A stretch of DNA of 64,000 nucleotides from Verrucomicrobiia bacterium (lineage in GTDB: Bacteria; Verrucomicrobiota; Verrucomicrobiia; Verrucomicrobiales; DEV007): NCBI GenBank assembly GCA_030427505.1, contig JAUICH010000004.1, forward strand, positions 124,001 through 188,000, read 5' to 3'. Below are positions 1 through 64,000 of the stretch, in pieces. The number at the start of each line of letters is the position of its first letter. Position 1 is the stretch's first letter. Both the position numbers and the translations under genes were made by a program. The notes beneath the pieces were generated by a model, which ran no database searches, was not told the DNA's origin, and worked only from the letters and a program-made list of their open reading frames with translations.

Positions 1-144
1 CTCATTCAGCGCCCCCATCAGGCCCACCGCCACCAGGGCAAAGAGGCCCATGGCGAGGATGATCTCCAGCAAGGTGAACCCCCGCGAAGCGTGTTTCTCG
101 TCCGGTCCCGGTCTCCGCCGGGCTGCTGATAGATGAGCCTTCAC
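1..144 (-). CDS. Type II secretion minor pseudopilin (GspI/GspJ-like), partial
   Basis: This gene runs off the left edge, so only the first 48 codons are present. It begins with GTG at 144, 17 bp after the gspH stop, and reads a basic leader, then the prepilin peptidase site R-GFTLLE followed by a hydrophobic helix (IILAMGLFALVAVGLMGAL). In T2SS, minor pseudopilins with this N-terminus are cleaved and N-methylated by GspO and form the tip of the pseudopilus. The position after gspE-F-G-H fits GspI or GspJ; the N-terminus alone cannot separate them. No ATG is available nearer in frame. The pseudopilin assignment is firm, the subunit identity is inferred from gene order. Confidence 0.8.
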   Translation of the reverse strand, partial: MKAHLSAARRRPGPDEKHASRGFTLLEIILAMGLFALVAVGLMGALNE

Positions 145-160
145 AAGGCCAGGGTCCGTC

Positions 161-685
161 TCAGGGAAAATAGAAATGCTCCTCCGCCACCCGTGAGGTC
201 AGCGGGTTGTAGGTCTGCTCCACAAAAGCCTTCCCTCTGGAGAACCGGACGATCATGGGATCGCTCAGGCCGGCGGCGGGAAATACCCAGGCGAAATGTT
301 CCGGGGTGGCCCACTCCTTCTGACCCACGGTCCGGACTTGCAGGGCGATGTCCTTTGGCAAGATCTGGCCTTCCATGTCCTGCCTGACCGTTGCCTCCAG
401 CGGGCCGCTGCCCGCCGGTCCCTGGTCGCTCATCCAGAAGCCTTTCTGGTCCAGGATGATCCGGTAGTCCTCTCCGTAGGCCGAGGCCATGCGGTTCGCC
501 CGCTGGGCCAGCACGCTCAACTCCGACGCCGCGTCCCGGAGGCCCTCGTCATCGGACTCCTCCACGAACCGTACCACGAAAAACGTCGTCAGCATGGCGG
601 CAATGGCCAGCGTGATGATGACCTCCAGCAGGGTGAACCCGGCCTCCGCTCCTTCCAGCGGCGGCTTTGAGCTCGCGCTCCGCAT
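161..685 (-). CDS. gspH: Type II secretion pseudopilin GspH
   Basis: A short basic leader precedes the prepilin signature A-GFTLLEV and a hydrophobic helix (IITLAIAAMLTTFFVVRF). After it comes a soluble part with the GspH-like pattern of a helical stretch (SELSVLAQRANRMASAYGEDYRI) and beta-rich tail ending HFYFP. Minor pseudopilins of this class are incorporated into the T2SS pseudopilus in the inner membrane. I chose the ATG at 685, 13 bp past the gspG stop; an in-frame ATG at 739 would add 18 residues and overlap gspG by about 40 bp, and would give an unusually long leader. It sits in the gspE-F-G-H-I operon. Confidence 0.85.
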   Translation of the reverse strand: MRSASSKPPLEGAEAGFTLLEVIITLAIAAMLTTFFVVRFVEESDDEGLRDAASELSVLAQRANRMASAYGEDYRIILDQKGFWMSDQGPAGSGPLEATVRQDMEGQILPKDIALQVRTVGQKEWATPEHFAWVFPAAGLSDPMIVRFSRGKAFVEQTYNPLTSRVAEEHFYFP

Positions 686-698
686 TCTCTGGAACGGA

Positions 699-1142
699 CT
701 ACCAGTTCCCAATGTCATCGGAGGTGCCTTCCTTGCCATCCAACCCCAGGGAAAAGATGTCGTAGGACTCCGGGTTGAACTTTCCGGGGTAACGGTACTG
801 ATACTTCTGCCCCCAGGGATCGATGATGCCCTTTTCCTTCATCAACGGCTTCCAGCCCGCTGGCTCGGGTCCGGTGGTGGGCCGGGTCACCAGAGCGTCC
901 AGTCCCTGCTCGGTGGTGGGATAGATCCGGGCTTTCGTTTTGTAGCGGATCAGGCTGGCGTTCAGAGCCTGGATGTCGGCGTGGGCTTTCCCTTCTTCCG
1001 CGTCGCCCAGCACGTTCACCATGAAGTAGGAACCCACGCCCAGGAGCATGGCGATGATGCCCAGCACCAGGATCATTTCCATCAGTGTAAACGCGCGGGC
1101 TCCCCCGTTTTTCCGTCGTGTGTAGTGCATGGTCTTCATCAT
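699..1142 (-). CDS. gspG: Type II secretion major pseudopilin GspG
   Basis: The 147-residue protein has the prepilin site R-AFTLMEMILVLGIIAMLLGVG, then the GspG core with the classic alternation ALNASLIRYKTKARIYPTTEQGLDALVTRP and the conserved DPWGQKYQYRYPGK. The C-terminus carries the calcium-site type loop DGKEGTSDDIGNW. Length and motif order match the family closely. GspG is the main subunit of the periplasmic pseudopilus that pushes folded exoproteins through the secretin. It lies 10 bp downstream of gspF in the same operon. MM at the start leaves a one-codon ambiguity; the first ATG is reported. Confidence 0.95.
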   Translation of the reverse strand: MMKTMHYTRRKNGGARAFTLMEMILVLGIIAMLLGVGSYFMVNVLGDAEEGKAHADIQALNASLIRYKTKARIYPTTEQGLDALVTRPTTGPEPAGWKPLMKEKGIIDPWGQKYQYRYPGKFNPESYDIFSLGLDGKEGTSDDIGNW

Positions 1143-1152
1143 AGTTAGTATC

Positions 1153-2505
1153 TCAGCGTGTTCGCAATATCGTAATGGTGTCGTAAATCAACGTAATCAT
1201 CATGTAAGCCATGAAGCCCACCACCGTCGCCATGACCAGGATGATGACCGGCTGGACCATGGCGCTGATGCGCTCGATGCGCTTGTTGAGATCGCGGTCG
1301 TAGCGTTCTCCCGCCTTGATTAAAGACTCCTCCAGCTTCCCCGTCTGCTCGCCAATTCTCAGCATGTCGATCAGACCCGGGGGAAACACCCCGCGCCGCT
1401 CCAGGGCCCGGTAGAGTGGAGAGCCGTCCGCCACTTCCTCCGCCACGATGCCGATCTGCTCCTGGAGGAAGGGGTTCGGCGTGCTTCCCACGCACAGTTC
1501 CAGGGACTTCATGAGGGTCAGTCCATTGCTCACCATGTTCCCCAGCGTTTCCAGAAACTGGACGTGGAACCGCGAGGACAGCAGCGAGCCATACAGGGGC
1601 AGCCGCAACTGGACCCGGCCCCACCAGAGCTGGTTCCCCGGCGCCCGGATAAACATGACCACGCAGGTCAGCACGATGACGATTCCCGAAAGCAGGGCCC
1701 ACCAGTACTGCCCGACAAACCCGCTGGCCGCGATGGCGAAGCGCGCAACCAACGGCATCTGTGCGCCGGTGGACTCAATGAGCATGCTCAGGCGCGGGAT
1801 GAGGTATAACACGAACATCATCGTCACCGCAAAGCCTGACACGAACAGAAAGGCCGGGTATATCAGCGCCGTGACGACGCGCCCCTTCAGTTCCTGCAAG
1901 GTGGTCAGGTACGTTACCTGCCGGCGCAGGATGGAAGGCAGGGCGCCGCTTGCCTCCCCGGCGGCCACGAGGTTGCAGTAGAGATCGCCGAAAGACGGAG
2001 ACGCCAGTTGCAAAGCCCGGGAGAAATTCTTCCCGTCCCGCACTTGATCCCGGACCAGGGTGGCGGCCTGGCGAACGGCGGACACTTCGCCCCGGCCCTC
2101 CATCATTTTCAAGGCTGGCTCCAGAGGCACGCCCGCGCCCAACAGATCGCTCAGTTCCTCGGTAAACCGGATGACCTGGTTCGGACGGAGCCGGACGGGG
2201 CCGGAGGGTACCTTACCCCCCTCCTCCTCCTTCGAGGCGGGTTTGGACCAGGGCAGTTTCCGGGCCTTTGCGACGGGCGGCTCAGACGCGGCGGTCTCTT
2301 TCCCTTTCCGAAGGCCTTTGCCTTTTCCATTCGCGGAACTCCCCGCCGCCTTCGCCACCGCCAGGGCGGAGGCCACGTCCAACTGAAACACCTGCAGGCC
2401 CTTCATTGAAAGGCGCCGGGCCGCGTCGGTCCGGTCGCGGGCCTCCAACCGGCCTTCGGCGTTGCTTCCGTCCCGGCGGACGGCCTTGTAGGCAAATTCT
2501 GGCAT
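1153..2505 (-). CDS. gspF: Type II secretion inner-membrane platform protein GspF
   Basis: The protein starts MPEFAYKAVRRDGS, the usual GspF/PilC opening, and contains two T2SSF domains. The first has RFTEELSDLLGAGVPLEPALKMM and the second FLETLGNMVSNGLTLMKSLELCV with VADGSPLYRALERRGVFPP. Hydrophobic helices follow each domain, the last being VQPVIILVMATVVGFMAYMMITLIY. Between the N-terminal strand region and the first domain lies a low-complexity Lys/Ala/Gly-rich linker of roughly 70 residues, longer than usual. It forms the platform contacted by the GspE ATPase. An upstream in-frame ATG at 2565 would add a basic 20-residue extension overlapping gspE by 23 bp; the shorter start fits the family better. 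Confidence 0.92.
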   Translation of the reverse strand: MPEFAYKAVRRDGSNAEGRLEARDRTDAARRLSMKGLQVFQLDVASALAVAKAAGSSANGKGKGLRKGKETAASEPPVAKARKLPWSKPASKEEEGGKVPSGPVRLRPNQVIRFTEELSDLLGAGVPLEPALKMMEGRGEVSAVRQAATLVRDQVRDGKNFSRALQLASPSFGDLYCNLVAAGEASGALPSILRRQVTYLTTLQELKGRVVTALIYPAFLFVSGFAVTMMFVLYLIPRLSMLIESTGAQMPLVARFAIAASGFVGQYWWALLSGIVIVLTCVVMFIRAPGNQLWWGRVQLRLPLYGSLLSSRFHVQFLETLGNMVSNGLTLMKSLELCVGSTPNPFLQEQIGIVAEEVADGSPLYRALERRGVFPPGLIDMLRIGEQTGKLEESLIKAGERYDRDLNKRIERISAMVQPVIILVMATVVGFMAYMMITLIYDTITILRTR

Positions 2506-2542
2506 GAATGCTGGCGGGCTTGTCGAAACAGTGCGGCGTTTC

Positions 2543-4336
2543 TTAGGTTTCGGCGGCTTCGGCATCTTCCGTCACGGCCAGCACTTCTTCCACCGTGGTT
2601 TCGCCTTCCGCCACTTTATCCCACCCGTATTCGCGCATGGTGCGGAAGCCGTCCCGCGCCGCCTGGTGGACGATCTCCTGGTGGGTGGCCCGCGCCGCGA
2701 TCAGGGACTGAAGCTGGCGGGTCAGGATGCACACCTCATAAATAGCCAGGCGGCCCCGGTAACCGGTGTGACGGCAGTTTTCACAGCCCTCCGGGGAGGC
2801 GGAGTAAAGCCCTTCCCAAGCGGTCTCGGGCACTCCGGCCTTGCGAAGATAGTCGGGCAGGTGCTCGGCGGGCACCCGGCACTGCGGACAGAGGCGCCGG
2901 ACCAGCCGCTGGGCCATGAAGGCCCGGACAGAGGCGGACACCAGGAAGGGCTCCACCCCCATGTCCACCAGACGGGTGATGCCACCAATGGCGTCATTCG
3001 TGTGCAGGGTGCTCAACACCAAGTGACCGGTCAGAGAGGCGCGGATCGCGATCTCCGCCGTCTCCAGGTCGCGAATCTCTCCCACCATGATCACGTTTGG
3101 GTCGCCACGCAGAATGCTCCGCAGCCCGCTCGCGAAGGTCAGGTTGATCTCCGGTTTCACCGCGATCTGGACCACGCCTTCCAGCTTGTTCTCCACCGGG
3201 TCCTCAATGGTCACGATACGCCGGGAGTCGGAGTTCAGCGCGGACAGGAAGCAGTACAGCGTGGTGGATTTCCCGCAGCCGGTGGGGCCCGTCACCAGGA
3301 CAATGCCGTTTGGCTTTTCCAACAGACCGTCCACCCGGCTCCGGGCATCGGGCAGCATTTCCAGGCGGTTCAGGGTAAAGCGCTCCTGCCCCAGCAGACG
3401 GAGGCTTACGCTTTCGCCCTCCACGCCGGGAATGGTGGCCACGCGCACGTCGATGGATTGGCCGTCCAGCCGCAGGTGAATGCGCCCATCCTGGGGCAGC
3501 CGCTTTTCCGCGATGTCCAGCCGGGCCATCACCTTCAGGCGCGCGATCACCGCCGCCTGCAGGCTTTTGATGTTTTCCGGCACCGGCGCGCTGCGCAGCA
3601 CGCCGTCGATCCGGTAGCGGATTCTCAGGTCGTGCTCCAGGGGCTCGATATGAATGTCCGTGGTCCGTTGGGCCAGTGCTTCCTTGATGATCTGGTTGAC
3701 GAACTTCACCACCGAGGCCTCGGCGTCGTCTTCGTCCAGAACGTTGACCTCCTCCCGCAGATCGATGGAGTCTCCGTCCATGTCGCGGCTGGCCAGCAGT
3801 TCTTCAAAGGTATCCGCCCCTACCCCATAGAAATCCTGCACAGCCTCGATCAGCCGCCGGCGGGAGGTCATAACCCACCGGATGGGGCCGTCCACGATCT
3901 TCTGCACCGCCTGGCGCTGATGGTACTGAAAGGGATCGTAACAGGCGATCTCCACCCGCCCGGCCTGCTTCTCCTCCCCGGCTCCGGGGATTGCGGCGGC
4001 ACCCTCCGCCTTCGTTTCTTCATCTTCGATCATCCGCACGGGGATGATGCGGTGCCGGATGGCGGCCTGCGCGGAACAGAGGCGCTTTAGCTCCGCTCCC
4101 GCCCCGGTGTCGGGCAGCGGGTCGTCGACCCAGTCCAGTCCCAGATCGCGGCTCAGCTCTTTCAAAAACTCGTCCTCCGGCACGTCCCCGGCGTCCAGCA
4201 GGGCATCGATGAGCGAACGGTTGTCCAGCGCCGATTCCCGGGCCAGCGAGAGGAGCCGCCCGTCATCCATCTGACACCCGGCCCGGCTCGCGGCCTGGGC
4301 GAGGAGGGTCTCGGCAATACCTGGAGAGCTGTTCAT
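2543..4336 (-). CDS. gspE: Type II secretion ATPase GspE
   Basis: A 597-residue GspE/PulE family ATPase that powers pseudopilus assembly from the cytoplasmic face. After an N-terminal T2SSE-N region (about 1-195) come the Asp box around TTDIHIEPLEHDLRIRYRIDG (225-245), Walker A GPTGCGKST (350-358), the Walker B region IMVGEIRDLETAEIA (about 416-430) and the His box LSTLHTND (441-448). A zinc site is formed by CPQC (483-486) and CENC (518-521). All catalytic motifs are intact. It is the second gene of the operon, 41 bp after the upstream secreted protein, and its end lies near gspF. Confidence 0.96.
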   Translation of the reverse strand: MNSSPGIAETLLAQAASRAGCQMDDGRLLSLARESALDNRSLIDALLDAGDVPEDEFLKELSRDLGLDWVDDPLPDTGAGAELKRLCSAQAAIRHRIIPVRMIEDEETKAEGAAAIPGAGEEKQAGRVEIACYDPFQYHQRQAVQKIVDGPIRWVMTSRRRLIEAVQDFYGVGADTFEELLASRDMDGDSIDLREEVNVLDEDDAEASVVKFVNQIIKEALAQRTTDIHIEPLEHDLRIRYRIDGVLRSAPVPENIKSLQAAVIARLKVMARLDIAEKRLPQDGRIHLRLDGQSIDVRVATIPGVEGESVSLRLLGQERFTLNRLEMLPDARSRVDGLLEKPNGIVLVTGPTGCGKSTTLYCFLSALNSDSRRIVTIEDPVENKLEGVVQIAVKPEINLTFASGLRSILRGDPNVIMVGEIRDLETAEIAIRASLTGHLVLSTLHTNDAIGGITRLVDMGVEPFLVSASVRAFMAQRLVRRLCPQCRVPAEHLPDYLRKAGVPETAWEGLYSASPEGCENCRHTGYRGRLAIYEVCILTRQLQSLIAARATHQEIVHQAARDGFRTMREYGWDKVAEGETTVEEVLAVTEDAEAAET

Positions 4337-4377
4337 GCGGAAAGGAAAAAAGAGCGGAAGCCGGCGCCTGTCTTACC

Positions 4378-5145
4378 TTACTCAGCGCTTTCCGGGGTCA
4401 GGTTCGTGGCCACGCCACCACCGCTATCAGGGCCGATGGGCAGCGGTTCGTCAATCATGACATCGTCCGCCGTCCCAAAAGCCTTGTCCGGCCCCGCCGA
4501 AAAGATCTCCAGCGGCAGTTGGGACGACACGGCATGGAAGCGGAACGGCGTTTCCCAGCGGTCCACCAGCTCTCCGGAGGCGCTGATGGCGGGGTTCGAG
4601 GGTTCGACAAATACCAAGTGGTGCGGATTGTTGCCCGTCAGGGCCATGACCATTTCCCGATTTTCACCCACCACGGGGTTCGCGCCAAAGATGCGCCGGT
4701 ACTGATCCACCAGACTGCCCAGGATATTCAGATCGTTCATCGGGTCGGTATCCGGATTGTTCAACAACCGCGACTGCGCCACGGTGTCTGTCTTCAATAC
4801 CGTGCCGCCGGTCCGCTTTTCAAAGGGTCCTTTGTCAAAGTTCAGTTCGATGGGGGCCATGCTGTGCGCGAACACGGACTGGGAGACTGCCGTTCCGTCC
4901 GCGTTTCCGGTGGGCGGCAGGTTGCGATAGCCTTGGCTGGTGGTGGGGTCCGGCACCCCAAGATCCACTGGCCGCTCGTAGGGCACAGGGGCGGACGAAT
5001 GCCCCGCCCCGCCCGCAGCCTCCGGCGCGGACGAATCCTTACCCGCGCCGTTCCAGGGCGCGTCATCCATGCCCAGCATCAGGACCAGTCCGGCGGCGAT
5101 CACGGCAATGAGGATTCCCAGGGGAACCAGGAGGCTCTTGTTCAT
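4378..5145 (-). CDS. Secreted or membrane-anchored protein, first gene of the gsp operon
   Basis: About 255 residues starting at MNKSLLVPLGILIAVIAAGLVLMLG, a signal anchor. An in-frame upstream ATG at 5223 would give an implausible 26-residue polar leader. The rest is Pro/Ser/Gly-rich at first, then a compact part with LNILGSLVDQYRRIFGANPVVGENREMVMALTG and a C-terminus reading FSAGPDKAFGTADDVMIDE. That last stretch resembles the Asp/Gly-rich calcium loop that ends GspG, although there is no prepilin signature. It directly precedes gspE on the same strand, so a role in the secretion system, such as a pilotin-like or pseudopilus accessory protein, is reasonable but unproven. I do not recognise a named family. 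Confidence 0.7.
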   Translation of the reverse strand: MNKSLLVPLGILIAVIAAGLVLMLGMDDAPWNGAGKDSSAPEAAGGAGHSSAPVPYERPVDLGVPDPTTSQGYRNLPPTGNADGTAVSQSVFAHSMAPIELNFDKGPFEKRTGGTVLKTDTVAQSRLLNNPDTDPMNDLNILGSLVDQYRRIFGANPVVGENREMVMALTGNNPHHLVFVEPSNPAISASGELVDRWETPFRFHAVSSQLPLEIFSAGPDKAFGTADDVMIDEPLPIGPDSGGGVATNLTPESAE

Positions 5146-5314
5146 TTTGGGGAGGTGGTGGGTTTGTTCACAAAAGAGGCGAACCTGGGCAGGCGAGACC
5201 CGTGCTCGACCACGCCAAAGCATAGCGGTCCGTAGTCGAATGAGTCAAGAGCCGGGGGCGTGGCGGACGGAGAGAATTCGTTATGACGGCAGGCTGAACC
5301 GGTTACGGAAATGG

Positions 5315-7621
5315 TTAACTGCCCGGCTTGGCATGCAACTCCAGCAGACGCCGGGCTTCCTCCAGCAGAAACGCCGGGTCTTTGAAGGGCAGATGGCTGA
5401 CGTCCCGCCACAGGACACGCCCTTCGCCATCCAGGAGAAAGGTGGCGTGCATGCCACCGGCGCCGTAGTCGTCCACCACGCCGTAGGCCCGGAAGGTTTC
5501 CAGGTTTTCGTCGGACAGAACGAGGAAAGGAATGCGTTCCTTCGCTCCAGCCTCTCCGGCAGGCGCGCCGCCCAGCGCCTTTTGCAACACGGACACCGGA
5601 TCGGTCCCAATCTCAATAACCTCGATCCCCTCCGCCGCGAAGTCCTGGGCGTAGGGCCGGAACTGGTTGATCTGCTGAGCGCAATAAATACAGCCGACGC
5701 CCAGGAAGAAATTCAGAATCACTGGCCGTCCCCGGAAGGACTCCAGGGACACGCCCTTCCCGGTATGATCGGGAAGGGTAAAGGCCGGGGCTCTCGGTGG
5801 TAACCAAGCGGCTGGACCCGGGGCCTCCGCGCCGCCCGACAGGCTGGCCCAGTCCACCTCCGGCGCGGGCAGGGTCCAGGGTTTCTTCAGACGCATCCGC
5901 GCCGCCACCGCGTCCAGCCGGTTCAGAATGGGCAAGCCCTCCTCCGCCAGCGACGCCCGGGCGCGAAACTTCCGGTCAAAGGCATACAGCGCTGCCTGCT
6001 CGTTCCCCGCCTGAAAGTTCAGTTCCACATAGGCCGCCGCCGTCAGAAAGCGGCCCGGTTCGGCGGTCTCCGCCGCTTGGATAATGGCCAGCGCTTCTTC
6101 CGTCTTTCCCGCCCGGTAACACAGCCGGGCCAGCGTCTCGGCCGGGAGCCACTTTCTTAAAGCGTCCGCCTCTTCCGACCCCTCGCCCGCCGCGCCGCGG
6201 CGCTCGCCTCCTCCCTGGCCGCCCGTTCCATTCCACAGGGCGAACGCGGAGCGAAGCGCGCCGAGCCGTTCGCCAATGGCGGCCTTCGCGCCCGCATCGC
6301 CGGTGCCCTGTTCCAAAGCCTCCAGTTCGGCCAGGACTTCGCGAACGGCGGCGCCATTCTCCAGGTGCAGTTGGGCCAGGCCCCGCCACAGCCAGACATC
6401 CGCGCGGTCCGCCACGCCGGGCCCGGACTTCAGTTCCGGCCGGTCTTCTATATAAGTCAGCAGCCGGTCCCACTGTTCCGCCCGCATCAGCGTTTCCACC
6501 ATCAGGGACCTGCCCGCGTGAAAGGCCGCGCTCCCCGGCTCTCCCGGCATCCGGGGAAAGGCGGCCAGTTCCTCCGCCAAGGCCAGCGCTTCTTCAATGC
6601 GTCCCCGGCCCGCCTCCAGCCGGGCCAGCGCGGCCTGATTCGCCACCAGATTCTGCGCCTCGCGCGGCAAGAGGCTTTGCTCCGCCAAATACCGCCGGTC
6701 CACCCGCAGCGCGGCTTCCAGGAGCAGAGCGGCTTCCTGGGTCCGGCCCGCCGCAGCGTGGGCTTCCGCCGCGTAGCGCCATCCGTCCGCCAGACCGGGC
6801 GTGATCGCCGGGCTACCCACGGCCACTTCCGCCGCCCGCGCTGGCGCTTCGTCCAGCCAGAGAAAGGTGCGGTAATGCCGGGCGGGATGCCCTGGGGCTT
6901 TCTCCTCGATCTCCCGCGCCAAAAGATCCACCGCCACATGACTCCCGGCGGAGATCCCCAGCCGGTGTTCGTTCAACACCAGTTGGCGCAGCAGAAAGGC
7001 CTTCGCCTCCACGCTCTCCGGCGCCGCCAGCACGATGGTTTCCAGGTCGTGAACCAGCTCGCGGCTCCGCTCTTCCAGACCGCGATCCAGGGGCGGCGCC
7101 TTGGCAAACTCCACACTCCTGTTTACCTCATAAAAGTGAGCCAGCGCCGCCAGCCAGAGCTTTTCCTCCGGCCCGGATTTTTCATGGCTCGCCACCTGGG
7201 CCGCGTGCGCGAAGAGCCGGGCCCGGCCGGGCCGCCCTTCATTGGCTAAAGCCAGTCCCCACAGCACCATGGGATTCTCCGGCTCCAGCTCATGCGCCTG
7301 GCGAAAGGCCCGCTCCGCCTCCCGGTACCACATGCCGTGCAGCAGCGCCACGCCCTGATCGAACAATCGCCGTACCTCCGGCTGATCCGTGGTGAGGGGA
7401 AACACCACCTCCCCCAGCCCTTCCAGCCACTCAGCATGCCGTGCTGGCCCCGACAGAAGCGCCTGCCCCAGCGTGATGGGCGCCTCGGGATCGATCTGCT
7501 CCAAGACCGGCGCCAGGCAGGGCAGGCTGTAGTTCGGCGGCTCACCCGCTCGCGCCATCCCATAGAAGCTCAACAAGACCACACACCCAACAACGGACGT
7601 AACAGCATGCGGGGGTTGCAT
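5315..7621 (-). CDS. Secreted TPR protein with C-terminal thioredoxin/redoxin domain
   Basis: The chosen ATG gives a Sec signal (MQPPHAVTSVVGCVVLLSFYGMARA); an ATG 27 codons upstream lacks a signal peptide. The first roughly 550 residues are Ala/Leu/Glu-rich helical repeats of TPR type, for example GMWYREAERAFRQAHELEPENPMVLWGLALA and AEAHAAAGRTQEAALLLEAAL. The last 170 residues are an AhpC/TSA-redoxin-like domain: APAFTLPDHTGKGVSLESFRGRPVILNFFLGVGCIYCAQQ, with a CIYC redox pair near residue 643, then IEVIEIGTDP and an F-LLDGEGRV strand. The fusion suggests an extracytoplasmic thiol-redox protein docked by TPRs. It stands alone, 170 bp upstream of the gsp operon on the same strand. Confidence 0.82.
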   Translation of the reverse strand: MQPPHAVTSVVGCVVLLSFYGMARAGEPPNYSLPCLAPVLEQIDPEAPITLGQALLSGPARHAEWLEGLGEVVFPLTTDQPEVRRLFDQGVALLHGMWYREAERAFRQAHELEPENPMVLWGLALANEGRPGRARLFAHAAQVASHEKSGPEEKLWLAALAHFYEVNRSVEFAKAPPLDRGLEERSRELVHDLETIVLAAPESVEAKAFLLRQLVLNEHRLGISAGSHVAVDLLAREIEEKAPGHPARHYRTFLWLDEAPARAAEVAVGSPAITPGLADGWRYAAEAHAAAGRTQEAALLLEAALRVDRRYLAEQSLLPREAQNLVANQAALARLEAGRGRIEEALALAEELAAFPRMPGEPGSAAFHAGRSLMVETLMRAEQWDRLLTYIEDRPELKSGPGVADRADVWLWRGLAQLHLENGAAVREVLAELEALEQGTGDAGAKAAIGERLGALRSAFALWNGTGGQGGGERRGAAGEGSEEADALRKWLPAETLARLCYRAGKTEEALAIIQAAETAEPGRFLTAAAYVELNFQAGNEQAALYAFDRKFRARASLAEEGLPILNRLDAVAARMRLKKPWTLPAPEVDWASLSGGAEAPGPAAWLPPRAPAFTLPDHTGKGVSLESFRGRPVILNFFLGVGCIYCAQQINQFRPYAQDFAAEGIEVIEIGTDPVSVLQKALGGAPAGEAGAKERIPFLVLSDENLETFRAYGVVDDYGAGGMHATFLLDGEGRVLWRDVSHLPFKDPAFLLEEARRLLELHAKPGS

Positions 7622-8248
7622 TCCGCCACCCTGACAGAAAACCGGGGAAACCGCCACCCTTTTTCGCTCTCTCAAGGGAAATACACTTTTTCCATATTCC
7701 AACTATCAGGTTATTTATTACATAACCTCAAATACACTACCAGAATGCTATTCTGGTTCTTGAAACCGCGCCCTGGATTATCAGGTATGTATAAAAATAC
7801 CTTTTCCTGAATCGGTTCGTTTTATTCAGTAAAGAATCTCACGATCGAGAAATTTTTCACCTCGCTATCGAGGGAAAAGTTCAGGTTTTCCCAAGATCCA
7901 ATATATATTCCTCCCTTTATCCAGCCTCCTTCCTCGCCCTATGACTTTCGTGCTAAGAATTTGTTTCGCATGAAATTAAAGATTTTTCTGATTTTCTTAA
8001 CTCATTGTTTTTTAGGCCGTTACAATACGCTTACCTCTTGCGGCATGCAATCGCTCGAACCTTGTAAGGCCAAAAGGCTTGACTCTTTTCTTCATTCTTG
8101 GTTTTTCGTTGCGGACAAGCTGATCGAATAACCCCCAACGTTCGATCGACGAACAAAAACCCCGCTACCTCCCTCCTAGACTTTCTATCTCGCCAGGGCC
8201 GCGGGATGATCTGACGGTAGGTAAAGTAGCTCAAACCACCGACCGCAA
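7622..8248. other. AT-rich intergenic region
   Basis: No convincing gene lies in these 627 bases between two divergently transcribed genes. The stretch from about 7690 to 8020 is markedly AT-rich compared with its GC-rich surroundings and probably carries both promoters. A possible plus-strand promoter is TTAACT at 7997-8002 and TACAAT at 8021-8026 with an 18 bp spacer; it would leave a leader of about 220 nt before the 8249 gene. No hairpin or repeat stood out. Confidence 0.5.
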
Positions 8249-11200
8249 ATGAAGATTAGCCTGATCGGAGGATCGTCGATCCTTCGTGGCAGCCTCCTGC
8301 CACTCCTGTCCGGAATTGGCTTGCTCATCAGCCAAGCCACCACCCACGCCCAGCAATACGAAGCTGGCGTCATCAACACCAACCATAGTTGGACGCAGGT
8401 TAACTTCAGCACACCCTTTGACGCCCCGCCCGTGGTCGTGGCCGGGCCCGCCGAATACAATGGCGTGAACCCCTCCACGGTGCGCGTCCGCAACGTCAGC
8501 GCCACGGGTTTTCAACTGCGCGTGGACGAATGGGACTACCTGGACGGCGGCCACACCACGGAGAACATCAGCTACTTTGCCCTGGAAGAAGGGGTGCACA
8601 CCATTGGCGGACTCACCTGGGAAGCCGGACGCGCCTCCAACGTCACTCAGGGCTTCAGGACAGTCACCCTCACGGCGGGCTTTACCAGCACTCCCATCGT
8701 CATCGGTCAGATCGAAACGATGAACAATGTCTACAGCGGCTCGGACCCCACCGGCCTGGTCAACCGGATCCGCAACGTCTCCGGCACCTCTTTCGAGATC
8801 AAGATTCAGGACGAGGAAGCCACCACCACCGCGCCCGCCGGGGAAGACATCGGCTACATCGCGGTCTCGGAAGGCTCCGGCTGGCTGAACGGAGAGCCGC
8901 TCCTGGTCGCCCGGACGGGCGACCTCGTCAGCGGCAACGACTCAGATGACAATGGCTTCATCGAGCCCTTCACCATCCAGTTCCTGGAGACCTACACCAA
9001 TCCCGTCTTCGTCGCCGGTCTCCAGACGCAGGACGGTGGCGACACCGTCTCCCTCCGCCACGATAACGTGCGGCCGGACTCCATCGACATTTTCCTGGAG
9101 GAAGAAGAGTCCAACGACGCGGAAGTCTCCCACACCACGGAAGACATCGGCATGGTTGTCATCGGCGAACGCCGGACCGCCGCGGATGCCAAGATCGAAG
9201 CCGGCCTCCTCACCCGCAATCAGGCTGACGCGAACACCTGGTACACCGTCACGCTGCAGAACACTTACACGAACCCCGTTGTCGTCATGGGCCCGGTCTC
9301 CAACGCGGGCAGCGATCCCAGCACCATCCGCGTCCGCAACGTCACCTCGAACAGTTTCGAATATCAAGTGGACGAGTGGGACTACAAAGACGGCGCCCAC
9401 GCGACCACGACGCACCACTTCATCGCCATGGAGGCGGGTGTCTACGACATCGGCGGCGTCCGCTGGCAGGCCGGGGTTTTCTCCGGAGCTACCCACGGTT
9501 ATAAGACGGTGAATTTCGCCGATCAGTTCCCCGTCACTCCCGTCGTCCTCGCCCAGGCCGCCACGGACAATGAAGCCAGCGCGGTTTCCACCTTTGTCCG
9601 CAATGTCGGGCGCGATTCCTTCCAGATGAAGCTCATCGAGGAACAACTCGGCCCCGACACCCACGCGGCGGAAGACGTCCACTACGTCGCTATCCAGCCC
9701 GGTCCCTCCGCTTTCACGGCAAATGGGACGCTCTACCTCTTTGACGTTGGTCTCACCGGCAACACCATTTCCGACGAAGGCGCCAACAACGAAACCCAGG
9801 TCGCGGAAAACGGCATCGACTTTGTCTACGAGACCGTCCCCTTCCCCCGCACCTATGACGCTCCCCCCATCCTGGTGGCCGCCATGCAAACCGTGAACGG
9901 CGGCGATCCCTGCGCCCTGCGCTACAGTTCGCTCAATACTTCCGGCTTCGGCGTCCGCGTGGAGGAAGAGCAGTCCGAAGACCTGGAGGTGGATCACACC
10001 AATGAAGTCGTCGGCTACCTTGCCGCCACTACCTACGCGGACGCGGACGGAGACGCCCTGCCGGACGCCTGGGAAACCTCCACCGGCCTCACCGACGCCA
10101 ATGGCGATCCGGACGGCGACGGGATGACCAACCTGGAGGAGTTCCTCAACGACAGCAATCCCAGCAGCGCCGACGCCACCATCATCCAGGTGGCCACCCT
10201 CGATGCCCGGGGCTACGAAGGCACCGGCGCGCCCGCTTCCTTCAACGTGACCCGCGCCAATTCCAACCACGCGGTGACGGTCTTCTACAATCTGGGCGGC
10301 GCCGCCACGGCGGATCAGCCAGTAGCCTCGCTGGGCGACTACTCGGTGAAAGACCAGAACGGCTTTGCCCTCGGCGGCGCGATCACGCTGCCTCAGTTTG
10401 TGAACAGCGCCCAAGTCTATATCCACCCCGTGGCGGATAACATGCACGAGTATCCGGAGCTTGTGGAACTATCCCTCCTCACCTCCCCGGACTACCAGTT
10501 GGGCGGGAACACCCAGGCGGACGTGGACCTGGCGGACAACACGGACGACCCGGAAAACGACACGCTCTTCGTCGGCTTCTACCAGGCGGAAGGCACGGCC
10601 GTGACCGGCGCCTCCGGCATCGCCACCCTGATCCTGAACGGGAGCAACACGGAGGGGAGACTCACCACTTCCTACAGCGGCCTCACCTCCCCTCAGGTAA
10701 ACGCCCACATTCACAAGGCCAACTCCGGTCCCTCCAGCGGCCCCATCATGGAGCCTCTTCCTCAGACCGGACAGCTTCAGGGTTACCTCTGGACCATCCA
10801 CTCCGCGGGGGCCGGCGTCTATACCGTGGAACGCCTCATCGATTCGCTCTACAACCAGAACGGCGAGAGCCGTCTCTACGCAAACGTCCACACGGTGAAC
10901 TATGGCCCGGGTGAGATCTGGGCTCTCTTCAGCGAAGTTCAGGGCTCCGTGGAGCCGCCCGAGCCGGACGATCCGCCCTCCATCGATCAGTTCAACCTCT
11001 CCACCGCACAGGGTCAGGAAAACTTGCGGCGAGACATTGCCCGCTTCCTCACCCAGTCCACCTTTGGCGCCACGCAGCAGACCATCGAGCAGCTCTACGC
11101 GGCGGTGGACGCGGATACGAACGACGACCGCATCGCCGTCTTCGAACAATGGATCGACGACCAGTTCGCCCTGGAGCAGACGCTGCACCTGGACTACGTG

Positions 11201-13204
11201 GTGGCCGCCGACTGGCAGGAGTGGGTCATGCGGAAACACTTCCAGCCCGAGGGCTACCCCTCCACCTACTACACCGGCGCCCCTGGCACCATGCCCACCG
11301 CGCCCGCCAAGCCCGGCGCCTGGCCGGTGATGACGGGCCCCAGCCTGAGCACCTTTGACTCCCTGGTACCCTCCACTTGGCGCGTTCCCTCCGGGCCGTA
11401 TCCGCTGGCGCAGTCAAACATCAACAACCGGAGCCAGTTCGATCCCAACCTCGGAGAGGTCAACCACAGCCACCGCCGCCGCGCCTCCTGGACGATTTAC
11501 GCCAACGCCCACGACCAGCTCCGCCAGCGGCTCGGCTTTGCCTGGCAGGAAATCATGGTCGCCTCGGAAAACCTGAACGTCATCCGCCAGCGCCACTACG
11601 GCGCCTCCCGCTGGATCGACATGCTGGCCGAGAACTCGGACGATACCTTCCGCGAACTGCTGGAAGACGTCACCTACAGCCCCGTCATGGGCAAGTACCT
11701 CAGCCACCTGCGTAACGGCAGCGAAGCCGCCACCGGCGTCCCGCCGGATGAGAACTATGCCCGCGAGATCATGCAGCTCTTCTCCATCGGCCTGGTCGAG
11801 CTCTGGCAGGATGGCACCCTGCGGCTCGATCCGACTTCCGGTCTCGTTCAGCAAACCTACGACAATAACGACATCACCGAACTGTCCCGCGTGCTCACCG
11901 GGCTCAGCTTCAGCCGTTACGCCAACAACGAGACCCGCTGGGACGACCCCATCGTCAACAACAACACCAGCAGCAACGCCACCACCATCGCCAACAACTT
12001 CAACCGCGGCGATTCCAACAAATACTACGGCGCCACCTATGAGTACCCCATGCACATGTTCGGCAACTTCCACGACCTGGGAGCGAAGACCCTTGGGGGA
12101 ATCAATGGCGTGACCATCGACAACACCTCCATGAGCGATGGCGACTTCACCGATCCCACGGATGAGATCGCCCACGGGAATCAGGACCTCGCCGACATGC
12201 ACGACTGGCTGGCCAATCACCCCAACACGGCTCCCTTCATCTGCACCCGGCTCATCCAGCGCCTCGTCACCAGCAACCCCAGCCACGGCTACGTGTACCG
12301 CGTCTCCCAGCGCTTCATCGATACCGGGGGCGATCTGGCGGAAGTGACCAAGGCCATCCTGCTGGACTACGAGGCCCGCACGCTGGATCTCACCGACGAC
12401 GAAAACTACGGAAAGATGAAGGAGCCCATCCTTCGCTACCTCCAGACCCTGCGCGCCCTGAACGCCTCCTCCGAACTCCTCGTGGACGGCAGCGGCATCT
12501 CCGGTAGCGACCTCACCGAGTACGGCTACCCCGCCAGTCAGGCGGATAACTTCACCGGCACCATGGACTACACCTCTGGGAATCCGCTGAACCCCGCTAA
12601 CAACCTGCCCGGCAGCCGCTACCGCTACCCGCAGACGGATGCCAATCTGGCCCAGACCCCTCTGGCCGCGCCCACGGTGTTCAACTGGTTCCTGCCGGAC
12701 TATCGCCCGGACGGCCCCATTGCGGATGCCGCCCTGGTCGCGCCGGAGTTCCAGATCACCACGGAAACCTCTGTCATTTCTTCGATCAACTACTTCTGGA
12801 CCCTCACCTGGAGCCTTACGGGCCAGAGCGTGAACGTCCTCGGCTCCGTCTACAACGCGAACGTGTCGCCGCCCTTCACCCCCCAAACCGACCTCGGCTA
12901 CTCGACCAACGCGGACAACGTCATCGCCGACTTCGACGCCTGGGTCGCAAAATACAACGCCTACACCGGTACCGAAGCGGAGCGCGACCAGGCGCTCATC
13001 GATGAACTCGATCTGCTCCTCACTTCCGGGAATCTCGCCGCCCGCTACCCCATCGACTCCGGTGACAGCGACGAGAACCCCCGCGAAATCCTCATCGACG
13101 TGCTCACCAACTCGTTCGGCACCGGTGGCAACGGTCCCAGGGAAAAAGTGCGCACCGCCTTCTACCTGCTGACCACCTCGCCGGAATTCGTCATCCAGAA
13201 ATAG
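8249..13204 (+). CDS. Giant secreted DUF1800 protein with H-type-lectin-like repeats, Calx-beta-like and CHRD-like domains
   Basis: A 1651-residue protein with a signal peptide ending near THAQ (35). Residues 36-594 are six modules of about 90 residues, arranged as a three-module cassette occurring twice (36-314 and 315-594), with motifs such as RVRNVSATGFQLRVDEWDY and RVRNVTSNSFEYQVDEWDY; the fold looks like H-type lectin. Then come an Asp-rich TSP3-type calcium segment (595-645, DADGDALPDAW and DPDGDGMTNLEEF), a Calx-beta-like region (645-765) and a CHRD-like domain (769-894, NAHIHKANSG and LYANVHTVNYGPGEI). A DUF1800 domain (about 921-1650, RDIARFLTQSTFGA) follows. DUF1800 genes normally pair with DUF1501 genes, as here. 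A surface or matrix role is inferred; the biochemical activity of DUF1800 is unknown. Confidence 0.88.
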   Translation: MKISLIGGSSILRGSLLPLLSGIGLLISQATTHAQQYEAGVINTNHSWTQVNFSTPFDAPPVVVAGPAEYNGVNPSTVRVRNVSATGFQLRVDEWDYLDGGHTTENISYFALEEGVHTIGGLTWEAGRASNVTQGFRTVTLTAGFTSTPIVIGQIETMNNVYSGSDPTGLVNRIRNVSGTSFEIKIQDEEATTTAPAGEDIGYIAVSEGSGWLNGEPLLVARTGDLVSGNDSDDNGFIEPFTIQFLETYTNPVFVAGLQTQDGGDTVSLRHDNVRPDSIDIFLEEEESNDAEVSHTTEDIGMVVIGERRTAADAKIEAGLLTRNQADANTWYTVTLQNTYTNPVVVMGPVSNAGSDPSTIRVRNVTSNSFEYQVDEWDYKDGAHATTTHHFIAMEAGVYDIGGVRWQAGVFSGATHGYKTVNFADQFPVTPVVLAQAATDNEASAVSTFVRNVGRDSFQMKLIEEQLGPDTHAAEDVHYVAIQPGPSAFTANGTLYLFDVGLTGNTISDEGANNETQVAENGIDFVYETVPFPRTYDAPPILVAAMQTVNGGDPCALRYSSLNTSGFGVRVEEEQSEDLEVDHTNEVVGYLAATTYADADGDALPDAWETSTGLTDANGDPDGDGMTNLEEFLNDSNPSSADATIIQVATLDARGYEGTGAPASFNVTRANSNHAVTVFYNLGGAATADQPVASLGDYSVKDQNGFALGGAITLPQFVNSAQVYIHPVADNMHEYPELVELSLLTSPDYQLGGNTQADVDLADNTDDPENDTLFVGFYQAEGTAVTGASGIATLILNGSNTEGRLTTSYSGLTSPQVNAHIHKANSGPSSGPIMEPLPQTGQLQGYLWTIHSAGAGVYTVERLIDSLYNQNGESRLYANVHTVNYGPGEIWALFSEVQGSVEPPEPDDPPSIDQFNLSTAQGQENLRRDIARFLTQSTFGATQQTIEQLYAAVDADTNDDRIAVFEQWIDDQFALEQTLHLDYVVAADWQEWVMRKHFQPEGYPSTYYTGAPGTMPTAPAKPGAWPVMTGPSLSTFDSLVPSTWRVPSGPYPLAQSNINNRSQFDPNLGEVNHSHRRRASWTIYANAHDQLRQRLGFAWQEIMVASENLNVIRQRHYGASRWIDMLAENSDDTFRELLEDVTYSPVMGKYLSHLRNGSEAATGVPPDENYAREIMQLFSIGLVELWQDGTLRLDPTSGLVQQTYDNNDITELSRVLTGLSFSRYANNETRWDDPIVNNNTSSNATTIANNFNRGDSNKYYGATYEYPMHMFGNFHDLGAKTLGGINGVTIDNTSMSDGDFTDPTDEIAHGNQDLADMHDWLANHPNTAPFICTRLIQRLVTSNPSHGYVYRVSQRFIDTGGDLAEVTKAILLDYEARTLDLTDDENYGKMKEPILRYLQTLRALNASSELLVDGSGISGSDLTEYGYPASQADNFTGTMDYTSGNPLNPANNLPGSRYRYPQTDANLAQTPLAAPTVFNWFLPDYRPDGPIADAALVAPEFQITTETSVISSINYFWTLTWSLTGQSVNVLGSVYNANVSPPFTPQTDLGYSTNADNVIADFDAWVAKYNAYTGTEAERDQALIDELDLLLTSGNLAARYPIDSGDSDENPREILIDVLTNSFGTGGNGPREKVRTAFYLLTTSPEFVIQK

Positions 13205-13253
13205 AGGGAGCCACCGCAAGCCATCGAACCTAAGCAAAGAATCAAACAACCAA

Positions 13254-13259
13254 GGAGAT
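13254..13259 (+). promoter_or_regulatory. Strong Shine-Dalgarno of the DUF1501 gene
   Basis: AGGAGA lies 6 bp ahead of the ATG at 13266, one of the few clear ribosome binding sites in the window. It fixes the start of the DUF1501 gene. Confidence 0.6.
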
Positions 13260-13265
13260 CACAAG

Positions 13266-14897
13266 ATGAAGAAAAGCCTCCGCGAAAACGAACAGACTCG
13301 CCGCGCTTTCATGGCCCGCTCCGCCTGCGGAGCGATGGGCCTGACGGGCATCATCAGCACCCTGACCAACCTGCGCCTCATGCAGGCCACCCTGGCCCAG
13401 GCCAACCTGACGGATTACAAAGCCCTTATCGTGCTCTTCCTCTACGGTGGCACGAACACCGACAACGTGCTCATTCCCGGTGCCACCCACCCGTCCCGGT
13501 CTAACTACGACGCCAGCCGCGGCATCCTGGCCATCCCGGCCAATGACTTGGTCAACATCACCGCCAGCAACCTCTCCGGCGGCGCGGAAGACTTCGGCCT
13601 CCACCCCAGCCTCAGCGGCCTGGGCTCCATGTTCAACGCCGGGGAACTCGCTTTCGTGTCCAACGTCGGCACCCTGCTCGACCAGACCCAGCGGATTGGC
13701 AACCTTGAGTTCGATGCCCCCGTGCCTCCCCAGCTCTTCTCCCACTCCGATCAGCAGGTCCAGTGGCAGAGTTCGCTCCCCGATCAGCCCTTCCAGTCCG
13801 GTTGGGCGGGCCGCATCGCCGAGCTCCTCGACGCTGGCTACAACCCCAGCAGCAACGTGTCCATGTCCGTCACCCTCTCCGGGCTGAACAGCCTGCTCGT
13901 GGGCGTGCCCGGCTCTCCCGTGCAGTACTCCGTCACCACCAACGGCGCCGTCTCCCTGGCTGGCTACGGGACCAACTACTCCAGCGCCCTCACCAATCCC
14001 TCGGACATCTACAGCTACCAGTCCACCACCGCCGGCCGCCGCCTTGAGGCCTTCCAGAAGATCATGGACTACACCCATGCCAACCTCATGGAAGACTCCT
14101 ACAACGCCGTCGTCCGCCGCGCCCGGATCAACGAAGGCTACGTCGGGGACGCCCTGCTCGCCGCCGGTTCCTCTGGAGTGAACTTCGACAATATCTTCAT
14201 CAGCCAGCACGGCGTGGGCGCCGTTACCAACCTGCCGAACATCTCCCAGCAGTTGCTCATGATCGCCAAGCTCATCGCCGGCCGGGACAACCTGGGGAAC
14301 GCCCGTCAGCTCTTCTTCTGCAGCCAGGGCGGCTACGATACCCACCAGGACCAGGGCAGCACCACCGCCAACGCTGGGGACCTGAATGACCTGCTCACCG
14401 ATCTGAACAACGGTCTCGTGGCGTTCAACACCGCCATGAAACAGCTTGAAACCAACGACGCGGAGTTTGACTACGCCGACGTCACCCTGGCCACCCACTC
14501 CGACTTCAACCGCACCTTCACCCCCAACGGCACCGATCCCAACACCGCTGGCAGCGACCATGCCTGGGGCGGACACCACCTCGTCATGGGCGGCGCCGTG
14601 GACGGCGGAAAAGTCTTTGGCTACTTCCCCGACCAGCAGGTGAACGGCCCCCTGGACGTGAACACCACCAACGGCCGGGGCCGCTGGATACCCACCACCT
14701 CCGTCGAACAGTTCGCCGCCCCCCTCGCCCGCTGGATGGGCGTCACCATCAACGGCAACGGCACCCTCGAAGGCTCCGACATGGCCAACATCTTCCCCAA
14801 CCTCACCCGCTTCGCCAACCCCTTCGACAGCACCTACACCCCCAACGATCCTCTCAACTACGCCAACGTGGACTTCATCAAGGCGTCAGAGATTTGA
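13266..14897 (+). CDS. DUF1501 family secreted protein (partner of the DUF1800 protein)
   Basis: The 543-residue protein opens with a Tat-type leader (TRRAFMARSACGAMGLTGI) and continues with the DUF1501 core: KALIVLFLYGGTNTDNVLIP, LHPSLSGLGSMFNAGELAFVSNVG, FFCSQGGYDTHQDQG and SDHAWGGHHLVMGGAVDGGKVFG. These are the sulfatase/alkaline-phosphatase-superfamily-like motifs of the family, including the HAWGGHH metal-type cluster. It begins 61 bp after the DUF1800 gene, so the two form an operon. Such pairs are typical of planctomycetes, verrucomicrobia and some proteobacteria; their joint function is not established. Confidence 0.9.
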   Translation: MKKSLRENEQTRRAFMARSACGAMGLTGIISTLTNLRLMQATLAQANLTDYKALIVLFLYGGTNTDNVLIPGATHPSRSNYDASRGILAIPANDLVNITASNLSGGAEDFGLHPSLSGLGSMFNAGELAFVSNVGTLLDQTQRIGNLEFDAPVPPQLFSHSDQQVQWQSSLPDQPFQSGWAGRIAELLDAGYNPSSNVSMSVTLSGLNSLLVGVPGSPVQYSVTTNGAVSLAGYGTNYSSALTNPSDIYSYQSTTAGRRLEAFQKIMDYTHANLMEDSYNAVVRRARINEGYVGDALLAAGSSGVNFDNIFISQHGVGAVTNLPNISQQLLMIAKLIAGRDNLGNARQLFFCSQGGYDTHQDQGSTTANAGDLNDLLTDLNNGLVAFNTAMKQLETNDAEFDYADVTLATHSDFNRTFTPNGTDPNTAGSDHAWGGHHLVMGGAVDGGKVFGYFPDQQVNGPLDVNTTNGRGRWIPTTSVEQFAAPLARWMGVTINGNGTLEGSDMANIFPNLTRFANPFDSTYTPNDPLNYANVDFIKASEI

Positions 14898-15054
14898 GGG
14901 TCGCGTAGAGAGAAGGAGGAAGGGCAGGCGCTCCGCATTGCGCGGAAGCGCTGAAGGAGCCCCTTAAACCACCGAGGCCTGGCTCTCAAATCCAGGAGTT
15001 CTTGATACCGGAGAACCCTTCTGGATCTCGATTCTTGGCTAGGCCAATAATTCC

Positions 15055-16941
15055 TTATCCCAGCGCCTTCCCAAGCAGTTCATACCCCCGGCGGATGAGG
15101 TCCTTCGGGCTTTCGAGCAGGCCGGCGGCCAGGAGGGACTGGTCGTAGAGTTGGGCTATGACGGCTTTGGCTAGCTCGGGATTGCTTTCCCGGGTGGCGG
15201 CGAGCTTCTTAATGAGCTCGTGGCGGGGGTTGATTTCGAGGGTGACTTTTACCGGCGGCAGGGAGTCGTCCGGGTTCATGGCCTTCATCATCTGACGCAT
15301 CTGGGGCGTCATCTGGGTGTCGGGATTCAGTGCGGCGATGGGGCTTTCGACGAGGCGTTTACCGGCCTGGACTTTGTCCACGGCGTCTTCGCCCAGCTCG
15401 GTCTTGATGAAGTCGCAGAGCTTGGTGACTTCTTCTTCGGCCAGGGGTTCGGCCTGGTCGCCGGTATCGGGAGCGTCTTCGAGGTCGATGTCGGCCTGGC
15501 CGGCGGAGACGAGTTTCTTCCCGTCGAACTCCGGCAGGCGGGTCATGACGTAGTCGTCAATGGACTCGAAGCAGTAGATGACTTCGATGCCGCGGGCTTT
15601 GAACGCTTCCACGTAGGGACCGGCCTCGATGGTTTCGCGGTCTTTGCCGATGATGTAGTAGATCTTGTCCTGGCCGTCTTTGGCTCGGGTCAGGTAGTCC
15701 GCGAAAGACGTCAGCTTACCGGAATCGGTCATGGAGCTTTCGTAGCGGAGCAGCTTCGCCAGATCTTCCGTGTGGTCGGCGTCGGTGGCGGCGCCTTCTT
15801 TCAGGAAGCGGCTGAACTTTTCGTAGAACTCTTCGTATTTCTCCGCGTCGTTCCCGGCTTCTTTGTCGAGGAACTTGAGGAAACGCTTGGTCACGACGCG
15901 GTTCAGCTTCCTGACCAGGGAGCTGTCCTGCATGCTTTCGCGGGAGATATTGAGAGGCAGGTCGCTGCTGTCGATGACGCCGCGCAGGAAGCGCAGCCAC
16001 TCGGGCAGCAGGCCGCGCGGCTCGTCGTCGATGAGGACTTTCTTGCAATAGAGAGACACGCCGGGCTCCATCTGGCCGAAGCCCCAGAGTTCCTGGTTCT
16101 CCCTCGGCACGAAGAGCAGTGCGTTGATCTCCAGCGGCGCGTCGGCGCTGAAGTGCATGCGGTAGCGCGGCTCATCAAAGGCCTTGGCAGTGAACTTGTA
16201 GAACTCGGTGTATTCCTCTTCGGTCACGTCGCTCTTGTTCTTCAGCCAGAGGGCCTCGATGTTGTTCACCCGCTCGCCGTTCAGGAGAATGGGGAACGGC
16301 ACGAAACTGGAGTAGGTCTCCAGGATGGTCTTGATCCGCTCTTTCTTGGCGAACTCTTCCTGACCTTCGCGGAGCTTGACGACGATCTTGCATCCGCGGC
16401 GCTGGCCGGGGGCTTCGCTGATGGTGTAGCCGGTCTTCCCGTCGCTCTCCCACATCAGGTGTTCGCCGTCCGGCTTCCAGGAGTGAGTGTAGACCTGCAC
16501 CTGGTCCGCCACCATGAAGGCGCTGTAAAAACCGACGCCGAACTGGCCGATGAGGTTCGCCTCTTTCTGGTGGGTCTCATCCAGGGCCTGGAGAAATTTC
16601 TTCGAACCGGAGTGGGCAATGGTGCCGAGATTCTCCGCCAGTTCCTCCCGCGTCATGCCGATGCCGTAGTCCGTGATGGTGACGGTTCTGGCGGTCTCGT
16701 CGGTGGTGATGCTGATCTCCGGGGAAAGGTTCTCGTCGAAGATATCCTTTTCCGTCAGTTGCAGGTGGCGCAGTTTTTCCAGCGCGTCGGAGGCGTTCGA
16801 CACCAGTTCGCGAACGAAAATCTCTTTGTCCGTGTAAAGGGAGTGAATAACGATGTCCAGCAACTGGCGGACTTCCGCCTGGAAGGAGTGCTGGCCGTCA
16901 GAAGTGGTAGCGGTGCTTTGGGTGCCGGTTTCGGTAGACAT
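15055..16941 (-). CDS. htpG: Molecular chaperone HtpG (Hsp90)
   Basis: About 628 residues of bacterial Hsp90. The N-terminal ATPase domain has FQAEVRQLLDIVIHSLYTDKEIFVRELVSNASDALEKLR, TVTITDYGIGMTREEL and IGQFGVGFYSAFMVADQV, the GHKL nucleotide site. The middle domain has RGVIDSSDLPLNISRE, and the C-terminal dimerisation region ends MRQMMKAMNPDDSLPPVKVTLEINPRHELIKKL. I chose the ATG before STETGTQSTATT; a start 27 codons upstream would add an unrelated leader. The protein acts in the cytosol in folding of client proteins. It stands as a single gene, convergent with the DUF1501 gene. Confidence 0.97.
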   Translation of the reverse strand: MSTETGTQSTATTSDGQHSFQAEVRQLLDIVIHSLYTDKEIFVRELVSNASDALEKLRHLQLTEKDIFDENLSPEISITTDETARTVTITDYGIGMTREELAENLGTIAHSGSKKFLQALDETHQKEANLIGQFGVGFYSAFMVADQVQVYTHSWKPDGEHLMWESDGKTGYTISEAPGQRRGCKIVVKLREGQEEFAKKERIKTILETYSSFVPFPILLNGERVNNIEALWLKNKSDVTEEEYTEFYKFTAKAFDEPRYRMHFSADAPLEINALLFVPRENQELWGFGQMEPGVSLYCKKVLIDDEPRGLLPEWLRFLRGVIDSSDLPLNISRESMQDSSLVRKLNRVVTKRFLKFLDKEAGNDAEKYEEFYEKFSRFLKEGAATDADHTEDLAKLLRYESSMTDSGKLTSFADYLTRAKDGQDKIYYIIGKDRETIEAGPYVEAFKARGIEVIYCFESIDDYVMTRLPEFDGKKLVSAGQADIDLEDAPDTGDQAEPLAEEEVTKLCDFIKTELGEDAVDKVQAGKRLVESPIAALNPDTQMTPQMRQMMKAMNPDDSLPPVKVTLEINPRHELIKKLAATRESNPELAKAVIAQLYDQSLLAAGLLESPKDLIRRGYELLGKALG

Positions 16942-17018
16942 AACGTGTGGTTGAAAACTTTTTACTCTGATAGGCAAGGGTTCCTGAAAATCAAGTCCCA
17001 GCCGGACTGGCCAGCGTT

Positions 17019-18233
17019 TCAAGTGGCTTCATAAAGCATACCCAGATAGGCCCAGCCCGCCACGGTCAGGACCACGGAGCAGAGGAAGAAAATAGCCCAA
17101 CCCCAGCAGCGTTTCCAGTCCGCCACGATGTAGACGAAGATCAGGAAAGGCACAAGGACCACGCCGATCCCCCAGAGGGCTGATTTCATAAAGGCTTTTA
17201 CCAGTAGTCCAATGGAGGACACAAAAATAGCGAGAATCCCCACCAGAATGAGCAACATGGCTGGCAGAAACTGGGGCCGAGACGTCAGGGTGTCCAGCTT
17301 CTCCCGCCTCTCCATTCGCTCTGCCTCTTCTTCCACCTTCTTGGCGGCCAGGCTTTCGCCCTGCTCTTGAAGAAAGGCGCGCAGTTGGATGCCCATACCG
17401 TTCAGCGCGACCGCGGACAGCGTGCCGTATGGGGCATGCTCGGTCTTGCCGTCTTCCCTTTCCAAGACGACCCCTTCCTGGTTCGCGCTTCGGAGACGAT
17501 CCTTGGCCGTCGCCGAAGGCTCCCCCGCCCTGAGCCAGTTCCCAGGCTCCGCGTTTTCCACCACATAGGGCGGCAGACAAAGCGTTTCGAACCAGCCGGT
17601 TTCCGCCGCCTCGGGATCGTCCGCCGAGTGCATGACGCCAACAACCTGCCCAGTGGACATGAGCACGACGGGTGCGCCGCTCAGGCCGGCGGCGCGAAAC
17701 GGGCTGGCGGCATCGAAACCCAAATCTTTCGGTCCCTCGGGGGATCGGTAGGTTTCCACCGTGATGCCCACAAAGCTCAGGGTACAGCGAATCAACTTAT
17801 CGTGTCCGACAACGGCCAGCCTGTCGCCCTCTTCCAAGGTGAACTCGGGTTCGTACGGAAGATAGGAAAACGGCCCTCCCGCCCGAGAAATCTCCCGCGC
17901 CTGAATGTCCGCCTGCTGAAATACCACGTCCTGGGAGAGCGCGAACTCCTCGTCATCCTCTATGCCGAAAAGCCATTGAGGCACTTCGCCATCGAACTGA
18001 TGCAGGGAGGCCACCCCCATAAACAGGGGACCGTAGGAAATGATGAATCCCGAACCCTGGAGCCCATCGCCGAAAAGCAGGGCATACTCTTTCGGATTCT
18101 CGACTCGCTGGGCCAAGGCATGAAGGTCAACCAAGGACTGAGCCGCCGGAGCCGGGACAGGCGCCTCTTCCTGAGCGACCAGGCTTCCGCCAAACAGCAG
18201 CAGGCCCGCAAGCACGTTGAGCAACCATTTCAT
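17019..18233 (-). CDS. Membrane-anchored trypsin-like serine protease homologue
   Basis: About 404 residues with a signal peptide (MKWLLNVLAGLLLFGGSLVA). The following 200 residues read like a trypsin-fold domain: SGFIISYGPLFMGVASLHQF, with His78 at the usual catalytic place, and AAGLSGAPVVLMSTGQVVGVMHS, with Ser185 in a G-x-S-G-x-P motif. The catalytic Asp is not obvious, so activity is uncertain. A helical linker (LAAKKVEEEAERMERREKL) leads to a C-terminal membrane block of three hydrophobic helices. That block is clearly similar to the protein encoded just upstream at 18303-18635, suggesting a shared origin. The ATG at codon 7 of the longest frame is preferred because it starts the signal peptide. 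Confidence 0.75.
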   Translation of the reverse strand: MKWLLNVLAGLLLFGGSLVAQEEAPVPAPAAQSLVDLHALAQRVENPKEYALLFGDGLQGSGFIISYGPLFMGVASLHQFDGEVPQWLFGIEDDEEFALSQDVVFQQADIQAREISRAGGPFSYLPYEPEFTLEEGDRLAVVGHDKLIRCTLSFVGITVETYRSPEGPKDLGFDAASPFRAAGLSGAPVVLMSTGQVVGVMHSADDPEAAETGWFETLCLPPYVVENAEPGNWLRAGEPSATAKDRLRSANQEGVVLEREDGKTEHAPYGTLSAVALNGMGIQLRAFLQEQGESLAAKKVEEEAERMERREKLDTLTSRPQFLPAMLLILVGILAIFVSSIGLLVKAFMKSALWGIGVVLVPFLIFVYIVADWKRCWGWAIFFLCSVVLTVAGWAYLGMLYEAT

Positions 18234-18302
18234 TACAATGAGGGTAGCCAATCCGCCTGCTTTGGCCAGAAAAACGCCGTTCCACTCTTACAAAAGACCC
18301 CG

Positions 18303-18635
18303 TCAGGAAATCGTAACAGTGTTCATGGCCTCATAAACCAGCCAAAATCCGACGCCTCCCACTAAAAGACTCACCACAAGGAGAACGGTCCACATGACGT
18401 TTCGAGCCCAGTCGGTAATGACGTGGGCCACGATCACGGGCGGCAGAAGCATCACGCCCAGCCCCCACAAGGTGGAGCGCTTCATGGCGGTCACAATCAA
18501 GCCCACGTGGGCAATGGAAAACACCAACAAACCAAACAGCAGGAGCATCAGGCCCGCCACAAACATGGGCTCCCGAGACAACTCGGCGACTAGAGCCTGG
18601 AGTTCCTGAAAGGTGCGATTGTCGGTATTCATCAT
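18303..18635 (-). CDS. Small membrane protein paralogous to the neighbouring protease tail
   Basis: About 110 residues starting MMNTDNRTFQELQALVAELSREPMF, then three hydrophobic segments: GLMLLLFGLLVFSIAHVGLIV, TLWGLGVMLLPPVIVAHVI and MWTVLLVVSLLVGGVGFWLV. The stretch VGLIVTAMKRSTLWGLGVML matches IGLLVKAFMKSALWGIGVVL in the downstream gene, including the following ITDWARN/VADWKRC. It lies 69 bp upstream of that gene on the same strand. Longer in-frame starts up to 18800 would add polar, unconvincing sequence. Function unknown. Confidence 0.65.
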   Translation of the reverse strand: MMNTDNRTFQELQALVAELSREPMFVAGLMLLLFGLLVFSIAHVGLIVTAMKRSTLWGLGVMLLPPVIVAHVITDWARNVMWTVLLVVSLLVGGVGFWLVYEAMNTVTIS

Positions 18636-18834
18636 TCCCAAGACCGGTAAATGGGGTTCAACACCGGTTCCCGCGGAAGGTCTCGAAATCCGCGCCGCTT
18701 TCGCGGGAAACAAGATAATAGGGCCACACGCCTCTTCCACAGCCCAAGCTGCCTCCCGACAATTCGTCAGGGAGACAGCTCCGTAGAGACGTTTTCCCAT
18801 GTCATCGCCGTCAAGCGCGGCGAAGGAGACCTTA

Positions 18835-19863
<1,029 letters not shown>

Positions 19864-20075
19864 AATGCGGGTGTTTGTGGTCTTGGGTTTTTACTAAATT
19901 CGGTGAAAAACGGTCGCCCGGCGGGGCTGAAATCCATACCGGGGGAAGGTTCACGATACACAGAGGCTCTTTTCTGTAAATGACAAAGGAAACGCGTAAG
20001 ACCGCTCCAACGGGGGTCGTGGCCGCGCCTGAATCCTCACATCCGATCCGGAGGATTCTAAATTTATGGCATTTC

Positions 20076-20103
20076 TTGATATTCTAGTTCACCTAAGTAT
20101 AAT
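20076..20103 (+). promoter_or_regulatory. Sigma70-type promoter giving a near-leaderless transcript
   Basis: TTGATA at 20076-20081 and a perfect TATAAT at 20098-20103 are separated by 16 bp. The only in-frame start of the following gene, GTG at 20110, lies 6 bp past the -10 box, so transcription from this promoter would begin at or next to the start codon. Confidence 0.6.
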
Positions 20104-20109
20104 GCTTGT

Positions 20110-21003
20110 GTGATCGACTCGATTCGCCACTCTGCCCCGGGAGCTGTTTCCGCCCTGCTCATCGGCCTCGCCTCCCTCGCGCCAACCGCGGCGAACGCGG
20201 ACTTTGAGAATGGCGACCTGGAGGCCGGCACCATCACCGGTACCTACTCCGTTGGCGGCAGCGAGGCCCAGCACATTACCGGCGCGGATGCCACCGCCAT
20301 GCCCGGCTGGGAAGTGGACTCCGGCTACATGGTAAACGCGGCCTGGGGCACCAGCGGCGGTCTGAACCAGCTCATGTGGATCGGCGAAACCGGCCTGTCC
20401 CTTTCTTCCTGTCTGGAGCAGCCGGAAACCGGCCTCATCAGTGGCATGACCTACCAGGTGTGTTTCGACATCGCCTCGGCCAGCCCCTACTTTACGGACA
20501 ACGCCAGCTACACGGCCAGCGGCGATCTCAACCACTCGGCGGTGTTCTGGTTCAATTTCTTCGATACCGACACCTTTGGCGTGGGCTCCATCGACGCACA
20601 AGACTACGTCACGGGCTACTCCATCACGTCCATTGGCGCGGGCGGCGGCGGTGTGGCCACCACGTCCTTCAGCGATCCCGCCATGCTCTACACCCTGGGC
20701 ACTTCCACCAATGCCCTGGACACAAGCGGCGGTGCCTACGATCCCACCAGCTCCTCCGCCGTGCTGGACTGGAGCACGCTGAACTGGTACCGCATCTGCA
20801 TCGAGATCGACGCGGATCCCAACGCCGACGGCAATATGTATTTCGACTTCAGTCAGAATGCCGGCTCCCCCAACGAGTATTTCGCCATCGACAATCTCTC
20901 CATCCAGGCCGTCCCCGAGCCGGGTACGATGACTCTGTTAGGGTGCGCCGGGTTGGGGTTTCTTGCGAGGCTGCGGCGGAGACGGAAAGCGCGGACCGCT
21001 TAG
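20110..21003 (+). CDS. PEP-CTERM sorting domain protein (DUF642-like)
   Basis: A 297-residue exported protein. The signal peptide (VSALLIGLASLAPTAANA) is followed by a DUF642-like choice-of-anchor fold starting FENGDLEAGTITG with MPGWEVDSGYMV, then TGLISGMTYQVCFDIAS and LNWYRICIEIDADPNADGNMYFDFSQNAG. The C-terminus is a canonical PEP-CTERM tail: VPEPGTMTLLGCAGLGFLARLRRRRK. Such tails are cut by an exosortase and tie the protein to exopolysaccharide production; no exosortase is in the window. The GTG start is forced, since an in-frame stop lies 30 bp upstream with no other start between. Confidence 0.88.
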   Translation: MIDSIRHSAPGAVSALLIGLASLAPTAANADFENGDLEAGTITGTYSVGGSEAQHITGADATAMPGWEVDSGYMVNAAWGTSGGLNQLMWIGETGLSLSSCLEQPETGLISGMTYQVCFDIASASPYFTDNASYTASGDLNHSAVFWFNFFDTDTFGVGSIDAQDYVTGYSITSIGAGGGGVATTSFSDPAMLYTLGTSTNALDTSGGAYDPTSSSAVLDWSTLNWYRICIEIDADPNADGNMYFDFSQNAGSPNEYFAIDNLSIQAVPEPGTMTLLGCAGLGFLARLRRRRKARTA

Positions 21004-21134
21004 AGGCGCCAGGGAACTTGGTAGCGATAACGGCAACCAACTGAATAGGAGTCCCCAGTCCATCGCCGATAGAGCGCCATTCTTAGCAGGCATTTGAAGC
21101 CAAGGAAGACTGTCGCACACGGGCGACAAACCAC

Positions 21135-21482
21135 TCAGGCAGCTAGAGCGGCAATACGGGCCACGATTGCCAGGAACTGAGCCGTGGCTGCGACGACTTC
21201 CTGGACCTGCTCCAAGTTCTCCAGCTTCGCCTTGAGATCCTTGGCGCCCGCTTCCAGTTCATCGGCGTTCGCCACGAGGTCATCGCGGATGGCCGCCAGC
21301 TCGAGGGCTTCCAATTTCAGGATGGTAACCTGCACATCGGACAAAAGAAGCGCCGCTGCTTTTCTTTCCGCCGCTGGTTTGAGAAGCAGGGTTAGCTGAA
21401 ATTCTTCCGAAAGCATACCCGCGCGCGTGGCGCGCAACGTTTTCAGGGTCAAGTCTTCCAGTTCGTATGGGGCCAAAGCCAT
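21135..21482 (-). CDS. Small helical protein, unknown function
   Basis: The 115-residue protein is almost entirely predicted helix and rich in Ala, Leu and Glu (ELEAGAKDLKAKLENLEQVQEVVAATAQFLAIVARIAALAA). It has no signal peptide and the C-terminus is hydrophobic and amphipathic. It starts 12 bp after the stop of the upstream lipoprotein gene, so both are probably one transcript and may work together. I do not recognise a family. Confidence 0.65.
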   Translation of the reverse strand: MALAPYELEDLTLKTLRATRAGMLSEEFQLTLLLKPAAERKAAALLLSDVQVTILKLEALELAAIRDDLVANADELEAGAKDLKAKLENLEQVQEVVAATAQFLAIVARIAALAA

Positions 21483-21494
21483 AACCAGGACTCC

Positions 21495-22439
21495 TTATTC
21501 TTCGGTTGCGGATTGAGTCATCTCGATGACGTCCAGGATCGCGTCGATATCCGCGAACAATTGATCAAAATCTCCTGGACCGATTTTGTTTTCCACCAGG
21601 GCAACAAACGTCTTCTTCAGGGTATCGGCGGCGTCTTTTGCATCGTCCAGAGAGGCAGCCATGAGCGTGGTCGAGAGCAGTGCGCGGCGATCTTCCCTCC
21701 AGGTCTTCGGCAAGTCGCCTTCCTGAACATAGGGCTTAGCTACCTGGTTCAAACTACGCGCATTGGACAGGGACTCGAGATCCGCTTCGATCCCTTCGGC
21801 CAGAGCCGCGAGGACCGCCTTCTGCAGTTCCAACTGACGCTCCAGCATGGGAGCGTCTTTCCTGAGTTGCTCCTCCAGCGCGGCTCGCTGGAATTGAGCC
21901 ACGACGATGGGCACCACGGCGCCGATAAAGTCTTTCACGTTCGCATTGCCAATGGTGGCCTTCTCCAGGCTGGGGCTGAGCTTCTGCAGTTCCCCCACCA
22001 GGTTCGCGGCTTCCTCGCCGATGCCACTGGGTGCGTCGGACTGGGACAGGGCCGCCAGGGCGGAGAAGTATTTCCGCAGCAGCTGTGTGTGAGCGCGCAG
22101 ATCACCCATCACGGCCAGAACGTCTTTCAGCCCTTCGGTTTGATTCTGGTAGGTGCTACTTCGTTCCTCGGGAGACAAGGCATCTCGATTCGTCAGCAAT
22201 AGCTCCGAATCGGCATCTATTTTGATCTGCCCGGCCTCCACCGTCAGCTTTGTCATCGCCTCGGAATAGGTTTTTCCGGCGGTCGCAAACTTATCGAACT
22301 GACCAATCCGCCGGCCGGCACAAGAGGAAAGCGAACACGCGGCCAATCCAAGGAAAAGAAGCATCGCCACCCGGTCGAACCGCCGGCAAAGCAACAAGGG
22401 TTTCAACCGGGGACGCACGGAGGAAGTTTGGGGGCTCAT
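21495..22439 (-). CDS. Lipoprotein, helical, unknown function
   Basis: About 314 residues. A basic N-terminus and hydrophobic stretch (VAMLLFLGLAACSLSSC) end in the lipobox LSSC, so the mature protein is lipid-anchored. The remainder is helical with coiled-coil character (AALEEQLRKDAPMLERQLELQKAVLAALAEGIEADLESL). The ATG at 22439 is preferred to the in-frame GTG three codons upstream. It forms an operon with the small helical protein downstream. No family was recognised; an envelope structural role is only a guess. Confidence 0.7.
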   Translation of the reverse strand: MSPQTSSVRPRLKPLLLCRRFDRVAMLLFLGLAACSLSSCAGRRIGQFDKFATAGKTYSEAMTKLTVEAGQIKIDADSELLLTNRDALSPEERSSTYQNQTEGLKDVLAVMGDLRAHTQLLRKYFSALAALSQSDAPSGIGEEAANLVGELQKLSPSLEKATIGNANVKDFIGAVVPIVVAQFQRAALEEQLRKDAPMLERQLELQKAVLAALAEGIEADLESLSNARSLNQVAKPYVQEGDLPKTWREDRRALLSTTLMAASLDDAKDAADTLKKTFVALVENKIGPGDFDQLFADIDAILDVIEMTQSATEE

Positions 22440-22627
22440 CACTTTCACTTGAATGTCACAGGCTTACTGAAAGTGATAGGAAGAAGGTTAGAAAAGGTCA
22501 ACACAAAAAGCAGCATCCCGCCAAGCCGATGCGTTAGGCCGTTCCCATACCACCTAAAATCGAGGTGGTCTTCCGAACGCCTCCCCCGCGCCCGGACACC
22601 TCTGCTTTCCCGGCACCGTTACCGGAC

Positions 22628-22667
22628 AAAAAAAACCGGCGACAGCCACATCAGGCCATCGCCGGTT
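22628..22667 (-). terminator. Rho-independent terminator of lsrF
   Basis: On the minus strand AACCGGCGA and TCGCCGGTT form a perfect 9 bp stem around a 16-base loop, followed by a run of eight T. It lies 40 bp past the lsrF stop and is the clearest intrinsic terminator in the window. Confidence 0.9.
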
Positions 22668-22707
22668 CCTTGAATCTTAGCTCAGATAAGACTTCGGGCG
22701 CTCAGCC

Positions 22708-23628
22708 TTACGCGGTCGCCGGAGCGGCCTCCGTTTCCTGGGCCTTGAGGTCTTGGTACATCTGGTAGCCTTCTTCGGGCTTCAGGCCTTCGTGGACGAC
22801 GCCGCGGACGGCGCGCATCATGGCGACGGGGGCGTCGGACTGGAAGATGTTCCGGCCCATGTCCACACCGCTGGCGCCTTGTTCGCAGGCGTAGTAAGCC
22901 ATCTTCAGGGCGTCGAGTTCGGGACGCTTCTTCCCGCCGGCGATCACGATGGGCACCGGGCAGCAGGACGTGATGGTGTCAAACTCTTCGTCGGTGTGGT
23001 AGCACTTCACCAGGTGGCAGCCGAGTTCCGCCATGATGCGGGTGGCCAGGCGGAAGTACTTCGGCGTGCGCTCCATGCTGGTGCCCACGGCCACGACGCC
23101 CATGACGGCGATACCGTAGCGGTTCGCTTCATCGATGAGGGTGGTCATGTTCTTGATGGTCGCCTTTTCGTGCTCGGAACCGATGAATACCTGCACGGCC
23201 AGGACAGAGGCGTTCAGGCGCACGGCTTCCTCGATTGAGCAGGCCAGAACCTCGTCACTCAGGTACTCCGGGCGGGCCATGCTGGTGCCGCCGGAGGCGC
23301 GCAGGGCGATGGCCTTTTGCGTGCTGGCGGGAATGACCGCGCGCTGAATACCGCGGGTCAGCATGAGACAGTCGCAATAGGGTTCCAGCGGCAGGATGGT
23401 CTGGTCCACGCGTTCCAGGCCGGTCGTGGGGCCCTGGAAGTAGCCGTGGTCGAACGCCAGCATGATGGTGCGCCCGTTCTTCGGATTGAACACCTTGGCG
23501 AGGCGGTTCTTCAAGCCCCAGTCATACTGGTGCGAGCCTTTGAGGAAATAGCCGGGGCTTTCCTGTGGGAGATCGGTGTAATACTCCTTGTCTTTCTTCT
23601 CCTGTTTCGTGCCGTCTAGATCAGCCAT
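22708..23628 (-). CDS. lsrF: LsrF-like thiolase/aldolase (3-hydroxy-5-phosphonooxypentane-2,4-dione thiolase)
   Basis: A 306-residue class I aldolase-fold protein of the DhnA/LsrF family. From memory it resembles E. coli LsrF over nearly its whole length: MADLD start, LAKVFNPKNGRTIMLAFDHGYFQGPTTGLERVD, SIEEAVRLNASVLAVQVFIGSE, VPIVIAGGKK and GASGVDMGRNIFQSDAPVAMM. Lys208 in LVKCYHTDEEF aligns with the Schiff-base lysine. LsrF transfers an acetyl group from the isomerised AI-2-phosphate product to CoA. The other lsr genes (kinase, transporter, LsrG) are not nearby, so the substrate may differ from AI-2. It is a single gene with its own terminator. Confidence 0.88.
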   Translation of the reverse strand: MADLDGTKQEKKDKEYYTDLPQESPGYFLKGSHQYDWGLKNRLAKVFNPKNGRTIMLAFDHGYFQGPTTGLERVDQTILPLEPYCDCLMLTRGIQRAVIPASTQKAIALRASGGTSMARPEYLSDEVLACSIEEAVRLNASVLAVQVFIGSEHEKATIKNMTTLIDEANRYGIAVMGVVAVGTSMERTPKYFRLATRIMAELGCHLVKCYHTDEEFDTITSCCPVPIVIAGGKKRPELDALKMAYYACEQGASGVDMGRNIFQSDAPVAMMRAVRGVVHEGLKPEEGYQMYQDLKAQETEAAPATA

Positions 23629-23913
23629 GGTGGGATGGATGGAATGGGTTTGTAGGTTGGTAAAGTACGATCATGGGAGCGGATTCCCCCGGAGTCAAGG
23701 GGGGATGGCTGCTCAGAGGAGAGTCCGTGCTCCGCGAAAAAACAGTCCCACTGAAGACAACGTCTCAGTTGCACCGCAATTTGACGAAAATTCTTCTCAG
23801 GAGAATTGATTCCTCCAAAACATCAGAGATTCCGGCGGCCAATTCGGTAACTTTTGGCGTTCGGCACTCACAGCATTCTTTTCGTAGGAACTTTCCATTA
23901 CAGGACGCCCGGA

Positions 23914-24330
23914 TCAGCGTGAGTTCATAAGACCGTCGAGCTGACTTTCAAATTTCTTCAAAGTTGAAAGAAACAATGTTTCCCGAACCAATGGACGCGC
24001 AACCCAAGTACCCACTCCAGGATTGTAAGATTCCGCCACGATCACAGGAACACCGTTTTCCAAAAGCGAAATCGTCGAGGTCATTCCAAATGCGCCGCCA
24101 ACGTAATACTGAACCGAATAACGGGGACTCCCGCTCGTAACTGGCGTAAATCCATATTTCTGTAACACCCAAGACAGCTTGGTTACGTACATCTCATACC
24201 CATCGCCCGCTGTTGTTGAAGGAAGTAAGACTTCGTCTCTTGAAAGGGTCGAAATCACCGTGGATTGCGATCCCTTTGAAATGCAGCCTACAAGAGATGC
24301 AGAAAATAGAATCAGAAGAATAATTCTCAT
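23914..24330 (-). CDS. Small lipoprotein, unknown function
   Basis: The 138-residue protein starts MRIILLILFSASLVGC, a lipoprotein signal with lipobox SLVGC. The mature part reads VQYYVGGAFGMTSTISLLENGVPVIVAESYNPGVGTWVARPLVRETLFLSTLKKFESQLDGLM, reminiscent of small DUF4136-like or lipoprotein beta-sandwich families. Base composition is more AT-rich than neighbouring genes, which may mark later arrival. Single gene. Confidence 0.7.
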   Translation of the reverse strand: MRIILLILFSASLVGCISKGSQSTVISTLSRDEVLLPSTTAGDGYEMYVTKLSWVLQKYGFTPVTSGSPRYSVQYYVGGAFGMTSTISLLENGVPVIVAESYNPGVGTWVARPLVRETLFLSTLKKFESQLDGLMNSR

Positions 24331-24476
24331 CTATATAGGTTAATCACGAACGCTGCCATCCTTTCCAAGAACTCTAACCACAAATCACGACGATATGTGA
24401 ATTGATTTCGACTTTCAATGGCCAACACATTTCATGACTCTTCTTGAGGACACTTCCTGCTCAAAGAAACGAAGTT

Positions 24477-26582
24477 TCACTCCTGCCGCTCCCACGTCAC
24501 GGCATCGATCACTACGTAGCCCCCGGCGTTTTCGTTGGTGACGGTCACGGTGGCTTCGCCGGCTTCGAACTCGTAGGTCCCCAGGGTCACGAAGCCCAGG
24601 CTGTCCCCTTCATTCTTCCGCTGGTCGAGCTTCAGTGTCTCGGCACCTCCGCGATGTTGAACGGTCACGGGTACTTGGGACCCCCGGTTTCCGTTGGGTG
24701 TGTAGTTCATCTTCACCACATAGCGGCCCGGCGTGGGGAGCGCGGCGGTGTAGGTGGCGGACTTGAAAGCGCTGGCGTCTCCACTGTCGTGCCGGTAGCC
24801 TTCACCCACGTAAGGCTGGACGGAGGAACTGGTATCCCACGCGCCCACCAGCGCCGCCTGCTCGTCGTCCACGGCAATGCCAGGGAGCGATTTCGCCGCC
24901 AGTATCCGCTTCGGCGTCCATCCCTCGGGCAGGTCCAGTACCTGGCCTTGAGCGAGAAGCTGTTCTCTCAGGGTATCGTAAGGAACCTCCTGAACATCAT
25001 AGCCCTCCTCGATCGCGATGGACGCCGCCGTGGCGCAGGATTGTCCTAAGATCATGAATACCGGCTCCATCCGGATGGAACCAAAGGCAATGTGGGAACT
25101 GGAGACCGCCGCCGGCACGAATAGATTCCGGCACTCTTCCTCCCGCGGGATGATGGAACGATAGCTGATCACGTAGGGGCCACCGGGACTGACCTGAATG
25201 TCCCCCTCATTCTGCACGGTGCCCTCTGGCGTGATGTAGCGCTGAACATTGTGGGAATCCATGTTGTAGGAACCCAAGCCCACGGAGTCTTCGGCGACGC
25301 GTTCGCGCCGACAGTCCAGCTCGGTAGTAACGTAGGCGCCGATCATTCGCCTGGCCTCGCGGATATAGAGTTCGCGGGGCCAGTTGCCATTGCCGGTAAA
25401 TTCATCCGCCGCCAGACCCCACTGGCTCATCCGCTGACGGATGGACTCCGGCACGCGGGGATGGTTCGCCAGGGTCCACATCAACCCTTTTTGGTAGGTC
25501 TCGTGTTCCTGGACGATCTTCTCCCGCTCCTCGTAGGTGGCCTCGGGATAGGTGTAATTCATCCCGATGTTGTCGGTGGAAAACGCGCCGCTGTTATTGG
25601 TGTCCGTCTTTCCATTCGGCATGGGGCTGATGCTCAGGGGCAGGCTTTCGTCCCCGGCTTCGAAGTTGCGCAGGAGCAATTCGTAGCGTGCTTCGTCGTA
25701 GCCCTCCGGCTTGGGGAAGGCCACCCGGTTTTCCGGCACGCGGCTCATGCACATGCGGAAACAGTAGGCCTGAACGCGGTGGTCCCCTTCCCCATCCGTG
25801 CCGGGGTCGTCGCCATGCACGCCGGGCAATAGCCCGCTCTGAGGTTCGCCTGGTGCCACGTACGGATCCACCGGCACGGTGAAGCGATGCTTCTTCACGT
25901 TCCGCGCTTTTTGCACGCCGTTCAGTGTCTCGCCATAGACTTCGTTTGCCTCCCGGCCGACGTGGTAGCTGACTCCCGCCGCCGCCATCAGGTCCCCCTC
26001 GTAGGTGGCGTCCACGAAAATGGCGCCCTTGTAAGTCTCGCCAGACTCCATCTGGATAGACATGATGCGCCGCCGCAGGATCTCCACACCGTTTGTCCGA
26101 TTCAGGCGTTGCCCGCGAATCACCTGCACCCCTTCTTCGGCCAACATCTTTTCCAGAACCTCCTCCGCCACTTTCGGCTCAAACACCCAGATGGCATCCG
26201 CCTCCGGTTCGTAGGCCGGGCGCCCCCGGCGTTCTTGGGTCAGAGCCTCCGGGCTTTCCCAGTTCCAAGCCTCCGTCCGGTCGTAGTGTTTCTTCACACG
26301 CTGGTAAAACTCCCGGCTCAGTCCACCGATGACGCTCTTGTCCCCGGTGTCGGTGGCGCCCAGGCCACTGGTGGTCAGGCCGCCTACGTGTTGAGAAGGT
26401 TCTATGAGGATGACTCTCAGGTGCATACGGGCCGCCTGCACCGCCGCCGAAACGCCCGCGCTCGTCCCGCCGTAGATCACCACGTCCTGAACCACTGGCC
26501 TCTGGAGCGACCTCTGACGGCCGCATCCCGAACCCAAGAATATCGCCACAAGAGCGAGGAAAACGGCCTGTTTGACTTTCAT
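24477..26582 (-). CDS. Secreted FAD-dependent oxidoreductase with golvesin-like C-terminal domain
   Basis: About 701 residues. A lipoprotein-type signal (MKVKQAVFLALVAIFLGSGC) precedes the dinucleotide motif DVVIYGGTSAGVSAAVQAARMHLRVILIEPSQHVGGLTTSGLGATD of the FAD_oxidored family. Further family stretches are FVDATYEGDLMAAAGVSYHVGRE and SIRMEPVFMILGQSCATAASIAI. The last 130 residues (AWDTSSSVQPYVGEGYRHDSGD to GGYVVIDAVTW) are a beta-sandwich of the golvesin C-terminal/carbohydrate-binding kind. Such enzymes are common in PVC genomes and probably oxidise sugars or other hydroxyl compounds outside the cytoplasm. The ATG at 26582 is preferred to a GTG three codons upstream. It is divergent from the hydrolase operon. 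Confidence 0.85.
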   Translation of the reverse strand: MKVKQAVFLALVAIFLGSGCGRQRSLQRPVVQDVVIYGGTSAGVSAAVQAARMHLRVILIEPSQHVGGLTTSGLGATDTGDKSVIGGLSREFYQRVKKHYDRTEAWNWESPEALTQERRGRPAYEPEADAIWVFEPKVAEEVLEKMLAEEGVQVIRGQRLNRTNGVEILRRRIMSIQMESGETYKGAIFVDATYEGDLMAAAGVSYHVGREANEVYGETLNGVQKARNVKKHRFTVPVDPYVAPGEPQSGLLPGVHGDDPGTDGEGDHRVQAYCFRMCMSRVPENRVAFPKPEGYDEARYELLLRNFEAGDESLPLSISPMPNGKTDTNNSGAFSTDNIGMNYTYPEATYEEREKIVQEHETYQKGLMWTLANHPRVPESIRQRMSQWGLAADEFTGNGNWPRELYIREARRMIGAYVTTELDCRRERVAEDSVGLGSYNMDSHNVQRYITPEGTVQNEGDIQVSPGGPYVISYRSIIPREEECRNLFVPAAVSSSHIAFGSIRMEPVFMILGQSCATAASIAIEEGYDVQEVPYDTLREQLLAQGQVLDLPEGWTPKRILAAKSLPGIAVDDEQAALVGAWDTSSSVQPYVGEGYRHDSGDASAFKSATYTAALPTPGRYVVKMNYTPNGNRGSQVPVTVQHRGGAETLKLDQRKNEGDSLGFVTLGTYEFEAGEATVTVTNENAGGYVVIDAVTWERQE

Positions 26583-26695
26583 TCTTGCCACAAGGCGGAG
26601 CTTCGCGTTGGAATTTGGACGTCAGAACCCACCTTCTGCTCAATCCCCTTGCGTAGAAAAGAACAAAATCACGCCAATTTCTCGTCACATTCGTC

Positions 26696-27481
26696 ATGAC
26701 CATCTGGGATCTTCACTGCCACTTCGCCCGGCTGGTTCCTGGGTCGCCAGTGAAGAGCCTGGAACGGCTTATTGAAATTGGTAACCGGCTCGGCATCGAA
26801 AAGTTCTGCGTCTACATGGGATCCAACTGGGAATACGATCCCTCTCCCGAAAATCTCCGGAATCAAAATGACGAGGTACTGGAAGCGATTGGCGCGTTTC
26901 CCGGCCAGGCCTTCGGCTTCGTTTACCTGAACCCCAAGGACGTTGAAGCCAGCCTGGATGAGTTGAACCGCTGCGTGGCGGACGGGCCGATGGTGGGCAT
27001 CAAGCTGTGGGTGGCGCAGCGCTGCAACCACCGGAACCTGGACCCCATCGTGGAACGCGCCGTGGAACTGGACGTGGGGATTTTCCAGCACACCTGGCTG
27101 AAGGCAGGCGGCAACCTCCCGGGCGAAAGCACGCCCGCTGACCTGGCGGAACTGGCGGACCGCCACCCGGACGCCCGCCTCATCTGCGGCCACACGGGCG
27201 GCGATTTCGAGCTGGGCATCCGCGCGGTGAAGCATTCACCGAACGTGCACATCGGCATTGCGGGGTCGGACCCCACGGCGGGTTTTACCGAAATGGCGGT
27301 GCGCGAGCTGGGCGCGGACCGCGTGATCTGGGGCAGCGACGCCTCGGGACGCAGTTTTGCCTCCCAACTGGGCAAGGTGGTGGGCGCCCAGGTGGACGAA
27401 GCGGCCCAAGAAAAGATCCTCCACACGAATCTCCGCCAGTGGCTGGCACCTGCCCTGAAGGCCAAGGGGCGGGACATTTGA
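26696..27481 (+). CDS. Amidohydrolase-superfamily metal-dependent hydrolase
   Basis: The 261-residue protein has the amidohydrolase-2 plan: N-terminal metal motif DLHCHF, VGIKLWVAQRCNHRNLDPIVERAVELDVGIFQHTW with the His at strand 5, LICGHTGGDFELGIRAVKHSPNVHIGIAGSD with the strand-6 His, and VIWGSDASGRSF with the strand-8 Asp. Metal ligands are all present. There is no signal peptide, so it is cytoplasmic. It is followed 20 bp later by a paralogous hydrolase with a Tat leader, and both precede a PVC haem protein, suggesting one operon. Substrate unknown. Confidence 0.85.
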   Translation: MTIWDLHCHFARLVPGSPVKSLERLIEIGNRLGIEKFCVYMGSNWEYDPSPENLRNQNDEVLEAIGAFPGQAFGFVYLNPKDVEASLDELNRCVADGPMVGIKLWVAQRCNHRNLDPIVERAVELDVGIFQHTWLKAGGNLPGESTPADLAELADRHPDARLICGHTGGDFELGIRAVKHSPNVHIGIAGSDPTAGFTEMAVRELGADRVIWGSDASGRSFASQLGKVVGAQVDEAAQEKILHTNLRQWLAPALKAKGRDI

Positions 27482-27500
27482 AACCGGCAGTGAAACGCCC

Positions 27501-28433
27501 ATGACTTCACCCACGCGACGCACTTTTCTGCAAACCGGAGCCGCCTCCCTGGCCGGCGCGGCCTTGGTGGGGGCTGGTACCTCCCCCTCCACCACGGCAG
27601 CCGAAACCTCCGGCAAGGATGACGGTAAACCGGGGGGCGAAAAGGGTCCGGCCCCATTCATCGACACTAACGTACACCTGGGCCACTGGCCGGCGCGGCA
27701 CCTGCCCCTGGGGAAACCGGCGGACCTGACCGCCAAGCTGCGGGAGCACGGCGTGACCCAGGCCTGGGCGGGAACCTTCGAAGGGCTGCTCCACAAAGAT
27801 CTGGCCGCCGCCAACTATCGCCTCAAGAAAGCCTGTGAGGTTCACGGCGCGGGACTACTCGTGCCCGTGGGCGCCATCAACCCCACCCTGCCCGCCTGGA
27901 AGGAAGACCTGAAGCGCTGCCGGGAGGACTTCGATTTTTCCATGATTCGCCTATATCCTGGCTACCATGGCTACGCGGTCGAGCAGCCCTTGTTTCTGGA
28001 AACCCTCAAGCAGGCACGGGAGGTGGAACTGACCGTGCAGGTGGTGGTGCGGCTGGAAGACGTCCGCACCCAGTCCCCGCTGCTGCGGGCGCCCGATCTG
28101 GACGTGACTCCGCTGCCGGGCCTGCTGAAGAAAGTGCCGGGCATCCGGCTCCAGCTTCTAAATGCCCTGCGCACGGTCAAGAACCCCCTGCTCTTACAAC
28201 GCCTCGCGGCTATGGGAGTGCACTTCGAAATCGCCATGCTGGAGGGTGCGGCGGGTTTGGAAAACCTGCTTAACGGCCTGGGGATCAAGAATGTATGCTT
28301 TGGCTCCCACGCGCCCTTCTTCTACTTCGAATCGGCCTTGCTGAAGCTGAAGGAGTCCCTCCTGACGGAAGAGCAGTTGACCTTCCTGCGGGATGGAAAC
28401 GCCCGGAACTTTTTTATCCCGCCCCAACCGTGA
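27501..28433 (+). CDS. Tat-exported amidohydrolase-like protein
   Basis: A 310-residue protein starting with a Tat leader (TRRTFLQTGAASLAGAALVGAG). The fold is that of amidohydrolase-2 (DTNVHLGHWPARHLPLG, FDFSMIRLYPGYHGYAVEQPLF, NVCFGSHAPFF) and it is paralogous to the upstream gene. Several metal residues look changed, for example NVHLGHW where DxHxH would be expected and GSHAPF instead of GSD, so catalysis is uncertain. Its stop overlaps the GTG of the next gene by 4 bp (GTGA), indicating translational coupling. Confidence 0.8.
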   Translation: MTSPTRRTFLQTGAASLAGAALVGAGTSPSTTAAETSGKDDGKPGGEKGPAPFIDTNVHLGHWPARHLPLGKPADLTAKLREHGVTQAWAGTFEGLLHKDLAAANYRLKKACEVHGAGLLVPVGAINPTLPAWKEDLKRCREDFDFSMIRLYPGYHGYAVEQPLFLETLKQAREVELTVQVVVRLEDVRTQSPLLRAPDLDVTPLPGLLKKVPGIRLQLLNALRTVKNPLLLQRLAAMGVHFEIAMLEGAAGLENLLNGLGIKNVCFGSHAPFFYFESALLKLKESLLTEEQLTFLRDGNARNFFIPPQP

Positions 28434-31400
28434 AATCTTCTGTATTTACGGCCTTTTTGTGGGGACTAACGTTCTTGGTTTTTGGGGAATCTCCCCAAGC
28501 CAGGGCTCAGGGACCCTTCCCTGTCACTCCCGCCACGCCGCCGGAGCGGGCGGCGGAAACCTTCCACATTTTGGAGGGCTTTCAGATGCAGCTCATTGCC
28601 GCGGAGCCGCTGGTGACCGATCCGGTAGCCATTGCCTACGACGAGTTCGCCCGCGCCTATGTCGCCGAAATGAGCGACTACCCCTACACGGACAAAGCCG
28701 CCCACCAGCCCGCCCAAGAGAACCCCACCGACGAGGCTATCGGCAAGATCCGTCTGCTGGAAGACACGAATGGCGACGGTGTTTTCGACACCGCCACCGT
28801 CTTCGCCGAGGGACTCTCCTGGCCCACCGGCGTGGCCTGTTGGAGGGGCGGCGTCTACGTGACCGCCACGCCGGATCTCTGGTACCTGAAGGACACGGAT
28901 GGCGACGGGGTCGCGGACATCCGGCGGAAGGTCTACACCGGCTTCCGCAAATACAATGTCCAGGCCGTAATGAACAACCCCAAGTGGGGCCTGGACCACC
29001 ACCTCTACATCGCGGGCGGCTCCAACGGCGGCGAAGTCCGGCCCGGGGACGAACCGGAAGCCGAGCCGCTGGTCTTCCGCCGCAATGACCTGAGGCTGGA
29101 CCCACTGACCGAAGCCCTGGTCCTGGAGTCCGGCGGCGCCCGCTTTGGCCATTCCTTTGACGACTACGGCAACCGCTTCCTCTGCAACATCCGCAACCCT
29201 GCTCAGCATGTGGTGATTTCCAAGCGCGCCCTGGACCGGAACCCCGTGCTGCCGCCATTCGATCCCGTGCACGACGTGGTGGCCTCGGGTGACTCCTTGC
29301 CCGTTTACCGGACCAGTCCGCCGGAGACCTGGCGGGTGGAACGCGCCCGGCGCTGGTCGCGGGAGGAAGCCGAAAACCATCCACAAAGCGAACTGGTCAG
29401 CGCGGGAGTGGTGACTTCCTCCGCCGGGGTGACGGTGTATCGCGGCGACGCCTACCCAGCGGAGTATCGCGGCCAGATTTTCGTCGCGGACGTGGCGGGC
29501 AATCTGTTTTACCGGCTCCAGATAGAACCGGACGGCGCCACCTTCACGGGGAAACGCGCCGATCCGGCGGCGGATTTCGTGGCTTCGGACGACATCTGGT
29601 TCCGGCCCGTGAATTTCGAGAACGCGCCGGACGGCTGCCTGCACGTCCTGGACATGTACCGGGAAGCCATCGAACACCCCTGGTCCATCCCGGACGACAT
29701 CCACGCCCGGCTGGACCTGGAACGCGGCCGGGACCGGGGCCGCATCTTTCGCCTGGCCCCTCCGGGCTACCGTTTCCAACCGCCGCCCAGGCTGGGCGAA
29801 CTTTCCACGGAGGAATTGGTACCCTTGTTAGGACACCCCAACGCCTGGACGCGGGAAACGGCTCACCGCCTGATCTTCGAGCGGCAGGACGTGGGTGTGG
29901 TGGAAGCGCTCCGGGAGATGGCGGCCGGGAATGGCGACAAGAGCGGTGGGGAGGAGAGCCGCAACGGCAGTTACCACGCGGACCTGGCCCGCATCCACGC
30001 GCTCTGGTCGCTGGACGGCCTGGGAGCGCTGACCGGGGAAGACCTGGTAGCTCAACTTCACCCTGACACTCCCCCCAGGGTTCTCGAACAGGCCCTGATC
30101 CTGGCCACTCCCCGCCTGGCGGATTCCGTCAATTTACGAGAGCACGTTCTATCTCTTTCCGAGGTTCTTAGCAAAGACGGCAGAACCGCCATGGCGCTGG
30201 CGATTGCCTGCGGCGAGATACCCCAAGGCGATGGCGCGGCGGCTGGAGTGTTGGCGGAACTCTTGCTCGGGCACGCGGACGATCCCTTCGTGACCGCCGC
30301 CGCGCTGTCCTCCCTTTCGGGCCGTGCCCACGAGGTGCTGGCCCAGGTGAAGGGAAGCCTTTCGCTTGAAGAACTCATCAAACCGGAGACCGGTGCTCTG
30401 GTCCGCCGGTTGGCCTATGCCACCGGGGCGGAAGCCGGACCGGTGAGTCTTTCCAGCCTGTTGGGACCCGAGGCCGGAGGGCTGGGCGAGGCTTCTCCCA
30501 CTCTGCTGCTGGGTCTTGCGGAGGGCTTGAGGCGTCAGCGAAGCAGCCTTCGCGCCGCCGCCAAGCAAGCCGGGAATACCTCCGCCGATCTCACAGATCT
30601 GGCGAATAGACTCGTTAGTATCGCAAACGATCCTTCAGCCGAACCCACCGCCCGCGCCACGGTGCTGGAGCTGTTGCCCCATGTGGAGGCGGAACAGGTG
30701 GCGGACGTTGCTCTGCCGCTCCTCGTTCCCGAAACCCCGCCCGCCGTCCAGGCCGCCGCCATCGCGGCCCTCGGCGTGTATCCCGATGCCACGCTCGCCG
30801 AGCCGCTGCTTCAGCGCTGGCCGGCGTATTCCCCCAGCCTCCGGCTCCAGGTCACCCAACTCCTCCTCGCCACGCCGGAAGGCGCCGCTCTCTTTTTGGA
30901 TGCTCTAGAAGCTGGGAGCGTGATGCCGCAGCAACTGGACTCCGCCAGCCGCCGCCTGCTCACCCGGCACCGTGACGAAACCGTCCGGCAACGCGCCACG
31001 GCATTTTTCGAAACCGCCAACCAGGAACGCGCCGCCGTGCTGGAAGACTACCTCGCCAAGCTCGACCCCCTGACCGGCGACCCGGCGAAAGGCCAAGCCG
31101 TCTATCAGACCCACTGCATGGTCTGCCACCGCCTCGGCGAGCAGGGCAACGACATCGGCCCCAACCTCGCCACGGTGCGCCTCTGGACCCGCGAACAAAT
31201 CCTGACCAACGTGCTGGACCCGAACCGCGAAGTTTCGCCCAACTTTTCCACCTACTTCGTCGAAACCACGGACGGGGCTTCCCTGGCCGGTTCCATCGCC
31301 TCCGAGACCAGCGACGCCATCGCCCTGGCCCAGCCCGGCAGCACCCAGGCCGTCATCCCACGCTCCGAAATCCGCTCCCTGACCGACCTTGGCGTCTCTC

Positions 31401-31501
31401 TGATGCCCGAAGGCCTAGAAGCCGCCATCCCGCCCCAACAGATGGCGGACTTGATCGCTTTCCTCCAGGCAGCGCCAGCAAAAGCCGGGACAGAAAACTG
31501 A
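28430..31501 (+). CDS. PVC-type haem-binding CxxCH protein with N-terminal beta-propeller
   Basis: 1023 residues beginning with GTG in a GTGA overlap with the upstream stop, followed by a signal peptide (FTAFLWGLTFLVFGESPQARAQ). A longer frame opening at 28295 would overlap the hydrolase gene and has no signal. The N-terminal half is the glucose-dehydrogenase-like propeller of PVC proteins (YVAEMSDYPYTD, IRLLEDTNGDGVFD, GLSWPTGVACWRGGVYVTATPDLWYLKDTDGDGVAD). A HEAT-like helical middle follows, then a C-terminal cytochrome c domain with CMVCH near residue 895 and QGNDIGPNLATV. Family members are periplasmic electron-transfer or sugar oxidation proteins of planctomycetes and verrucomicrobia. 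It likely works with the two hydrolases upstream. Confidence 0.9.
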   Translation: MKSSVFTAFLWGLTFLVFGESPQARAQGPFPVTPATPPERAAETFHILEGFQMQLIAAEPLVTDPVAIAYDEFARAYVAEMSDYPYTDKAAHQPAQENPTDEAIGKIRLLEDTNGDGVFDTATVFAEGLSWPTGVACWRGGVYVTATPDLWYLKDTDGDGVADIRRKVYTGFRKYNVQAVMNNPKWGLDHHLYIAGGSNGGEVRPGDEPEAEPLVFRRNDLRLDPLTEALVLESGGARFGHSFDDYGNRFLCNIRNPAQHVVISKRALDRNPVLPPFDPVHDVVASGDSLPVYRTSPPETWRVERARRWSREEAENHPQSELVSAGVVTSSAGVTVYRGDAYPAEYRGQIFVADVAGNLFYRLQIEPDGATFTGKRADPAADFVASDDIWFRPVNFENAPDGCLHVLDMYREAIEHPWSIPDDIHARLDLERGRDRGRIFRLAPPGYRFQPPPRLGELSTEELVPLLGHPNAWTRETAHRLIFERQDVGVVEALREMAAGNGDKSGGEESRNGSYHADLARIHALWSLDGLGALTGEDLVAQLHPDTPPRVLEQALILATPRLADSVNLREHVLSLSEVLSKDGRTAMALAIACGEIPQGDGAAAGVLAELLLGHADDPFVTAAALSSLSGRAHEVLAQVKGSLSLEELIKPETGALVRRLAYATGAEAGPVSLSSLLGPEAGGLGEASPTLLLGLAEGLRRQRSSLRAAAKQAGNTSADLTDLANRLVSIANDPSAEPTARATVLELLPHVEAEQVADVALPLLVPETPPAVQAAAIAALGVYPDATLAEPLLQRWPAYSPSLRLQVTQLLLATPEGAALFLDALEAGSVMPQQLDSASRRLLTRHRDETVRQRATAFFETANQERAAVLEDYLAKLDPLTGDPAKGQAVYQTHCMVCHRLGEQGNDIGPNLATVRLWTREQILTNVLDPNREVSPNFSTYFVETTDGASLAGSIASETSDAIALAQPGSTQAVIPRSEIRSLTDLGVSLMPEGLEAAIPPQQMADLIAFLQAAPAKAGTEN

Positions 31502-31570
31502 ATGGGGTCCGCGCGGAGGCGGTTTGGAGGCCCTTCCGGGGACCCATTCACAGGATCAGATCTGGAGGGA

Positions 31571-31630
31571 AAAATGGATATAAATGGGTCTAATTGGATG
31601 TAAATGGATATTCTTGGGCGCAAACGGATA
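31571..31630. repeat. Six-unit 10-bp tandem repeat
   Basis: Six successive 10 bp units share the pattern taaaTGGATA: aaaaTGGATA, taaaTGGGTC, taatTGGATG, taaaTGGATA, ttctTGGGCG and caaaCGGATA. The phase is exact. It lies between convergent genes, 70 bp after the haem protein, in an otherwise empty gap. At 31501-31548, AATGGGGTCC and GGGACCCATT could form a hairpin at the end of that gene. Confidence 0.6.
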
Positions 31631-31707
31631 TGTTGTGAAAGAAAGACTCTGAAAATTGATCGAGAAAGGAGCTGAAAGTTTCCGCTATTGGTCAGGACGA
31701 CGCTCTC

Positions 31708-32106
31708 TCAGTCATAGATCTCCACGGAGGTCACTTTGCGATCCTCGTAGGTGACGATAAGCCCAAACTGACGATGCCCCCGAACACCGAAGGCCATCTG
31801 TCCCGTTTCAGAGAGTTTCGGGACTTGGCTCCCCTTCGAAGGGTCTGAACCGGGCTCCAGTATTCCCATAGCGTCTTCCACGGAAGAACCTGGATGAATC
31901 GCCGCCGCTAAGATGGGGGCGGCAGTCCGCTGCATTTCAAATGAGCCGTGCCGCCACGCCCAAACTGGCCAAGTCCTGGCAATCCAAGTCTCCCCGCATT
32001 CCACCGCAAGGCTAGCGGGATAGATCGCCATCACTCCAGCAAACAGGAATAGAAGGACTCGTCTGGACACAGATTGATTCAAGAGTTCGGGCAAGGTGAA
32101 GGACAA
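31708..32106 (-). CDS. Small exported or membrane-anchored protein, unknown
   Basis: The 132-residue frame has a hydrophobic N-terminal segment (RVLLFLFAGVMAIYPASLAV) and a C-terminal part that resembles the SmpA/OmlA-like arrangement, with HPGSSVEDAMGILEPGSDPSK and FGLIVTYEDRKVTSVEIYD. Two Cys are absent from a lipobox position, so a signal anchor or Sec signal is more likely. The start could lie a few codons further in. No family can be named with confidence. Confidence 0.5.
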   Translation of the reverse strand: MSFTLPELLNQSVSRRVLLFLFAGVMAIYPASLAVECGETWIARTWPVWAWRHGSFEMQRTAAPILAAAIHPGSSVEDAMGILEPGSDPSKGSQVPKLSETGQMAFGVRGHRQFGLIVTYEDRKVTSVEIYD

Positions 32107-32335
32107 TCTCCGAGCGCGTTCGCGAAAGCAGGGCAGTCCTGCCTGTCAATTCCGATTGGACATCTCCTGCCCGTTAAACAGATTCTCCACATCGTTGCGA
32201 TCCACCAAATTTACCCACCGTTTCAAATTCGCTCAACCGGCTCGCGAGCTCCTCGCCCGGAGGTCGAGGACCACCTTCAGCCACGTCTTTTCTTGGGCTA
32301 AAGGAAAGAGCTTAACACCAAAAGACTCCATTCCC

Positions 32336-33034
32336 TCACTCCGCCTCAAACTCCACGCGAATGACGCCGCGGAAGTCTCCGGCCTGGTAGCCATGGGCCT
32401 GGTCTTCAGCATATTCTTTCTCTAGCAAGGTGACGAGTTCTGGCTTCATCGTTTCGTGGCTGCCGTGGCAGTTCAGGCAGAGTTCCTGAACGATGAGGGG
32501 CTTGTAGAAACGGGGCGCGCCGCCGGACGCCGGCGTTTCCATAAAGCCGTCCGGCGACAGTTTGCCCGCGGCGGCCTGTGCTTGGAGCCGCTCCAGCACC
32601 TGGCGGTCCAGGGCGTCGGGTGCGTTCTGGGGGTTTCGGACTTTTAAGGAGGTCCGCCGAATGGAAAGGCCCTCGAAGGACTCGCTGGTGGCGTCCGTGA
32701 GCGGCATGGCGATGTTTTTGCATACGCCTACCGCCGCCATCGGTCCGCCCGCTTCCATGGCGGCTTTGAGCTGCGTGCCGAGATTTGCGACCAAGGTTTG
32801 GGCCGCCTCCTGTCCGCGCGTCAATAGGGTGGGCACCGCGGCGCCGTCTCCCGCGATTTGCGGCGCTTCTTCCACGGGCCCGGAGACCGGCGGCGTTTCA
32901 GTGGCGCTTTCTTCCTGGGAACACCCTAGACAGAAGGCCGTCAGCAGGCCAAAGGCGGTCAGGGTCAGGGCTTGCCGAGTCAGTCGCTTCGCCGCGCGGC
33001 ACCACCCGGTGACTGGTGATAGGGATTCTTTCAC
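32336..33034 (-). CDS. DUF3365 (Tll0287-like) haem lipoprotein
   Basis: About 232 residues. A lipoprotein signal (ALTLTAFGLLTAFCLGC) is followed by the DUF3365 domain: AVGVCKNIAMPLTDATSESFEGLSIRRTSLKVRNPQNAPDALDRQVLERLQ, then PRFYKPLIVQELCLNCHGS with a CxxCH haem site, and a C-terminal DFRGVIRVEF. These are the family signature. Members bind c-type haem in a PAS-like fold and are thought to sense redox state or gases. I chose the GTG at 33034, preceded by GAGGGA; an ATG at 33094 and the longest start at 33115 would add 20 to 27 residues. Single gene. Confidence 0.85.
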   Translation of the reverse strand: MKESLSPVTGWCRAAKRLTRQALTLTAFGLLTAFCLGCSQEESATETPPVSGPVEEAPQIAGDGAAVPTLLTRGQEAAQTLVANLGTQLKAAMEAGGPMAAVGVCKNIAMPLTDATSESFEGLSIRRTSLKVRNPQNAPDALDRQVLERLQAQAAAGKLSPDGFMETPASGGAPRFYKPLIVQELCLNCHGSHETMKPELVTLLEKEYAEDQAHGYQAGDFRGVIRVEFEAE

Positions 33035-33237
33035 TCCCTCAGTATCACTGAACGCGGCCCGGGGTTCAAGATGCCAAGGGTGACACTCTTTCATCGCTCG
33101 GCTCGATGTTAGCATCTCTATTATCGATTCGCTCGAACATTGCGCGTTTGCTTAGCTTCCAGTAGTCGGGGGACTACTCACGACAGGTTCTCTCCCTCTG
33201 CCGCCTATTTCTCCCACCTCTCTTCCTTTCCAAACCG

Positions 33238-36200
33238 ATGGTCTTTGTCCTCTTCATTGCGGTAGTGGTTCTGGCTTTCTTCTGCGCCAATCTTTCCGGT
33301 CGAATCAGAAGATTGGAGAGCCGTCTGGATCAACAGGCCGCTGTGGCCAGGCCGCCAGTGCCCTCGACCCCGGAAGCTCCATCGGCGGTTCCCGCATCCG
33401 CCGTTTCTTCCGCGGAATCGGCCCTGAACCGGGCCAAGGAAGAAGCCACAGCGCCCGCGTCCCCTGAGATGGAGGCCAGAAAACAGACCCCGCCGGAGCC
33501 GGACTCTGAGGAAATTCCACTTCCCACCGGTGCGAAGCCAGAGTCTGACGCATCGCTGGAGGAAACGGCGGCATCGTCCACGCCGCCCCCGGTTCCCGCC
33601 CCCGAGATTGCGCCCGAGCCCGAACCGGCCTCGAAAGGCGCCACTCCTGTCCCGCCCTCATTGACGCCGGCGGCGGCGGCCGGTGCGCCCACTCCCGCCC
33701 TTGCCCGGCCCGGCTTTCCGTGGCGGCGGCTATTGGAGCGGATCAATCTTTTGCCGCCCAAGGCGGAGGGCGAGAACGCGGAGATCCGGCTGGCCATGTG
33801 GTGGACCACGCGCATCGGACTGGTGCTGCTGGTCATCGCGTCCATCTTCCTGGCGGTTTACCTGAGCCGGGACAATCCGTGGATGCGGGTGCTGGCCTTC
33901 CTGGGTCTGTCGGTGGGGGTGACCTGGCTGGGGGCTTACCTGGAGCGCCGTCTGACCCAGTTCGGACGCCTGCTTTCTTCGGGCGGCCTGGCGTTGTTCT
34001 ACTTTACATCCTATGCCGCGTCCGCCCTGCCCGCCACGCAGGTCATTCACAGTCCGCTCGGCGGCATCGCCGCGCAGGTTGTCGCCCTGGCGATTCTAGC
34101 TCTGTGGAGCCTTTGGAAGAAGGATCAGCGCGTAGCGAGCATGGCGGTGGTCATGGGCTATGCCACCTGCTGGTTTTCCCATGGGCACGACCTGCACCAC
34201 CTTTCGCTGGCGGGGCTGCTTCTGCTGGCCGGGCTGGCGGGGTTCTTCTTTACGCGGCGCGGCTGGCTGGCGCCGCTGATCGCCGCCCTGGCGGGTTCGT
34301 ATGCTGGTTATGTCCTTTTGGCCCTGGGCGAATGGCGCACCGGCGCGGACCCCGGCCCGCTGGTGGCCTTTGGCGTCCTGGGAGGACTGGCGGTAATCTT
34401 TGAGGTCTCGCAGATTCTTTCCGCCCGGTGGCATCCGGACGCTTTATCCGCGCACGGGCGCCGCTACCTGGCCCCCGCGAACACCGCCGCCGCGGCGTTG
34501 GCGGGCTACCTGACGGCGCGTTTTGTTTACTCCGCCGAGCTAAGCGACTTCTACCTGGGCGCGGCGCTGCTGGTCTTTGCCTTTGCCGCGCTGCGTCACG
34601 GGCTAAAGGATGACTCGGCCATCACGACCACCTTTTTCCTGAAGGCTTCGGGCCTGCTCTGCCTGTTCCTGGCCACGCGCTTCTCCGGACCGGTGGAATG
34701 GCTGGCCATCGGCGCACAGGCGGGGACGCTACTCTGGGCGGCGAAGCGCTCCGGCTCCCGCTGGATCGAGATCGCGGCGGGCGTGGTCTTCTGCGTGTCG
34801 GGAGGCAGCTTGCTCCATGACCTCTACCACACGGCCGCGGCGGCGGATGCGGCGGCGGACGCCGTGCCCTGGCCCACGGTCTCCATCAAGACCGGCATCG
34901 CTGGCGGTTTCCTGGTGTATCTGGCGGCTTTGTTAGGGTTGCATGCCCGGTGGTATTTCGGCGCCGCGAAAGCGGATCTTCAGGAACATTTGTCGCCGGC
35001 GGCTATTCCGGACCCGAAACGCCGCGCCGTGTTCCGGACCGCGCTGGCTCTGGCGCTGGGGTTCACGGCCTGGGAGATCTGTCTCCACACCGAAGGCGGC
35101 GGATCGATGGAACGCCTCTACCTCGGCGCCGCGCTTGCCATCGCGCTGGCGGCCCCGGCCCTTTTCCTGCGCCGGGCGGAGCCCACGGTGGCGGGCGCGA
35201 CCCTGCTCGTCCTAGCCTCGGGATTCTCCTGGATGGCCTATGGGGACCTACACAAGACGGTCTGGGGCATTGCTCTGTATTTCATCCTAACCGCGCTCTG
35301 CTACCTCTGCGCGGAACTGGCGCGGCGGTTCTGGCCGGCGGAACGGAAAGGGAGCGACCTGGCCCGCGCCGGGGCCTATGCGCTGGGCCTGATCACGGCG
35401 GCTATCGGCCTGTATGCGGGCTCCACGAAGTTCCATCTCAACAACAGCGCGCCCGTACTGACCGCGCTGCCGCTGGCGGTGCTGGTGGCCGTGACTTTGG
35501 TCCGGCAATCCCTGCCCGGAAGAGGGAAGCCCCTCTCCCCCGCTGGCGAAATTTCCACCGCCCTGCGCACCCTGATCAGCGCCCTGGGCGGCATCCTTCT
35601 TACCATTCTAAGCCTGGTATTTCTAAAAGACCGGCCCGACTACGTCTTCGCCTGGCTGGGCCTCTTGTCGCTGATTCCCCTGGCGGCGGCGTTTCGCACG
35701 CGGGACTGGGTGCCCTCTCTGGCAGGGGGCATTCCCTTCGGCATCGCCTTCCTCCTTTTTTCCCTGACGCTGATGGTGTCCTTTTACCACTATCAGCGGG
35801 ACGATGCCACGACGCTGAGCCTGAACATCGCCGCGCTCCTGGGTACCAGCATCCTGTTTGCCATTGTCCTGTGGCGGAAGGTGCCCAAGGGAAAATGGGC
35901 GCCCGCCCCCACGGTGGACTTTATCCTCCACGGCATCAGCCTCTGCCTGGTGCACGAGTTCATCGCCTGGATCCTGTATCCGGATCTGAAGATGGATAGC
36001 CATGGCTTTGTCCTGGCGCTGGATGGCGCGTTGGCCATCGCGGCATTGTTAGTCAGTTCGAAACTGCCTTTCCATCACCTGCGGCATGCTTCGTTTCTAC
36101 CCTTCGTGTTCGGCCTGCTGAGCGAACTGCTCTACCGGCTGAATGCCCAGGAGTTCTATGGCCCGCTTTCCTGGTTCGACCTCTGCGCCTTCTTGGCGGG

Positions 36201-36957
36201 CGTGGTCTTCCTGTTTCTGTATCATCGCCTGGGCGCAGACAAATCCGGAGGCGCCACCGCGACGGACGGCTCGGCCCCATCCCTTTCCACGGTCGAAACC
36301 GTCTTTGGCTGGCTGGCAGGGGTCGCGGTCACGCTGTTCTGGCTGTATCCGGTCCAGGAGGCGCTCGATGCGCCCTGGCGCACCACGGCCTGGGCGGTCC
36401 AGGCGCTGGCTCTGGCCCTGCTCTGGCGGAGGTATCCGCCCGCTTACTCACTCCTCCGGCTGAACTACGTGCCTCTGCTGCTGGCTGCCGCCAGCGCCTA
36501 CTTCCTATGTTGGCAAAGCCCCGCCGGCGGCTCCGGGTGGACGCTGTTCTCCATCCTGCTGACCGCCGCCATCGTCCTGGGCGTCAGCCTTCTGGAAACC
36601 ACGGCCGACGCGAAGCGCTGGACCTTCCGCCGCCTGAGCTGGCCCCACGCCGTGGCCGCCCTGGCCCTGGCTTTCCTGGCGCTGTGGAGTCCGGACCTGG
36701 GCTACGGCCACCTGGCCACGGTCTGGTGGGGCGTGTCCGCCAGCGTGGTGTTCGTCTCCGGCCTGGTGTTCCGGGCCCGCCCCTACCGGCTGGTGGGTCT
36801 GGCAGGTTTGATGCTGTGCATCTTACGGATGTTCATTGTGGATATTGATGATACGCTGAACCGCATCTTCGCCTTCTTCGCCGTCAGCATCGTGCTCCTC
36901 ATCATCGGCTATCTCTATCATCGCTTCCGCAAGTGGATCGCCGGGGAGGAAACATGA
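33238..36957 (+). CDS. Giant DUF2339 polytopic membrane protein
   Basis: 1239 residues. An N-terminal helix (FVLFIAVVVLAFFCANLSGRIRRLESRLDQQ) is followed by a Pro/Ala/Glu-rich linker of about 120 residues, then the DUF2339 entry motif AEIRLAMWWTTRIGLVLLVIASIFLAVYLSR and roughly 25-30 further hydrophobic helices up to IVLLIIGYLYHRFRK. The LAMWWTTRIG region and GGLALFYFTSYAA are typical for this family. Its function is unknown; very hydrophobic multi-helix proteins of this type sit in the inner membrane. The stop overlaps the following MFS gene start by 4 bp (ATGA), so they are co-translated. Confidence 0.88.
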   Translation: MVFVLFIAVVVLAFFCANLSGRIRRLESRLDQQAAVARPPVPSTPEAPSAVPASAVSSAESALNRAKEEATAPASPEMEARKQTPPEPDSEEIPLPTGAKPESDASLEETAASSTPPPVPAPEIAPEPEPASKGATPVPPSLTPAAAAGAPTPALARPGFPWRRLLERINLLPPKAEGENAEIRLAMWWTTRIGLVLLVIASIFLAVYLSRDNPWMRVLAFLGLSVGVTWLGAYLERRLTQFGRLLSSGGLALFYFTSYAASALPATQVIHSPLGGIAAQVVALAILALWSLWKKDQRVASMAVVMGYATCWFSHGHDLHHLSLAGLLLLAGLAGFFFTRRGWLAPLIAALAGSYAGYVLLALGEWRTGADPGPLVAFGVLGGLAVIFEVSQILSARWHPDALSAHGRRYLAPANTAAAALAGYLTARFVYSAELSDFYLGAALLVFAFAALRHGLKDDSAITTTFFLKASGLLCLFLATRFSGPVEWLAIGAQAGTLLWAAKRSGSRWIEIAAGVVFCVSGGSLLHDLYHTAAAADAAADAVPWPTVSIKTGIAGGFLVYLAALLGLHARWYFGAAKADLQEHLSPAAIPDPKRRAVFRTALALALGFTAWEICLHTEGGGSMERLYLGAALAIALAAPALFLRRAEPTVAGATLLVLASGFSWMAYGDLHKTVWGIALYFILTALCYLCAELARRFWPAERKGSDLARAGAYALGLITAAIGLYAGSTKFHLNNSAPVLTALPLAVLVAVTLVRQSLPGRGKPLSPAGEISTALRTLISALGGILLTILSLVFLKDRPDYVFAWLGLLSLIPLAAAFRTRDWVPSLAGGIPFGIAFLLFSLTLMVSFYHYQRDDATTLSLNIAALLGTSILFAIVLWRKVPKGKWAPAPTVDFILHGISLCLVHEFIAWILYPDLKMDSHGFVLALDGALAIAALLVSSKLPFHHLRHASFLPFVFGLLSELLYRLNAQEFYGPLSWFDLCAFLAGVVFLFLYHRLGADKSGGATATDGSAPSLSTVETVFGWLAGVAVTLFWLYPVQEALDAPWRTTAWAVQALALALLWRRYPPAYSLLRLNYVPLLLAAASAYFLCWQSPAGGSGWTLFSILLTAAIVLGVSLLETTADAKRWTFRRLSWPHAVAALALAFLALWSPDLGYGHLATVWWGVSASVVFVSGLVFRARPYRLVGLAGLMLCILRMFIVDIDDTLNRIFAFFAVSIVLLIIGYLYHRFRKWIAGEET

Positions 36958-38186
36958 CCCCGGCCCCGGACAAAGCGGCGCGTCCGGCCATTCCGCGGAC
37001 GGTCTGGATGTTGGGCTTCGTCAGCCTGTTCATGGACCTGTCTTCGGAGCTGGTGCACAGCCTGTTGCCGGTGTTCCTGGTTTCCACCCTGGGCGCCAGC
37101 ATGTTGACCGTGGGCTTTATCGAGGGCACCGCGGAAGCGGTGGCCCTCATCGCCAAGGTCTTTTCCGGGGCGCTCAGCGACTTCTTCCGGCGCCGCAAGG
37201 TCCTGATCCTCCTCGGCTACGGCCTGGCGGCGGCCACTAAGCCGCTCTTTCCCCTGGCCACATCGGTAAAGACGGTTCTCCTCGCCCGGTTCCTGGACCG
37301 CGTGGGCAAAGGCATCCGCGGCGCGCCCCGTGACGCGCTAGTGGCGGACGTGGCGCCCGCGGAGATCCGGGGGGCCTGTTTCGGGCTGCGCCAGTCCATG
37401 GACACCATCGGCGCGGTGCTCGGACCCGCCGCGGCCATCGGACTGATGTTCTGGCTGGCCAATGATATTAAGCAGGTGCTCTGGTTCGCCGTGATCCCCG
37501 CCCTGGCAGCCGTGCTGGTGATCGCCCTGGGCGTGCGGGAGCCGGAGGAACGGGAAGAAGAACAAGAACCTTCCAATACCCGGCGGGGCCGGCCGCCGAT
37601 CCGGCTGAAGGCTCTCAAGCAATTCTCCGCCGCCTACTGGCAGGTGGTCGCCATCGGAGCCGTGTTTACCCTGGCCCGTTTCAGCGAGGCCTTCCTGGTC
37701 CTGCGGGCCGAACAGGCGGGCATTGCCCTGACCTGGGTGCCCGCCGTCATGATCGTGATGAGCGTGACTTACGCCCTGTCCGCCTATCCGGCGGGCGCTT
37801 GGTCGGACCGTGTCAACCGCCGGTTCCTGCTGGCGGGCGGACTGTTTATCCTCATCCTCGCCGACCTGGTGTTGGCCGGGGCGCATTCGCCATTCCTGGC
37901 CCTCCTCGGCGCCGGTCTGTGGGGGCTTCACCTGGGCTGCACCCAGGGCATTCTCTCCGCCATGATCGCGGACGTCATTCCGCCCGAACTGAAAGGCACC
38001 GCCTTTGGTGTTTTTAACCTTGCCTGTGGCGTGCTCATGCTTGTGGCCAGCGTCATCGCTGGTGCCCTGTGGGAGCATCATGGCGCTGAAACCACCTTCT
38101 ACGCTGGCGCCGCGTTTTCCCTGGCCGCCCTGGTCCTGCTGGCCACGCTCCGAAACCGGCCCGCGCCGGAAGAAGCGACAGGTTGA
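36954..38186 (+). CDS. MFS transporter
   Basis: A 410-residue major facilitator with 12 hydrophobic segments. The loop 2-3 signature reads GALSDFFRRRKVLILLGYGLAAATKPLFP, with RFLDRVGKGIRGAPRDALVADVAP after it, and the second half repeats the GAWSDRVNRRFLLAGGLFI motif. The FLDRVGKGIRGAPRDA stretch places it among MFS proteins often annotated as unassigned efflux-type carriers. Substrate unknown. The ATG overlaps the DUF2339 stop (ATGA), the best evidence that this is the true start rather than the in-frame ATG seven codons upstream. Confidence 0.9.
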   Translation: MTPAPDKAARPAIPRTVWMLGFVSLFMDLSSELVHSLLPVFLVSTLGASMLTVGFIEGTAEAVALIAKVFSGALSDFFRRRKVLILLGYGLAAATKPLFPLATSVKTVLLARFLDRVGKGIRGAPRDALVADVAPAEIRGACFGLRQSMDTIGAVLGPAAAIGLMFWLANDIKQVLWFAVIPALAAVLVIALGVREPEEREEEQEPSNTRRGRPPIRLKALKQFSAAYWQVVAIGAVFTLARFSEAFLVLRAEQAGIALTWVPAVMIVMSVTYALSAYPAGAWSDRVNRRFLLAGGLFILILADLVLAGAHSPFLALLGAGLWGLHLGCTQGILSAMIADVIPPELKGTAFGVFNLACGVLMLVASVIAGALWEHHGAETTFYAGAAFSLAALVLLATLRNRPAPEEATG

Positions 38187-38316
38187 GAGCGGCCTATTTT
38201 CCAGCCGGAACCCTCGCGTATCTTGTCCAGTACGCCGGAGGAGTCGTGGACGGGGTATTGGCATCCATCGTGGTAGATGCAAAAATGAAGAAGCGGAGTA
38301 ATCTCCGTGGTTCCCC

Positions 38317-39195
38317 ATGATTTCCCCGGTCTCCCACTCTCCAGCTCGAAACCGCAAGCGGACACCCTACGTCCGTCCTGAGGGCCGGACGCTGAGTGAC
38401 GTCTGCGTCGAGCTGGTGGAGGAATGCCTGAACGCCGTGACCGGCCCGGAGGCCCTGCTCCTGGAAGACGTGGTGCACGACCTGCGGGTGGCGACCAAGC
38501 GCCTGCGGGCCGCCTGGCACTTGGCCAAACCGGCTGCCGGTAAAAACCTCGTCAAAGAGCGAAAGGAAGCCCTTCGCGAACTCTCCGCCTGCGTGGCGGA
38601 AAGCCGGGACGCCGCCGTGCTGCACGAACTGGCCAACCGCATTGCTTCGGAAGATCACGGACACCCCGAAGTGGCCGAATCCCTCGGCAAGGTGGCGGAG
38701 GGATTCACCCATCCCGCCGAGGAAGCCCCGCCCTCCTCAGCCCTGGAAGGTCCCTGCCAGACTGTCCGGAAGATCCTGGAAGGGGAACGCGACGCCTGGC
38801 GCTCCGTGGACTTTGGCCCCAACCAGCGCCGCATCCTGCGCGGCCAGCTCCGCCGCACCCTCCAGAAAAGCCGCGAGAAGACGGCGGAAGCCATCCGGGA
38901 CAAAGACCCCGAGGTCTGGCACGACTGGCGAAAAGCGGTCAAACGTCTCCGCTACGAACGCGAATTCATGGCCGAAATCTACCCCCGCAACCTGGGCGCC
39001 TACGACGACCGCATCAAGCGGCTGGGCACCCACCTGGGCGAACGCAACGACCTGGCCAACCTGATCCATCGCACCCACAAGATGGCTTCGCTCCCTCACC
39101 AAGATCGAAAAACCGCCCTGACCGCTCTTGCTAAGAAAGAGAAGCACCTCATGCAGCGCTGCACCCGCCTGGGAAGACGGACATTATTGAAGTGA
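38317..39195 (+). CDS. CHAD domain protein
   Basis: The 292-residue protein is a CHAD domain: VHDLRVATKRLRAAWHLAKP, RELSACVAESRDAAVLHEL, WHDWRKAVKRLRYEREFMAEIYP and LGTHLGERNDLANLI. The repeated HDxRVxxKRLR motifs with positively charged helices bind polyphosphate in characterised members. No CYTH domain is fused and no polyphosphate gene is next to it. It has no signal peptide and is probably cytoplasmic. It is transcribed in the same direction as the MFS gene, 130 bp after it. Confidence 0.9.
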   Translation: MISPVSHSPARNRKRTPYVRPEGRTLSDVCVELVEECLNAVTGPEALLLEDVVHDLRVATKRLRAAWHLAKPAAGKNLVKERKEALRELSACVAESRDAAVLHELANRIASEDHGHPEVAESLGKVAEGFTHPAEEAPPSSALEGPCQTVRKILEGERDAWRSVDFGPNQRRILRGQLRRTLQKSREKTAEAIRDKDPEVWHDWRKAVKRLRYEREFMAEIYPRNLGAYDDRIKRLGTHLGERNDLANLIHRTHKMASLPHQDRKTALTALAKKEKHLMQRCTRLGRRTLLK

Positions 39196-39405
39196 GTCCA
39201 GGCTGAATGGATAACCTGATCGATTCCTCCGGTCTCCTGGTTTCGAAAACGGACGCATCTTCCCAAAAGAACTCTGCCCCTAGACCACTTCGTTTTGATT
39301 AACGTGTCTGTACGTCAGGCGAAATAGGTTCAAGGCAGCATCCCTGCGCCGAACCCGCGGCTGGTAGGCGCCCCGGACGTGATGGCCACTGCCTGGCACG
39401 GTGCC

Positions 39406-40263
39406 TCACCGGCGGATGGCGCGGTCGAGGAGGTTGTTGTAGATCTGCTTGCGCTCCTGCATGCCAAGGCCGCGGTTGCGGTACTCGAACATCTTGACGT
39501 TGATGGCTTCGCGCTGGGCGGTGGAGAGCTGGGCGATCTTGGAGATGACCTCGGGTGGAATGGTCTCGCGATCGCCGTAGCCGTCGGCCTGGAAGCCGTC
39601 GCGGATGTTGCGGGCGGCGCGGCGGGCATCGGCCAGCTGGTCCGGGGTGAGGACGCCGGGGTCGGGCCCTCCGTGGGGACCGGTGCCTCCGCCGGGGGTG
39701 CCGTTTCCGATCTGGTTGGACACGCGAACGCCATGGGTCCCGATGGAGCCCGGTGGCGGGGCTTCCTGGTAGTGGATGGGGACGACGCCGGCTCCGGCGA
39801 GCCGGATGTGGGCGGTGAGGCTCTTGATGTCTGAGTGGTCGCCTTTTACCTCCATGAGTTGCCAGCCTTCGGAATTGGTCTTTCCGGAGACCAGGTGGGT
39901 GGCGCCGGTGTCGAGATCGAGCACGGTGGCAATGGTTTCTTCTTCGATGCGGGCCAGCCCGGTGAGGATGAGCTGGCTGGAGGGATTCAGGGGCCGGAGG
40001 AAGGGCGAGTTCTCCATGAGCGCGGCGAAGTGGTCGCGGGAGACGGGAACAGGAAGGTCTCCGGGCGCGGCTTCGCTTCCTGGTAAGTCGGCCTGGTTGT
40101 TGTCTCCTCCCTGGGCCGGGGCGCCGCCTTCTTCAGCCCCCGGGGACGGCGTGGTGACAATGTTAGGGGCGGAAGAGGATTGCTGAGCAGGCAGGAAGAC
40201 GGGTGCCAGGAGCACACCGGCGGTCAGGACCTGAAGCTGCGGGATCAGACTACGGCGAATCAC
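39406..40263 (-). CDS. Secreted protein, unknown function
   Basis: A 285-residue protein with a signal peptide (SLIPQLQVLTAGVLLAPVFLPAQ). A Gly/Pro/Asp-rich linker is followed by a compact central part (LRPLNPSSQLILTGLARIEEETIATVLDLDTGATHLVSGKTNSEGWQLMEVKGD), a second Gly/Pro-rich linker and a helical C-terminus (QLSTAQREAINVKMFEYRNRGLGMQERKQIYNNLLDRAIRR). The central strand pattern is reminiscent of PilP/GspC-like modules, which is only a similarity of style. It precedes another minus-strand gene of unknown function. Confidence 0.65.
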   Translation of the reverse strand: MIRRSLIPQLQVLTAGVLLAPVFLPAQQSSSAPNIVTTPSPGAEEGGAPAQGGDNNQADLPGSEAAPGDLPVPVSRDHFAALMENSPFLRPLNPSSQLILTGLARIEEETIATVLDLDTGATHLVSGKTNSEGWQLMEVKGDHSDIKSLTAHIRLAGAGVVPIHYQEAPPPGSIGTHGVRVSNQIGNGTPGGGTGPHGGPDPGVLTPDQLADARRAARNIRDGFQADGYGDRETIPPEVISKIAQLSTAQREAINVKMFEYRNRGLGMQERKQIYNNLLDRAIRR

Positions 40264-40396
40264 GAAAGAAACGGGGTCAGTTCCGCTAAGGGTGCGAAAA
40301 ATTTTCCCGGTTTGTAAAGCGTTGCGGGTGACGGGATTGCGTGACCGGGCCCGCGGCGGGAAGCTGCTTCTTCTTGTTCCTCCCCTCTCCCGCTTC

Positions 40397-40900
40397 TCAA
40401 TGGATAGGGACGTGGTTTCCCAGGGCGGACTCGTAGATCTGGTGGATCTGGTAGGTTTGCTGGGCGCCCAGCTTTTGCCCGAGCTGTGCCATGACGTAGA
40501 GGGTGAGGGCGGCGAACAGGATGAGCCCCAGAGGCCAGAAGGCCCACGGGTAGGTCCCGATGGCCCACTGGGTAAAGGCGAAGGTGCCCACGATGAAGGC
40601 GAGGACGCCGAGGATCATGTAGCCGCAGAGGAAGAGCCCCCAGACGTTGGCATTCGGGCCGTAAATGCCGCGGATCTGGGTCTTCGTGCCGTCGTCCGTG
40701 GCTTCGAGATCGAGGTGCAGCCGCGGGGACCAGAAATGGCGTTCTTTCTCCGGGATGCGGATGCAGAGAAAGCCGGGAAAACACTTCACCTCGTAGTCGC
40801 ACCCGCTTAGCTGGGTTTGTTCGAGGATCTTTTCTTCGACGGCTTTCGGGGTGAGCTCGGCCAGTTGTTGGAATCGTGGCCGGAAATTAAAGCTACTCAT
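40397..40900 (-). CDS. Membrane protein with soluble N-terminal domain, unknown
   Basis: The 167-residue protein has an N-terminal alpha/beta part (SFNFRPRFQQLAELTPKAVEEKILEQ to RLHLDLEATDDGTKTQIRGIYGPNANVW) and two transmembrane helices (LFLCGYMILGVLAFIVGTFAF and WAFWPLGLILFAALTLYVMAQL). It lies upstream of the secreted protein gene on the same strand, 133 bp apart. No family recognised. No obvious catalytic motif. Confidence 0.65.
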   Translation of the reverse strand: MSSFNFRPRFQQLAELTPKAVEEKILEQTQLSGCDYEVKCFPGFLCIRIPEKERHFWSPRLHLDLEATDDGTKTQIRGIYGPNANVWGLFLCGYMILGVLAFIVGTFAFTQWAIGTYPWAFWPLGLILFAALTLYVMAQLGQKLGAQQTYQIHQIYESALGNHVPIH

Positions 40901-41143
40901 GGCATGGTCCCTCCGTCAGTTGCTCGCGTTTCCCTCTCTCTACGACTCCTCTTTTTCCGTCTTCTGGTTTGCTCCAGTCGATCAATTGCGGCGGGGAAGG
41001 TCAAGTCTGTGTCTTGGTGGACTGAAGGCCCAAGAACGTATCGAATCAGTCGTTTTGTTGGGGGCTGTGGGGAACGAGCTTTTACCGGCTTGAGGAGCGG
41101 CAGCTGTTTTATTTAACTGGGTCGTTTTGGCGGAATTTCTTCT

Positions 41144-41238
41144 GCACGCCAAGGGCGTGCCCGTCGATAGCCCGGGGTGAAACCCCGGGAACCTGTCCGG
41201 CACAGATTTCCGCCCCAACGGGGCGGGCGTGGCGTTCG
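41144..41238 (+). repeat. Three-hairpin REP-like element, copy A1
   Basis: The 95 bp unit contains three perfect hairpins with 3-base loops: GCACGCC-aag-GGCGTGC (41144-41160), CCCGGGGT-gaa-ACCCCGGG (41171-41189) and CGCCCC-aac-GGGGCG (41211-41225), ending GCGTGGCGTTCG. It is identical to copy A2, 370 bp further on. The gap 40901-41143 before it shows nothing recognisable. Confidence 0.92.
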
Positions 41239-41325
41239 CGAAAGCTACAACGTTCTGGAGGCACGATCAGACGGGTGGTTCACTGTATCTACCATTCGAA
41301 TATCGAAACATTTCTCTGTCTGACC

Positions 41326-41434
41326 GCGCCACGCGCGCCCCTGCAGGGCGCAAACGGTGGGTGGGTTTTTTCCCAGGGTTCCCGTTGGTCACCCTGGGCT
41401 ATCGACGTAGGCCCCTTTGGGGCCTTGGTCGTGG
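41326..41434 (-). repeat. Three-hairpin REP-like element, copy B1 (inverted)
   Basis: In inverted orientation relative to A1, with the same GCGTGGCG end and a central CCCAGGGT/ACCCTGGG stem, but a longer loop in the middle hairpin (gaccaacggga). The outer stems, GCGCCCC/GGGGCGC-like and GGCCCC/GGGGCC, are kept. It is a diverged copy. Confidence 0.8.
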
Positions 41435-41513
41435 GAGCGAGCTGGGGCGTTTGGGTTGCCGCTTAGGTGGAGTCTCGTCTTCGCTTTGGTGGTACCTCGG
41501 TGGCGCTCCTTCC

Positions 41514-41608
41514 GCACGCCAAGGGCGTGCCCGTCGATAGCCCGGGGTGAAACCCCGGGAACCTGTCCGGCACAGATTTCCGCCCCAACGGGGCGGGCGT
41601 GGCGTTCG
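41514..41608 (+). repeat. Three-hairpin REP-like element, copy A2
   Basis: This unit repeats A1 exactly over 95 bp, including all three hairpins and the ACCTGTCCGGCACAGATTTC linker. The identity at 370 bp distance indicates recent copying or gene conversion. Confidence 0.92.
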
Positions 41609-41693
41609 TGGTAAGAATAGGGTTTTCCAAAAGATATAACGATGGTCTACCGTGGGGGATACTTTTCTGGATCTCCTTTCTGGAGCTGGATTA

Positions 41694-41793
41694 CGAACGC
41701 CACGCGCGCCCTTTCAGGGCGCATTTGCCCTCTATCGCTGTACCCAGGGTTTCACCCTGGGCTTTCAACGTAGGCCCCGTTGGGGCCTTGGCG
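41694..41793 (-). repeat. Three-hairpin REP-like element, copy B2 (inverted)
   Basis: The inverted unit next to the transposase gene has stems GCGCCCT-ttc-AGGGCGC (41706-41722), CCCAGGGT-ttc-ACCCTGGG (41743-41761) and GGCCCC-gtt-GGGGCC (41773-41787). Compared with A1 on the same strand sense, base-paired positions differ in a compensating way. The boundary CGAACGCCACGC is the reverse complement of the A-copy end. Confidence 0.88.
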
Positions 41794-41911
41794 CGGCGCG
41801 GGCATTTTATCCAAATTGGTAACATTTCCCTGCTTCTCTTGCTTAACCGGCCTTTCCTACTTCGCATGTTTTGCATGCGTCGCTTTATCCGCTAGGTTTC
41901 AATCTTTCCCG

Positions 41912-42361
41912 ATGCCTCAATCTCTTGCCAATCTCCTCGTCCACCTGGTCTTCAGCACTAAAGAACGGGGCGCGTGGCTGAAGGATGAATGGCGGCAGGA
42001 CCTTCATGCTTACATTGGTGGGATACTCAAGCGGCGCGGCTCCAGCCTGCTCGCCGCGAACTCAGTGGACGATCATATTCACCTCCTCTTTCCCCTGCCC
42101 AGGACCGTCACCATGGCGGATCTCGTCAAGGAGATCAAAACCGGTTCATCAGTCTGGATTCACGAAAACACCTCATTCAAGCACTTCCAGTGGCAGGCCG
42201 GATATGGCGCGTTCTCGCTCAGTTCGTCTCACAAAGATGCCGTCATGGATTACATCGCAAAACAGAGAGAACATCACCAAAAGGTCTCTTTTCAGGACGA
42301 GTTTCGCCGGCTCCTGAAGAAGAACGATATCCCTTTCGATGAGCGCTACGTGTGGGACTAA
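41912..42361 (+). CDS. REP-associated tyrosine transposase (RAYT, IS200-like Y1 HUH transposase)
   Basis: A 149-residue Y1 transposase of the IS200/TnpA_REP type. It shows the HUH motif DDHIHLLF (His55, His57), the catalytic Tyr114 in VMDYIAKQREHHQKVSF, the family stretch GYGAFSLSSS and the C-terminal FRRLLKKNDIPFDERYVWD. Such enzymes cut and join single-stranded DNA at hairpins; domesticated RAYTs act on REP sequences. The frame could be opened at 41780, but the extra 44 residues lie in the repeat B2 flank, so MPQSLANLLVHLVFSTKERG is the natural start. The four hairpin units directly upstream are its probable substrate. All catalytic residues are intact, so the gene may be active. Confidence 0.9.
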   Translation: MPQSLANLLVHLVFSTKERGAWLKDEWRQDLHAYIGGILKRRGSSLLAANSVDDHIHLLFPLPRTVTMADLVKEIKTGSSVWIHENTSFKHFQWQAGYGAFSLSSSHKDAVMDYIAKQREHHQKVSFQDEFRRLLKKNDIPFDERYVWD

Positions 42362-42415
42362 GATTCTATTGCAGGCATGACAGCCAGGGCTGGGCGCCAA
42401 GCGGCTGCAATCACC

Positions 42416-43876
42416 TCACACAAACACCTCCCTCACCACCTCTCCTCCGAACACGGTGGGGATTTCGTCGCGGTTGTTGTGGCTGTAGATGACTTTGTAT
42501 TGGTCGAGGCCAAGGGCGTTGAGGATGGTGGCGTGGAGGTCGGCGGGTGAGAGGGGGCGCTCGACGGGGACGAAGCCGAGGTCGTCGGTGGCGCCGATGA
42601 CTTGACCGCCTTTGACGCCGCCGCCGGCCATCCAGAGGGTGTAGCCGGCGGGCGAGTGGTCGCGGCCGCGCTTTTCGCCCTTGGCGCTGCCTTCGGTGGT
42701 GGGGGTGCGGCCGAACTCGCCGCCCCAGACGACGAGGGTGTCTTCGAGGAGGCCGCGTTGCTTAAGATCAGTGAGCAGGCCGGCGATGGGCCGGTCGACG
42801 GCCTGGGCTTGCTTGCGGTGGTTGCTTTCCAGGCTGCCGTGGGCGTCCCAGCCGCCGTTGCGGAGCTGGATGCAGCGAACGCCTTTCTCGACGAGGCGGC
42901 GGGCGATGAGGCACTGACTTCCATACTCAGCCGTGGCTTTGTCGTCCAGGCCGTAGAGACGGCGAATGTGCTCGGGCTCGGTGCCGAGGTCGAAGGTTTC
43001 GGGCGCGGAAGCCTGCATGCGGAAGCCGAGTTCGTAGGAGGCGATGCGGGCTTCCAGCTCGGTATCGATGCCCTGGCTGGCGAGGTGTTTCTGGTTCATC
43101 CAGTCGATGAACTTCAGTTGCTCGCGGCGGTTGGTATCGGTGTAACCGGCGGGCATTTTGGTGAAGGGCACACCGTTTTTCCCATCGACCACGGTGCCCT
43201 GGTATTTCGAGGGCAGGAAGCCGGGCCCCCAGCCGGAGCGCTGGGGCGCGGGGCCGGTGGTGTTTGACAGCATGACGACGAAGCCGGGCAGGTCGCCGCT
43301 CTCGCTGCCGAGGCCGTAGGTGACCCAGGCGCCCATACTGGGGCGGTCGCCCAGGGCGGTGCCGGTCAGCGCCACGCACTCGCCCGGGCCGTGCACGGGG
43401 ATGCGGTGATTCATGGAGCGGATGACGCAGAGGTCATCCACGAGCTGCGCGGTTTCGGGAAAAAGCTCGGACACGGCGATGCCGCTCTGCCCGTACTGCT
43501 TAAAGGAAAAGGGCGAGGCCATGAGGGGCGAGCTGACGCCGGAGCGCGGAATCTTCGGCACGTTAACGGCGATACTCTCCGGAACGGGCTGACCTTCCAG
43601 CTTTTGCAGGAGCGGCTTAGGGTCAAAGGTATCCGTCTGGCCGGGGCCGCCGCTCATGAAGAGGAAGATGACGCTCTTGGCCCGGGGCGGCAGGTGCGGC
43701 CCCACGAGGTGGGGGCGGGTGTGGTCCCCTTCCCGGCTGGAGGCGTAGAGTCCTTCCTGCGCGAGGAGGGAGGCCAGGGCGATGGAGCCGAACCCCAGCG
43801 TGCTGCTTTCCAGCATGGCGCGGCGGGTGAAGAGCCGGGGGCTGTGATGATGGTGAAAAGGCTGCGGCTCGTTCAT
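42416..43876 (-). CDS. DUF1501 family protein, Tat-exported
   Basis: The 486-residue protein has a Tat-like leader ([23 protein letters not shown]) and the DUF1501 series: [36 protein letters not shown]-type region [60 protein letters not shown] and [21 protein letters not shown]. This is the sulfatase-like planctomycete/verrucomicrobial type. Its ATG overlaps the upstream gene's stop by 4 bp (ATGA), the classic PSD1-DUF1501 couple. The second DUF1501 in this window, at 13266, belongs to the different DUF1800-linked branch. Confidence 0.92.
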
Positions 43877-46800
43877 GGGATGTAGAGGAACTCGTTAAGA
43901 TTGATCAGCGCGTGGCAGAACTGCAAGAGCGCGGTCGCGGAATCGGCTTCGGTGGTGGCGCCGGACTGAAGCCAGGCGATGGCTTGTTCGCGTTCGTCTT
44001 TGTCCGGCTGACGGCCCAGGGTGGTGAGGAAGGCGGTCTCCACCTGGCGGGCGGGATCGTTGCCAGCGGTCTGGCTTACTTCCTTGGCCAGGACTTCGGC
44101 GCGGTGCATCATGAAGCCGCTGTTCAGCAGGTAGAGCGGCTGGAGGGCCACGGTGGAAACGCCGCGCTGGGGACAGCTGGAGATGAGCTCCGGCGCGTCG
44201 AACATTTCCATGACGGTGGGCATGTCGCTGCGGCGCTGGTAGAGATAGAGGGTGCGGCGCAGGGCTTTCTCGTCGCGCTCGGGCGGGACGCTGGGGCCGC
44301 CGATGGTGTCGTCCAGCTCGCCGGTGGCGACGAGCACGGCGTCGCGAATGGCCTCGGCCTCCAGGCGGCGGCGCGGCCAGTTCCAGAGCAGGGTGTTTTC
44401 GGGATCGATGGCGGCGTTTGCCTCGCTGTGCAGGCGCTGCTGGCGGTAGGTGGCGGAGAGGACGATCTGGCGGTGGAGGTGTTTCGTGCTCCAGCCGTTT
44501 TCCATGAGTTCAGAAGCTAACCAGTCGAGCAAGCCGGGGTGTGTGGGCGGCGAGCCCAGGGTGCCGAAATCGCTGGGCGTGGTGACGATGCCCTGGCCGA
44601 AGTGCCACTGCCAGAGGCGGTTCGCCCAGACGCGGGCGGTCAGGGGATTTTCCCGGCTGGTCAGCCACTGGGCGAACTCCACGCGGCTGACGCCGTCCGG
44701 CTTCACGGGCGTGGGGCCCAGCACTTCCGGCCACCCGCCGGTGACCTCCGGCCCGGGCCGGCTGACATCGCCGCGGACCAGGATGTGGCCGCGGGTGTCT
44801 TTCAGGCCCTGGGCGTCCCACACGATGGGGTCGCGATTCACCACGGGCAGGCGTTCGATGCCGGGGTCGCTCTGGCCGGGCGCGTGGAAGCCCCAGGTGT
44901 GCGGCTGAGTGGTGTGCTCGAAGCGCTTACTTTTAACGAGCTTGTTCGCCTCGCTCATGTAGAACTTGTAGGCGCCGGCTTCCATCCAGTTTTCGAGGTC
45001 GGTGGGGTTCGGCGTTCCGGCATCGCGCAGGGAGAGGTTGCCGAGCTGGCCGTTCACGAAGAATGCCTGGAGGCGGTAGTAGTCGCGCTGGCTGATGGGG
45101 TCGAACTTGTGGTTGTGGCACTGGGCGCACTCCATGGTCAGGCCCAGGATGGCGCTGCCGGTGGCATTGGTCATGTCCACCAGCACGTCATTGCGCTGCG
45201 CGGCCTTGTCCATGTTGTTGCCGCTGATGCGGGCGGCGGCCAGGAAGCCGGTGGCGATGAGGTTTTCGTCGGCGTAGGGTTGCAACTCGTCCCCGGCGAG
45301 CTGCTCGGTTAGAAAGCGGTCGTAGGGTTTGTCGGCATTGAAGGCGGCGATGACGTAGTCGCGATACCGCCAGGCGTAGGGCCGGGGGATGTCGTGCTGA
45401 TAGCCCTGGCTTTCGGCCCAGCGGGCCAGGTCCAGCCAGTAGCGGCCCCAGCGCTCGCCGTAGTGTGGGGAGTCGAGCAGTTCCTCCACCAGGGCGGCGA
45501 AGGCAGCCTCGGGATCTTTCGCGGAGGCGGTGAGGAAAGCGTCTATCTGCTTAGGCGTCGGTGGCAGGCCAATGAGATCCAGGTAAAGGCGGCGCACCAG
45601 GACCCGGGGCGGCGCCTCGGCGGCGGGGGTCACGCCTTCCGCCTCCTGCCGGGCGCGGATGAAGGCATCCACCGGCGTGCGGACCCAGCCGGCCCGTTTC
45701 AATTTCGGAAGGGCGGGGCGTTCGATGCGCTGGAAGGCCCAGTGATCCGTCTGAATGCGCGGGGTGGGCAGCAGCGTTTCGTCCCAGGTCATGCCCTGCT
45801 CGATCCACGCCGCCAGGAGGCCGACTTCCTTTTCAGAGAGCGGGTCTCCCCCACCCTCTTCCGGCGGCATGCGGTCCTGGGGATTCGCTTCGGTGATCTT
45901 TTCCAGGAGGCGGCTTGACCGGGCCTTGCCGGGTTCCGCCAGCGGATCGCCCGTGCTGTAGCCCAGGATCTCGTTGCGCACGTCCAGCCGGTAGCCGGAG
46001 TCCGGTTTCTCGCCGGAGTGACATTTGAAGCAGCGCTCTTTCAGCAGCGGATACACATCGTGAGAAAAGTTCACCGCGCCCGCCCACGGCTCGCCCGGCA
46101 GCGGCTGAGGCACTTCGGTCAGGCTGGGCGCGCTGACGGCTTTCATGACGTCTTCCCAAGTGCGGCTCAGCACCAGGTCATCGATCCAGATGCGGTCCTC
46201 GCGCTCCGTCTTTCGCCCGGTGGAAAAGCCGACCCAGCGCACGAAGTTCACGCTCTGCTGATCGCGGATAGACGCGGCGGGCTGGCCGAGGTCTTCCGGT
46301 GTGGGGTTCACCCAGAGGTCGAAGCGGTCGAAGTCCGCGCGCTCCGTGGGCTCGGATTTCGAAAGGCGTCCGACCAGGACGTAGTCGCGCCCGCGCTCCA
46401 GTTCCACGGCACTGAAAGCCGTGTGCGCCGCGCCGATGCGGACCATGAACACTGCCTTCCCCTTCTTCGGCCCGGATTCCGCGACGTGGACCCCCAGGTT
46501 CGGCACGTTCTCCGAATGCGTCGCCGTGTCCGTCCCCTCCAGCCGGTCCAGCCACAGCACAAAAAACTCGCTGTCATCCTCCGGTGGGTCATAGCGGAGA
46601 GTGAAGCGCACAAACAGTTCGCTCCCCCGGAACGGCGCCGCCAACTGCCGCCGCAACGCATTGTTCCGGTCCCCCGTCCCCCGGATGAGAACGCCCGGCT
46701 GGTCTTTATCGCCACCGCCCTCCCCCTCCGCCATCGTCCCCGGCAGGATCGCGGAAAGCTTCCAGCCCCTCTCAAACCCGATGCCCCGGACGGGTTCGGT

Positions 46801-46956
46801 CAAGTCAATCCCCGTGGCCGCAAAGCCGTCCTCGGCGATGCGGGATTCGTCGGCGAGGGCCGTTGGAGTGGTCGCAAAGGTCCCAGCCATCGCGAGGGCG
46901 ATGGCGGCATAAACTGGGGTGAAAAAAATTGAAGCGAAGCGCGTGAAACGACTCAT
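43873..46956 (-). CDS. DUF1549/DUF1553 planctomycete cytochrome C (PSD1) protein
   Basis: About 1027 residues with a signal peptide ([25 protein letters not shown]). A LamG/lectin-like first part of roughly 230 residues precedes the PSC1 cytochrome motif [26 protein letters not shown], then DUF1549 ([65 protein letters not shown]) and DUF1553 ([69 protein letters not shown]). One CxxCH is seen. The protein is periplasmic and probably works with the DUF1501 partner in degrading sulfated or complex organic matter. The ATG at 46956 is preferred to a TTG at 46986. Confidence 0.92.
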
Positions 46957-47241
46957 GACAGCGGGGTTTCCTCTGTATTTTGCCAAGGACCTCGAAATCT
47001 AACGAAAAAAGGGAAAGTTTTTCGAGCAGGGGAGGTGGGCGTGGACCAAGTGCCGGGGAAGAACTGGATGTAAAGCGGGCATGAATCGGAAATTACGAAT
47101 TGACGCTAAGCAGTTCACGTCGAATTCTGAGACCGATCTTGACCAAGCTCCTGCCTAGAACCCGAATTAGCCGACCAGCCTTACATGCTAGAGGCAAGAT
47201 TTCACTGATTTGTTAATTGGTTCGGAAACACCCCAATACAC

Positions 47242-48957
47242 GTGAAAGAGCCAGCAAGATATCCAAACTATGATACTGAAGAACAAGAAGCGATAGCCGC
47301 ATTCCTGGCGTCCATTAACCATTCAAGAGTGAAGGCTGACATCAAAGCTCGCGATAAGCATCCAAATGTGGATGGAACCGTTGAGATTGTCGACAAGCGC
47401 TCTATTCCTCAAGGCAAGCTTGATGTTCAGATAAGAAAGATCCCCAGTGGATCGAAAAGCTATCAATGCCCGTCGTCGCTATATGCTTACAGTCAAACAT
47501 CAACTCTTCCAGTTGTTCTTATAGCTTGCGACCCTAAAACACCTACAATATTTTGGAGGCACGTCTATGGTGGGATGCCTGAATATAAAGACGGTCAAGC
47601 CAGTTTCATTGTTAGATTCGATGACAGTGATCGCATAAGTGATAATGAATATTATGTTGATCGATGGTTGGCTTTGTCAAAGGAGTATTCCAATCGTATT
47701 GAAAATTATCCTGCCCTTGCCTCACGTGTCGCGAAGCAACTGGACATCGAAGGGGTATCAAGTTCGGATTATCAGTTTTTCCAGTCGTATGTCGATAATC
47801 TGAACTCACTGTTAAGCAATGATTTTCAATCGCTACGTTCGCGAATTCTTCCGCCTACTTGGAAGTTCGGTGTGGGGATTTCTCAGGCATCGGAAGAGAC
47901 GATTTACTACCATTTGTACCGAATTGAGCTTGGCTCGAAAGTGCCGTCTGTAGTTTGTGTGGATCCAATGCCCTTTGATGAGCTATTTACAGATCAATCT
48001 GCGGTAAGTTTTAGTTATTTAAAGCGAGCGGCCCTTAGTGCGCCGCATGAAATGGCGTTGAAGTTCTATGAACGGTCAATCTCTGAGGCCTTTTCCGGCT
48101 TTCAATTTATTGTCCACGGTATTGAAGTTGCCAAAAATGTAGTTGGTACATTTATCGAGAGGTATCCTAGGGTGTTTCAGATCGATTCGTCCAAAGATTA
48201 CACATTGCAACAAGTGAAAGATGCTCTGTACTCAGGTTTGGCAAAAGCCTGTAGTCACTTGGTACCGCTCCCAGTATCAAATGATCAGGTGCATATCGGC
48301 CTAGTTGATTTGATCGACTTAGAGAGCTGGCTTAAGGCGCATCCTGTGCCAGAAACGGTGGAGCCGGTTTCTTTAGACTCCTATTTGATTCGAACTCTCG
48401 ATGTTCCGATTCAGGCCTTGAAAGATGCGATTGCTTTCCTTGATGCCAATTCGGTTACTTTGATCCGAAATCCTTGGCTAAGATTAAATCGAGTTGGCGG
48501 TTTTCTATGGGAAATTGACGACAGTTTAGCTTTGAGGGAAAATGTTGCTAGGTATTGCGACAAGGTCGTTGCTAACTATCTCCGATTTATTTCTGGAAAT
48601 AGTCTGGCATTCCCCGACTCTCCGTATATCAAGCCAGATGTTACTGTGGCATTTGCATTTGAGGAGGGTAAGGAGTCTGGTATAGGAGGAGGTCCAATTC
48701 TTCATGAATACCACCTAGATAATTCCGACCTATCATTACCAAAACAGCTAGGTTTGTTGGGGTTTGATGGTCTTGAATTGAAGAGGGAAGATAAAGATGT
48801 TCTTGTTGAGATTAATGAGAGAACTTTTAAGGTCTTGTCTGGTTCCAGCTCTTCTGCTGACTGGCTCTTTCGCCCATTCCCCTATTTGAGGGGTATATAT
48901 GGGATGCTCGCCCGGGATTTTCGAGACAAATATGATTATAATCTAAATGTAAGTTAA
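47242..48957 (+). CDS. Low-GC protein with DUF4365-like nuclease-type N-terminal domain
   Basis: 571 residues from a GTG start. Codon use and base composition are far more AT-rich than all neighbours, a strong sign of recent transfer. The first 110 residues resemble DUF4365: DIKARDKHPNVDGTVEIVDKRSIPQGKLDVQIRKIPSGS and LPVVLIACDPKTPTIFWRHV. Asp44, Glu48, Gln63 and Arg65/Lys66 match the D...E/Q-x-K spacing of PD-(D/E)XK nuclease-like domains, though an R replaces the usual K. The remaining 450 residues are of unknown fold. DUF4365 proteins often occur in defence islands. It is a single gene between PSD1 and the Fic region. Confidence 0.7.
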   Translation: MKEPARYPNYDTEEQEAIAAFLASINHSRVKADIKARDKHPNVDGTVEIVDKRSIPQGKLDVQIRKIPSGSKSYQCPSSLYAYSQTSTLPVVLIACDPKTPTIFWRHVYGGMPEYKDGQASFIVRFDDSDRISDNEYYVDRWLALSKEYSNRIENYPALASRVAKQLDIEGVSSSDYQFFQSYVDNLNSLLSNDFQSLRSRILPPTWKFGVGISQASEETIYYHLYRIELGSKVPSVVCVDPMPFDELFTDQSAVSFSYLKRAALSAPHEMALKFYERSISEAFSGFQFIVHGIEVAKNVVGTFIERYPRVFQIDSSKDYTLQQVKDALYSGLAKACSHLVPLPVSNDQVHIGLVDLIDLESWLKAHPVPETVEPVSLDSYLIRTLDVPIQALKDAIAFLDANSVTLIRNPWLRLNRVGGFLWEIDDSLALRENVARYCDKVVANYLRFISGNSLAFPDSPYIKPDVTVAFAFEEGKESGIGGGPILHEYHLDNSDLSLPKQLGLLGFDGLELKREDKDVLVEINERTFKVLSGSSSSADWLFRPFPYLRGIYGMLARDFRDKYDYNLNVS

Positions 48958-49036
48958 TGGCTTTGTTGAACCAATTGAGTTGCGTTGCAGGAGGGGTTAG
49001 ATTCACATTATTTGACTACGTATATCTTTGGGCACC

Positions 49037-49192
49037 TTACACTCCCGGCCCCTCGACCCATTTCGGTGGCACGAGGATCTGCCTTGATGTTTCGAGGATG
49101 CCGGATTCGAATTGGTTGAGTTGGGTAACGACGAGGTCGACGGCGGCTTTGGCGAGTTCGGTGCGTTGGTGGTCGGGGCTGGCGGCGGTGCC
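49037..49192 (-). pseudogene. LacI-family 3' end relic
   Basis: The minus-strand reading ends ELAKAAVDLVVTQLNQFESG and later PPKWVEGPGV with a TAA stop. It matches the last 50 codons of the complete lacI gene at 50566-51600, about 90% identical in DNA over roughly 155 bp (50566-50721). Similarity ends abruptly at 49192. No LacI start or DNA-binding region exists here. The relic and the complete gene are in the same orientation and bracket the Fic gene. Confidence 0.88.
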
Positions 49193-49227
49193 ACAATTCG
49201 CAGAATCCGCAGGAAAGACAGCGTCCA

Positions 49228-49359
49228 AATGAAAGAAATTTCGATAATCCTTTCTATTTAGGGCAAATATTGAAAGGGAGCTTTCAATTGGGATCTTGAA
49301 ATGTAAGAAATTTGCGCTTTTCTTTCATTTCTCACCTAAGGAGAAGGATTACTTTCATT
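49228..49359. promoter_or_regulatory. Cluster of A(A/T)TGAAAG octamers upstream of fic
   Basis: AATGAAAG occurs at 49228-49235, and as CTTTCATT at 49322-49329 and 49352-49359; ATTGAAAG (49269-49276) and CTTTCAAT (49281-49288) form a palindrome. The last copy touches the TTG start. This looks like a set of operator sites, possibly for the winged helix of the Fic protein. The region also contains the Shine-Dalgarno AAGGAGAAGGA near 49338-49348. Confidence 0.5.
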
Positions 49360-50518
49360 GTCGCTTATGCAACGCGGACTGACCGGTCACTATGTTCCCG
49401 TAAGTTCCGCGGGTGAAGAGGCGCGGGCGTTTGTGCCGAATCCGCTTCCCCCGGAGCCCAAGTTGGAACTGGACGGCGACTTGGGGTGCCTGCTCGACGC
49501 GGCGTCGACTGCAATCGGACGGCTGGATGGGATTTCGATGGTGTTGCCCGATCCGCACCTATTCCTTTACACCTACATCCGGAAAGAGGCGGTGTTGTCG
49601 TCTCAGATCGAAGGGACGCAGTCGTCTCTTTCGGACCTATTGCGGCACGAAATTCACGGCGCGCCTTCCGTGCCGATCGAGGATGTTACCGAGGTTTCCT
49701 GTTATGTCTCGGCCATGCAGCACGGGCTGGAGCGATTGAACGCTGGCGAACCTATTTCACTGCGATTGATTCGCGACATCCACGCCACGCTCCTGGCTCA
49801 CGGACGTGGGAGCACGAAACAACCGGGAGAGTTCAGGCGAAGTCAAAACTGGATCGGCGGATCCCGGCCCGGAAATGCCCGGTTCGTGCCTACGCCCGCT
49901 CATCAGGTGATGGAGTGTATGGGATTGTTAGAGAAATTTCTTCACGACGATCCCGTCAAAACCCGGCCACTGTTGAAGGCCGCGTTGGCTCACGTTCAGT
50001 TCGAAACGATCCATCCGTTTCTGGATGGTAACGGGCGCCTGGGCCGACTGTTGATTACCTTTATCCTCTGCGCCGAAGGGGTGTTGCGAGAGCCCATGCT
50101 CTATCTCTCCCTATTCTTCAAAAAGCACCGCGAGGAGTACTACCGGCTGCTTCAGGAAGTTCGGATCAATGGCGACTGGGAGGCCTGGCTGGAGTTCTTC
50201 TTTACGGGGGTTGCCGAGACTTCCAATCAAGCCACGGATACGGCAACCCGGCTGTTAAGACTCTTCGAGCAGGACCGTGCATCCCTTTCAACGGAGGCCG
50301 CATCGGTCATGCGGCTTTATCTGCATCTGCAACGGATACCGGTGACCTCAGCCGTAGAGGCCGCAAAGGCGATCGACGCGTCTCTGCCCACGGCACGGAG
50401 CGCGCTCGGCAAGCTGGAAGCGCTCGGGGTCGTCAGGGAGATCACCGGAGGTGGCTATGGGAAGATATACGCGTATGGCGCCTACCTTGATCTGCTCAAC
50501 GAAGGGGAGAGCGAGTAA
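49358..50518 (+). CDS. Fic family protein (AMPylator-type, self-inhibited)
   Basis: 386 residues. The Fic_N part (FVPNPLPPEPKLELDGDLGCLLDAASTAIGRLDG) is followed by an inhibitory helix motif S-S-Q-I-E-G (81-86), which fits the (S/T)xxxE(G/N) consensus. The Fic core comes next with the catalytic loop HPFLDGNGRLGR (219-230). The C-terminal part contains a winged helix (TSAVEAAKAIDASLPTARSALGKLEALGVVREITGG). Fic enzymes transfer AMP to target Ser/Thr/Tyr; the Glu in the motif normally keeps them off. The TTG start at 49358 is supported by a well-spaced AAGGAGAAGGA; ATG at 49367 is the alternative. Likely a mobile toxin-type or regulatory gene. Confidence 0.93.
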   Translation: MSLMQRGLTGHYVPVSSAGEEARAFVPNPLPPEPKLELDGDLGCLLDAASTAIGRLDGISMVLPDPHLFLYTYIRKEAVLSSQIEGTQSSLSDLLRHEIHGAPSVPIEDVTEVSCYVSAMQHGLERLNAGEPISLRLIRDIHATLLAHGRGSTKQPGEFRRSQNWIGGSRPGNARFVPTPAHQVMECMGLLEKFLHDDPVKTRPLLKAALAHVQFETIHPFLDGNGRLGRLLITFILCAEGVLREPMLYLSLFFKKHREEYYRLLQEVRINGDWEAWLEFFFTGVAETSNQATDTATRLLRLFEQDRASLSTEAASVMRLYLHLQRIPVTSAVEAAKAIDASLPTARSALGKLEALGVVREITGGGYGKIYAYGAYLDLLNEGESE

Positions 50519-50565
50519 GGGCGTTATGAAGGATCTCAAAACCTGCCGCAATTCTACCCTAACAT

Positions 50566-51600
50566 TCACACCCCAGGCCCTTCCACCCACTTCGGGGGCA
50601 CGAGGATTTGCCTCGGCGTTTCGGGGATGCCGGATTCGAATTGATTGAGTTGGGTGACGACGAGGTCGACGGCGGCTTTGGCGAGTTCGGTGCGTTGGTG
50701 GTCGAGGCCGGCGGCGGTGCCGGCTTTGTCTGGGTGCAGGTCGTGGACGAGGAAGCCGATGTCTTGGGGGACGCGGAGGCTGAGGCGGTCGAGCCACTGG
50801 GGGAGGTGTTGGTCGAAGGAGATAAGGACGCCGGGGCGGTGGGTTTCGAGCCACGTTTTAAAGCGGGCGAAGCCGGCGCGGGCGAGGCGTTTTTCGGGTA
50901 GCATGAGGGCGGGGACGCGGTCGGCTTCGGGGATGGTTTGGTGGTATTGATAGAGGCCGCTGGTGTAGCCGTGCTGGACGCGGTGGTCGATCCACTCGGT
51001 GATGGCGAGGCCGATGCGCCGGTAGCCGCGGCGGGTGAGCTCGGTGGTGGCGAGTTTCATGCCGACGTGGAGATTCGTCGCGGCGGTGTGCAGGGGCGGG
51101 TCGCTCATGGCGAAGCCGAAGGTGGCGGCGGCGAAGCCGGTGTAGTCGAACTGGCTGCACGGCAGGGCCGCGCTCTGGGGGGAGACGATGACGGCCTCGA
51201 CGCCCCGGGCGCGGAGGATGCGGCGGAGGCGGGCGGGCGTGAGGCCGTCGCGGCCGAGCCAGAACTCTTCCACGCCGTAGCCGTAGGTGGCGGCGCGGTC
51301 GCGGATGGCGGCCAGGGGGACGAATTGGTAGGGCTGGGTGGGCAGGGTATCGCCGGGCGGATCTTCCCGGAGCACGGCGATGACGGCCTTGACGGCGCGG
51401 CGTTTCCCGGCGCGGACGCGCTGCATGAGGCGGCCAACCTGGGGATCGGGCGCGTAGCCGAGCGCGGCGACGGAGGCGAGGACGCGCTCGCGGGTGGGCG
51501 TGGCGACCTTGTTAGGCTGGCCGCGCAGGACGCGGGAAACGGTCATGGCGGAGACGCCGGCGTGGGCGGCGACGTCCTGCATGGAGACACGCTTGGGCAT
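50566..51600 (-). CDS. LacI-family transcriptional regulator
   Basis: 344 residues. The HTH is RVSMQDVAAHAGVSAMTVSRVLRGQPNKVATPTRERVLASVAALGYAPDP, followed by a LacI-type periplasmic-binding-like effector domain with the motifs VIVSPQSAALP, GYRRIGLAITEWIDHRVQHG and IGFLVHDLHPDKAGTAAGLDHQRTELAKAAVDLVVTQL. It is divergent from the sialidase-like gene 75 bp away, with a palindrome just upstream of its own start, so it probably controls that gene and itself. A 160 bp copy of its 3' end lies 1.5 kb further on, beyond the Fic gene. A long plus-strand frame overlapping this gene is not real. Confidence 0.93.
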   Translation of the reverse strand: MPKRVSMQDVAAHAGVSAMTVSRVLRGQPNKVATPTRERVLASVAALGYAPDPQVGRLMQRVRAGKRRAVKAVIAVLREDPPGDTLPTQPYQFVPLAAIRDRAATYGYGVEEFWLGRDGLTPARLRRILRARGVEAVIVSPQSAALPCSQFDYTGFAAATFGFAMSDPPLHTAATNLHVGMKLATTELTRRGYRRIGLAITEWIDHRVQHGYTSGLYQYHQTIPEADRVPALMLPEKRLARAGFARFKTWLETHRPGVLISFDQHLPQWLDRLSLRVPQDIGFLVHDLHPDKAGTAAGLDHQRTELAKAAVDLVVTQLNQFESGIPETPRQILVPPKWVEGPGV

Positions 51601-51605
51601 GGGAA

Positions 51606-51618
51606 TGTTATCATAACA
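51606..51618. promoter_or_regulatory. LacI-type operator
   Basis: TGTTATCATAACA is a 13 bp palindrome (TGTTAT-c-ATAACA) five bases before the lacI start codon and 58 bp before the sialidase start. The TGTTA...TAACA form is common in LacI-family operators. Confidence 0.7.
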
Positions 51619-51675
51619 CTCTTTTGCCGTGGATTCGCCATCGACGATGGATTTGGGGCGGATCTATGGTTCGGC

Positions 51676-53292
51676 ATGAGACTTCTGTCCCCCACCCTTT
51701 TCTCCCTGCTGTCCGGCGCGGCCTCCCTGGTGACGGCGGCGCGGGCCGCCGAGCCTATCTGTCCGCCGGGCTGGGACCCGGTGATCGCGGGCGACCAAGT
51801 GATGCAGCGGTTGGTCCGGGTCTCGGCGCCACCGGTGAAGGGCGCGCACGACGCGGAGTTTGTCTGCGTGGGCGGCAAGGCCTACATCGTGGAGCATGAC
51901 AACGACGTTCAACCCGGCCACGGCGCGGGCGCGGCGATGTACTGCGTGCTGACGGTGGTGGACCTAGCGACGCTGGAGGTGGGCGAGCCGCACCTGCTGG
52001 CCAAGACGGGCCAGGCCTACGCCAACGTGACACTGCCGGAGGGGCAGACCTTTGTGCCACGCATCCTCCAGGTGAATGACACGACGCTGCGCTGTTACTT
52101 CGCCAGTAAGGGGCCGGAGGTGGAGACCACGTGGTACCGGGACTTTGACCTGGCCTCCGAGACTTTCGCGCCCACGATTCACAAGGCGAAGCTGAAGACC
52201 CGCGCGGGCACGTTTGACATGACGCCCCTCCCCTTTCACGCGGACGCGGCGCTGGATGGCTTTCGACGAAGGGCGAAGACGAGCGGGATGTATCTCTTCG
52301 ATTCGTTCAAGCGCTTTGACGGAAAGACCTATTTGGCGCTGAATAACTTTCCAGGTAAGCAGAACGCGCTGGCGGTGGTGCATGATGACGGTGTGACCGT
52401 GGAGGTGATCGGGCACTACAACGAGCCGCAGAGCGATGACCTCAGCGAGTCGGCGGTGAATCGCCTGCCGGACGGGACGTGGATGGCGATCATCCGCGAC
52501 GACAGCGGGAACAAGAACTATCACTTCGCCACGAGCGCGGACGGCCGGACCTGGAGCGAGGCGGTGGAGCGGCCTGATCTGGTGCCGAACGGGCTGAACT
52601 CCAAGCCAACCTTTGACCGCTTCGGTGGGCTCTATTACCTGGGCTGGCAGGAAGCGACGCAATACGGCGGGGCAAACCGCAGCGTGTTTAACGTGGATGT
52701 TTCCCGCGACAGCGTGACCTGGGAGCGGAAGTATCGGTTTGAGACGGACAAGACGTTTCAGTATCCCACCTTTCACGAGTATGAGGGCGATCTGTGGCTG
52801 ACGGTGTCGCAGAGCGATCACCACGGCAGCACGGACCGGATCATGTTTGGCAAGTTGGAGGCGCAGGGCGCGTTTGAGTCGCAGGCCGGGCTCACGAGGA
52901 AGCCGGAGCCGGTGGTGGAGGAAGAACCGGCGGTGCTGGAGCCGGGGGTGACTCTGTATACGGACCGGACCTACCGGCTGCTGGAGTGCCCGGACGCGCT
53001 GAAGGGTCACGCGTTCTTACGGACGACGATTGACGACTTCCAGGCTCGCGTGGAGAAAGGCGGCACGCTCTATGCCCTGACGCCGCCGGAGACGATTTCC
53101 GGCGCCGCGAGTCAGGAGACCGTCCTGAAGGCCTACGGTTTCGAAAAGACAGATGCCCCCGTCTTCCGCCTCTTCCCCGGAGAGATCAACCAGGTGTGTG
53201 TGTATCGGAAGACGGTGGCGGCTGGTGAGACGCTTTCGTTCAAGAAGGTGGTTCTGTTAGTGGCGGGAAAGGGTGTGGGGTTTGGGTCGTGA
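51676..53292 (+). CDS. Secreted sialidase-like (BNR/Asp-box) protein
   Basis: About 538 residues starting MRLLSPTLFSLLSGAASLVTAARA, a signal peptide. A beta-propeller pattern of the exo-alpha-sialidase kind follows: LPDGTWMAIIRDDSGNKNYHFATSADGRTWSEAVERPDLVPNG, with Asp-box-like SADGRTW and SRDSVTW, and GLNSKPTFDRFGGLYYLGWQ. A second, beta-rich C-terminal domain starts near VEEEPAVLEPGVTLYTDRTYRLLE. No classic FRIP motif was noticed, so exact substrate is uncertain. The start is internal to a longer open frame that overlaps lacI. LacI control suggests carbohydrate induction. Confidence 0.83.
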   Translation: MRLLSPTLFSLLSGAASLVTAARAAEPICPPGWDPVIAGDQVMQRLVRVSAPPVKGAHDAEFVCVGGKAYIVEHDNDVQPGHGAGAAMYCVLTVVDLATLEVGEPHLLAKTGQAYANVTLPEGQTFVPRILQVNDTTLRCYFASKGPEVETTWYRDFDLASETFAPTIHKAKLKTRAGTFDMTPLPFHADAALDGFRRRAKTSGMYLFDSFKRFDGKTYLALNNFPGKQNALAVVHDDGVTVEVIGHYNEPQSDDLSESAVNRLPDGTWMAIIRDDSGNKNYHFATSADGRTWSEAVERPDLVPNGLNSKPTFDRFGGLYYLGWQEATQYGGANRSVFNVDVSRDSVTWERKYRFETDKTFQYPTFHEYEGDLWLTVSQSDHHGSTDRIMFGKLEAQGAFESQAGLTRKPEPVVEEEPAVLEPGVTLYTDRTYRLLECPDALKGHAFLRTTIDDFQARVEKGGTLYALTPPETISGAASQETVLKAYGFEKTDAPVFRLFPGEINQVCVYRKTVAAGETLSFKKVVLLVAGKGVGFGS

Positions 53293-53391
53293 TACGGGAT
53301 GCGGGATACCAGATTCCTGACTTGATCAATTCAGCGCTTGGGGTAGTGCGGAATTGGAGCGACCGAGTTTGGTAGCGAAGCGAAGCTAAGT

Positions 53392-53412
53392 GCGGCGATT
53401 CTTCGCCGCTTT
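53392..53412 (+). terminator. Possible terminator of the sialidase gene
   Basis: GCGGCGA-ttct-TCGCCGC forms a perfect 7 bp hairpin (53392-53409) about 100 bp after the stop, followed only by TTT. A similar hairpin, CGGCGA-agga-TCGCCG, sits inverted at 53809-53824, so it may instead be a dispersed repeat. Confidence 0.35.
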
Positions 53413-53537
53413 CCCTCTCGGGAAGGACTGCCGAACTATATGATACTTTTCGTTTCTCCGCGGATACACAGCGTCAGGCGCCAGCCTAGTGGTTAGTCGC
53501 TCTCATAACCAAGCTAGGGTGAATGGATCTATCGCTT

Positions 53538-53747
53538 GACTGTTTGCCAAAAGTTTGTTCGCAAATCGAAATTGAAAGTGGAGGATAGAAGAAAGCTCGC
53601 TTCGCTCGGAAAGTTTGGAGGCCCGGCACCAAATCTCCCGTGGCTTCGTTCCTTTTCGGTCACGGATTTCATCCGCTCCCTCAAAACGCCTTGCCACGAA
53701 AGATTTCGCGCTCGGGCGATTCACGAACAGACTTTTGGCAAACAGTC
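53538..53747. mobile_element. MITE-like element 1
   Basis: A 24 bp terminal inverted repeat, GACTGTTTGCCAAAAGT and onward at 53538-53561, matches 53724-53747 with one mismatch (T/C), and weaker pairing continues inward. The 210 bp interior has no credible gene; a 72-residue open frame spans it in the plus direction but reads as random sequence. No target-site duplication is obvious. Confidence 0.65.
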
Positions 53748-53934
53748 TAAATAGAACGCTTCAGGTTAATAGAGTAGCTTCCAGGTAGATTGCCCCCTCT
53801 TCCCAAAGCGGCGAAGGATCGCCGATCTCCAAAGAGGCTGCGCCTCAGTCATTTGGCGGACGGGTTTTGAGTATTGGAGATATCAGATCTATTTTCCAAC
53901 ACTTCAGCCAGAGACTTTGCGCCGGCGGCTTTGC

Positions 53935-54037
53935 GTTCTTGCCGGAGGGGTGGTATTCGCTTCACGATGGGGAGATGAGGCCTTTCCTCTCCGCCACCAG
54001 TTCTCCGGCTTGGTTTTGCATGTTCTCATGCCGCTGA
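53935..54037 (+). pseudogene. Decayed 5' end of an amidohydrolase gene
   Basis: The stretch GCTTTGCG-TCTTGCC-GAGGGG-GGT through TTCACGATGG and the following ATG (53975) matches the start region of the intact amidohydrolase at 54979-55070. The frame from 53975 reads MRPFLSATSSPAWFCMFSCR then stop, against MKPFSPRIGALAWFFVFISG in the intact gene. It is therefore a truncated relic of its upstream region and signal peptide, 1.05 kb away in the same orientation. Confidence 0.7.
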
Positions 54038-54624
54038 ATCCTGACATTACCGAACGCGTCGGGACGGACTTCGGGGAGGCGCATTCCCGGGAGGCGATGG
54101 CGTTGTTGGAGGTGGCGGGCGGCGGGGAAAGGATTGCCCGCTGCCTGGTGCAGGCGGCATCGGGAGATCTTGACGCGTTGCGCCGGCTCGTCGCGGCGGC
54201 CGGCTTGGACTATCGGGACGTCATTATGGCCGGTGAGTATGGTGAGAACCGAAACAAATTGCGGGATCTTCGCGTTTCGTTCCTGATCGATGCGCCAGAA
54301 AAATTCTGGATCGCAGACCTGGCGGCGATGTTGGCCAACCGGGGCTACGCTTTACATTCACTGACTACCCCGAAGGCGACGGTGGATTCGGTAGAGTTCG
54401 TAGGCGTTGAGTACGAAGGCATCGCTAATTTCTCCGGAAGTCTGTTCGAGATCATGATCGAGAAGTCCAACCGGAAATGGAAACTGCACGGCGATGCGGC
54501 AGCCTTGGAGATCCACGGCCTGCATGAGTGGTTTGACGATGAAGCGGCGTTTTCGGACACCCTTTCCGGGTACCTTCTGGTGAAACAGCGCAGTCAGGCG
54601 GTGGGTGATAAAACGGAGCGGTGA
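54028..54624 (+). CDS. Immunity-like or unknown protein
   Basis: A 198-residue protein starting MPLNPDITERVGTDFGEAHSREAMALLEVAGG. The N-terminal 75 residues (ITERVGTDFGE, RIARCLVQAASGDLDALRRLVAAAGLDYRDVIMAGEY) match a widespread family of small helical proteins often found alone or with other domains near toxin-immunity loci. The C-terminal half (RVSFLIDAPEKFWIADLAAMLANRGYALHSLTTPK to LHEWFDDEAAFSDTLSGYLLVKQ) is an alpha/beta domain I do not recognise. The ATG at 54028 lies inside the amidohydrolase relic. A longer frame from 53917 runs through that relic and is not credible. Confidence 0.65.
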   Translation: MPLNPDITERVGTDFGEAHSREAMALLEVAGGGERIARCLVQAASGDLDALRRLVAAAGLDYRDVIMAGEYGENRNKLRDLRVSFLIDAPEKFWIADLAAMLANRGYALHSLTTPKATVDSVEFVGVEYEGIANFSGSLFEIMIEKSNRKWKLHGDAAALEIHGLHEWFDDEAAFSDTLSGYLLVKQRSQAVGDKTER

Positions 54625-54670
54625 CTGGAGTTGAGGTAATGAAGATGGCTCCCGGATCTTCCCGCCATCC

Positions 54671-54888
54671 TAGGGTGTGTGGACAAATTCCCAGACAGCC
54701 TGGTTTGGATGAAAAAAAGGTGATCGAATCAGCGCCGCATGCGGCAATTTCTACAAAAGCGCGGCCCATTTTCCGCCTGGCTGCGTTCCGCCTCACTCTG
54801 TTGGGACCACCCAACGGCGTTCGGCGCGCCTTGCCAACCGTAAAATGGACTCGCGCCACGCAGTCCGCCAATTTGTCCACACCCCCTA
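54671..54888. mobile_element. MITE-like element 2 (TA-flanked)
   Basis: TAGGGTGTGTGGACAAATT at 54671-54689 and the inverted AATTTGTCCACACCCCCTA at 54870-54888 are 19 bp terminal repeats with one mismatch. Both ends carry TA, as would be expected for IS630/Tc1-type insertion. The 218 bp contain no gene. The remaining sequence to 55028 holds the amidohydrolase leader. Confidence 0.7.
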
Positions 54889-55028
54889 AAGCGGTACAGG
54901 CTAGCCGTTCAGAAACCTGACCTACGGGTTCGGCTCTGCATCAGGCACTTGGCGGCAAGCCACCAAGATTTCGTATTGGCCGCTTTGCGCTCTTGCCTGA
55001 GGGGCGGTCTCCAGTTCACGATGGCGGG

Positions 55029-56849
55029 ATGAAACCTTTCTCCCCCCGGATTGGCGCTTTGGCTTGGTTTTTCGTTTTCATTTCAGGGCTGACTCTCTTT
55101 CTCCTAGGAGGTGGGCGGCTCAGCTCCCCTGCCCTGGCTCAGGATACCGATGATGCGGTGGCGGACCGGGTGTTTTTGAATGGGAAGATCGTGACGGTGG
55201 ATGCGGAGTTCTCCCTGGCGGAGGCTTTGGCGGTGCGGGGGGAGCGGCTGCTGGCAGTGGGGTCTGATGAGGTGGTCCGGAAATTGGCAGGACCAGGGAC
55301 GGTGGTGGTGGACCTGGCGGGCGCGGTGGTGCTACCGGGGTTGATCGATTCTCATGTGCACGCGGTAGGGGCGTCGATGTTTGAGTACGACCACGAGGTG
55401 CCGGAGATGGAATCCATCGCGGATGTGCTGGCGTATGTGAAGAGCCGGGCGGCGGAGCAGGCGGAGGGCGACTGGATTGGGCTGTCGCAGGTGTTCATCA
55501 CGCGGCTGCGGGAGCGGCGGTTCCCGACACGGGCGGAGCTGGACTCGGTGGCGCCGAAGCATCCGGTGCTGTTTCGCACGGGGCCGGACGCGGCGCTGAA
55601 CTCGCTGGCGCTGGAGCGTTCGGGGATCGACCGGGACTTTGAATTGCCGGAGGGCTCGAACGCGAAGATCGAGCGCGACCCGGCGACCGGGGAACCGACG
55701 GGCATCATCCGCACGGCGGGCGGACTGGTGAAGGTCACGCCGGACCAGAATCCTAAGCCTTCGCCGGATTTCGAAAAGCGGCTGGCGCGGCTGAAGGAAC
55801 TGCTGCACGACTACAACCGGGTGGGCCTGACGGGGGTGCACGCCCGGAACGTCAGCGGCAGTTCGCTCCGTTTGTATGAAGAACTGCGGCAGCGCGGCGA
55901 GCTGTCCTGCCGGGTGTATATCTACCACGGCATCAATGCCGGGGCGGACCTAGAGGACATCAAGGCGCGGGTGAAGGAGATCGCGGCCCACCCACTGCAT
56001 GAGTATGACAACCGCCTCTGGCTGCGGGGCATCAAGATGTTCCTGGACGGCGGTATGCTGACGGGCAGCGCCTACATGAAGGAGCCCTGGGGCGTCAGCG
56101 AGATCTATGGCATTACGGATCCGGAGTATCGCGGGATTCGCTACGCGGAGCCGGACAAGGTCTATGAGATCGCGAAGACGGTGCTGGAGAATGACCTGCA
56201 GATGACGGCGCACGCCGTGGGCGATGGCGCGGTGGAAACGCTGGTGAATGCGTATGCGCGCATCGCGGAGAACGACTTCCCGGTCCGCGATAAGCGGCCC
56301 TGCGTGACGCACTGCAATTTCATGTCGCCCGAGGCCATCGGGAAGATGGCGAAGTATGGCATTGTCTGCGATCTCCAGCCCGCCTGGCTGTGGCTGGATG
56401 GCTCCACGCTAACGAAGCAGTTTGGACGCGACCGGCTGCGATGGTTCCAGCCCTACGCGACGCTGTTTGAAAAGGGTATTACGGTGGGCGGAGGCAGCGA
56501 CCACATGCAGAAGGTGGGCAGCTTCCGTTCGGTGAATCCCTACAATCCCTTCCTCGGCATGTGGATCGCCCTGACCAGAGAACCCCGCTGGATGGAAGAC
56601 AATGGCGGCAACCCGGTGCTGCACCCAGAGCAGCGGATTTCCCGCGAGCAGGCGATTCGCCTCTACACGATTAACAACGCCCGCATCTCGTTTGAGGAGA
56701 AGGAGAAGGGTTCGCTGGAAACAGGGAAGCTGGCGGACTTCATCGTCCTGGATCGCGACATCCTGGAGTGCCCAGTCGAGGAGATCCGGGAGATCGAAGT
56801 GAAGGAGACGTGGGTTGGCGGGGAGCGGGTTTGGAAACGGGAGTCGTGA
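55029..56849 (+). CDS. YtcJ-type amidohydrolase (amidohydrolase_3), exported
   Basis: About 606 residues. A signal peptide (GALAWFFVFISGLTLFLLGGG) precedes VFLNGKIVTVDAEFSLAEALAVRGERLLAVGSDE, then VVLPGLIDSHVHAVG with the DxHxH metal site, and the YtcJ-family parts LWLRGIKMFLDGGMLTGSAYM, QMTAHAVGDGAVETLVNAY, PCVTHCNFMSPEAIGKMAKYGIV and GGSDHMQKVGSF. The last supplies the catalytic Asp. The C-terminal beta-sandwich ends FIVLDRDILECPVEEIREIEVKETWVGG. Substrates of YtcJ-like enzymes are mostly N-acyl or cyclic amide compounds and are unknown here. The ATG at 55029 is preferred to 54993 for the signal peptide. Confidence 0.9.
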   Translation: MKPFSPRIGALAWFFVFISGLTLFLLGGGRLSSPALAQDTDDAVADRVFLNGKIVTVDAEFSLAEALAVRGERLLAVGSDEVVRKLAGPGTVVVDLAGAVVLPGLIDSHVHAVGASMFEYDHEVPEMESIADVLAYVKSRAAEQAEGDWIGLSQVFITRLRERRFPTRAELDSVAPKHPVLFRTGPDAALNSLALERSGIDRDFELPEGSNAKIERDPATGEPTGIIRTAGGLVKVTPDQNPKPSPDFEKRLARLKELLHDYNRVGLTGVHARNVSGSSLRLYEELRQRGELSCRVYIYHGINAGADLEDIKARVKEIAAHPLHEYDNRLWLRGIKMFLDGGMLTGSAYMKEPWGVSEIYGITDPEYRGIRYAEPDKVYEIAKTVLENDLQMTAHAVGDGAVETLVNAYARIAENDFPVRDKRPCVTHCNFMSPEAIGKMAKYGIVCDLQPAWLWLDGSTLTKQFGRDRLRWFQPYATLFEKGITVGGGSDHMQKVGSFRSVNPYNPFLGMWIALTREPRWMEDNGGNPVLHPEQRISREQAIRLYTINNARISFEEKEKGSLETGKLADFIVLDRDILECPVEEIREIEVKETWVGGERVWKRES

Positions 56850-56981
56850 TGAAATTCGAAAGGGGGTCGCGCACATTTTTGTTGCACGAATCGATTCGAA
56901 ATGAACTTTCTAGCAGAAGGTTACTAACAAATTTAGTAGGCAATATTTCTTGCAAGTTCACTATTTAGCGTAGCAATCGAT

Positions 56982-57515
56982 ATGTGTGATGAAATCGAAG
57001 CCCTTCACAGGCAATTCTCTGCCGTTCGAAGGTGGCTGAATGAGAATCAGGGGTTGGCAAGTTGGATGCAATCGGTGGGTGTTGTAACCGCGTTAGTATT
57101 TGGTTCGATTCAAGTGTACCAGGCGACCAACGCCATCCAAGCATCAGCTGATGCCAACGAGATTGCCCTTGAGAACAGTGCCAGCGATTTGTTGATGGAA
57201 ATCAACCGCGCGGCTTTGGATCACCCGGAAGCTGCCGGCGACTATCCTAAACACAAAAGGCTTCATCTTCTACGGCTACACTATTTTCACCGGGTTTATG
57301 GACTTCGCCGGCAAGGTTTCATAGGAGACGACGCTTTTGAAGCGGAGACCGAGTATTTGAAGTGGGCTGGGACATTGCCTGACTTTCTTGAGATCTGGGA
57401 AGACTTTAGGAAACAGTATCCGTCGGACTTCCGACTCTGGGCAGACACCACTCTGGGCCGATCTGAAAACGCAAGCCAAGGAGGTTCGGAAATTTTGCCG
57501 CCAGAGCAGAAGTAA
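56982..57515 (+). CDS. Single-pass membrane protein, unknown
   Basis: The 177-residue protein has a cytoplasmic-type N-terminus (CDEIEALHRQFSAVRRWLNENQG), one hydrophobic segment (WMQSVGVVTALVFGSIQVYQA), and a helical C-terminal part (LLRLHYFHRVYGLRRQGFIGDDAFEAETEYLKWAGTLPDFLEIWEDFRKQYPSDFRLW). Composition is more AT-rich than the flanks. I do not recognise the family; it resembles small membrane proteins common in genomic islands. Confidence 0.6.
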   Translation: MCDEIEALHRQFSAVRRWLNENQGLASWMQSVGVVTALVFGSIQVYQATNAIQASADANEIALENSASDLLMEINRAALDHPEAAGDYPKHKRLHLLRLHYFHRVYGLRRQGFIGDDAFEAETEYLKWAGTLPDFLEIWEDFRKQYPSDFRLWADTTLGRSENASQGGSEILPPEQK

Positions 57516-57604
57516 CAATCAAACACTTTAAAAGATCGGATTAGCTCTCCCGCCCGGAGACCAGCACACCACTTCAAGTCACTTAATTTTCCTCTTCTTC
57601 AAAA

Positions 57605-57934
57605 ATGACCGAGCATGCCCATCGATTTCAGCCTGAGGAATGGAAGTTTGCCTGCGCGGCTGACACGCTTTCCTACTGCACTCAGAAGGTTCTGGACCCG
57701 GCTTACTTCATCGAGGAAGTCTATCGCGATCACGACGGGGACTGGCAGATCTTTCACAATAGGGGTGAGGCTGACAGCCCGCCCAAGTTGTTCTGCCTGG
57801 GCTGCGTCTGTGACTTTGATCCCTCTGTCATGCAACTGCACGACCTAGCGCCAGGGTGGTTTGCCTAGCGGGACTCTCCGGAGAACGAATGGACCCGGCA
57901 GCCGTTTGAACAGCAGGAGGAGGTAGAAGCCTGA
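57605..57934 (+). pseudogene. Imm33/DUF2185-like protein with premature TAG
   Basis: The open frame codes 87 residues (57605-57868), ending DFDPSVMQLHDLAPGWFA at a TAG. It resembles the Imm33 (formerly DUF2185) family: VLDPAYFIEEVYRDHDGDWQIFH and later DPSVMQLHDLAPGW. Reading through the TAG continues in frame for 21 codons as RDSPENEWTRQPFEQQEEVEA to a TGA at 57932, and such proteins commonly continue with a W-R-x-S-P pattern at exactly this place. The TAG therefore looks like a mutated TGG. The shortened protein may still fold. It would be an immunity protein of a contact toxin system by family inference. Confidence 0.7.
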
Positions 57935-57950
57935 GCCGCTCGCCATTCCC

Positions 57951-58781
57951 CTACTCGAAGCTAACCGAAAAGTCCTCCAGCTTCAAGGTGCTGGAGCCGG
58001 ACACCGGTTCGATGCCGAGGGCGAGGCCGGTGAACCATTCTTCGCCGGTGATCTGGCCTTGGGACTGGAGAAAGTCGAGGGCGGCTTTGAAGTCAATGAC
58101 GCCGGTGAGGACATCTTCTCTGTTAGCGGGGAGGAACATGTGGAAGGGACTGTGGGGGGCGGGTTGTTTGGTCACGTTCCAGGCACGGCCGGTGGCGTCG
58201 GTGTAAGCGCCGACGGGTTCGCCGGATTCGGCAAAGGGAATGGCGGACTTGGCGGCGTGGAGGAAGAAGCCGACTTCGGCGGCCTTCGGCTCTCCGCTCG
58301 GGTCGCCGGCCAGGAAGAACTCGGTGAGCACGTTGAACTCGCCGATGCCACGGGCGAAGGAGAGACTGAAGGTTTCGCTGAGGGTGGCGATGTCCTTCAC
58401 CCGGCGGGGAGCGGCGGGGGTTTCCGGCACGCCGCCGTGGAAGCTGCCGTAGGACACGGCGTGGTAGCCATAGACACCCGTATGCTTCGGCGCCACGAGC
58501 GGCCAGTGCCAGGCAATCTCCACGCTGCCGGGAAACTCTGCCGGGCGGACGGTCATCTCATCCGCAAAGTCCACCCCGTGCGCTAGCTTCGGACCGCCTT
58601 CCACATCGACGGACCACGGGCTGGCATAGGCGATGTAGCGGCCCTGGGTGTAAAACTCTCGATCGGCCAGGACGCGGGGCGCTCCGCCTTCCTCCGCGAG
58701 GGTGGTGTTGTCAGTGAACCCCGCCAGCGAGGGAAGGGCGAAGAAGGCCAGGACGCGAAGACAGAAGCGATGTGGGTTCAT
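57951..58781 (-). CDS. GH12-like secreted glucanase
   Basis: About 276 residues with a signal peptide (MNPHRFCLRVLAFFALPSLAG). The sequence follows the GH12 concanavalin-like layout: YIAYASPWSVDVEGGPKLAHGVDF, VEIAWHWPLVAPKHTGVYGYHAVSYGS, FNVLTEFFLAGDPSGEPKAAEVGFFLHAAKS with a nucleophile-like Glu, and at the end FTGLALGIEPVSGSSTLKLEDFSVSFE with an acid/base-like Glu. GH12 enzymes cut beta-1,4-glucans or xyloglucan. A longer frame to 58907 would add a basic 42-residue leader and overlap the upstream region. Catalysis is inferred from these motifs only. Confidence 0.65.
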   Translation of the reverse strand: MNPHRFCLRVLAFFALPSLAGFTDNTTLAEEGGAPRVLADREFYTQGRYIAYASPWSVDVEGGPKLAHGVDFADEMTVRPAEFPGSVEIAWHWPLVAPKHTGVYGYHAVSYGSFHGGVPETPAAPRRVKDIATLSETFSLSFARGIGEFNVLTEFFLAGDPSGEPKAAEVGFFLHAAKSAIPFAESGEPVGAYTDATGRAWNVTKQPAPHSPFHMFLPANREDVLTGVIDFKAALDFLQSQGQITGEEWFTGLALGIEPVSGSSTLKLEDFSVSFE

Positions 58782-58987
58782 TAACAAGAACGGTGCCGGA
58801 GTGTAGGCGGAACGGCGGTGTTTTCCAAGACGATCGAAACGCAGCGGCTTTCTCCCGTGGAAGGAAAAGCGGCGGGGTTGCGGAAGGCGGACGCTTGGCC
58901 TTGCCAAGGCGGGCGATGGGAGGGAAATATGATGGCTTTCCCTTTATACCCCATTACCCCAGACTTTCACCCTCACCGACGACGCCC

Positions 58988-59743
58988 ATGGACCAGAAGA
59001 ACCTTGACGCCATGCTGCGGCTGCACTCCATGTGGCTGGGCTCGGGACGCTGTCATGGCGACCGGGCCATTGCCTATCGCGAGGATCTGCGGGGTATAAA
59101 CCTGTCCGATGAAACCCTCCGGGAAGCAGCCATGATCGAGGCCGACCTGAGTGGCGCCAACCTGTATGGCACCAATCTGATAGAGGCAGAGCTGGAGGGC
59201 GCGAACCTTAGCGGGGCGACTCTGACGGAAACCGAACTGACGGGGGCGGACTTGTCTTCCGTGGATCTGTCCGGCGCGTCGCTGACGGCCACCCAGTTGG
59301 ATGGGGCTTACCTGGAAGAGGCCATCCTAGCCGGAGCATCGCTGGACTGCACAAATCTGAAGGGGGCTACGCTGAAAAAGGCCCGCGTGGGAAACGCCTG
59401 CTTCCGCGACGCGGAACTGGAGGGCGCGAACCTAAGCGGAGCTGATCTGCGGGAGACGATCTTTATCCGCACAAATCTGCGGGGCGCAAACCTGGAAGGC
59501 GCGCGGCTGGGACGGACGATCTTTGTGGATTCGGACCTAACGGGCGCAATGCTTGCCGCGCTTCAGATGGAGTCCGCCTGCGTCCTGGACGCACCGTCCC
59601 GCGCCAAGTCCGGCGAGTTGCCTCCGGAATTCCTCGAGCACTGCGGTGAGGATCTTGGGCAGGTAAACCCCGCCCTGCTGAATGAGGAAGACCTGACGCC
59701 GGAGGGCATTTCGGCCATCGCGAACGCGGTATTTGGGAAATAG
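58988..59743 (+). CDS. Pentapeptide repeat protein
   Basis: About 251 residues. After a short leading part (MDQKNLDAMLRLHSMWLGSGRCHGDRA) the protein consists of A(D/N)LxG repeats: ADLSGANLYG, AELEGANLSG, ADLSSVDLSG, ASLDCTNLKG, AELEGANLSGADL and ANLEGARLG, about 18 in all, which form a right-handed beta-helix. Some members mimic DNA or bind gyrase; others are of unknown role. The C-terminus has an unrelated helical end (PPEFLEHCGEDLGQVNPALLNEEDL). The ATG at 58988 is preferred because the upstream reading overlaps the GH12 leader on the other strand. Confidence 0.88.
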   Translation: MDQKNLDAMLRLHSMWLGSGRCHGDRAIAYREDLRGINLSDETLREAAMIEADLSGANLYGTNLIEAELEGANLSGATLTETELTGADLSSVDLSGASLTATQLDGAYLEEAILAGASLDCTNLKGATLKKARVGNACFRDAELEGANLSGADLRETIFIRTNLRGANLEGARLGRTIFVDSDLTGAMLAALQMESACVLDAPSRAKSGELPPEFLEHCGEDLGQVNPALLNEEDLTPEGISAIANAVFGK

Positions 59744-59843
59744 CGTATGCCGTCAAGATAAGGAGGCGTGGCTGATTCAGCCCGCCACACCGCTATGCCC
59801 AGAGGAGCGAACCGAACCTGGGCATCCTTCTCCACGCCGCCCT

Positions 59844-62800
59844 CTACTCCGAAGACTTGATCAAGAAAGGGCGGGGCTCCGGAAATTCCAGGAGGTTATC
59901 GGTAAGAGGAGCTTTCACGGCAAGGCCCCGAGGCGTGACTTCGTACCAGTTCCCTTCCACAAACGGAGTAAGATCCACCTCCGAGGCGGATGGGTCTGAG
60001 GAATGGGGGTGCCAAATCCGGATGGTCTGGGCGGCGTCCAGCGAAATGAGGGACGCACTGGGGCGGCTGAAGGTAAGGTCCCGTATCTTGGAGGAAGTGT
60101 TTCCGCCCGTGAAGGGATGGGTGGAAGTCTCACCGGTAGCCAGGTCGTAATGGCGAATTTGGTTTCCAGTCGCGACTGCGAGGCGGTGACCAGTGGAGTC
60201 AATACTAACGCCAGAGATAGGCAAATCAAACTGGTCCTGTTTAGGGGTGGTGAGCCGGTGGTTGGCGACGTCCCACACGCAGAGCTCGCGATCTCCGGCG
60301 GAGATCAGTTCGTCTCCCCACTTGCTAAAGACCAAGTGCTCCGGCTTACTTGAATGGGCAGACAAGAGCGGTCCCTGGGGCTTGCCAGTTTCCAGGTTCC
60401 AAAACTGGATGGAGCCGTCCTCATAGGACGCCGCCAGAAGGCCGCCCTGGGGGGCAAACTCCAGCGCCGCGACGGCGGATTTCTCAGGATGGCTCAGGGG
60501 CGCGCAGTAGGGATCGTCGGTGTAGAGATCGACCGCATGAATGGTGTCTCCGCGGGCGAAAGCCAGAATCTCGCCATGGGCATCCAGAGCCAGGCTCGCC
60601 ACCCGGTCGGAATACGAATCCCCCGCCGTGTCGCCCAGGTCCGCGAGATAGAAGGGATAGCCGCCAAGCAGGTCCCACACGCGGACGGTTTTGTCTTCAC
60701 TGGAGGAAGCCAGGAATCTTCCGTCAGCGCTGAAGGCGAGATGGAAAACGAAATCCGTATGCCCGGTCAATGGTGCGCGAGCCGGCTGTCCGGTCAGGGA
60801 ATTCATGAGGTGGATGGAGCCTTTGGACGACCGGGTTGGACTCCAGGCTACTTCCCTGCCGCCGGGGCTGAGAACAGCTTTGTCGAAAGGACCTATCTCC
60901 AGGGGAAGACTCGTTCCTGGAGACGCGGTATAGGAAAGATCGAAGCAATGCAGCCGGTGATCCTTGGCACCGGCGATGAGCGTTTTACCTCCTGGGCTAA
61001 GGTCCACATCCAAAACACGAAAGAGACCGCTGGCGAGAAGCGCCAGAGGTTCGCCAGTCGCGGCATCCCAGAGCCGGATGGAGCCATCGTAGCCGCCCGT
61101 AATGAGGCCCGCCCCGTCAGGAGTAAAAACCAGGTCTTCAATCTCCTCCCGGTGGGCATAGACGGGAGGGTAGCGAAGTGAACTCGTTTTCAGGTCCCAA
61201 ATGCGGAAAATGCCCTCTCTGTCTCCGGTGGCCAGAGCAGATCCGTCCGGACTGAGGGCGAGTGTATTGACTTCGGCATCCTGACCCTCCAAAACTGGGC
61301 CAGTGACTTTCCCGGTGGCAAAGTCCACGAACGCGGGGGCATCCGCGCTGGGCCCAAGCACCAGGGTCTTGCTATCCGGAAGAAAGGTCAGGAACTCCGT
61401 GCTCCTGCCAGGGACTTCCATCGGGAAACCGTCCAGACACTCACCGGTTCGGGCATTCCAGACACAGTACCAAACGCCCGACGTGCCCGCGGCGATCCAC
61501 TTGCCATCGGGACTGAATGAGAGGCTTGAAATCGGAAACTCCATATCCGTGAGTGGTTTTCCCACGGGTCCTCCAGTGGCCACATCCCAAAGGCGAACGG
61601 TGGTGTCTGCGCCGGCTGAGGCCAGGAGCCTTTGGTCCGGGCTGAATTTCAGGACATAGACCGAGTCTTCGTGGCCAATAAGAGGGGCACCAAGGGCGTC
61701 CCCGGTGGCGGCGTCCCAGAGGCGGATGGTGTGGTCCACGGAGCCTGTGGCATAAAGACTGCCGTCCGGACTGAAAGCCACGGTCAAGATTCCGCCATCA
61801 TGACCGGACCGTTCCGTCTGAGAGGGGCCAAGAAGCTCGCCAGTCTGGGGATTCCACAATTGGATGACCTGCTCCAGACCCGCTGTTGCCAGCCGATCGC
61901 CCGAAGGACTGAAAGCCAGCGACTCGACCCAGGAGGTACCGCCTTCCAGCTTTCTCAGAGCCTTCCCGGATCCGGAGTCCCAAATCTGAATAACATCGTC
62001 CCGGAAACTGGCGACCAGTTGTTTCCCGTCGGCTGAAATCGCCAGAGCCTGAGGAGCGGCCATCCCCGGCTGGCCGTCTCGCTCAAAAGAGAGGCTCAGA
62101 AGCTTTCCGGACTTGATGTCGAAGGCTCGAATGCCCTGGTAGTTTCCGACATAGACCACGTCCCCCCGGGGATTGAAGACGACCATCTCCGGCAGTCCTT
62201 TGTGGCCGGACAGGGGGGCTCCCGCGGGCTTTCCGGTCGCCACCTCCCAAAGCTGGAGCGGCTCGACAAACGAACCGTTGGCTAAAAGAGAGCCGTCCGC
62301 ACTGAAGACCAGGAGGTCCATGTCCCGGCTCCCGGACGGTATCTCCCGGACGAGCGTGCCCTGGGCGGCGTCCCAAAGCTGAATGATGGCCTGGCTTTCC
62401 CTTGAGACAGCGGTGGCGAGGATCTTTCCATCCGGACTGAAGTGGAGCCCCGGCCCCGACATGGAGTCCTCCGCAAGCGGCGGCCCGCGCCGCTCTCCGG
62501 TAGCCGCGTCCCAGAGTTGCACCTGCCCCCGTTCTCCACGCGTGGCGGCCACCCGGCCATCCGCACTGACGGCGAGGAACTTGAATGATCCCACGACGGA
62601 GGGCGCGGGCGAACTGCCCGTCAGTTCGCCGGTAGCGGCGTCCCACTCACGGGAGGATCCATTGGGACAACGGGCCAGGAGCGTGCCTCCATCCGGGCTG
62701 AAGGAAAGCGTGGGAACGGAAGTCCCGTTTGCAAATTCATATTCATAGTGGATCCGGCCGGGGGTACAGCCCACGGGAAGGCTGGAAAGGGCCAGGAAGG

Positions 62801-63212
62801 CGCGAATCTGTTCCTGAATCTTCTGAAGGGACCCGGAGGGAGAATCGCCGGAAAAGAGAATGGGGTACCGGCGGGCGAACTCGGGACCTGCCGCCAGGGC
62901 TTTCGCCCGGCCAAACCCTTCAAAGCCAATGGCGTGGGCGGCAAACATGGCGGCGGCGAAGTAGTCCGGGATATCCCCCGAGACGGCTTGGCGGGACTTT
63001 TCCAGCCAGTATTCCGCCGAAATGGCTTGTTGTTTTGTCAGGGCGGCCTCCAGCTCGGCGCGGGTATAGTCTGCAAAGGGACCGCTTTCCGGGGAAGTGT
63101 CTTCCCTTGAGGACTGAGCCAGGACCTGCCGAGGCGGAAGGAAGAAACACACGGACACAAAGGCCAGCAGGATCAGCCCAACGGCTGAGGCACGCCCGAA
63201 TCGGGATGTCAT
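59844..63212 (-). CDS. Large exported WD40 repeat protein
   Basis: About 1122 residues. A signal peptide (ASAVGLILLAFVSVCFFLPPRQVLAQ) leads to a helical region (TRAELEAALTKQQAISAEYWLEKSRQAVSGD, about 150 residues) and then around 16-18 WD40 blades, for example FSPDGSLYATGSVDHTIRLWDAATGDALG and FTPDGAGLITGGYDGSIRLWDAATGEPLA. No kinase, caspase or NACHT domain precedes them, unlike many bacterial WD40 proteins. It is probably a periplasmic or surface scaffold. The ATG at 63212 is preferred to an upstream one that would put 15 polar residues before the signal. It is divergent from the SHD1 protein. Confidence 0.9.
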   Translation of the reverse strand: MTSRFGRASAVGLILLAFVSVCFFLPPRQVLAQSSREDTSPESGPFADYTRAELEAALTKQQAISAEYWLEKSRQAVSGDIPDYFAAAMFAAHAIGFEGFGRAKALAAGPEFARRYPILFSGDSPSGSLQKIQEQIRAFLALSSLPVGCTPGRIHYEYEFANGTSVPTLSFSPDGGTLLARCPNGSSREWDAATGELTGSSPAPSVVGSFKFLAVSADGRVAATRGERGQVQLWDAATGERRGPPLAEDSMSGPGLHFSPDGKILATAVSRESQAIIQLWDAAQGTLVREIPSGSRDMDLLVFSADGSLLANGSFVEPLQLWEVATGKPAGAPLSGHKGLPEMVVFNPRGDVVYVGNYQGIRAFDIKSGKLLSLSFERDGQPGMAAPQALAISADGKQLVASFRDDVIQIWDSGSGKALRKLEGGTSWVESLAFSPSGDRLATAGLEQVIQLWNPQTGELLGPSQTERSGHDGGILTVAFSPDGSLYATGSVDHTIRLWDAATGDALGAPLIGHEDSVYVLKFSPDQRLLASAGADTTVRLWDVATGGPVGKPLTDMEFPISSLSFSPDGKWIAAGTSGVWYCVWNARTGECLDGFPMEVPGRSTEFLTFLPDSKTLVLGPSADAPAFVDFATGKVTGPVLEGQDAEVNTLALSPDGSALATGDREGIFRIWDLKTSSLRYPPVYAHREEIEDLVFTPDGAGLITGGYDGSIRLWDAATGEPLALLASGLFRVLDVDLSPGGKTLIAGAKDHRLHCFDLSYTASPGTSLPLEIGPFDKAVLSPGGREVAWSPTRSSKGSIHLMNSLTGQPARAPLTGHTDFVFHLAFSADGRFLASSSEDKTVRVWDLLGGYPFYLADLGDTAGDSYSDRVASLALDAHGEILAFARGDTIHAVDLYTDDPYCAPLSHPEKSAVAALEFAPQGGLLAASYEDGSIQFWNLETGKPQGPLLSAHSSKPEHLVFSKWGDELISAGDRELCVWDVANHRLTTPKQDQFDLPISGVSIDSTGHRLAVATGNQIRHYDLATGETSTHPFTGGNTSSKIRDLTFSRPSASLISLDAAQTIRIWHPHSSDPSASEVDLTPFVEGNWYEVTPRGLAVKAPLTDNLLEFPEPRPFLIKSSE

Positions 63213-63385
63213 GCCAGGCAAGGGGCCCGAGTTAGAAAAGTCCAGACGGCAAGTCATGCCTGAGAAGAGGTGCTATGCCATGAAAGGACTTGCTTGTCAT
63301 CCAAAAAGGCAGGTGACGGACATTTGACTCCCCCGCCCTGTCCGCCAGCTTGCCAGAGGGTGGGACCATCGCTAACGTGGTTGGA

Positions 63386-64000
63386 ATGAACAAGGTCTTT
63401 ACGGGATGGTTTGTGCTCAGCCTGGTGCTGTGCCTGGGAGTTTCTTCCTCTCTTTGGGCGCAGGACGATCCTTTGAACGGCGCGAAGCTGGATTCGGATC
63501 GCAAGCTGGACTCCCGGCAGTTGGACTCTGACCGGAAGCTGGACTCCTCCGCCAGCCGGGAGGACGGCCCGAAGGCGAAGCCCGGCGCGCCCGCCAGTGA
63601 AACGCCGGAGACGCCACCGGCCTCCACCGCTCCGTTGCCCGGCATGCCGGCCACGAGTGGGCTGGCTTCGGCGCCAGTGTGGACGAGCCGGGACGGAAAG
63701 TCTTTTAAAGGCTGGCTGACGGGCTTCGACTTCGACGGGCACCGCGCTCAGTTCCGGAGCGTGGATGGAGTGGAATACCACCTGGGAACCGAAAAGCTTA
63801 GTTTTGCGAGCAAGGCACAACTACTGGCCTCGGCGGGCGTGCTGGAAACGCAGACCGACCTGGACTGGCCCGTAAACGCGCCGGAAAGCCTGTTGCGCGT
63901 CGGGCTTATTCTACTGGCAGTGGCGCTACTGGTGCCGGTGCTGGCGATCTGGGTGGCCAGTTGGTTCCTGGCGCCAAAGGGAAAACGCGGGCTGCCCCGG
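63386..64000 (+). CDS. SHD1-domain membrane protein, partial
   Basis: 205 codons are present; the gene leaves the right edge. A signal peptide (WFVLSLVLCLGVSSSLWAQ) is followed by a charged repeat of LDSDRK type (KLDSDRKLDSR, LDSDRKLDS), a Pro/Ala-rich linker, an SHD1-like beta domain (VWTSRDGKSFKGWLTGFDFDGHRAQFRSVDGVEYHLGTEKLSFASKAQL) and a hydrophobic helix (LLRVGLILLAVALLVPVLAIWVASWFLA). SHD1-like domains are typical of PVC secreted or membrane proteins, with unknown ligands. What follows the helix is unknown. Confidence 0.8.
   Translation, partial: MNKVFTGWFVLSLVLCLGVSSSLWAQDDPLNGAKLDSDRKLDSRQLDSDRKLDSSASREDGPKAKPGAPASETPETPPASTAPLPGMPATSGLASAPVWTSRDGKSFKGWLTGFDFDGHRAQFRSVDGVEYHLGTEKLSFASKAQLLASAGVLETQTDLDWPVNAPESLLRVGLILLAVALLVPVLAIWVASWFLAPKGKRGLPR

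Follow-up and report, generated by a model that had tools for sequence, protein, structure and literature searches.

Palindromic repeats and Y1 HUH transposases are paired in several described systems. In REP/BIME/REPIN systems, dispersed intergenic palindromes, arranged in inverted pairs or arrays, are accompanied by an adjacent Y1 HUH enzyme, the RAYT; a REP has one hairpin after a GTAG, and the enzyme is of class 2 with the motif Y---NP. Which dinucleotide is cleaved depends on the last two bases of the GTAG, with CT corresponding to AG (PMC8266576). In the TIRtrons, the Y1 gene (TIRYT) lies between inverted repeats, some of which are partly self-complementary and genome-repeated (Di Nocera et al. 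2013, PMC3733652); 20 of 26 examples belong to subclass 2.1 and carry HTH domains, and most have GGGGWSAS in the repeats (PMC6006769). IS200/IS605 elements such as IS608 and ISDra2 carry single left and right subterminal hairpins with 5' guide bases and often occur in several near-identical copies. TnpA-Y1 subclass 1.2, finally, has the published motifs DH[IV]H, WQ and YIKNQKEHH and a median length of 148 aa; it was reported mainly from Cyanobacteria and Bacteroidetes, with 'no' REP and generally without the typical terminal structures of IS200 (Quentin et al. 2018, PMC6006769).

The locus described here belongs to a Verrucomicrobiia bacterium (genome 6.4 Mb, 56 contigs) and lies in a window of 64 kb, the whole stretch of DNA that was analysed (G000:C45:124001-188000). 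It shares with REP systems the dispersed intergenic palindromes, the inverted pairs and arrays, the adjacent Y1 HUH enzyme and an AG at the foot of a stem, but has units of three hairpins at fixed spacing and an enzyme of the IS200 branch. The three-hairpin geometry has not been described for TIRtrons, with which the locus has a Y1 gene and inverted, genome-repeated sequences in common. The enzyme is sequence-related to the TnpA proteins of IS608 and ISDra2, whose single hairpins contrast with the inverted triple hairpins found here. The resemblance to subclass 1.2 comprises DH[IV]H, WQ, Y---Q--HH, a length of about 148 aa, low copy number and low identity between copies; in contrast to the published account, most members examined here have three-hairpin inverted flanks, and they come from Verrucomicrobiota, Planctomycetota, Acidobacteriota, Chloroflexi and others. 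In several phyla, subclass-1.2 genes are often flanked by inverted copies of a common three-hairpin architecture.

Repeat array and transposase gene of the window

Upstream of the Y1 transposase gene, four units of about 95-100 nt each alternate in orientation (A1+, B1-, A2+, B2-) at 41139-41788. Unit A1 (41139-41238, plus strand) was detected by a hairpin scan, as a 100-nt repeat with A2, and by a covariance model, R1, with 60.8 bits. It consists of hairpin H1 (41144-41160; stem gcacgcc/ggcgtgc, loop AAG), a spacer ending in GATAG, H2 (41171-41189; stem cccggggt/accccggg, loop GAA), H3 (41210-41226; stem ccgcccc/ggggcgg, loop AAC) and the tail GCGTGGCGTTCG (41227-41238). Unit A2 (41509-41608, plus strand; hairpin scan, repeat with A1, 60.8 bits) has H1 at 41514-41530, H2 at 41541-41559, H3 at 41580-41596 and a tail up to 41608. 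The two B units are inverted and related to the A units, as detected by inverted repeats. B1 (41327-41425, minus strand, on which it reads H1-H2-H3; 49.8 bits) comprises a slightly imperfect H3 (41335-41351), an H2 with an 8-bp stem and an 11-nt loop (41372-41398) and H1 (41409-41425). B2 (41694-41788, minus strand; also found by the hairpin scan, 65.9 bits) comprises H3 (41706-41722), H2 (41743-41761) and H1 (41772-41788) and has the tail common to the A units. A1 and A2 are identical across the 95-nt unit and show 99% identity over 100 nt. A1, A2 and B2 have exclusively perfect hairpins with 3-nt loops, B1 being the only deviating unit.

This array stands out from the remainder of the window. 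Perfect hairpins with a stem of at least 7 bp and a loop of 3-5 nt number 22 in the whole 64 kb, and ten of them lie within 41144-41788; these ten are all the perfect hairpins of the window with such a stem and a 3-nt loop. With R1, the rest of the window does not exceed 13 bits, against 49.8-65.9 bits for the four units. The flanks of A1 and A2 and the A-B spacers showed no alignment to each other. Origin of the array by plain tandem duplication of a 370-bp module was therefore rejected. Elsewhere in the genome, the A type is found at six more places, where homology is limited to H1-H2-H3 and about 13 nt (GCGTGGCG). As BLAST with A1 yielded only 8 full-length matches, a structure-based model was used. 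Published copies of the unit sequence were not found in a literature search.

The ORF at 41912-42361 (plus strand) is intact and encodes a Y1 HUH transposase of 149 aa, TnpA (Pfam Y1_Tnp, PF01797, E 1.8e-24), with its ATG about 124 nt from the end of B2. Its motifs are DDHIH with H55 and H57 (42074-42082), WQ (W94-Q95, 42191-42196) and YIAKQREHH with Y114 (42251-42253); H55, H57, W94, Q95, Y114, Q118 and H122 are invariant in 25 aligned proteins, with the consensus YIxNQxEHH. The protein passes the NCBIfam IS200/IS605 transposase model, which does not separate subclass 1.1 from 1.2, with 61.9 bits against a cut-off of 55, but reaches only 21.9 of the 80 bits required by the NCBIfam RAYT model (REP_Tyr_transpos). 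The catalytic motif is Y---Q--HH, and the Y---NP of class 2 is absent. Judged by motif and length (DH[IV]H, WQ, Y---Q--HH, about 148 aa), the window enzyme is assigned to TnpA-Y1 subclass 1.2. The family profile matches solved IS200-type TnpA structures, including those of IS608 and ISDra2. Copy number is low, with 1-8 matches per genome among the strong-hit genomes; the genome of the window holds two full-length genes which are 65% identical to each other, and near-identical copies are absent. Directly before the start and after the stop of the window gene there is no unit, whereas most relatives have a downstream unit.

The first-pass annotation of this DNA had thus correctly recognised the four alternating units, the identity of the two A copies, an end of the array about 120 bp before the gene and an intact Y1 HUH transposase with His55/His57 and Tyr114, and a low-copy, possibly domesticated gene, in line with its suggestion of possible domestication, is supported. 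Its description of three perfect or near-perfect hairpins with 3-base loops per unit applies to A1, A2 and B2, the 11-nt H2 loop of B1 being at variance with it. The designation of the enzyme as a RAYT was rejected, given the NCBIfam score and a Y---Q--HH in place of Y---NP (PMC6006769).

Two side observations concern the surroundings and distant relatives of the gene. At 42416-46986 (minus strand), a DUF1501 gene adjoins a PSCyt1-PSCyt2-PSD1 gene, a pairing associated with the Planctomycetes-Verrucomicrobia group. A phage record from human faecal samples that carries no annotation (MT835494.1) contains a distant transposase homologue (27.5%) at 41880-42272.

Three-hairpin units in relatives and across genomes

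Of 57 related genomes, 36 encode a homologue of the transposase. A search across GTDB genomes revealed at least 588 homologues, 80 of which were kept, from Verrucomicrobiota, Planctomycetota, Chloroflexi, Acidobacteriota, Armatimonadota and others. In a sample of 30 homologue loci with both flanks, the 200-nt flanks on either side of the gene match in inverted orientation at 20 loci, compared to 33 of 600 random placements. A strict three-hairpin descriptor applied to 105 homologues found a correctly oriented unit upstream of 39 (37%) and an inverted one downstream of 41 (39%); the wrong orientation was seen in 11% upstream and 10% downstream, and no hits were obtained in 525 shuffles or at 283 positions more than 900 nt away. 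In the canonical layout, the gene is preceded by a unit(+) and followed by a unit(-), both with H3 nearest to the gene; the median distance from the end of H3 to the start codon is 20 nt, and the mirror image begins at a median of 19 nt past the gene. The unit itself has the architecture H1, 12 or 13 nt ending in AG, H2, about 21-26 nt, H3. Among 54 standardised units, the gap between the H1 core and H2 is 12 nt in 40 and 13 nt in 13 (together 53 of 54), and the gap between H2 and H3 is mostly 21-26 nt. An AG immediately precedes the H2 stem in 40 of 40 aligned units, and only this AG is invariant there.

The covariance model R1 had 40 training units, of which two came from the window. At 56 loci without a training unit, it found a unit in the correct orientation next to the gene in 42 and units on both sides in 26 of 54. 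Across 150 matches, each of the 18 base pairs changes on both sides (428 cells, compared to 92 expected from shuffles). With the loop-closing pair of H3 left out, few cells hold a G-U pair (27 of about 2445), in an alignment fitted to a model that had been trained on Watson-Crick stems. In Bacteroidota, a homologue on a Persicobacter plasmid (L224) has H1-GACACTTATTAG-H2-H3 upstream and the mirror image downstream, with unrelated stem sequence. A subclass-1.2-like gene on a Bernardetia plasmid (L223) has inverted AT-rich flanks with AGCTGC-type hairpins (2386-2461 and 2992-3064); here a related enzyme is accompanied by another type of repeat.

The occurrence of gene and units was compared in 286 genomes of the class, with a strong match (E<=1e-25) defining presence of the gene and E<=0.001 presence of units; unit counts per genome came from the best 16 candidates, and only presence was used. 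Units were present in 89 of 94 genomes with the gene and in 26 of 192 without it. Kinship was handled by collapsing to genus alone, which gave units in 58 of 61 genera with the gene against 15 of 77 without. Twelve genomes with weak gene matches only (E 1e-10 to 1e-20) presumably carry other IS200-type genes, and units were found in one of them. In some genomes, among them G276, G163 and G212, the best 16 candidates were all units, and no subclass-1.2 gene was detected. Gene loss, genome incompleteness or another mobiliser are possible causes of units without the gene; loss of the REPtron has been reported in many E. coli strains (PMC3733652).

In the genome of the window, a single-genome search in which 150 candidates were scored revealed at least 135 units at 69 loci. 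Among close neighbour pairs, 45 of 66 are convergent, as are 27 of 30 two-unit loci. Of 30 units tested, 6 fall on an ORF of at least 200 aa, as compared to 77% of control positions. The units are dispersed, intergenic and palindromic and lie in inverted pairs or arrays, as in REP/BIME elements, and units without a gene far outnumber the genes. The layout, the further copies in the genome and the association with the transposase hence agree with what had been proposed at first pass for the array. Larger arrays comprise nine called units at L031 (C52:8874-10470) and eight at L039 (C32:457-2739), the latter surrounding the second subclass-1.2 gene.

About 12 of 33 examined pairs in this genome lie inside an unrelated MITE of about 470 bp, which has TIRs of about 30 bp (GAATGGCACTCGGATAAGCG...), apparent target duplications of 8-10 bp and a convergent three-hairpin pair inside, and which is present in about a dozen copies (among them L167, 1256-1733; L172, 1260-1733; L183, 1303-1776; L168; and the C45:239243 region outside the window). 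Because these pairs sit inside a MITE with TIRs and apparent target duplications, this family of units was spread by another transposase, and part of the copy number in this genome is due to hitch-hiking. Cleaner evidence is provided by the complete genome G223, in which a single subclass-1.2 gene is flanked by units and the 29 units in all are mostly dispersed convergent pairs of about 195 nt with constant spacing. In G223 and in a second genome, G133, the dispersed copies reach about 10-75 nt outside H1, their ends being approximately mapped. As the pairs of the two genomes extend beyond H1 by differing lengths, their alignment did not define a universal terminus or cleavage site.

Overlap with the Rfam family Acido-Lenti-1

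At gathering level, Rfam gave no match in the window. A permissive scan, however, placed sub-threshold matches to Acido-Lenti-1 (RF01687) on the minus strand over H2-H1 of A1 (41145-41189; 26.6 bits of 37, E 0.0012) and of A2 (41515-41559). Rfam gave 23 matches at gathering level across 40 homologue loci. All were to RF01687, 21 of them on called units and 2 on array hairpins, and at five loci (L132, L107, L120, L135 and L092) these matches flank the gene as mirror images. RF01687 was found at E<=0.001 in 103 of the 286 class genomes, with 69 over the cut-off; 101 of these 103 genomes also have R1 units. It is present in 83 of 94 gene-bearing genomes, in 20 of 192 others and in none of 14 control genomes.

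The two hairpins of the Rfam consensus and the CUA between them correspond to H2, the reverse complement of TAG, and H1 of the unit on the opposite strand. This suggests that RF01687 represents the H2-H1 part of the three-hairpin unit, as read from the other strand. Acido-Lenti-1 differs in that it was described as an sRNA with no known function and in that its model lacks H3. In the original study, it was judged 'probably' RNA and a cis-regulatory role improbable (Weinberg et al. 2010, PMC2864571), and a 2026 paper still regards its function as little known (PMC13298647). Copies were noted near protease genes in Tannerella forsythia, for which gene regulation was proposed (PMC13298647), and several in Vibrio anguillarum (PMC13298647, PMC10059132). 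A published link of Acido-Lenti-1 to a transposase was not found in the accessible literature. Three hairpins per unit, as the first-pass annotation had it, are thus confirmed, but the unit is not restricted to this genome or to Verrucomicrobiota: it recurs with this transposase subclass across phyla, and two of its three hairpins were already in Rfam.

Units as putative sites of the transposase

The units have a fixed geometry, are placed as mirror images around the gene, show compensatory changes in every stem, are dispersed in genomes and depend strongly on the presence of the gene. We consider it likely that the adjacent subclass-1.2 Y1 transposase recognises and processes them and that the gene-less pairs, with a spacer between unit(+) and unit(-), and the arrays are its dispersed, REPIN/BIME-like products; cleavage and mobilisation of the units by this enzyme are inferred. 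It is unlikely that the units are instead transcribed RNA elements (the Acido-Lenti-1 sRNA, terminators or mRNA stabilisers) which regulate the transposase or its neighbours, the DNA arrangement being secondary. The listing of RF01687 as an sRNA, the original 'probably' RNA rating, the covariation of the stems and the intergenic position would agree with such a role; however, the units are mirrored on both sides of the gene and form convergent pairs, and therefore one strand reads them in opposite orientations. Moreover, H3 lies outside the Rfam model, and G-U pairs are rare compared to two-sided changes, with the training of R1 on Watson-Crick stems to be kept in mind. That the palindromes are passive passengers of other elements, such as DDE-type MITEs or tandem duplications, and merely co-occur with the transposase in large genomes appears highly improbable, even though the largest family of the window's own genome rides in the MITE and units also occur in some genomes in which the gene was not detected. 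The close, orientation-specific placement beside the gene, which is seen in unrelated genomes and phyla, the match of locus-specific stem sequences between the two flanks and the skewed distribution of units between genomes with and without the gene all speak against it.

Two further explanations would assign the locus to a known class. We regard it as very unlikely that the hairpins are the subterminal ends of an ordinary mobile IS200 insertion sequence of the subclass-1.1 type: the score over the NCBIfam cut-off, the solved relatives and the occurrence of unit-gene-unit elements fit, whereas the subclass-1.2 motif and length (PMC6006769), the divergence of the two full-length genes, the inverted three-hairpin ends and the excess of gene-less units do not. 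Neither near-identical multiple copies nor a Y---Q without HH nor single subterminal hairpins, as in subclass 1.1, were found. A canonical RAYT/REP system with a class 2 TnpA-REP is hardly tenable, as the RAYT score, the catalytic motif and the number of hairpins per unit weigh against the BIME-like alternation, the AG before the H2 stem and the WQ motif, which also occurs in several REP-associated subclasses (PMC6006769). Single-hairpin REPs with a GT[AG]G foot were not seen beside the gene.

If the units are sites of the transposase, the hairpins would fold when their strand becomes single-stranded, as at a replication fork, and would be bound by the enzyme. Since AG is invariant before H2, a REP-like dinucleotide selection is suggested: the AG may act as a guide like the last two bases of the GTAG and select the cleavage site, for which CT is predicted. 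Tyr114 would then cut and rejoin single-stranded DNA and thereby copy or move units, pairs and sometimes the gene. The window gene stands beside an expanded array and would have lost the close flanking pair. More tentatively, and with a chance that we put somewhat short of even, subclass 1.2 could form a distinct partnership of Y1 transposase and repeat, apart from IS200 and RAYT, in which the enzymes recognise three hairpins about one and two helical turns apart, perhaps with a multi-subunit complex per unit, and Acido-Lenti-1 would be the enzyme's DNA site, not an RNA, in every annotated phylum.

Overall, the work presented here defines a candidate substrate for a transposase subclass without an assigned DNA target and suggests that REP-like systems are not confined to the RAYT branch but extend to the IS200 branch. 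It also puts forward a concrete explanation of an Rfam 'RNA' of little-known function. If copies of Acido-Lenti-1 are ends of mobile elements, regulatory readings of those near protease genes (PMC13298647) would need revision.

Follow-up and report, generated by a model that had tools for sequence, protein, structure and literature searches.

Beside a small transposase gene in a Verrucomicrobiia genome stands a group of palindromic repeats whose stems differ by paired changes. The question raised by this locus is what the folding serves; the initial annotation held that it is selected, either as single-stranded DNA for the transposase or as an RNA. We studied the locus in the window, i.e., the whole stretch of 64,000 nucleotides that was analysed, and in related loci of other genomes. 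Our preferred answer, to which we give a probability of about 0.8, is that a small mobile element, driven by a Y1/HUH transposase of the subclass 1.2 type, has these repeats as its DNA ends.

The repeats and the neighbouring gene

A repeat made of three hairpins occurs four times at positions 41144-41788, twice in the plus orientation (A1 and A2) and twice inverted (B1 and B2); both the copies and the three-hairpin design were found where the initial annotation had placed them. In the pairs A1-B1 and A2-B2, hairpin H1 is outermost, H2 comes next and H3 is innermost, with a short core between the ends. Minus-strand matches link the repeats to the orphan Rfam family RF01687 ("Acido-Lenti-1 sRNA"). 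The repeats were also scored with R1, a model derived solely from 19 dispersed copies in the window's genome. The features are:

41144-41238, plus strand: A1, three-hairpin end (H1 41144-41160, H2 41171-41189, H3 41210-41226), whose conserved inner end reaches 41238
41145-41189, minus strand: RF01687 match on A1 (26.6 bits, E 0.0014)
41335-41425, minus strand: B1, inverted end (H3 about 41335-41351, H2 41372-41398, H1 41409-41425)
41372-41425: R1 match on B1 (19.8 bits)
41514-41608, plus strand: A2, three-hairpin end, 99% identical to A1
41515-41559, minus strand: RF01687 match on A2 (26.6 bits, E 0.0014)
41706-41788, minus strand: B2, inverted end (H3 41706-41722, H2 41743-41761, H1 41772-41788)
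41743-41787: R1 match on B2 (19.6 bits)
41144-41425: putative first gene-less unit (A1 with B1), MITE/REPIN-like, oriented as in dispersed pairs
41514-41788: putative second gene-less unit (A2 with B2), MITE/REPIN-like, oriented as in dispersed pairs
41912-42361, plus strand: Y1/HUH transposase gene, subclass 1.2 type (Pfam PF01797, E 1.8e-24; motifs; predicted fold)

The H2 loop of B1 has 8 extra bases. Five window stretches were folded as DNA, and each did better than every one of 200 shuffles (z -3.3 to -4.2). Two details of the first description needed correction: H1 of B2, given as 6 pairs, has 7 (AGGCCCC/GGGGCCT), and of the loops said to be unchanged, that of H2 keeps GAA while those of H1 and H3 go from AAG to AAC and from AAC to GAA, respectively. 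The window is best read as two tandem, MITE-like, gene-less end pairs directly upstream of one subclass 1.2 gene. The gene is not bracketed: both end pairs are upstream of it, and among the matches listed no R1 match lies downstream. The downstream segment 42416-46986 (minus strand) carries two long overlapping reading frames, which may be a DUF1501/PSD1-type pair of the sort known from Planctomycetes and Verrucomicrobia.

The transposase is 148 aa long and has the motifs DHIH, WQ and YIAKQREHH. Its AlphaFold model (pLDDT 89) found its best Foldseek matches in ISDra2, IS608 and the REP-bound TnpA_REP (4er8). The protein scored 61.9 bits against NF033573, over the cut-off of 55, and 21.9 bits against NF047646, under the cut-off of 80; in a tree, its group was separate from 10 IS200-type proteins with support 99/99. 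Among the best 80 of 539 confirmed relatives, the HUH, WQ and Y---Q--HH motifs were present in 80/80 loci and the matched frame was stop-free in 76. Two cyanobacterial plasmid matches lacked the subclass 1.2 motif and were set aside. By the predicted sequence, the window transposase carries the TnpA_Y1 subclass 1.2 signature as given in the available part of a 2018 survey (Quentin 2018, PMC6006769). In that part of the survey, subclass 1.2 is placed mostly in Cyanobacteria and Bacteroidetes, and its REP column reads "no"; here, in contrast, subclass 1.2 genes with flanking ends were found in Verrucomicrobiota, Planctomycetota, Acidobacteriota and others.

In the window's genome there are four Y1 genes, and the stretch around each contains R1 matches. 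The closest sister of the window gene (L032, G000:C32) has many R1 matches around it, in both orientations, and is surrounded by long similar open frames. Two other transposase genes, L033 (G000:C40:47272-47738) and L034 (G000:C51:77501-77952), are each broken into two frames, at similar points in both (profile positions 89-96), and both lie between strong RF01687-like ends; shared decay and frameshifting are the candidate causes.

Paired changes in the stems

The compensatory changes claimed in the initial annotation for A1 and the reverse complement of B2 are real. Of 22 stem pairs, 15 are unchanged, 7 differ on both sides and none on one side, and when the 14 substitutions were placed randomly, 0/20,000 placements yielded as many two-sided pairs. 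Because A1 and A2 are 99% identical, the window alone affords few independent comparisons, and the check was extended to many copies. In 19 copies of the window's genome (of 30 loci fetched), aligned without fitting to the structure, 96.4% of 247 cells pair and there are 40 two-sided cells versus 11.1 after shuffling. Two larger sets, of distinct rows only, gave 90 two-sided cells versus 26.1 with 94.8% of cells pairing (54 rows from the window's genome) and 182 versus 38.1 with 98.7% pairing (127 rows from the R1-scan sources), figures biased towards pairing because these alignments were fitted to a model with the same structure. In none of the three sets did any of 500 shuffles reach the observed two-sided count. 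Covariation over many copies is thus strong; neither a lack of covariation nor a loss of stems in most copies was seen.

The further claim, that the folding is selected, holds in part: the stems are kept through paired changes in many copies, but covariation alone does not prove selection, because templated correction between the arms of a palindrome yields the same pattern. We regard it as possible, though somewhat unlikely, that the paired changes reflect such arm-by-arm correction in replication (quasi-palindrome correction) instead of selection for folding, an account that is compatible with the repeats being transposon ends. The 7 two-sided and 0 one-sided changes between A1 and B2 are what correction would give, as are the great rarity of one-sided standard pairs in the 19-, 54- and 127-row sets and the homogenisation of an element's left and right ends. 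Fixed loop positions, an AG foot and the order of the three hairpins are, however, kept across several phyla, and correction alone cannot account for that conservation.

The last 2 bases of the foot, 5' of H2 on the A strand, read AG in 126/127 rows, a fraction biased upwards because the row-finding model carries those bases; the foot is GTAG in only 7/127 rows. G-U cells are rare in the distinct rows, 3/660 and 8/1642 in the 54- and 127-row sets, counts made without an RNA baseline and to be taken as a hint only. A test of which strand folds, taken over all pairs, gave A-C 28 versus G-T 3, and A-C 19 versus G-T 8, an apparent one-sidedness that is due mostly to the H1 loop-closing pair. With that pair removed, the two kinds of mismatch stood at 11 to 3 in one set (p 0.057) and at 11 to 7 in the other (p 0.48), neither of them significant.

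Association of repeats and transposase gene

R1 was run on 80 loci, the best 80 of the 539 confirmed relatives from a scan of named genomes; Rhodopirellula maiorica, Zavarzinella formosa, Luteolibacter and Haloferula are among their sources. It gave 385 matches in all; the density counts used the 188 rows of at least 20 bits among the matches listed. In these best 80 of 539 loci, the density of R1 matches fell with distance from the gene, from 4.36 per kb (within 150 bp) to 1.04 (150-500 bp), 0.28 (500-1000 bp), 0.047 (1-2 kb) and 0.018 (2-5 kb), the first value being about 240-fold the last. An R1 match was present at no more than 150 bp from the gene in 64 loci and at no more than 1 kb in 67; among the matches listed, 13 of the 80 had none within 1 kb. 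The nearest matches, again among those listed, were inverted in 81/95 cases, inverted ends stood on both sides within 250 bp in 31 of the 80 loci, and in most of the 80 the gene-to-end distance varied little, lying at about 45-60 bp on either side. As a control, R1 was run on 10 IS200-type loci, none of which gave a match of at least 20 bits (best, 15.5 bits). A search of the 8 closest transposase loci among the best 80 of 539 with all of Rfam placed RF01687 near the gene in 6.

Two loci, L039 and L042, show the anatomy of a complete element. The left-end H3 directly precedes the start of the gene, the right-end H3 comes after the gene, RF01687 is inverted on either side, and the gene-bearing unit is about 630 bp. 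For H3, a stem of at least 5 was found between H2 and the start codon in 31/39 upstream ends versus 146/780 control stretches, the difference being weaker for stems of at least 6 (12/39 versus 50/780). Ends within about 150 bp were compared for 52 loci, both ends being available at 27 of these: the left and right ends of one element were alike (0.134 versus 0.275; 0/500 permutations), and ends and transposase diverged together (Mantel r 0.459; 0/2000 permutations). Variants of the design were also seen. H2 has a long form in L038, L040, L041, L073 and L159, with about 10-15 extra loop bases, some self-complementary. By eye, the anatomy is the same at a Persicobacter plasmid gene, yet R1 finds no match there, and a YILNQPEHH relative on a Bernardetia plasmid (L147) is flanked by hairpin repeats of a different, A+T-rich design.

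Gene and repeats also go together across genomes. Among 115 genomes of the phylum, including the window's own, 13 had both, 3 the repeat alone (G066, G105 and G109, with no gene detected), 2 the gene alone (G121 and G140) and 97 neither (p 1.1e-12; 7e-12 without the window's genome). Among 37 genomes, the window's own and relatives, the corresponding figures for RF01687 and the gene were 22, 4 (G004, G006, G022 and G034), 3 (G013, G014 and G032) and 8 (p 0.0014). The p-values in both sets are too small because of shared ancestry. RF01687 was present in 16 of 17 named genomes that carry the gene.

Copies without a gene are dispersed as pairs. In the window's genome, neighbouring copies at most 600 bp apart, taken from 93 of the 109 RF01687 matches, formed 27 pairs: 16 "-+", i.e., inverted ends with H3 inside, 5 "--", 3 "++" and 3 "+-". 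Nineteen gene-less units from two genomes were folded; they span 170-340 bp, and most form one long near-palindrome. They resemble MITEs and REPINs in being dispersed, in lacking the gene and in having inverted ends of the kind seen in the full element. In contrast to the inverted pairs found elsewhere, single ends repeat in direct tandem about every 70 bp at G000:C44:67236-67419, G003:C59:28710-29105 and G142:C59:2638-2824. For mobility there is a single presence/absence difference, between two genomes of one genus: an orthologous intergenic gap is 383 nt with the unit in G029 and about 55 nt without it in G033, and neither exact boundaries nor a target duplication was found in this comparison. 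Of two empty-site queries, L159 gave presence/absence with diverged flanks, and L162 gave no orthologous site.

The palindromes might instead be older dispersed repeats into which the transposase gene inserts as a preferred target, without mobilising them, much as ISPpu9 inserts into REPs according to the part of that literature available. A gene that inserted into a gene-less unit between its two H3 hairpins would create the anatomy of L039 and L042, and gene-less units are far more numerous than genes. Such a history is nevertheless unlikely, given the near-constant gene-end distances on both sides in most of the best 80 of 539 loci, the likeness of left and right ends and their divergence with the protein, and the rarity of repeats where the gene is absent.

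On the preferred reading, each end of the mobile element consists of H1, H2 and H3 with H3 inward, the two ends being inverted, and the element exists as a unit of about 630 bp with the gene inside and as a dispersed MITE/REPIN-like unit of about 170-340 bp without it. By analogy with IS200/IS605 and REP systems, the transposase may recognise the hairpins while the DNA is single-stranded; replication is the most likely occasion, and H2, with a 5' foot ending in AG comparable to the GTAG of REP elements, may be the guide. The transposase tyrosine would then cut, and both full and gene-less units would be moved or copied.

RF01687 and known transposon systems

RF01687 has the same sequence and structure as the H2-H1 part of the repeat end, and the family is most likely just that part of one three-hairpin DNA end of a subclass 1.2 element. 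Rfam catalogues it as an sRNA, whereas at the present loci it forms part of a three-hairpin end beside a transposase gene. The score of A1 and A2 lies below the RF01687 gathering score (26.6 versus 37 bits), and a search of the whole 64-kb window against all of Rfam at E <= 0.1 gave no match, because E-values rise with searched length and the filters are stricter; the short scan reveals RF01687. The window's genome (G000; 6.41 Mb, 56 contigs; window at C45:124001-188000) contains 109 RF01687 matches at E <= 10, 54 of them over the cut-off. An Acidobacteriota genome (G053, Blastocatellia) contains 136 at E <= 0.001, the best at 61.6 bits, together with 8 transposase gene matches, and RF01687 copies lie 48-72 bp from three of these genes.

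RF01687 was proposed in 2010 from Acidobacteria and Lentisphaerae, as a table entry that the available part of the survey rates as probably RNA and not cis-regulatory (PMC2864571). As to the two arms of the initial annotation, there is good support for the one that names the transposase, from where the structures lie, how they are oriented and how they diverge and co-occur with Y1 transposase genes, and the RNA arm remains as a reading of low probability. That the repeats work at the RNA level (as an sRNA, an attenuator or a folded transcript 3' end) next to an accidental transposase neighbour is very unlikely: the Rfam class, the 2010 rating, covariation as such and the genomes with repeats and no detected transposase gene all fit it, but the matches cluster around the transposase gene, with inverted ends flanking it, a placement for which an RNA gene has no reason, the copies form inverted pairs, the repeats co-occur and diverge with the transposase, and G-U cells are rare by the count above. 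We consider it probable that in the whole RF01687 family a DNA signal has been misread as an sRNA, and that this signal is the recognition end of a widespread family of subclass 1.2 Y1 transposons with three-hairpin inverted ends and gene-less copies across several phyla.

How does such an element compare with known systems? IS200/IS605 elements (IS608, ISDra2; subclass 1.1) share the Y1/HUH fold, and their subterminal hairpins have the same orientation at the left and right ends. Here, unlike in IS200/IS605, the ends are inverted with three hairpins each, and the transposase is on a separate branch of the tree. The REP sequences and their TnpA_REP/RAYT transposases (REPtrons, REPINs, BIMEs) are similar in having dispersed palindrome pairs around or near a low-copy Y1 gene and a short foot 5' of the hairpin, and the predicted fold matches the REP-bound 4er8. 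RAYT is, however, a class 2 transposase with Y---NP where the present protein has Y---Q--HH (YIAKQREHH); the REP foot is GT[AG]G, whereas the foot here is NNAG, mostly not GT[AG]G; and the ends here, unlike those of REP systems, have three hairpins. TIRtrons with TIRYT have the present layout, a Y1 gene between inverted repeats with gene-less repeats dispersed, as far as described in the available text (Di Nocera 2013, PMC3733652), but the part of the 2018 survey at hand assigns the 26 TIRYTs to subclasses 2.1, 2.2 and 2.5 (Quentin 2018, PMC6006769). In the same portion of that survey, class 3 TnpA_Y1 resembles the present case in its occurrence in Acidobacteria and Planctomycetes with many dispersed structures per genome, and differs in its NHVH and YV[VI]xEQ motifs and its CnGA foot (PMC6006769). 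Within the accessible text of the literature searched, we found no description of a three-hairpin inverted end design for IS200/IS605 or REP systems, no link between RF01687 and a transposase in the REP, RAYT and HUH literature, and no transposase link in the passages on Acido-Lenti-1/RF01687 of PMC2864571, PMC13298647 and PMC10059132.

These results bear on earlier reports. A 2026 study of Tannerella described, in the sections available, no mobile elements near protease genes and Acido-Lenti-1 "ncRNAs" downstream of them, for which a regulatory role was suggested (PMC13298647). Acido-Lenti-1 has also been reported, in the accessible part of the paper, in multiple copies on a Vibrio anguillarum chromosome (PMC10059132). 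If the repeats are transposon ends, both ncRNA reports need a second look, and the regulatory reading in Tannerella should be revisited. In sum, the initial annotation was right in substance, and the outcome goes beyond what it claimed: an orphan Rfam family gains a likely function, covariation can flag folded DNA as RNA, and subclass 1.2, entered as "no" for REP in the portion of the 2018 survey available (PMC6006769), gains a candidate substrate.
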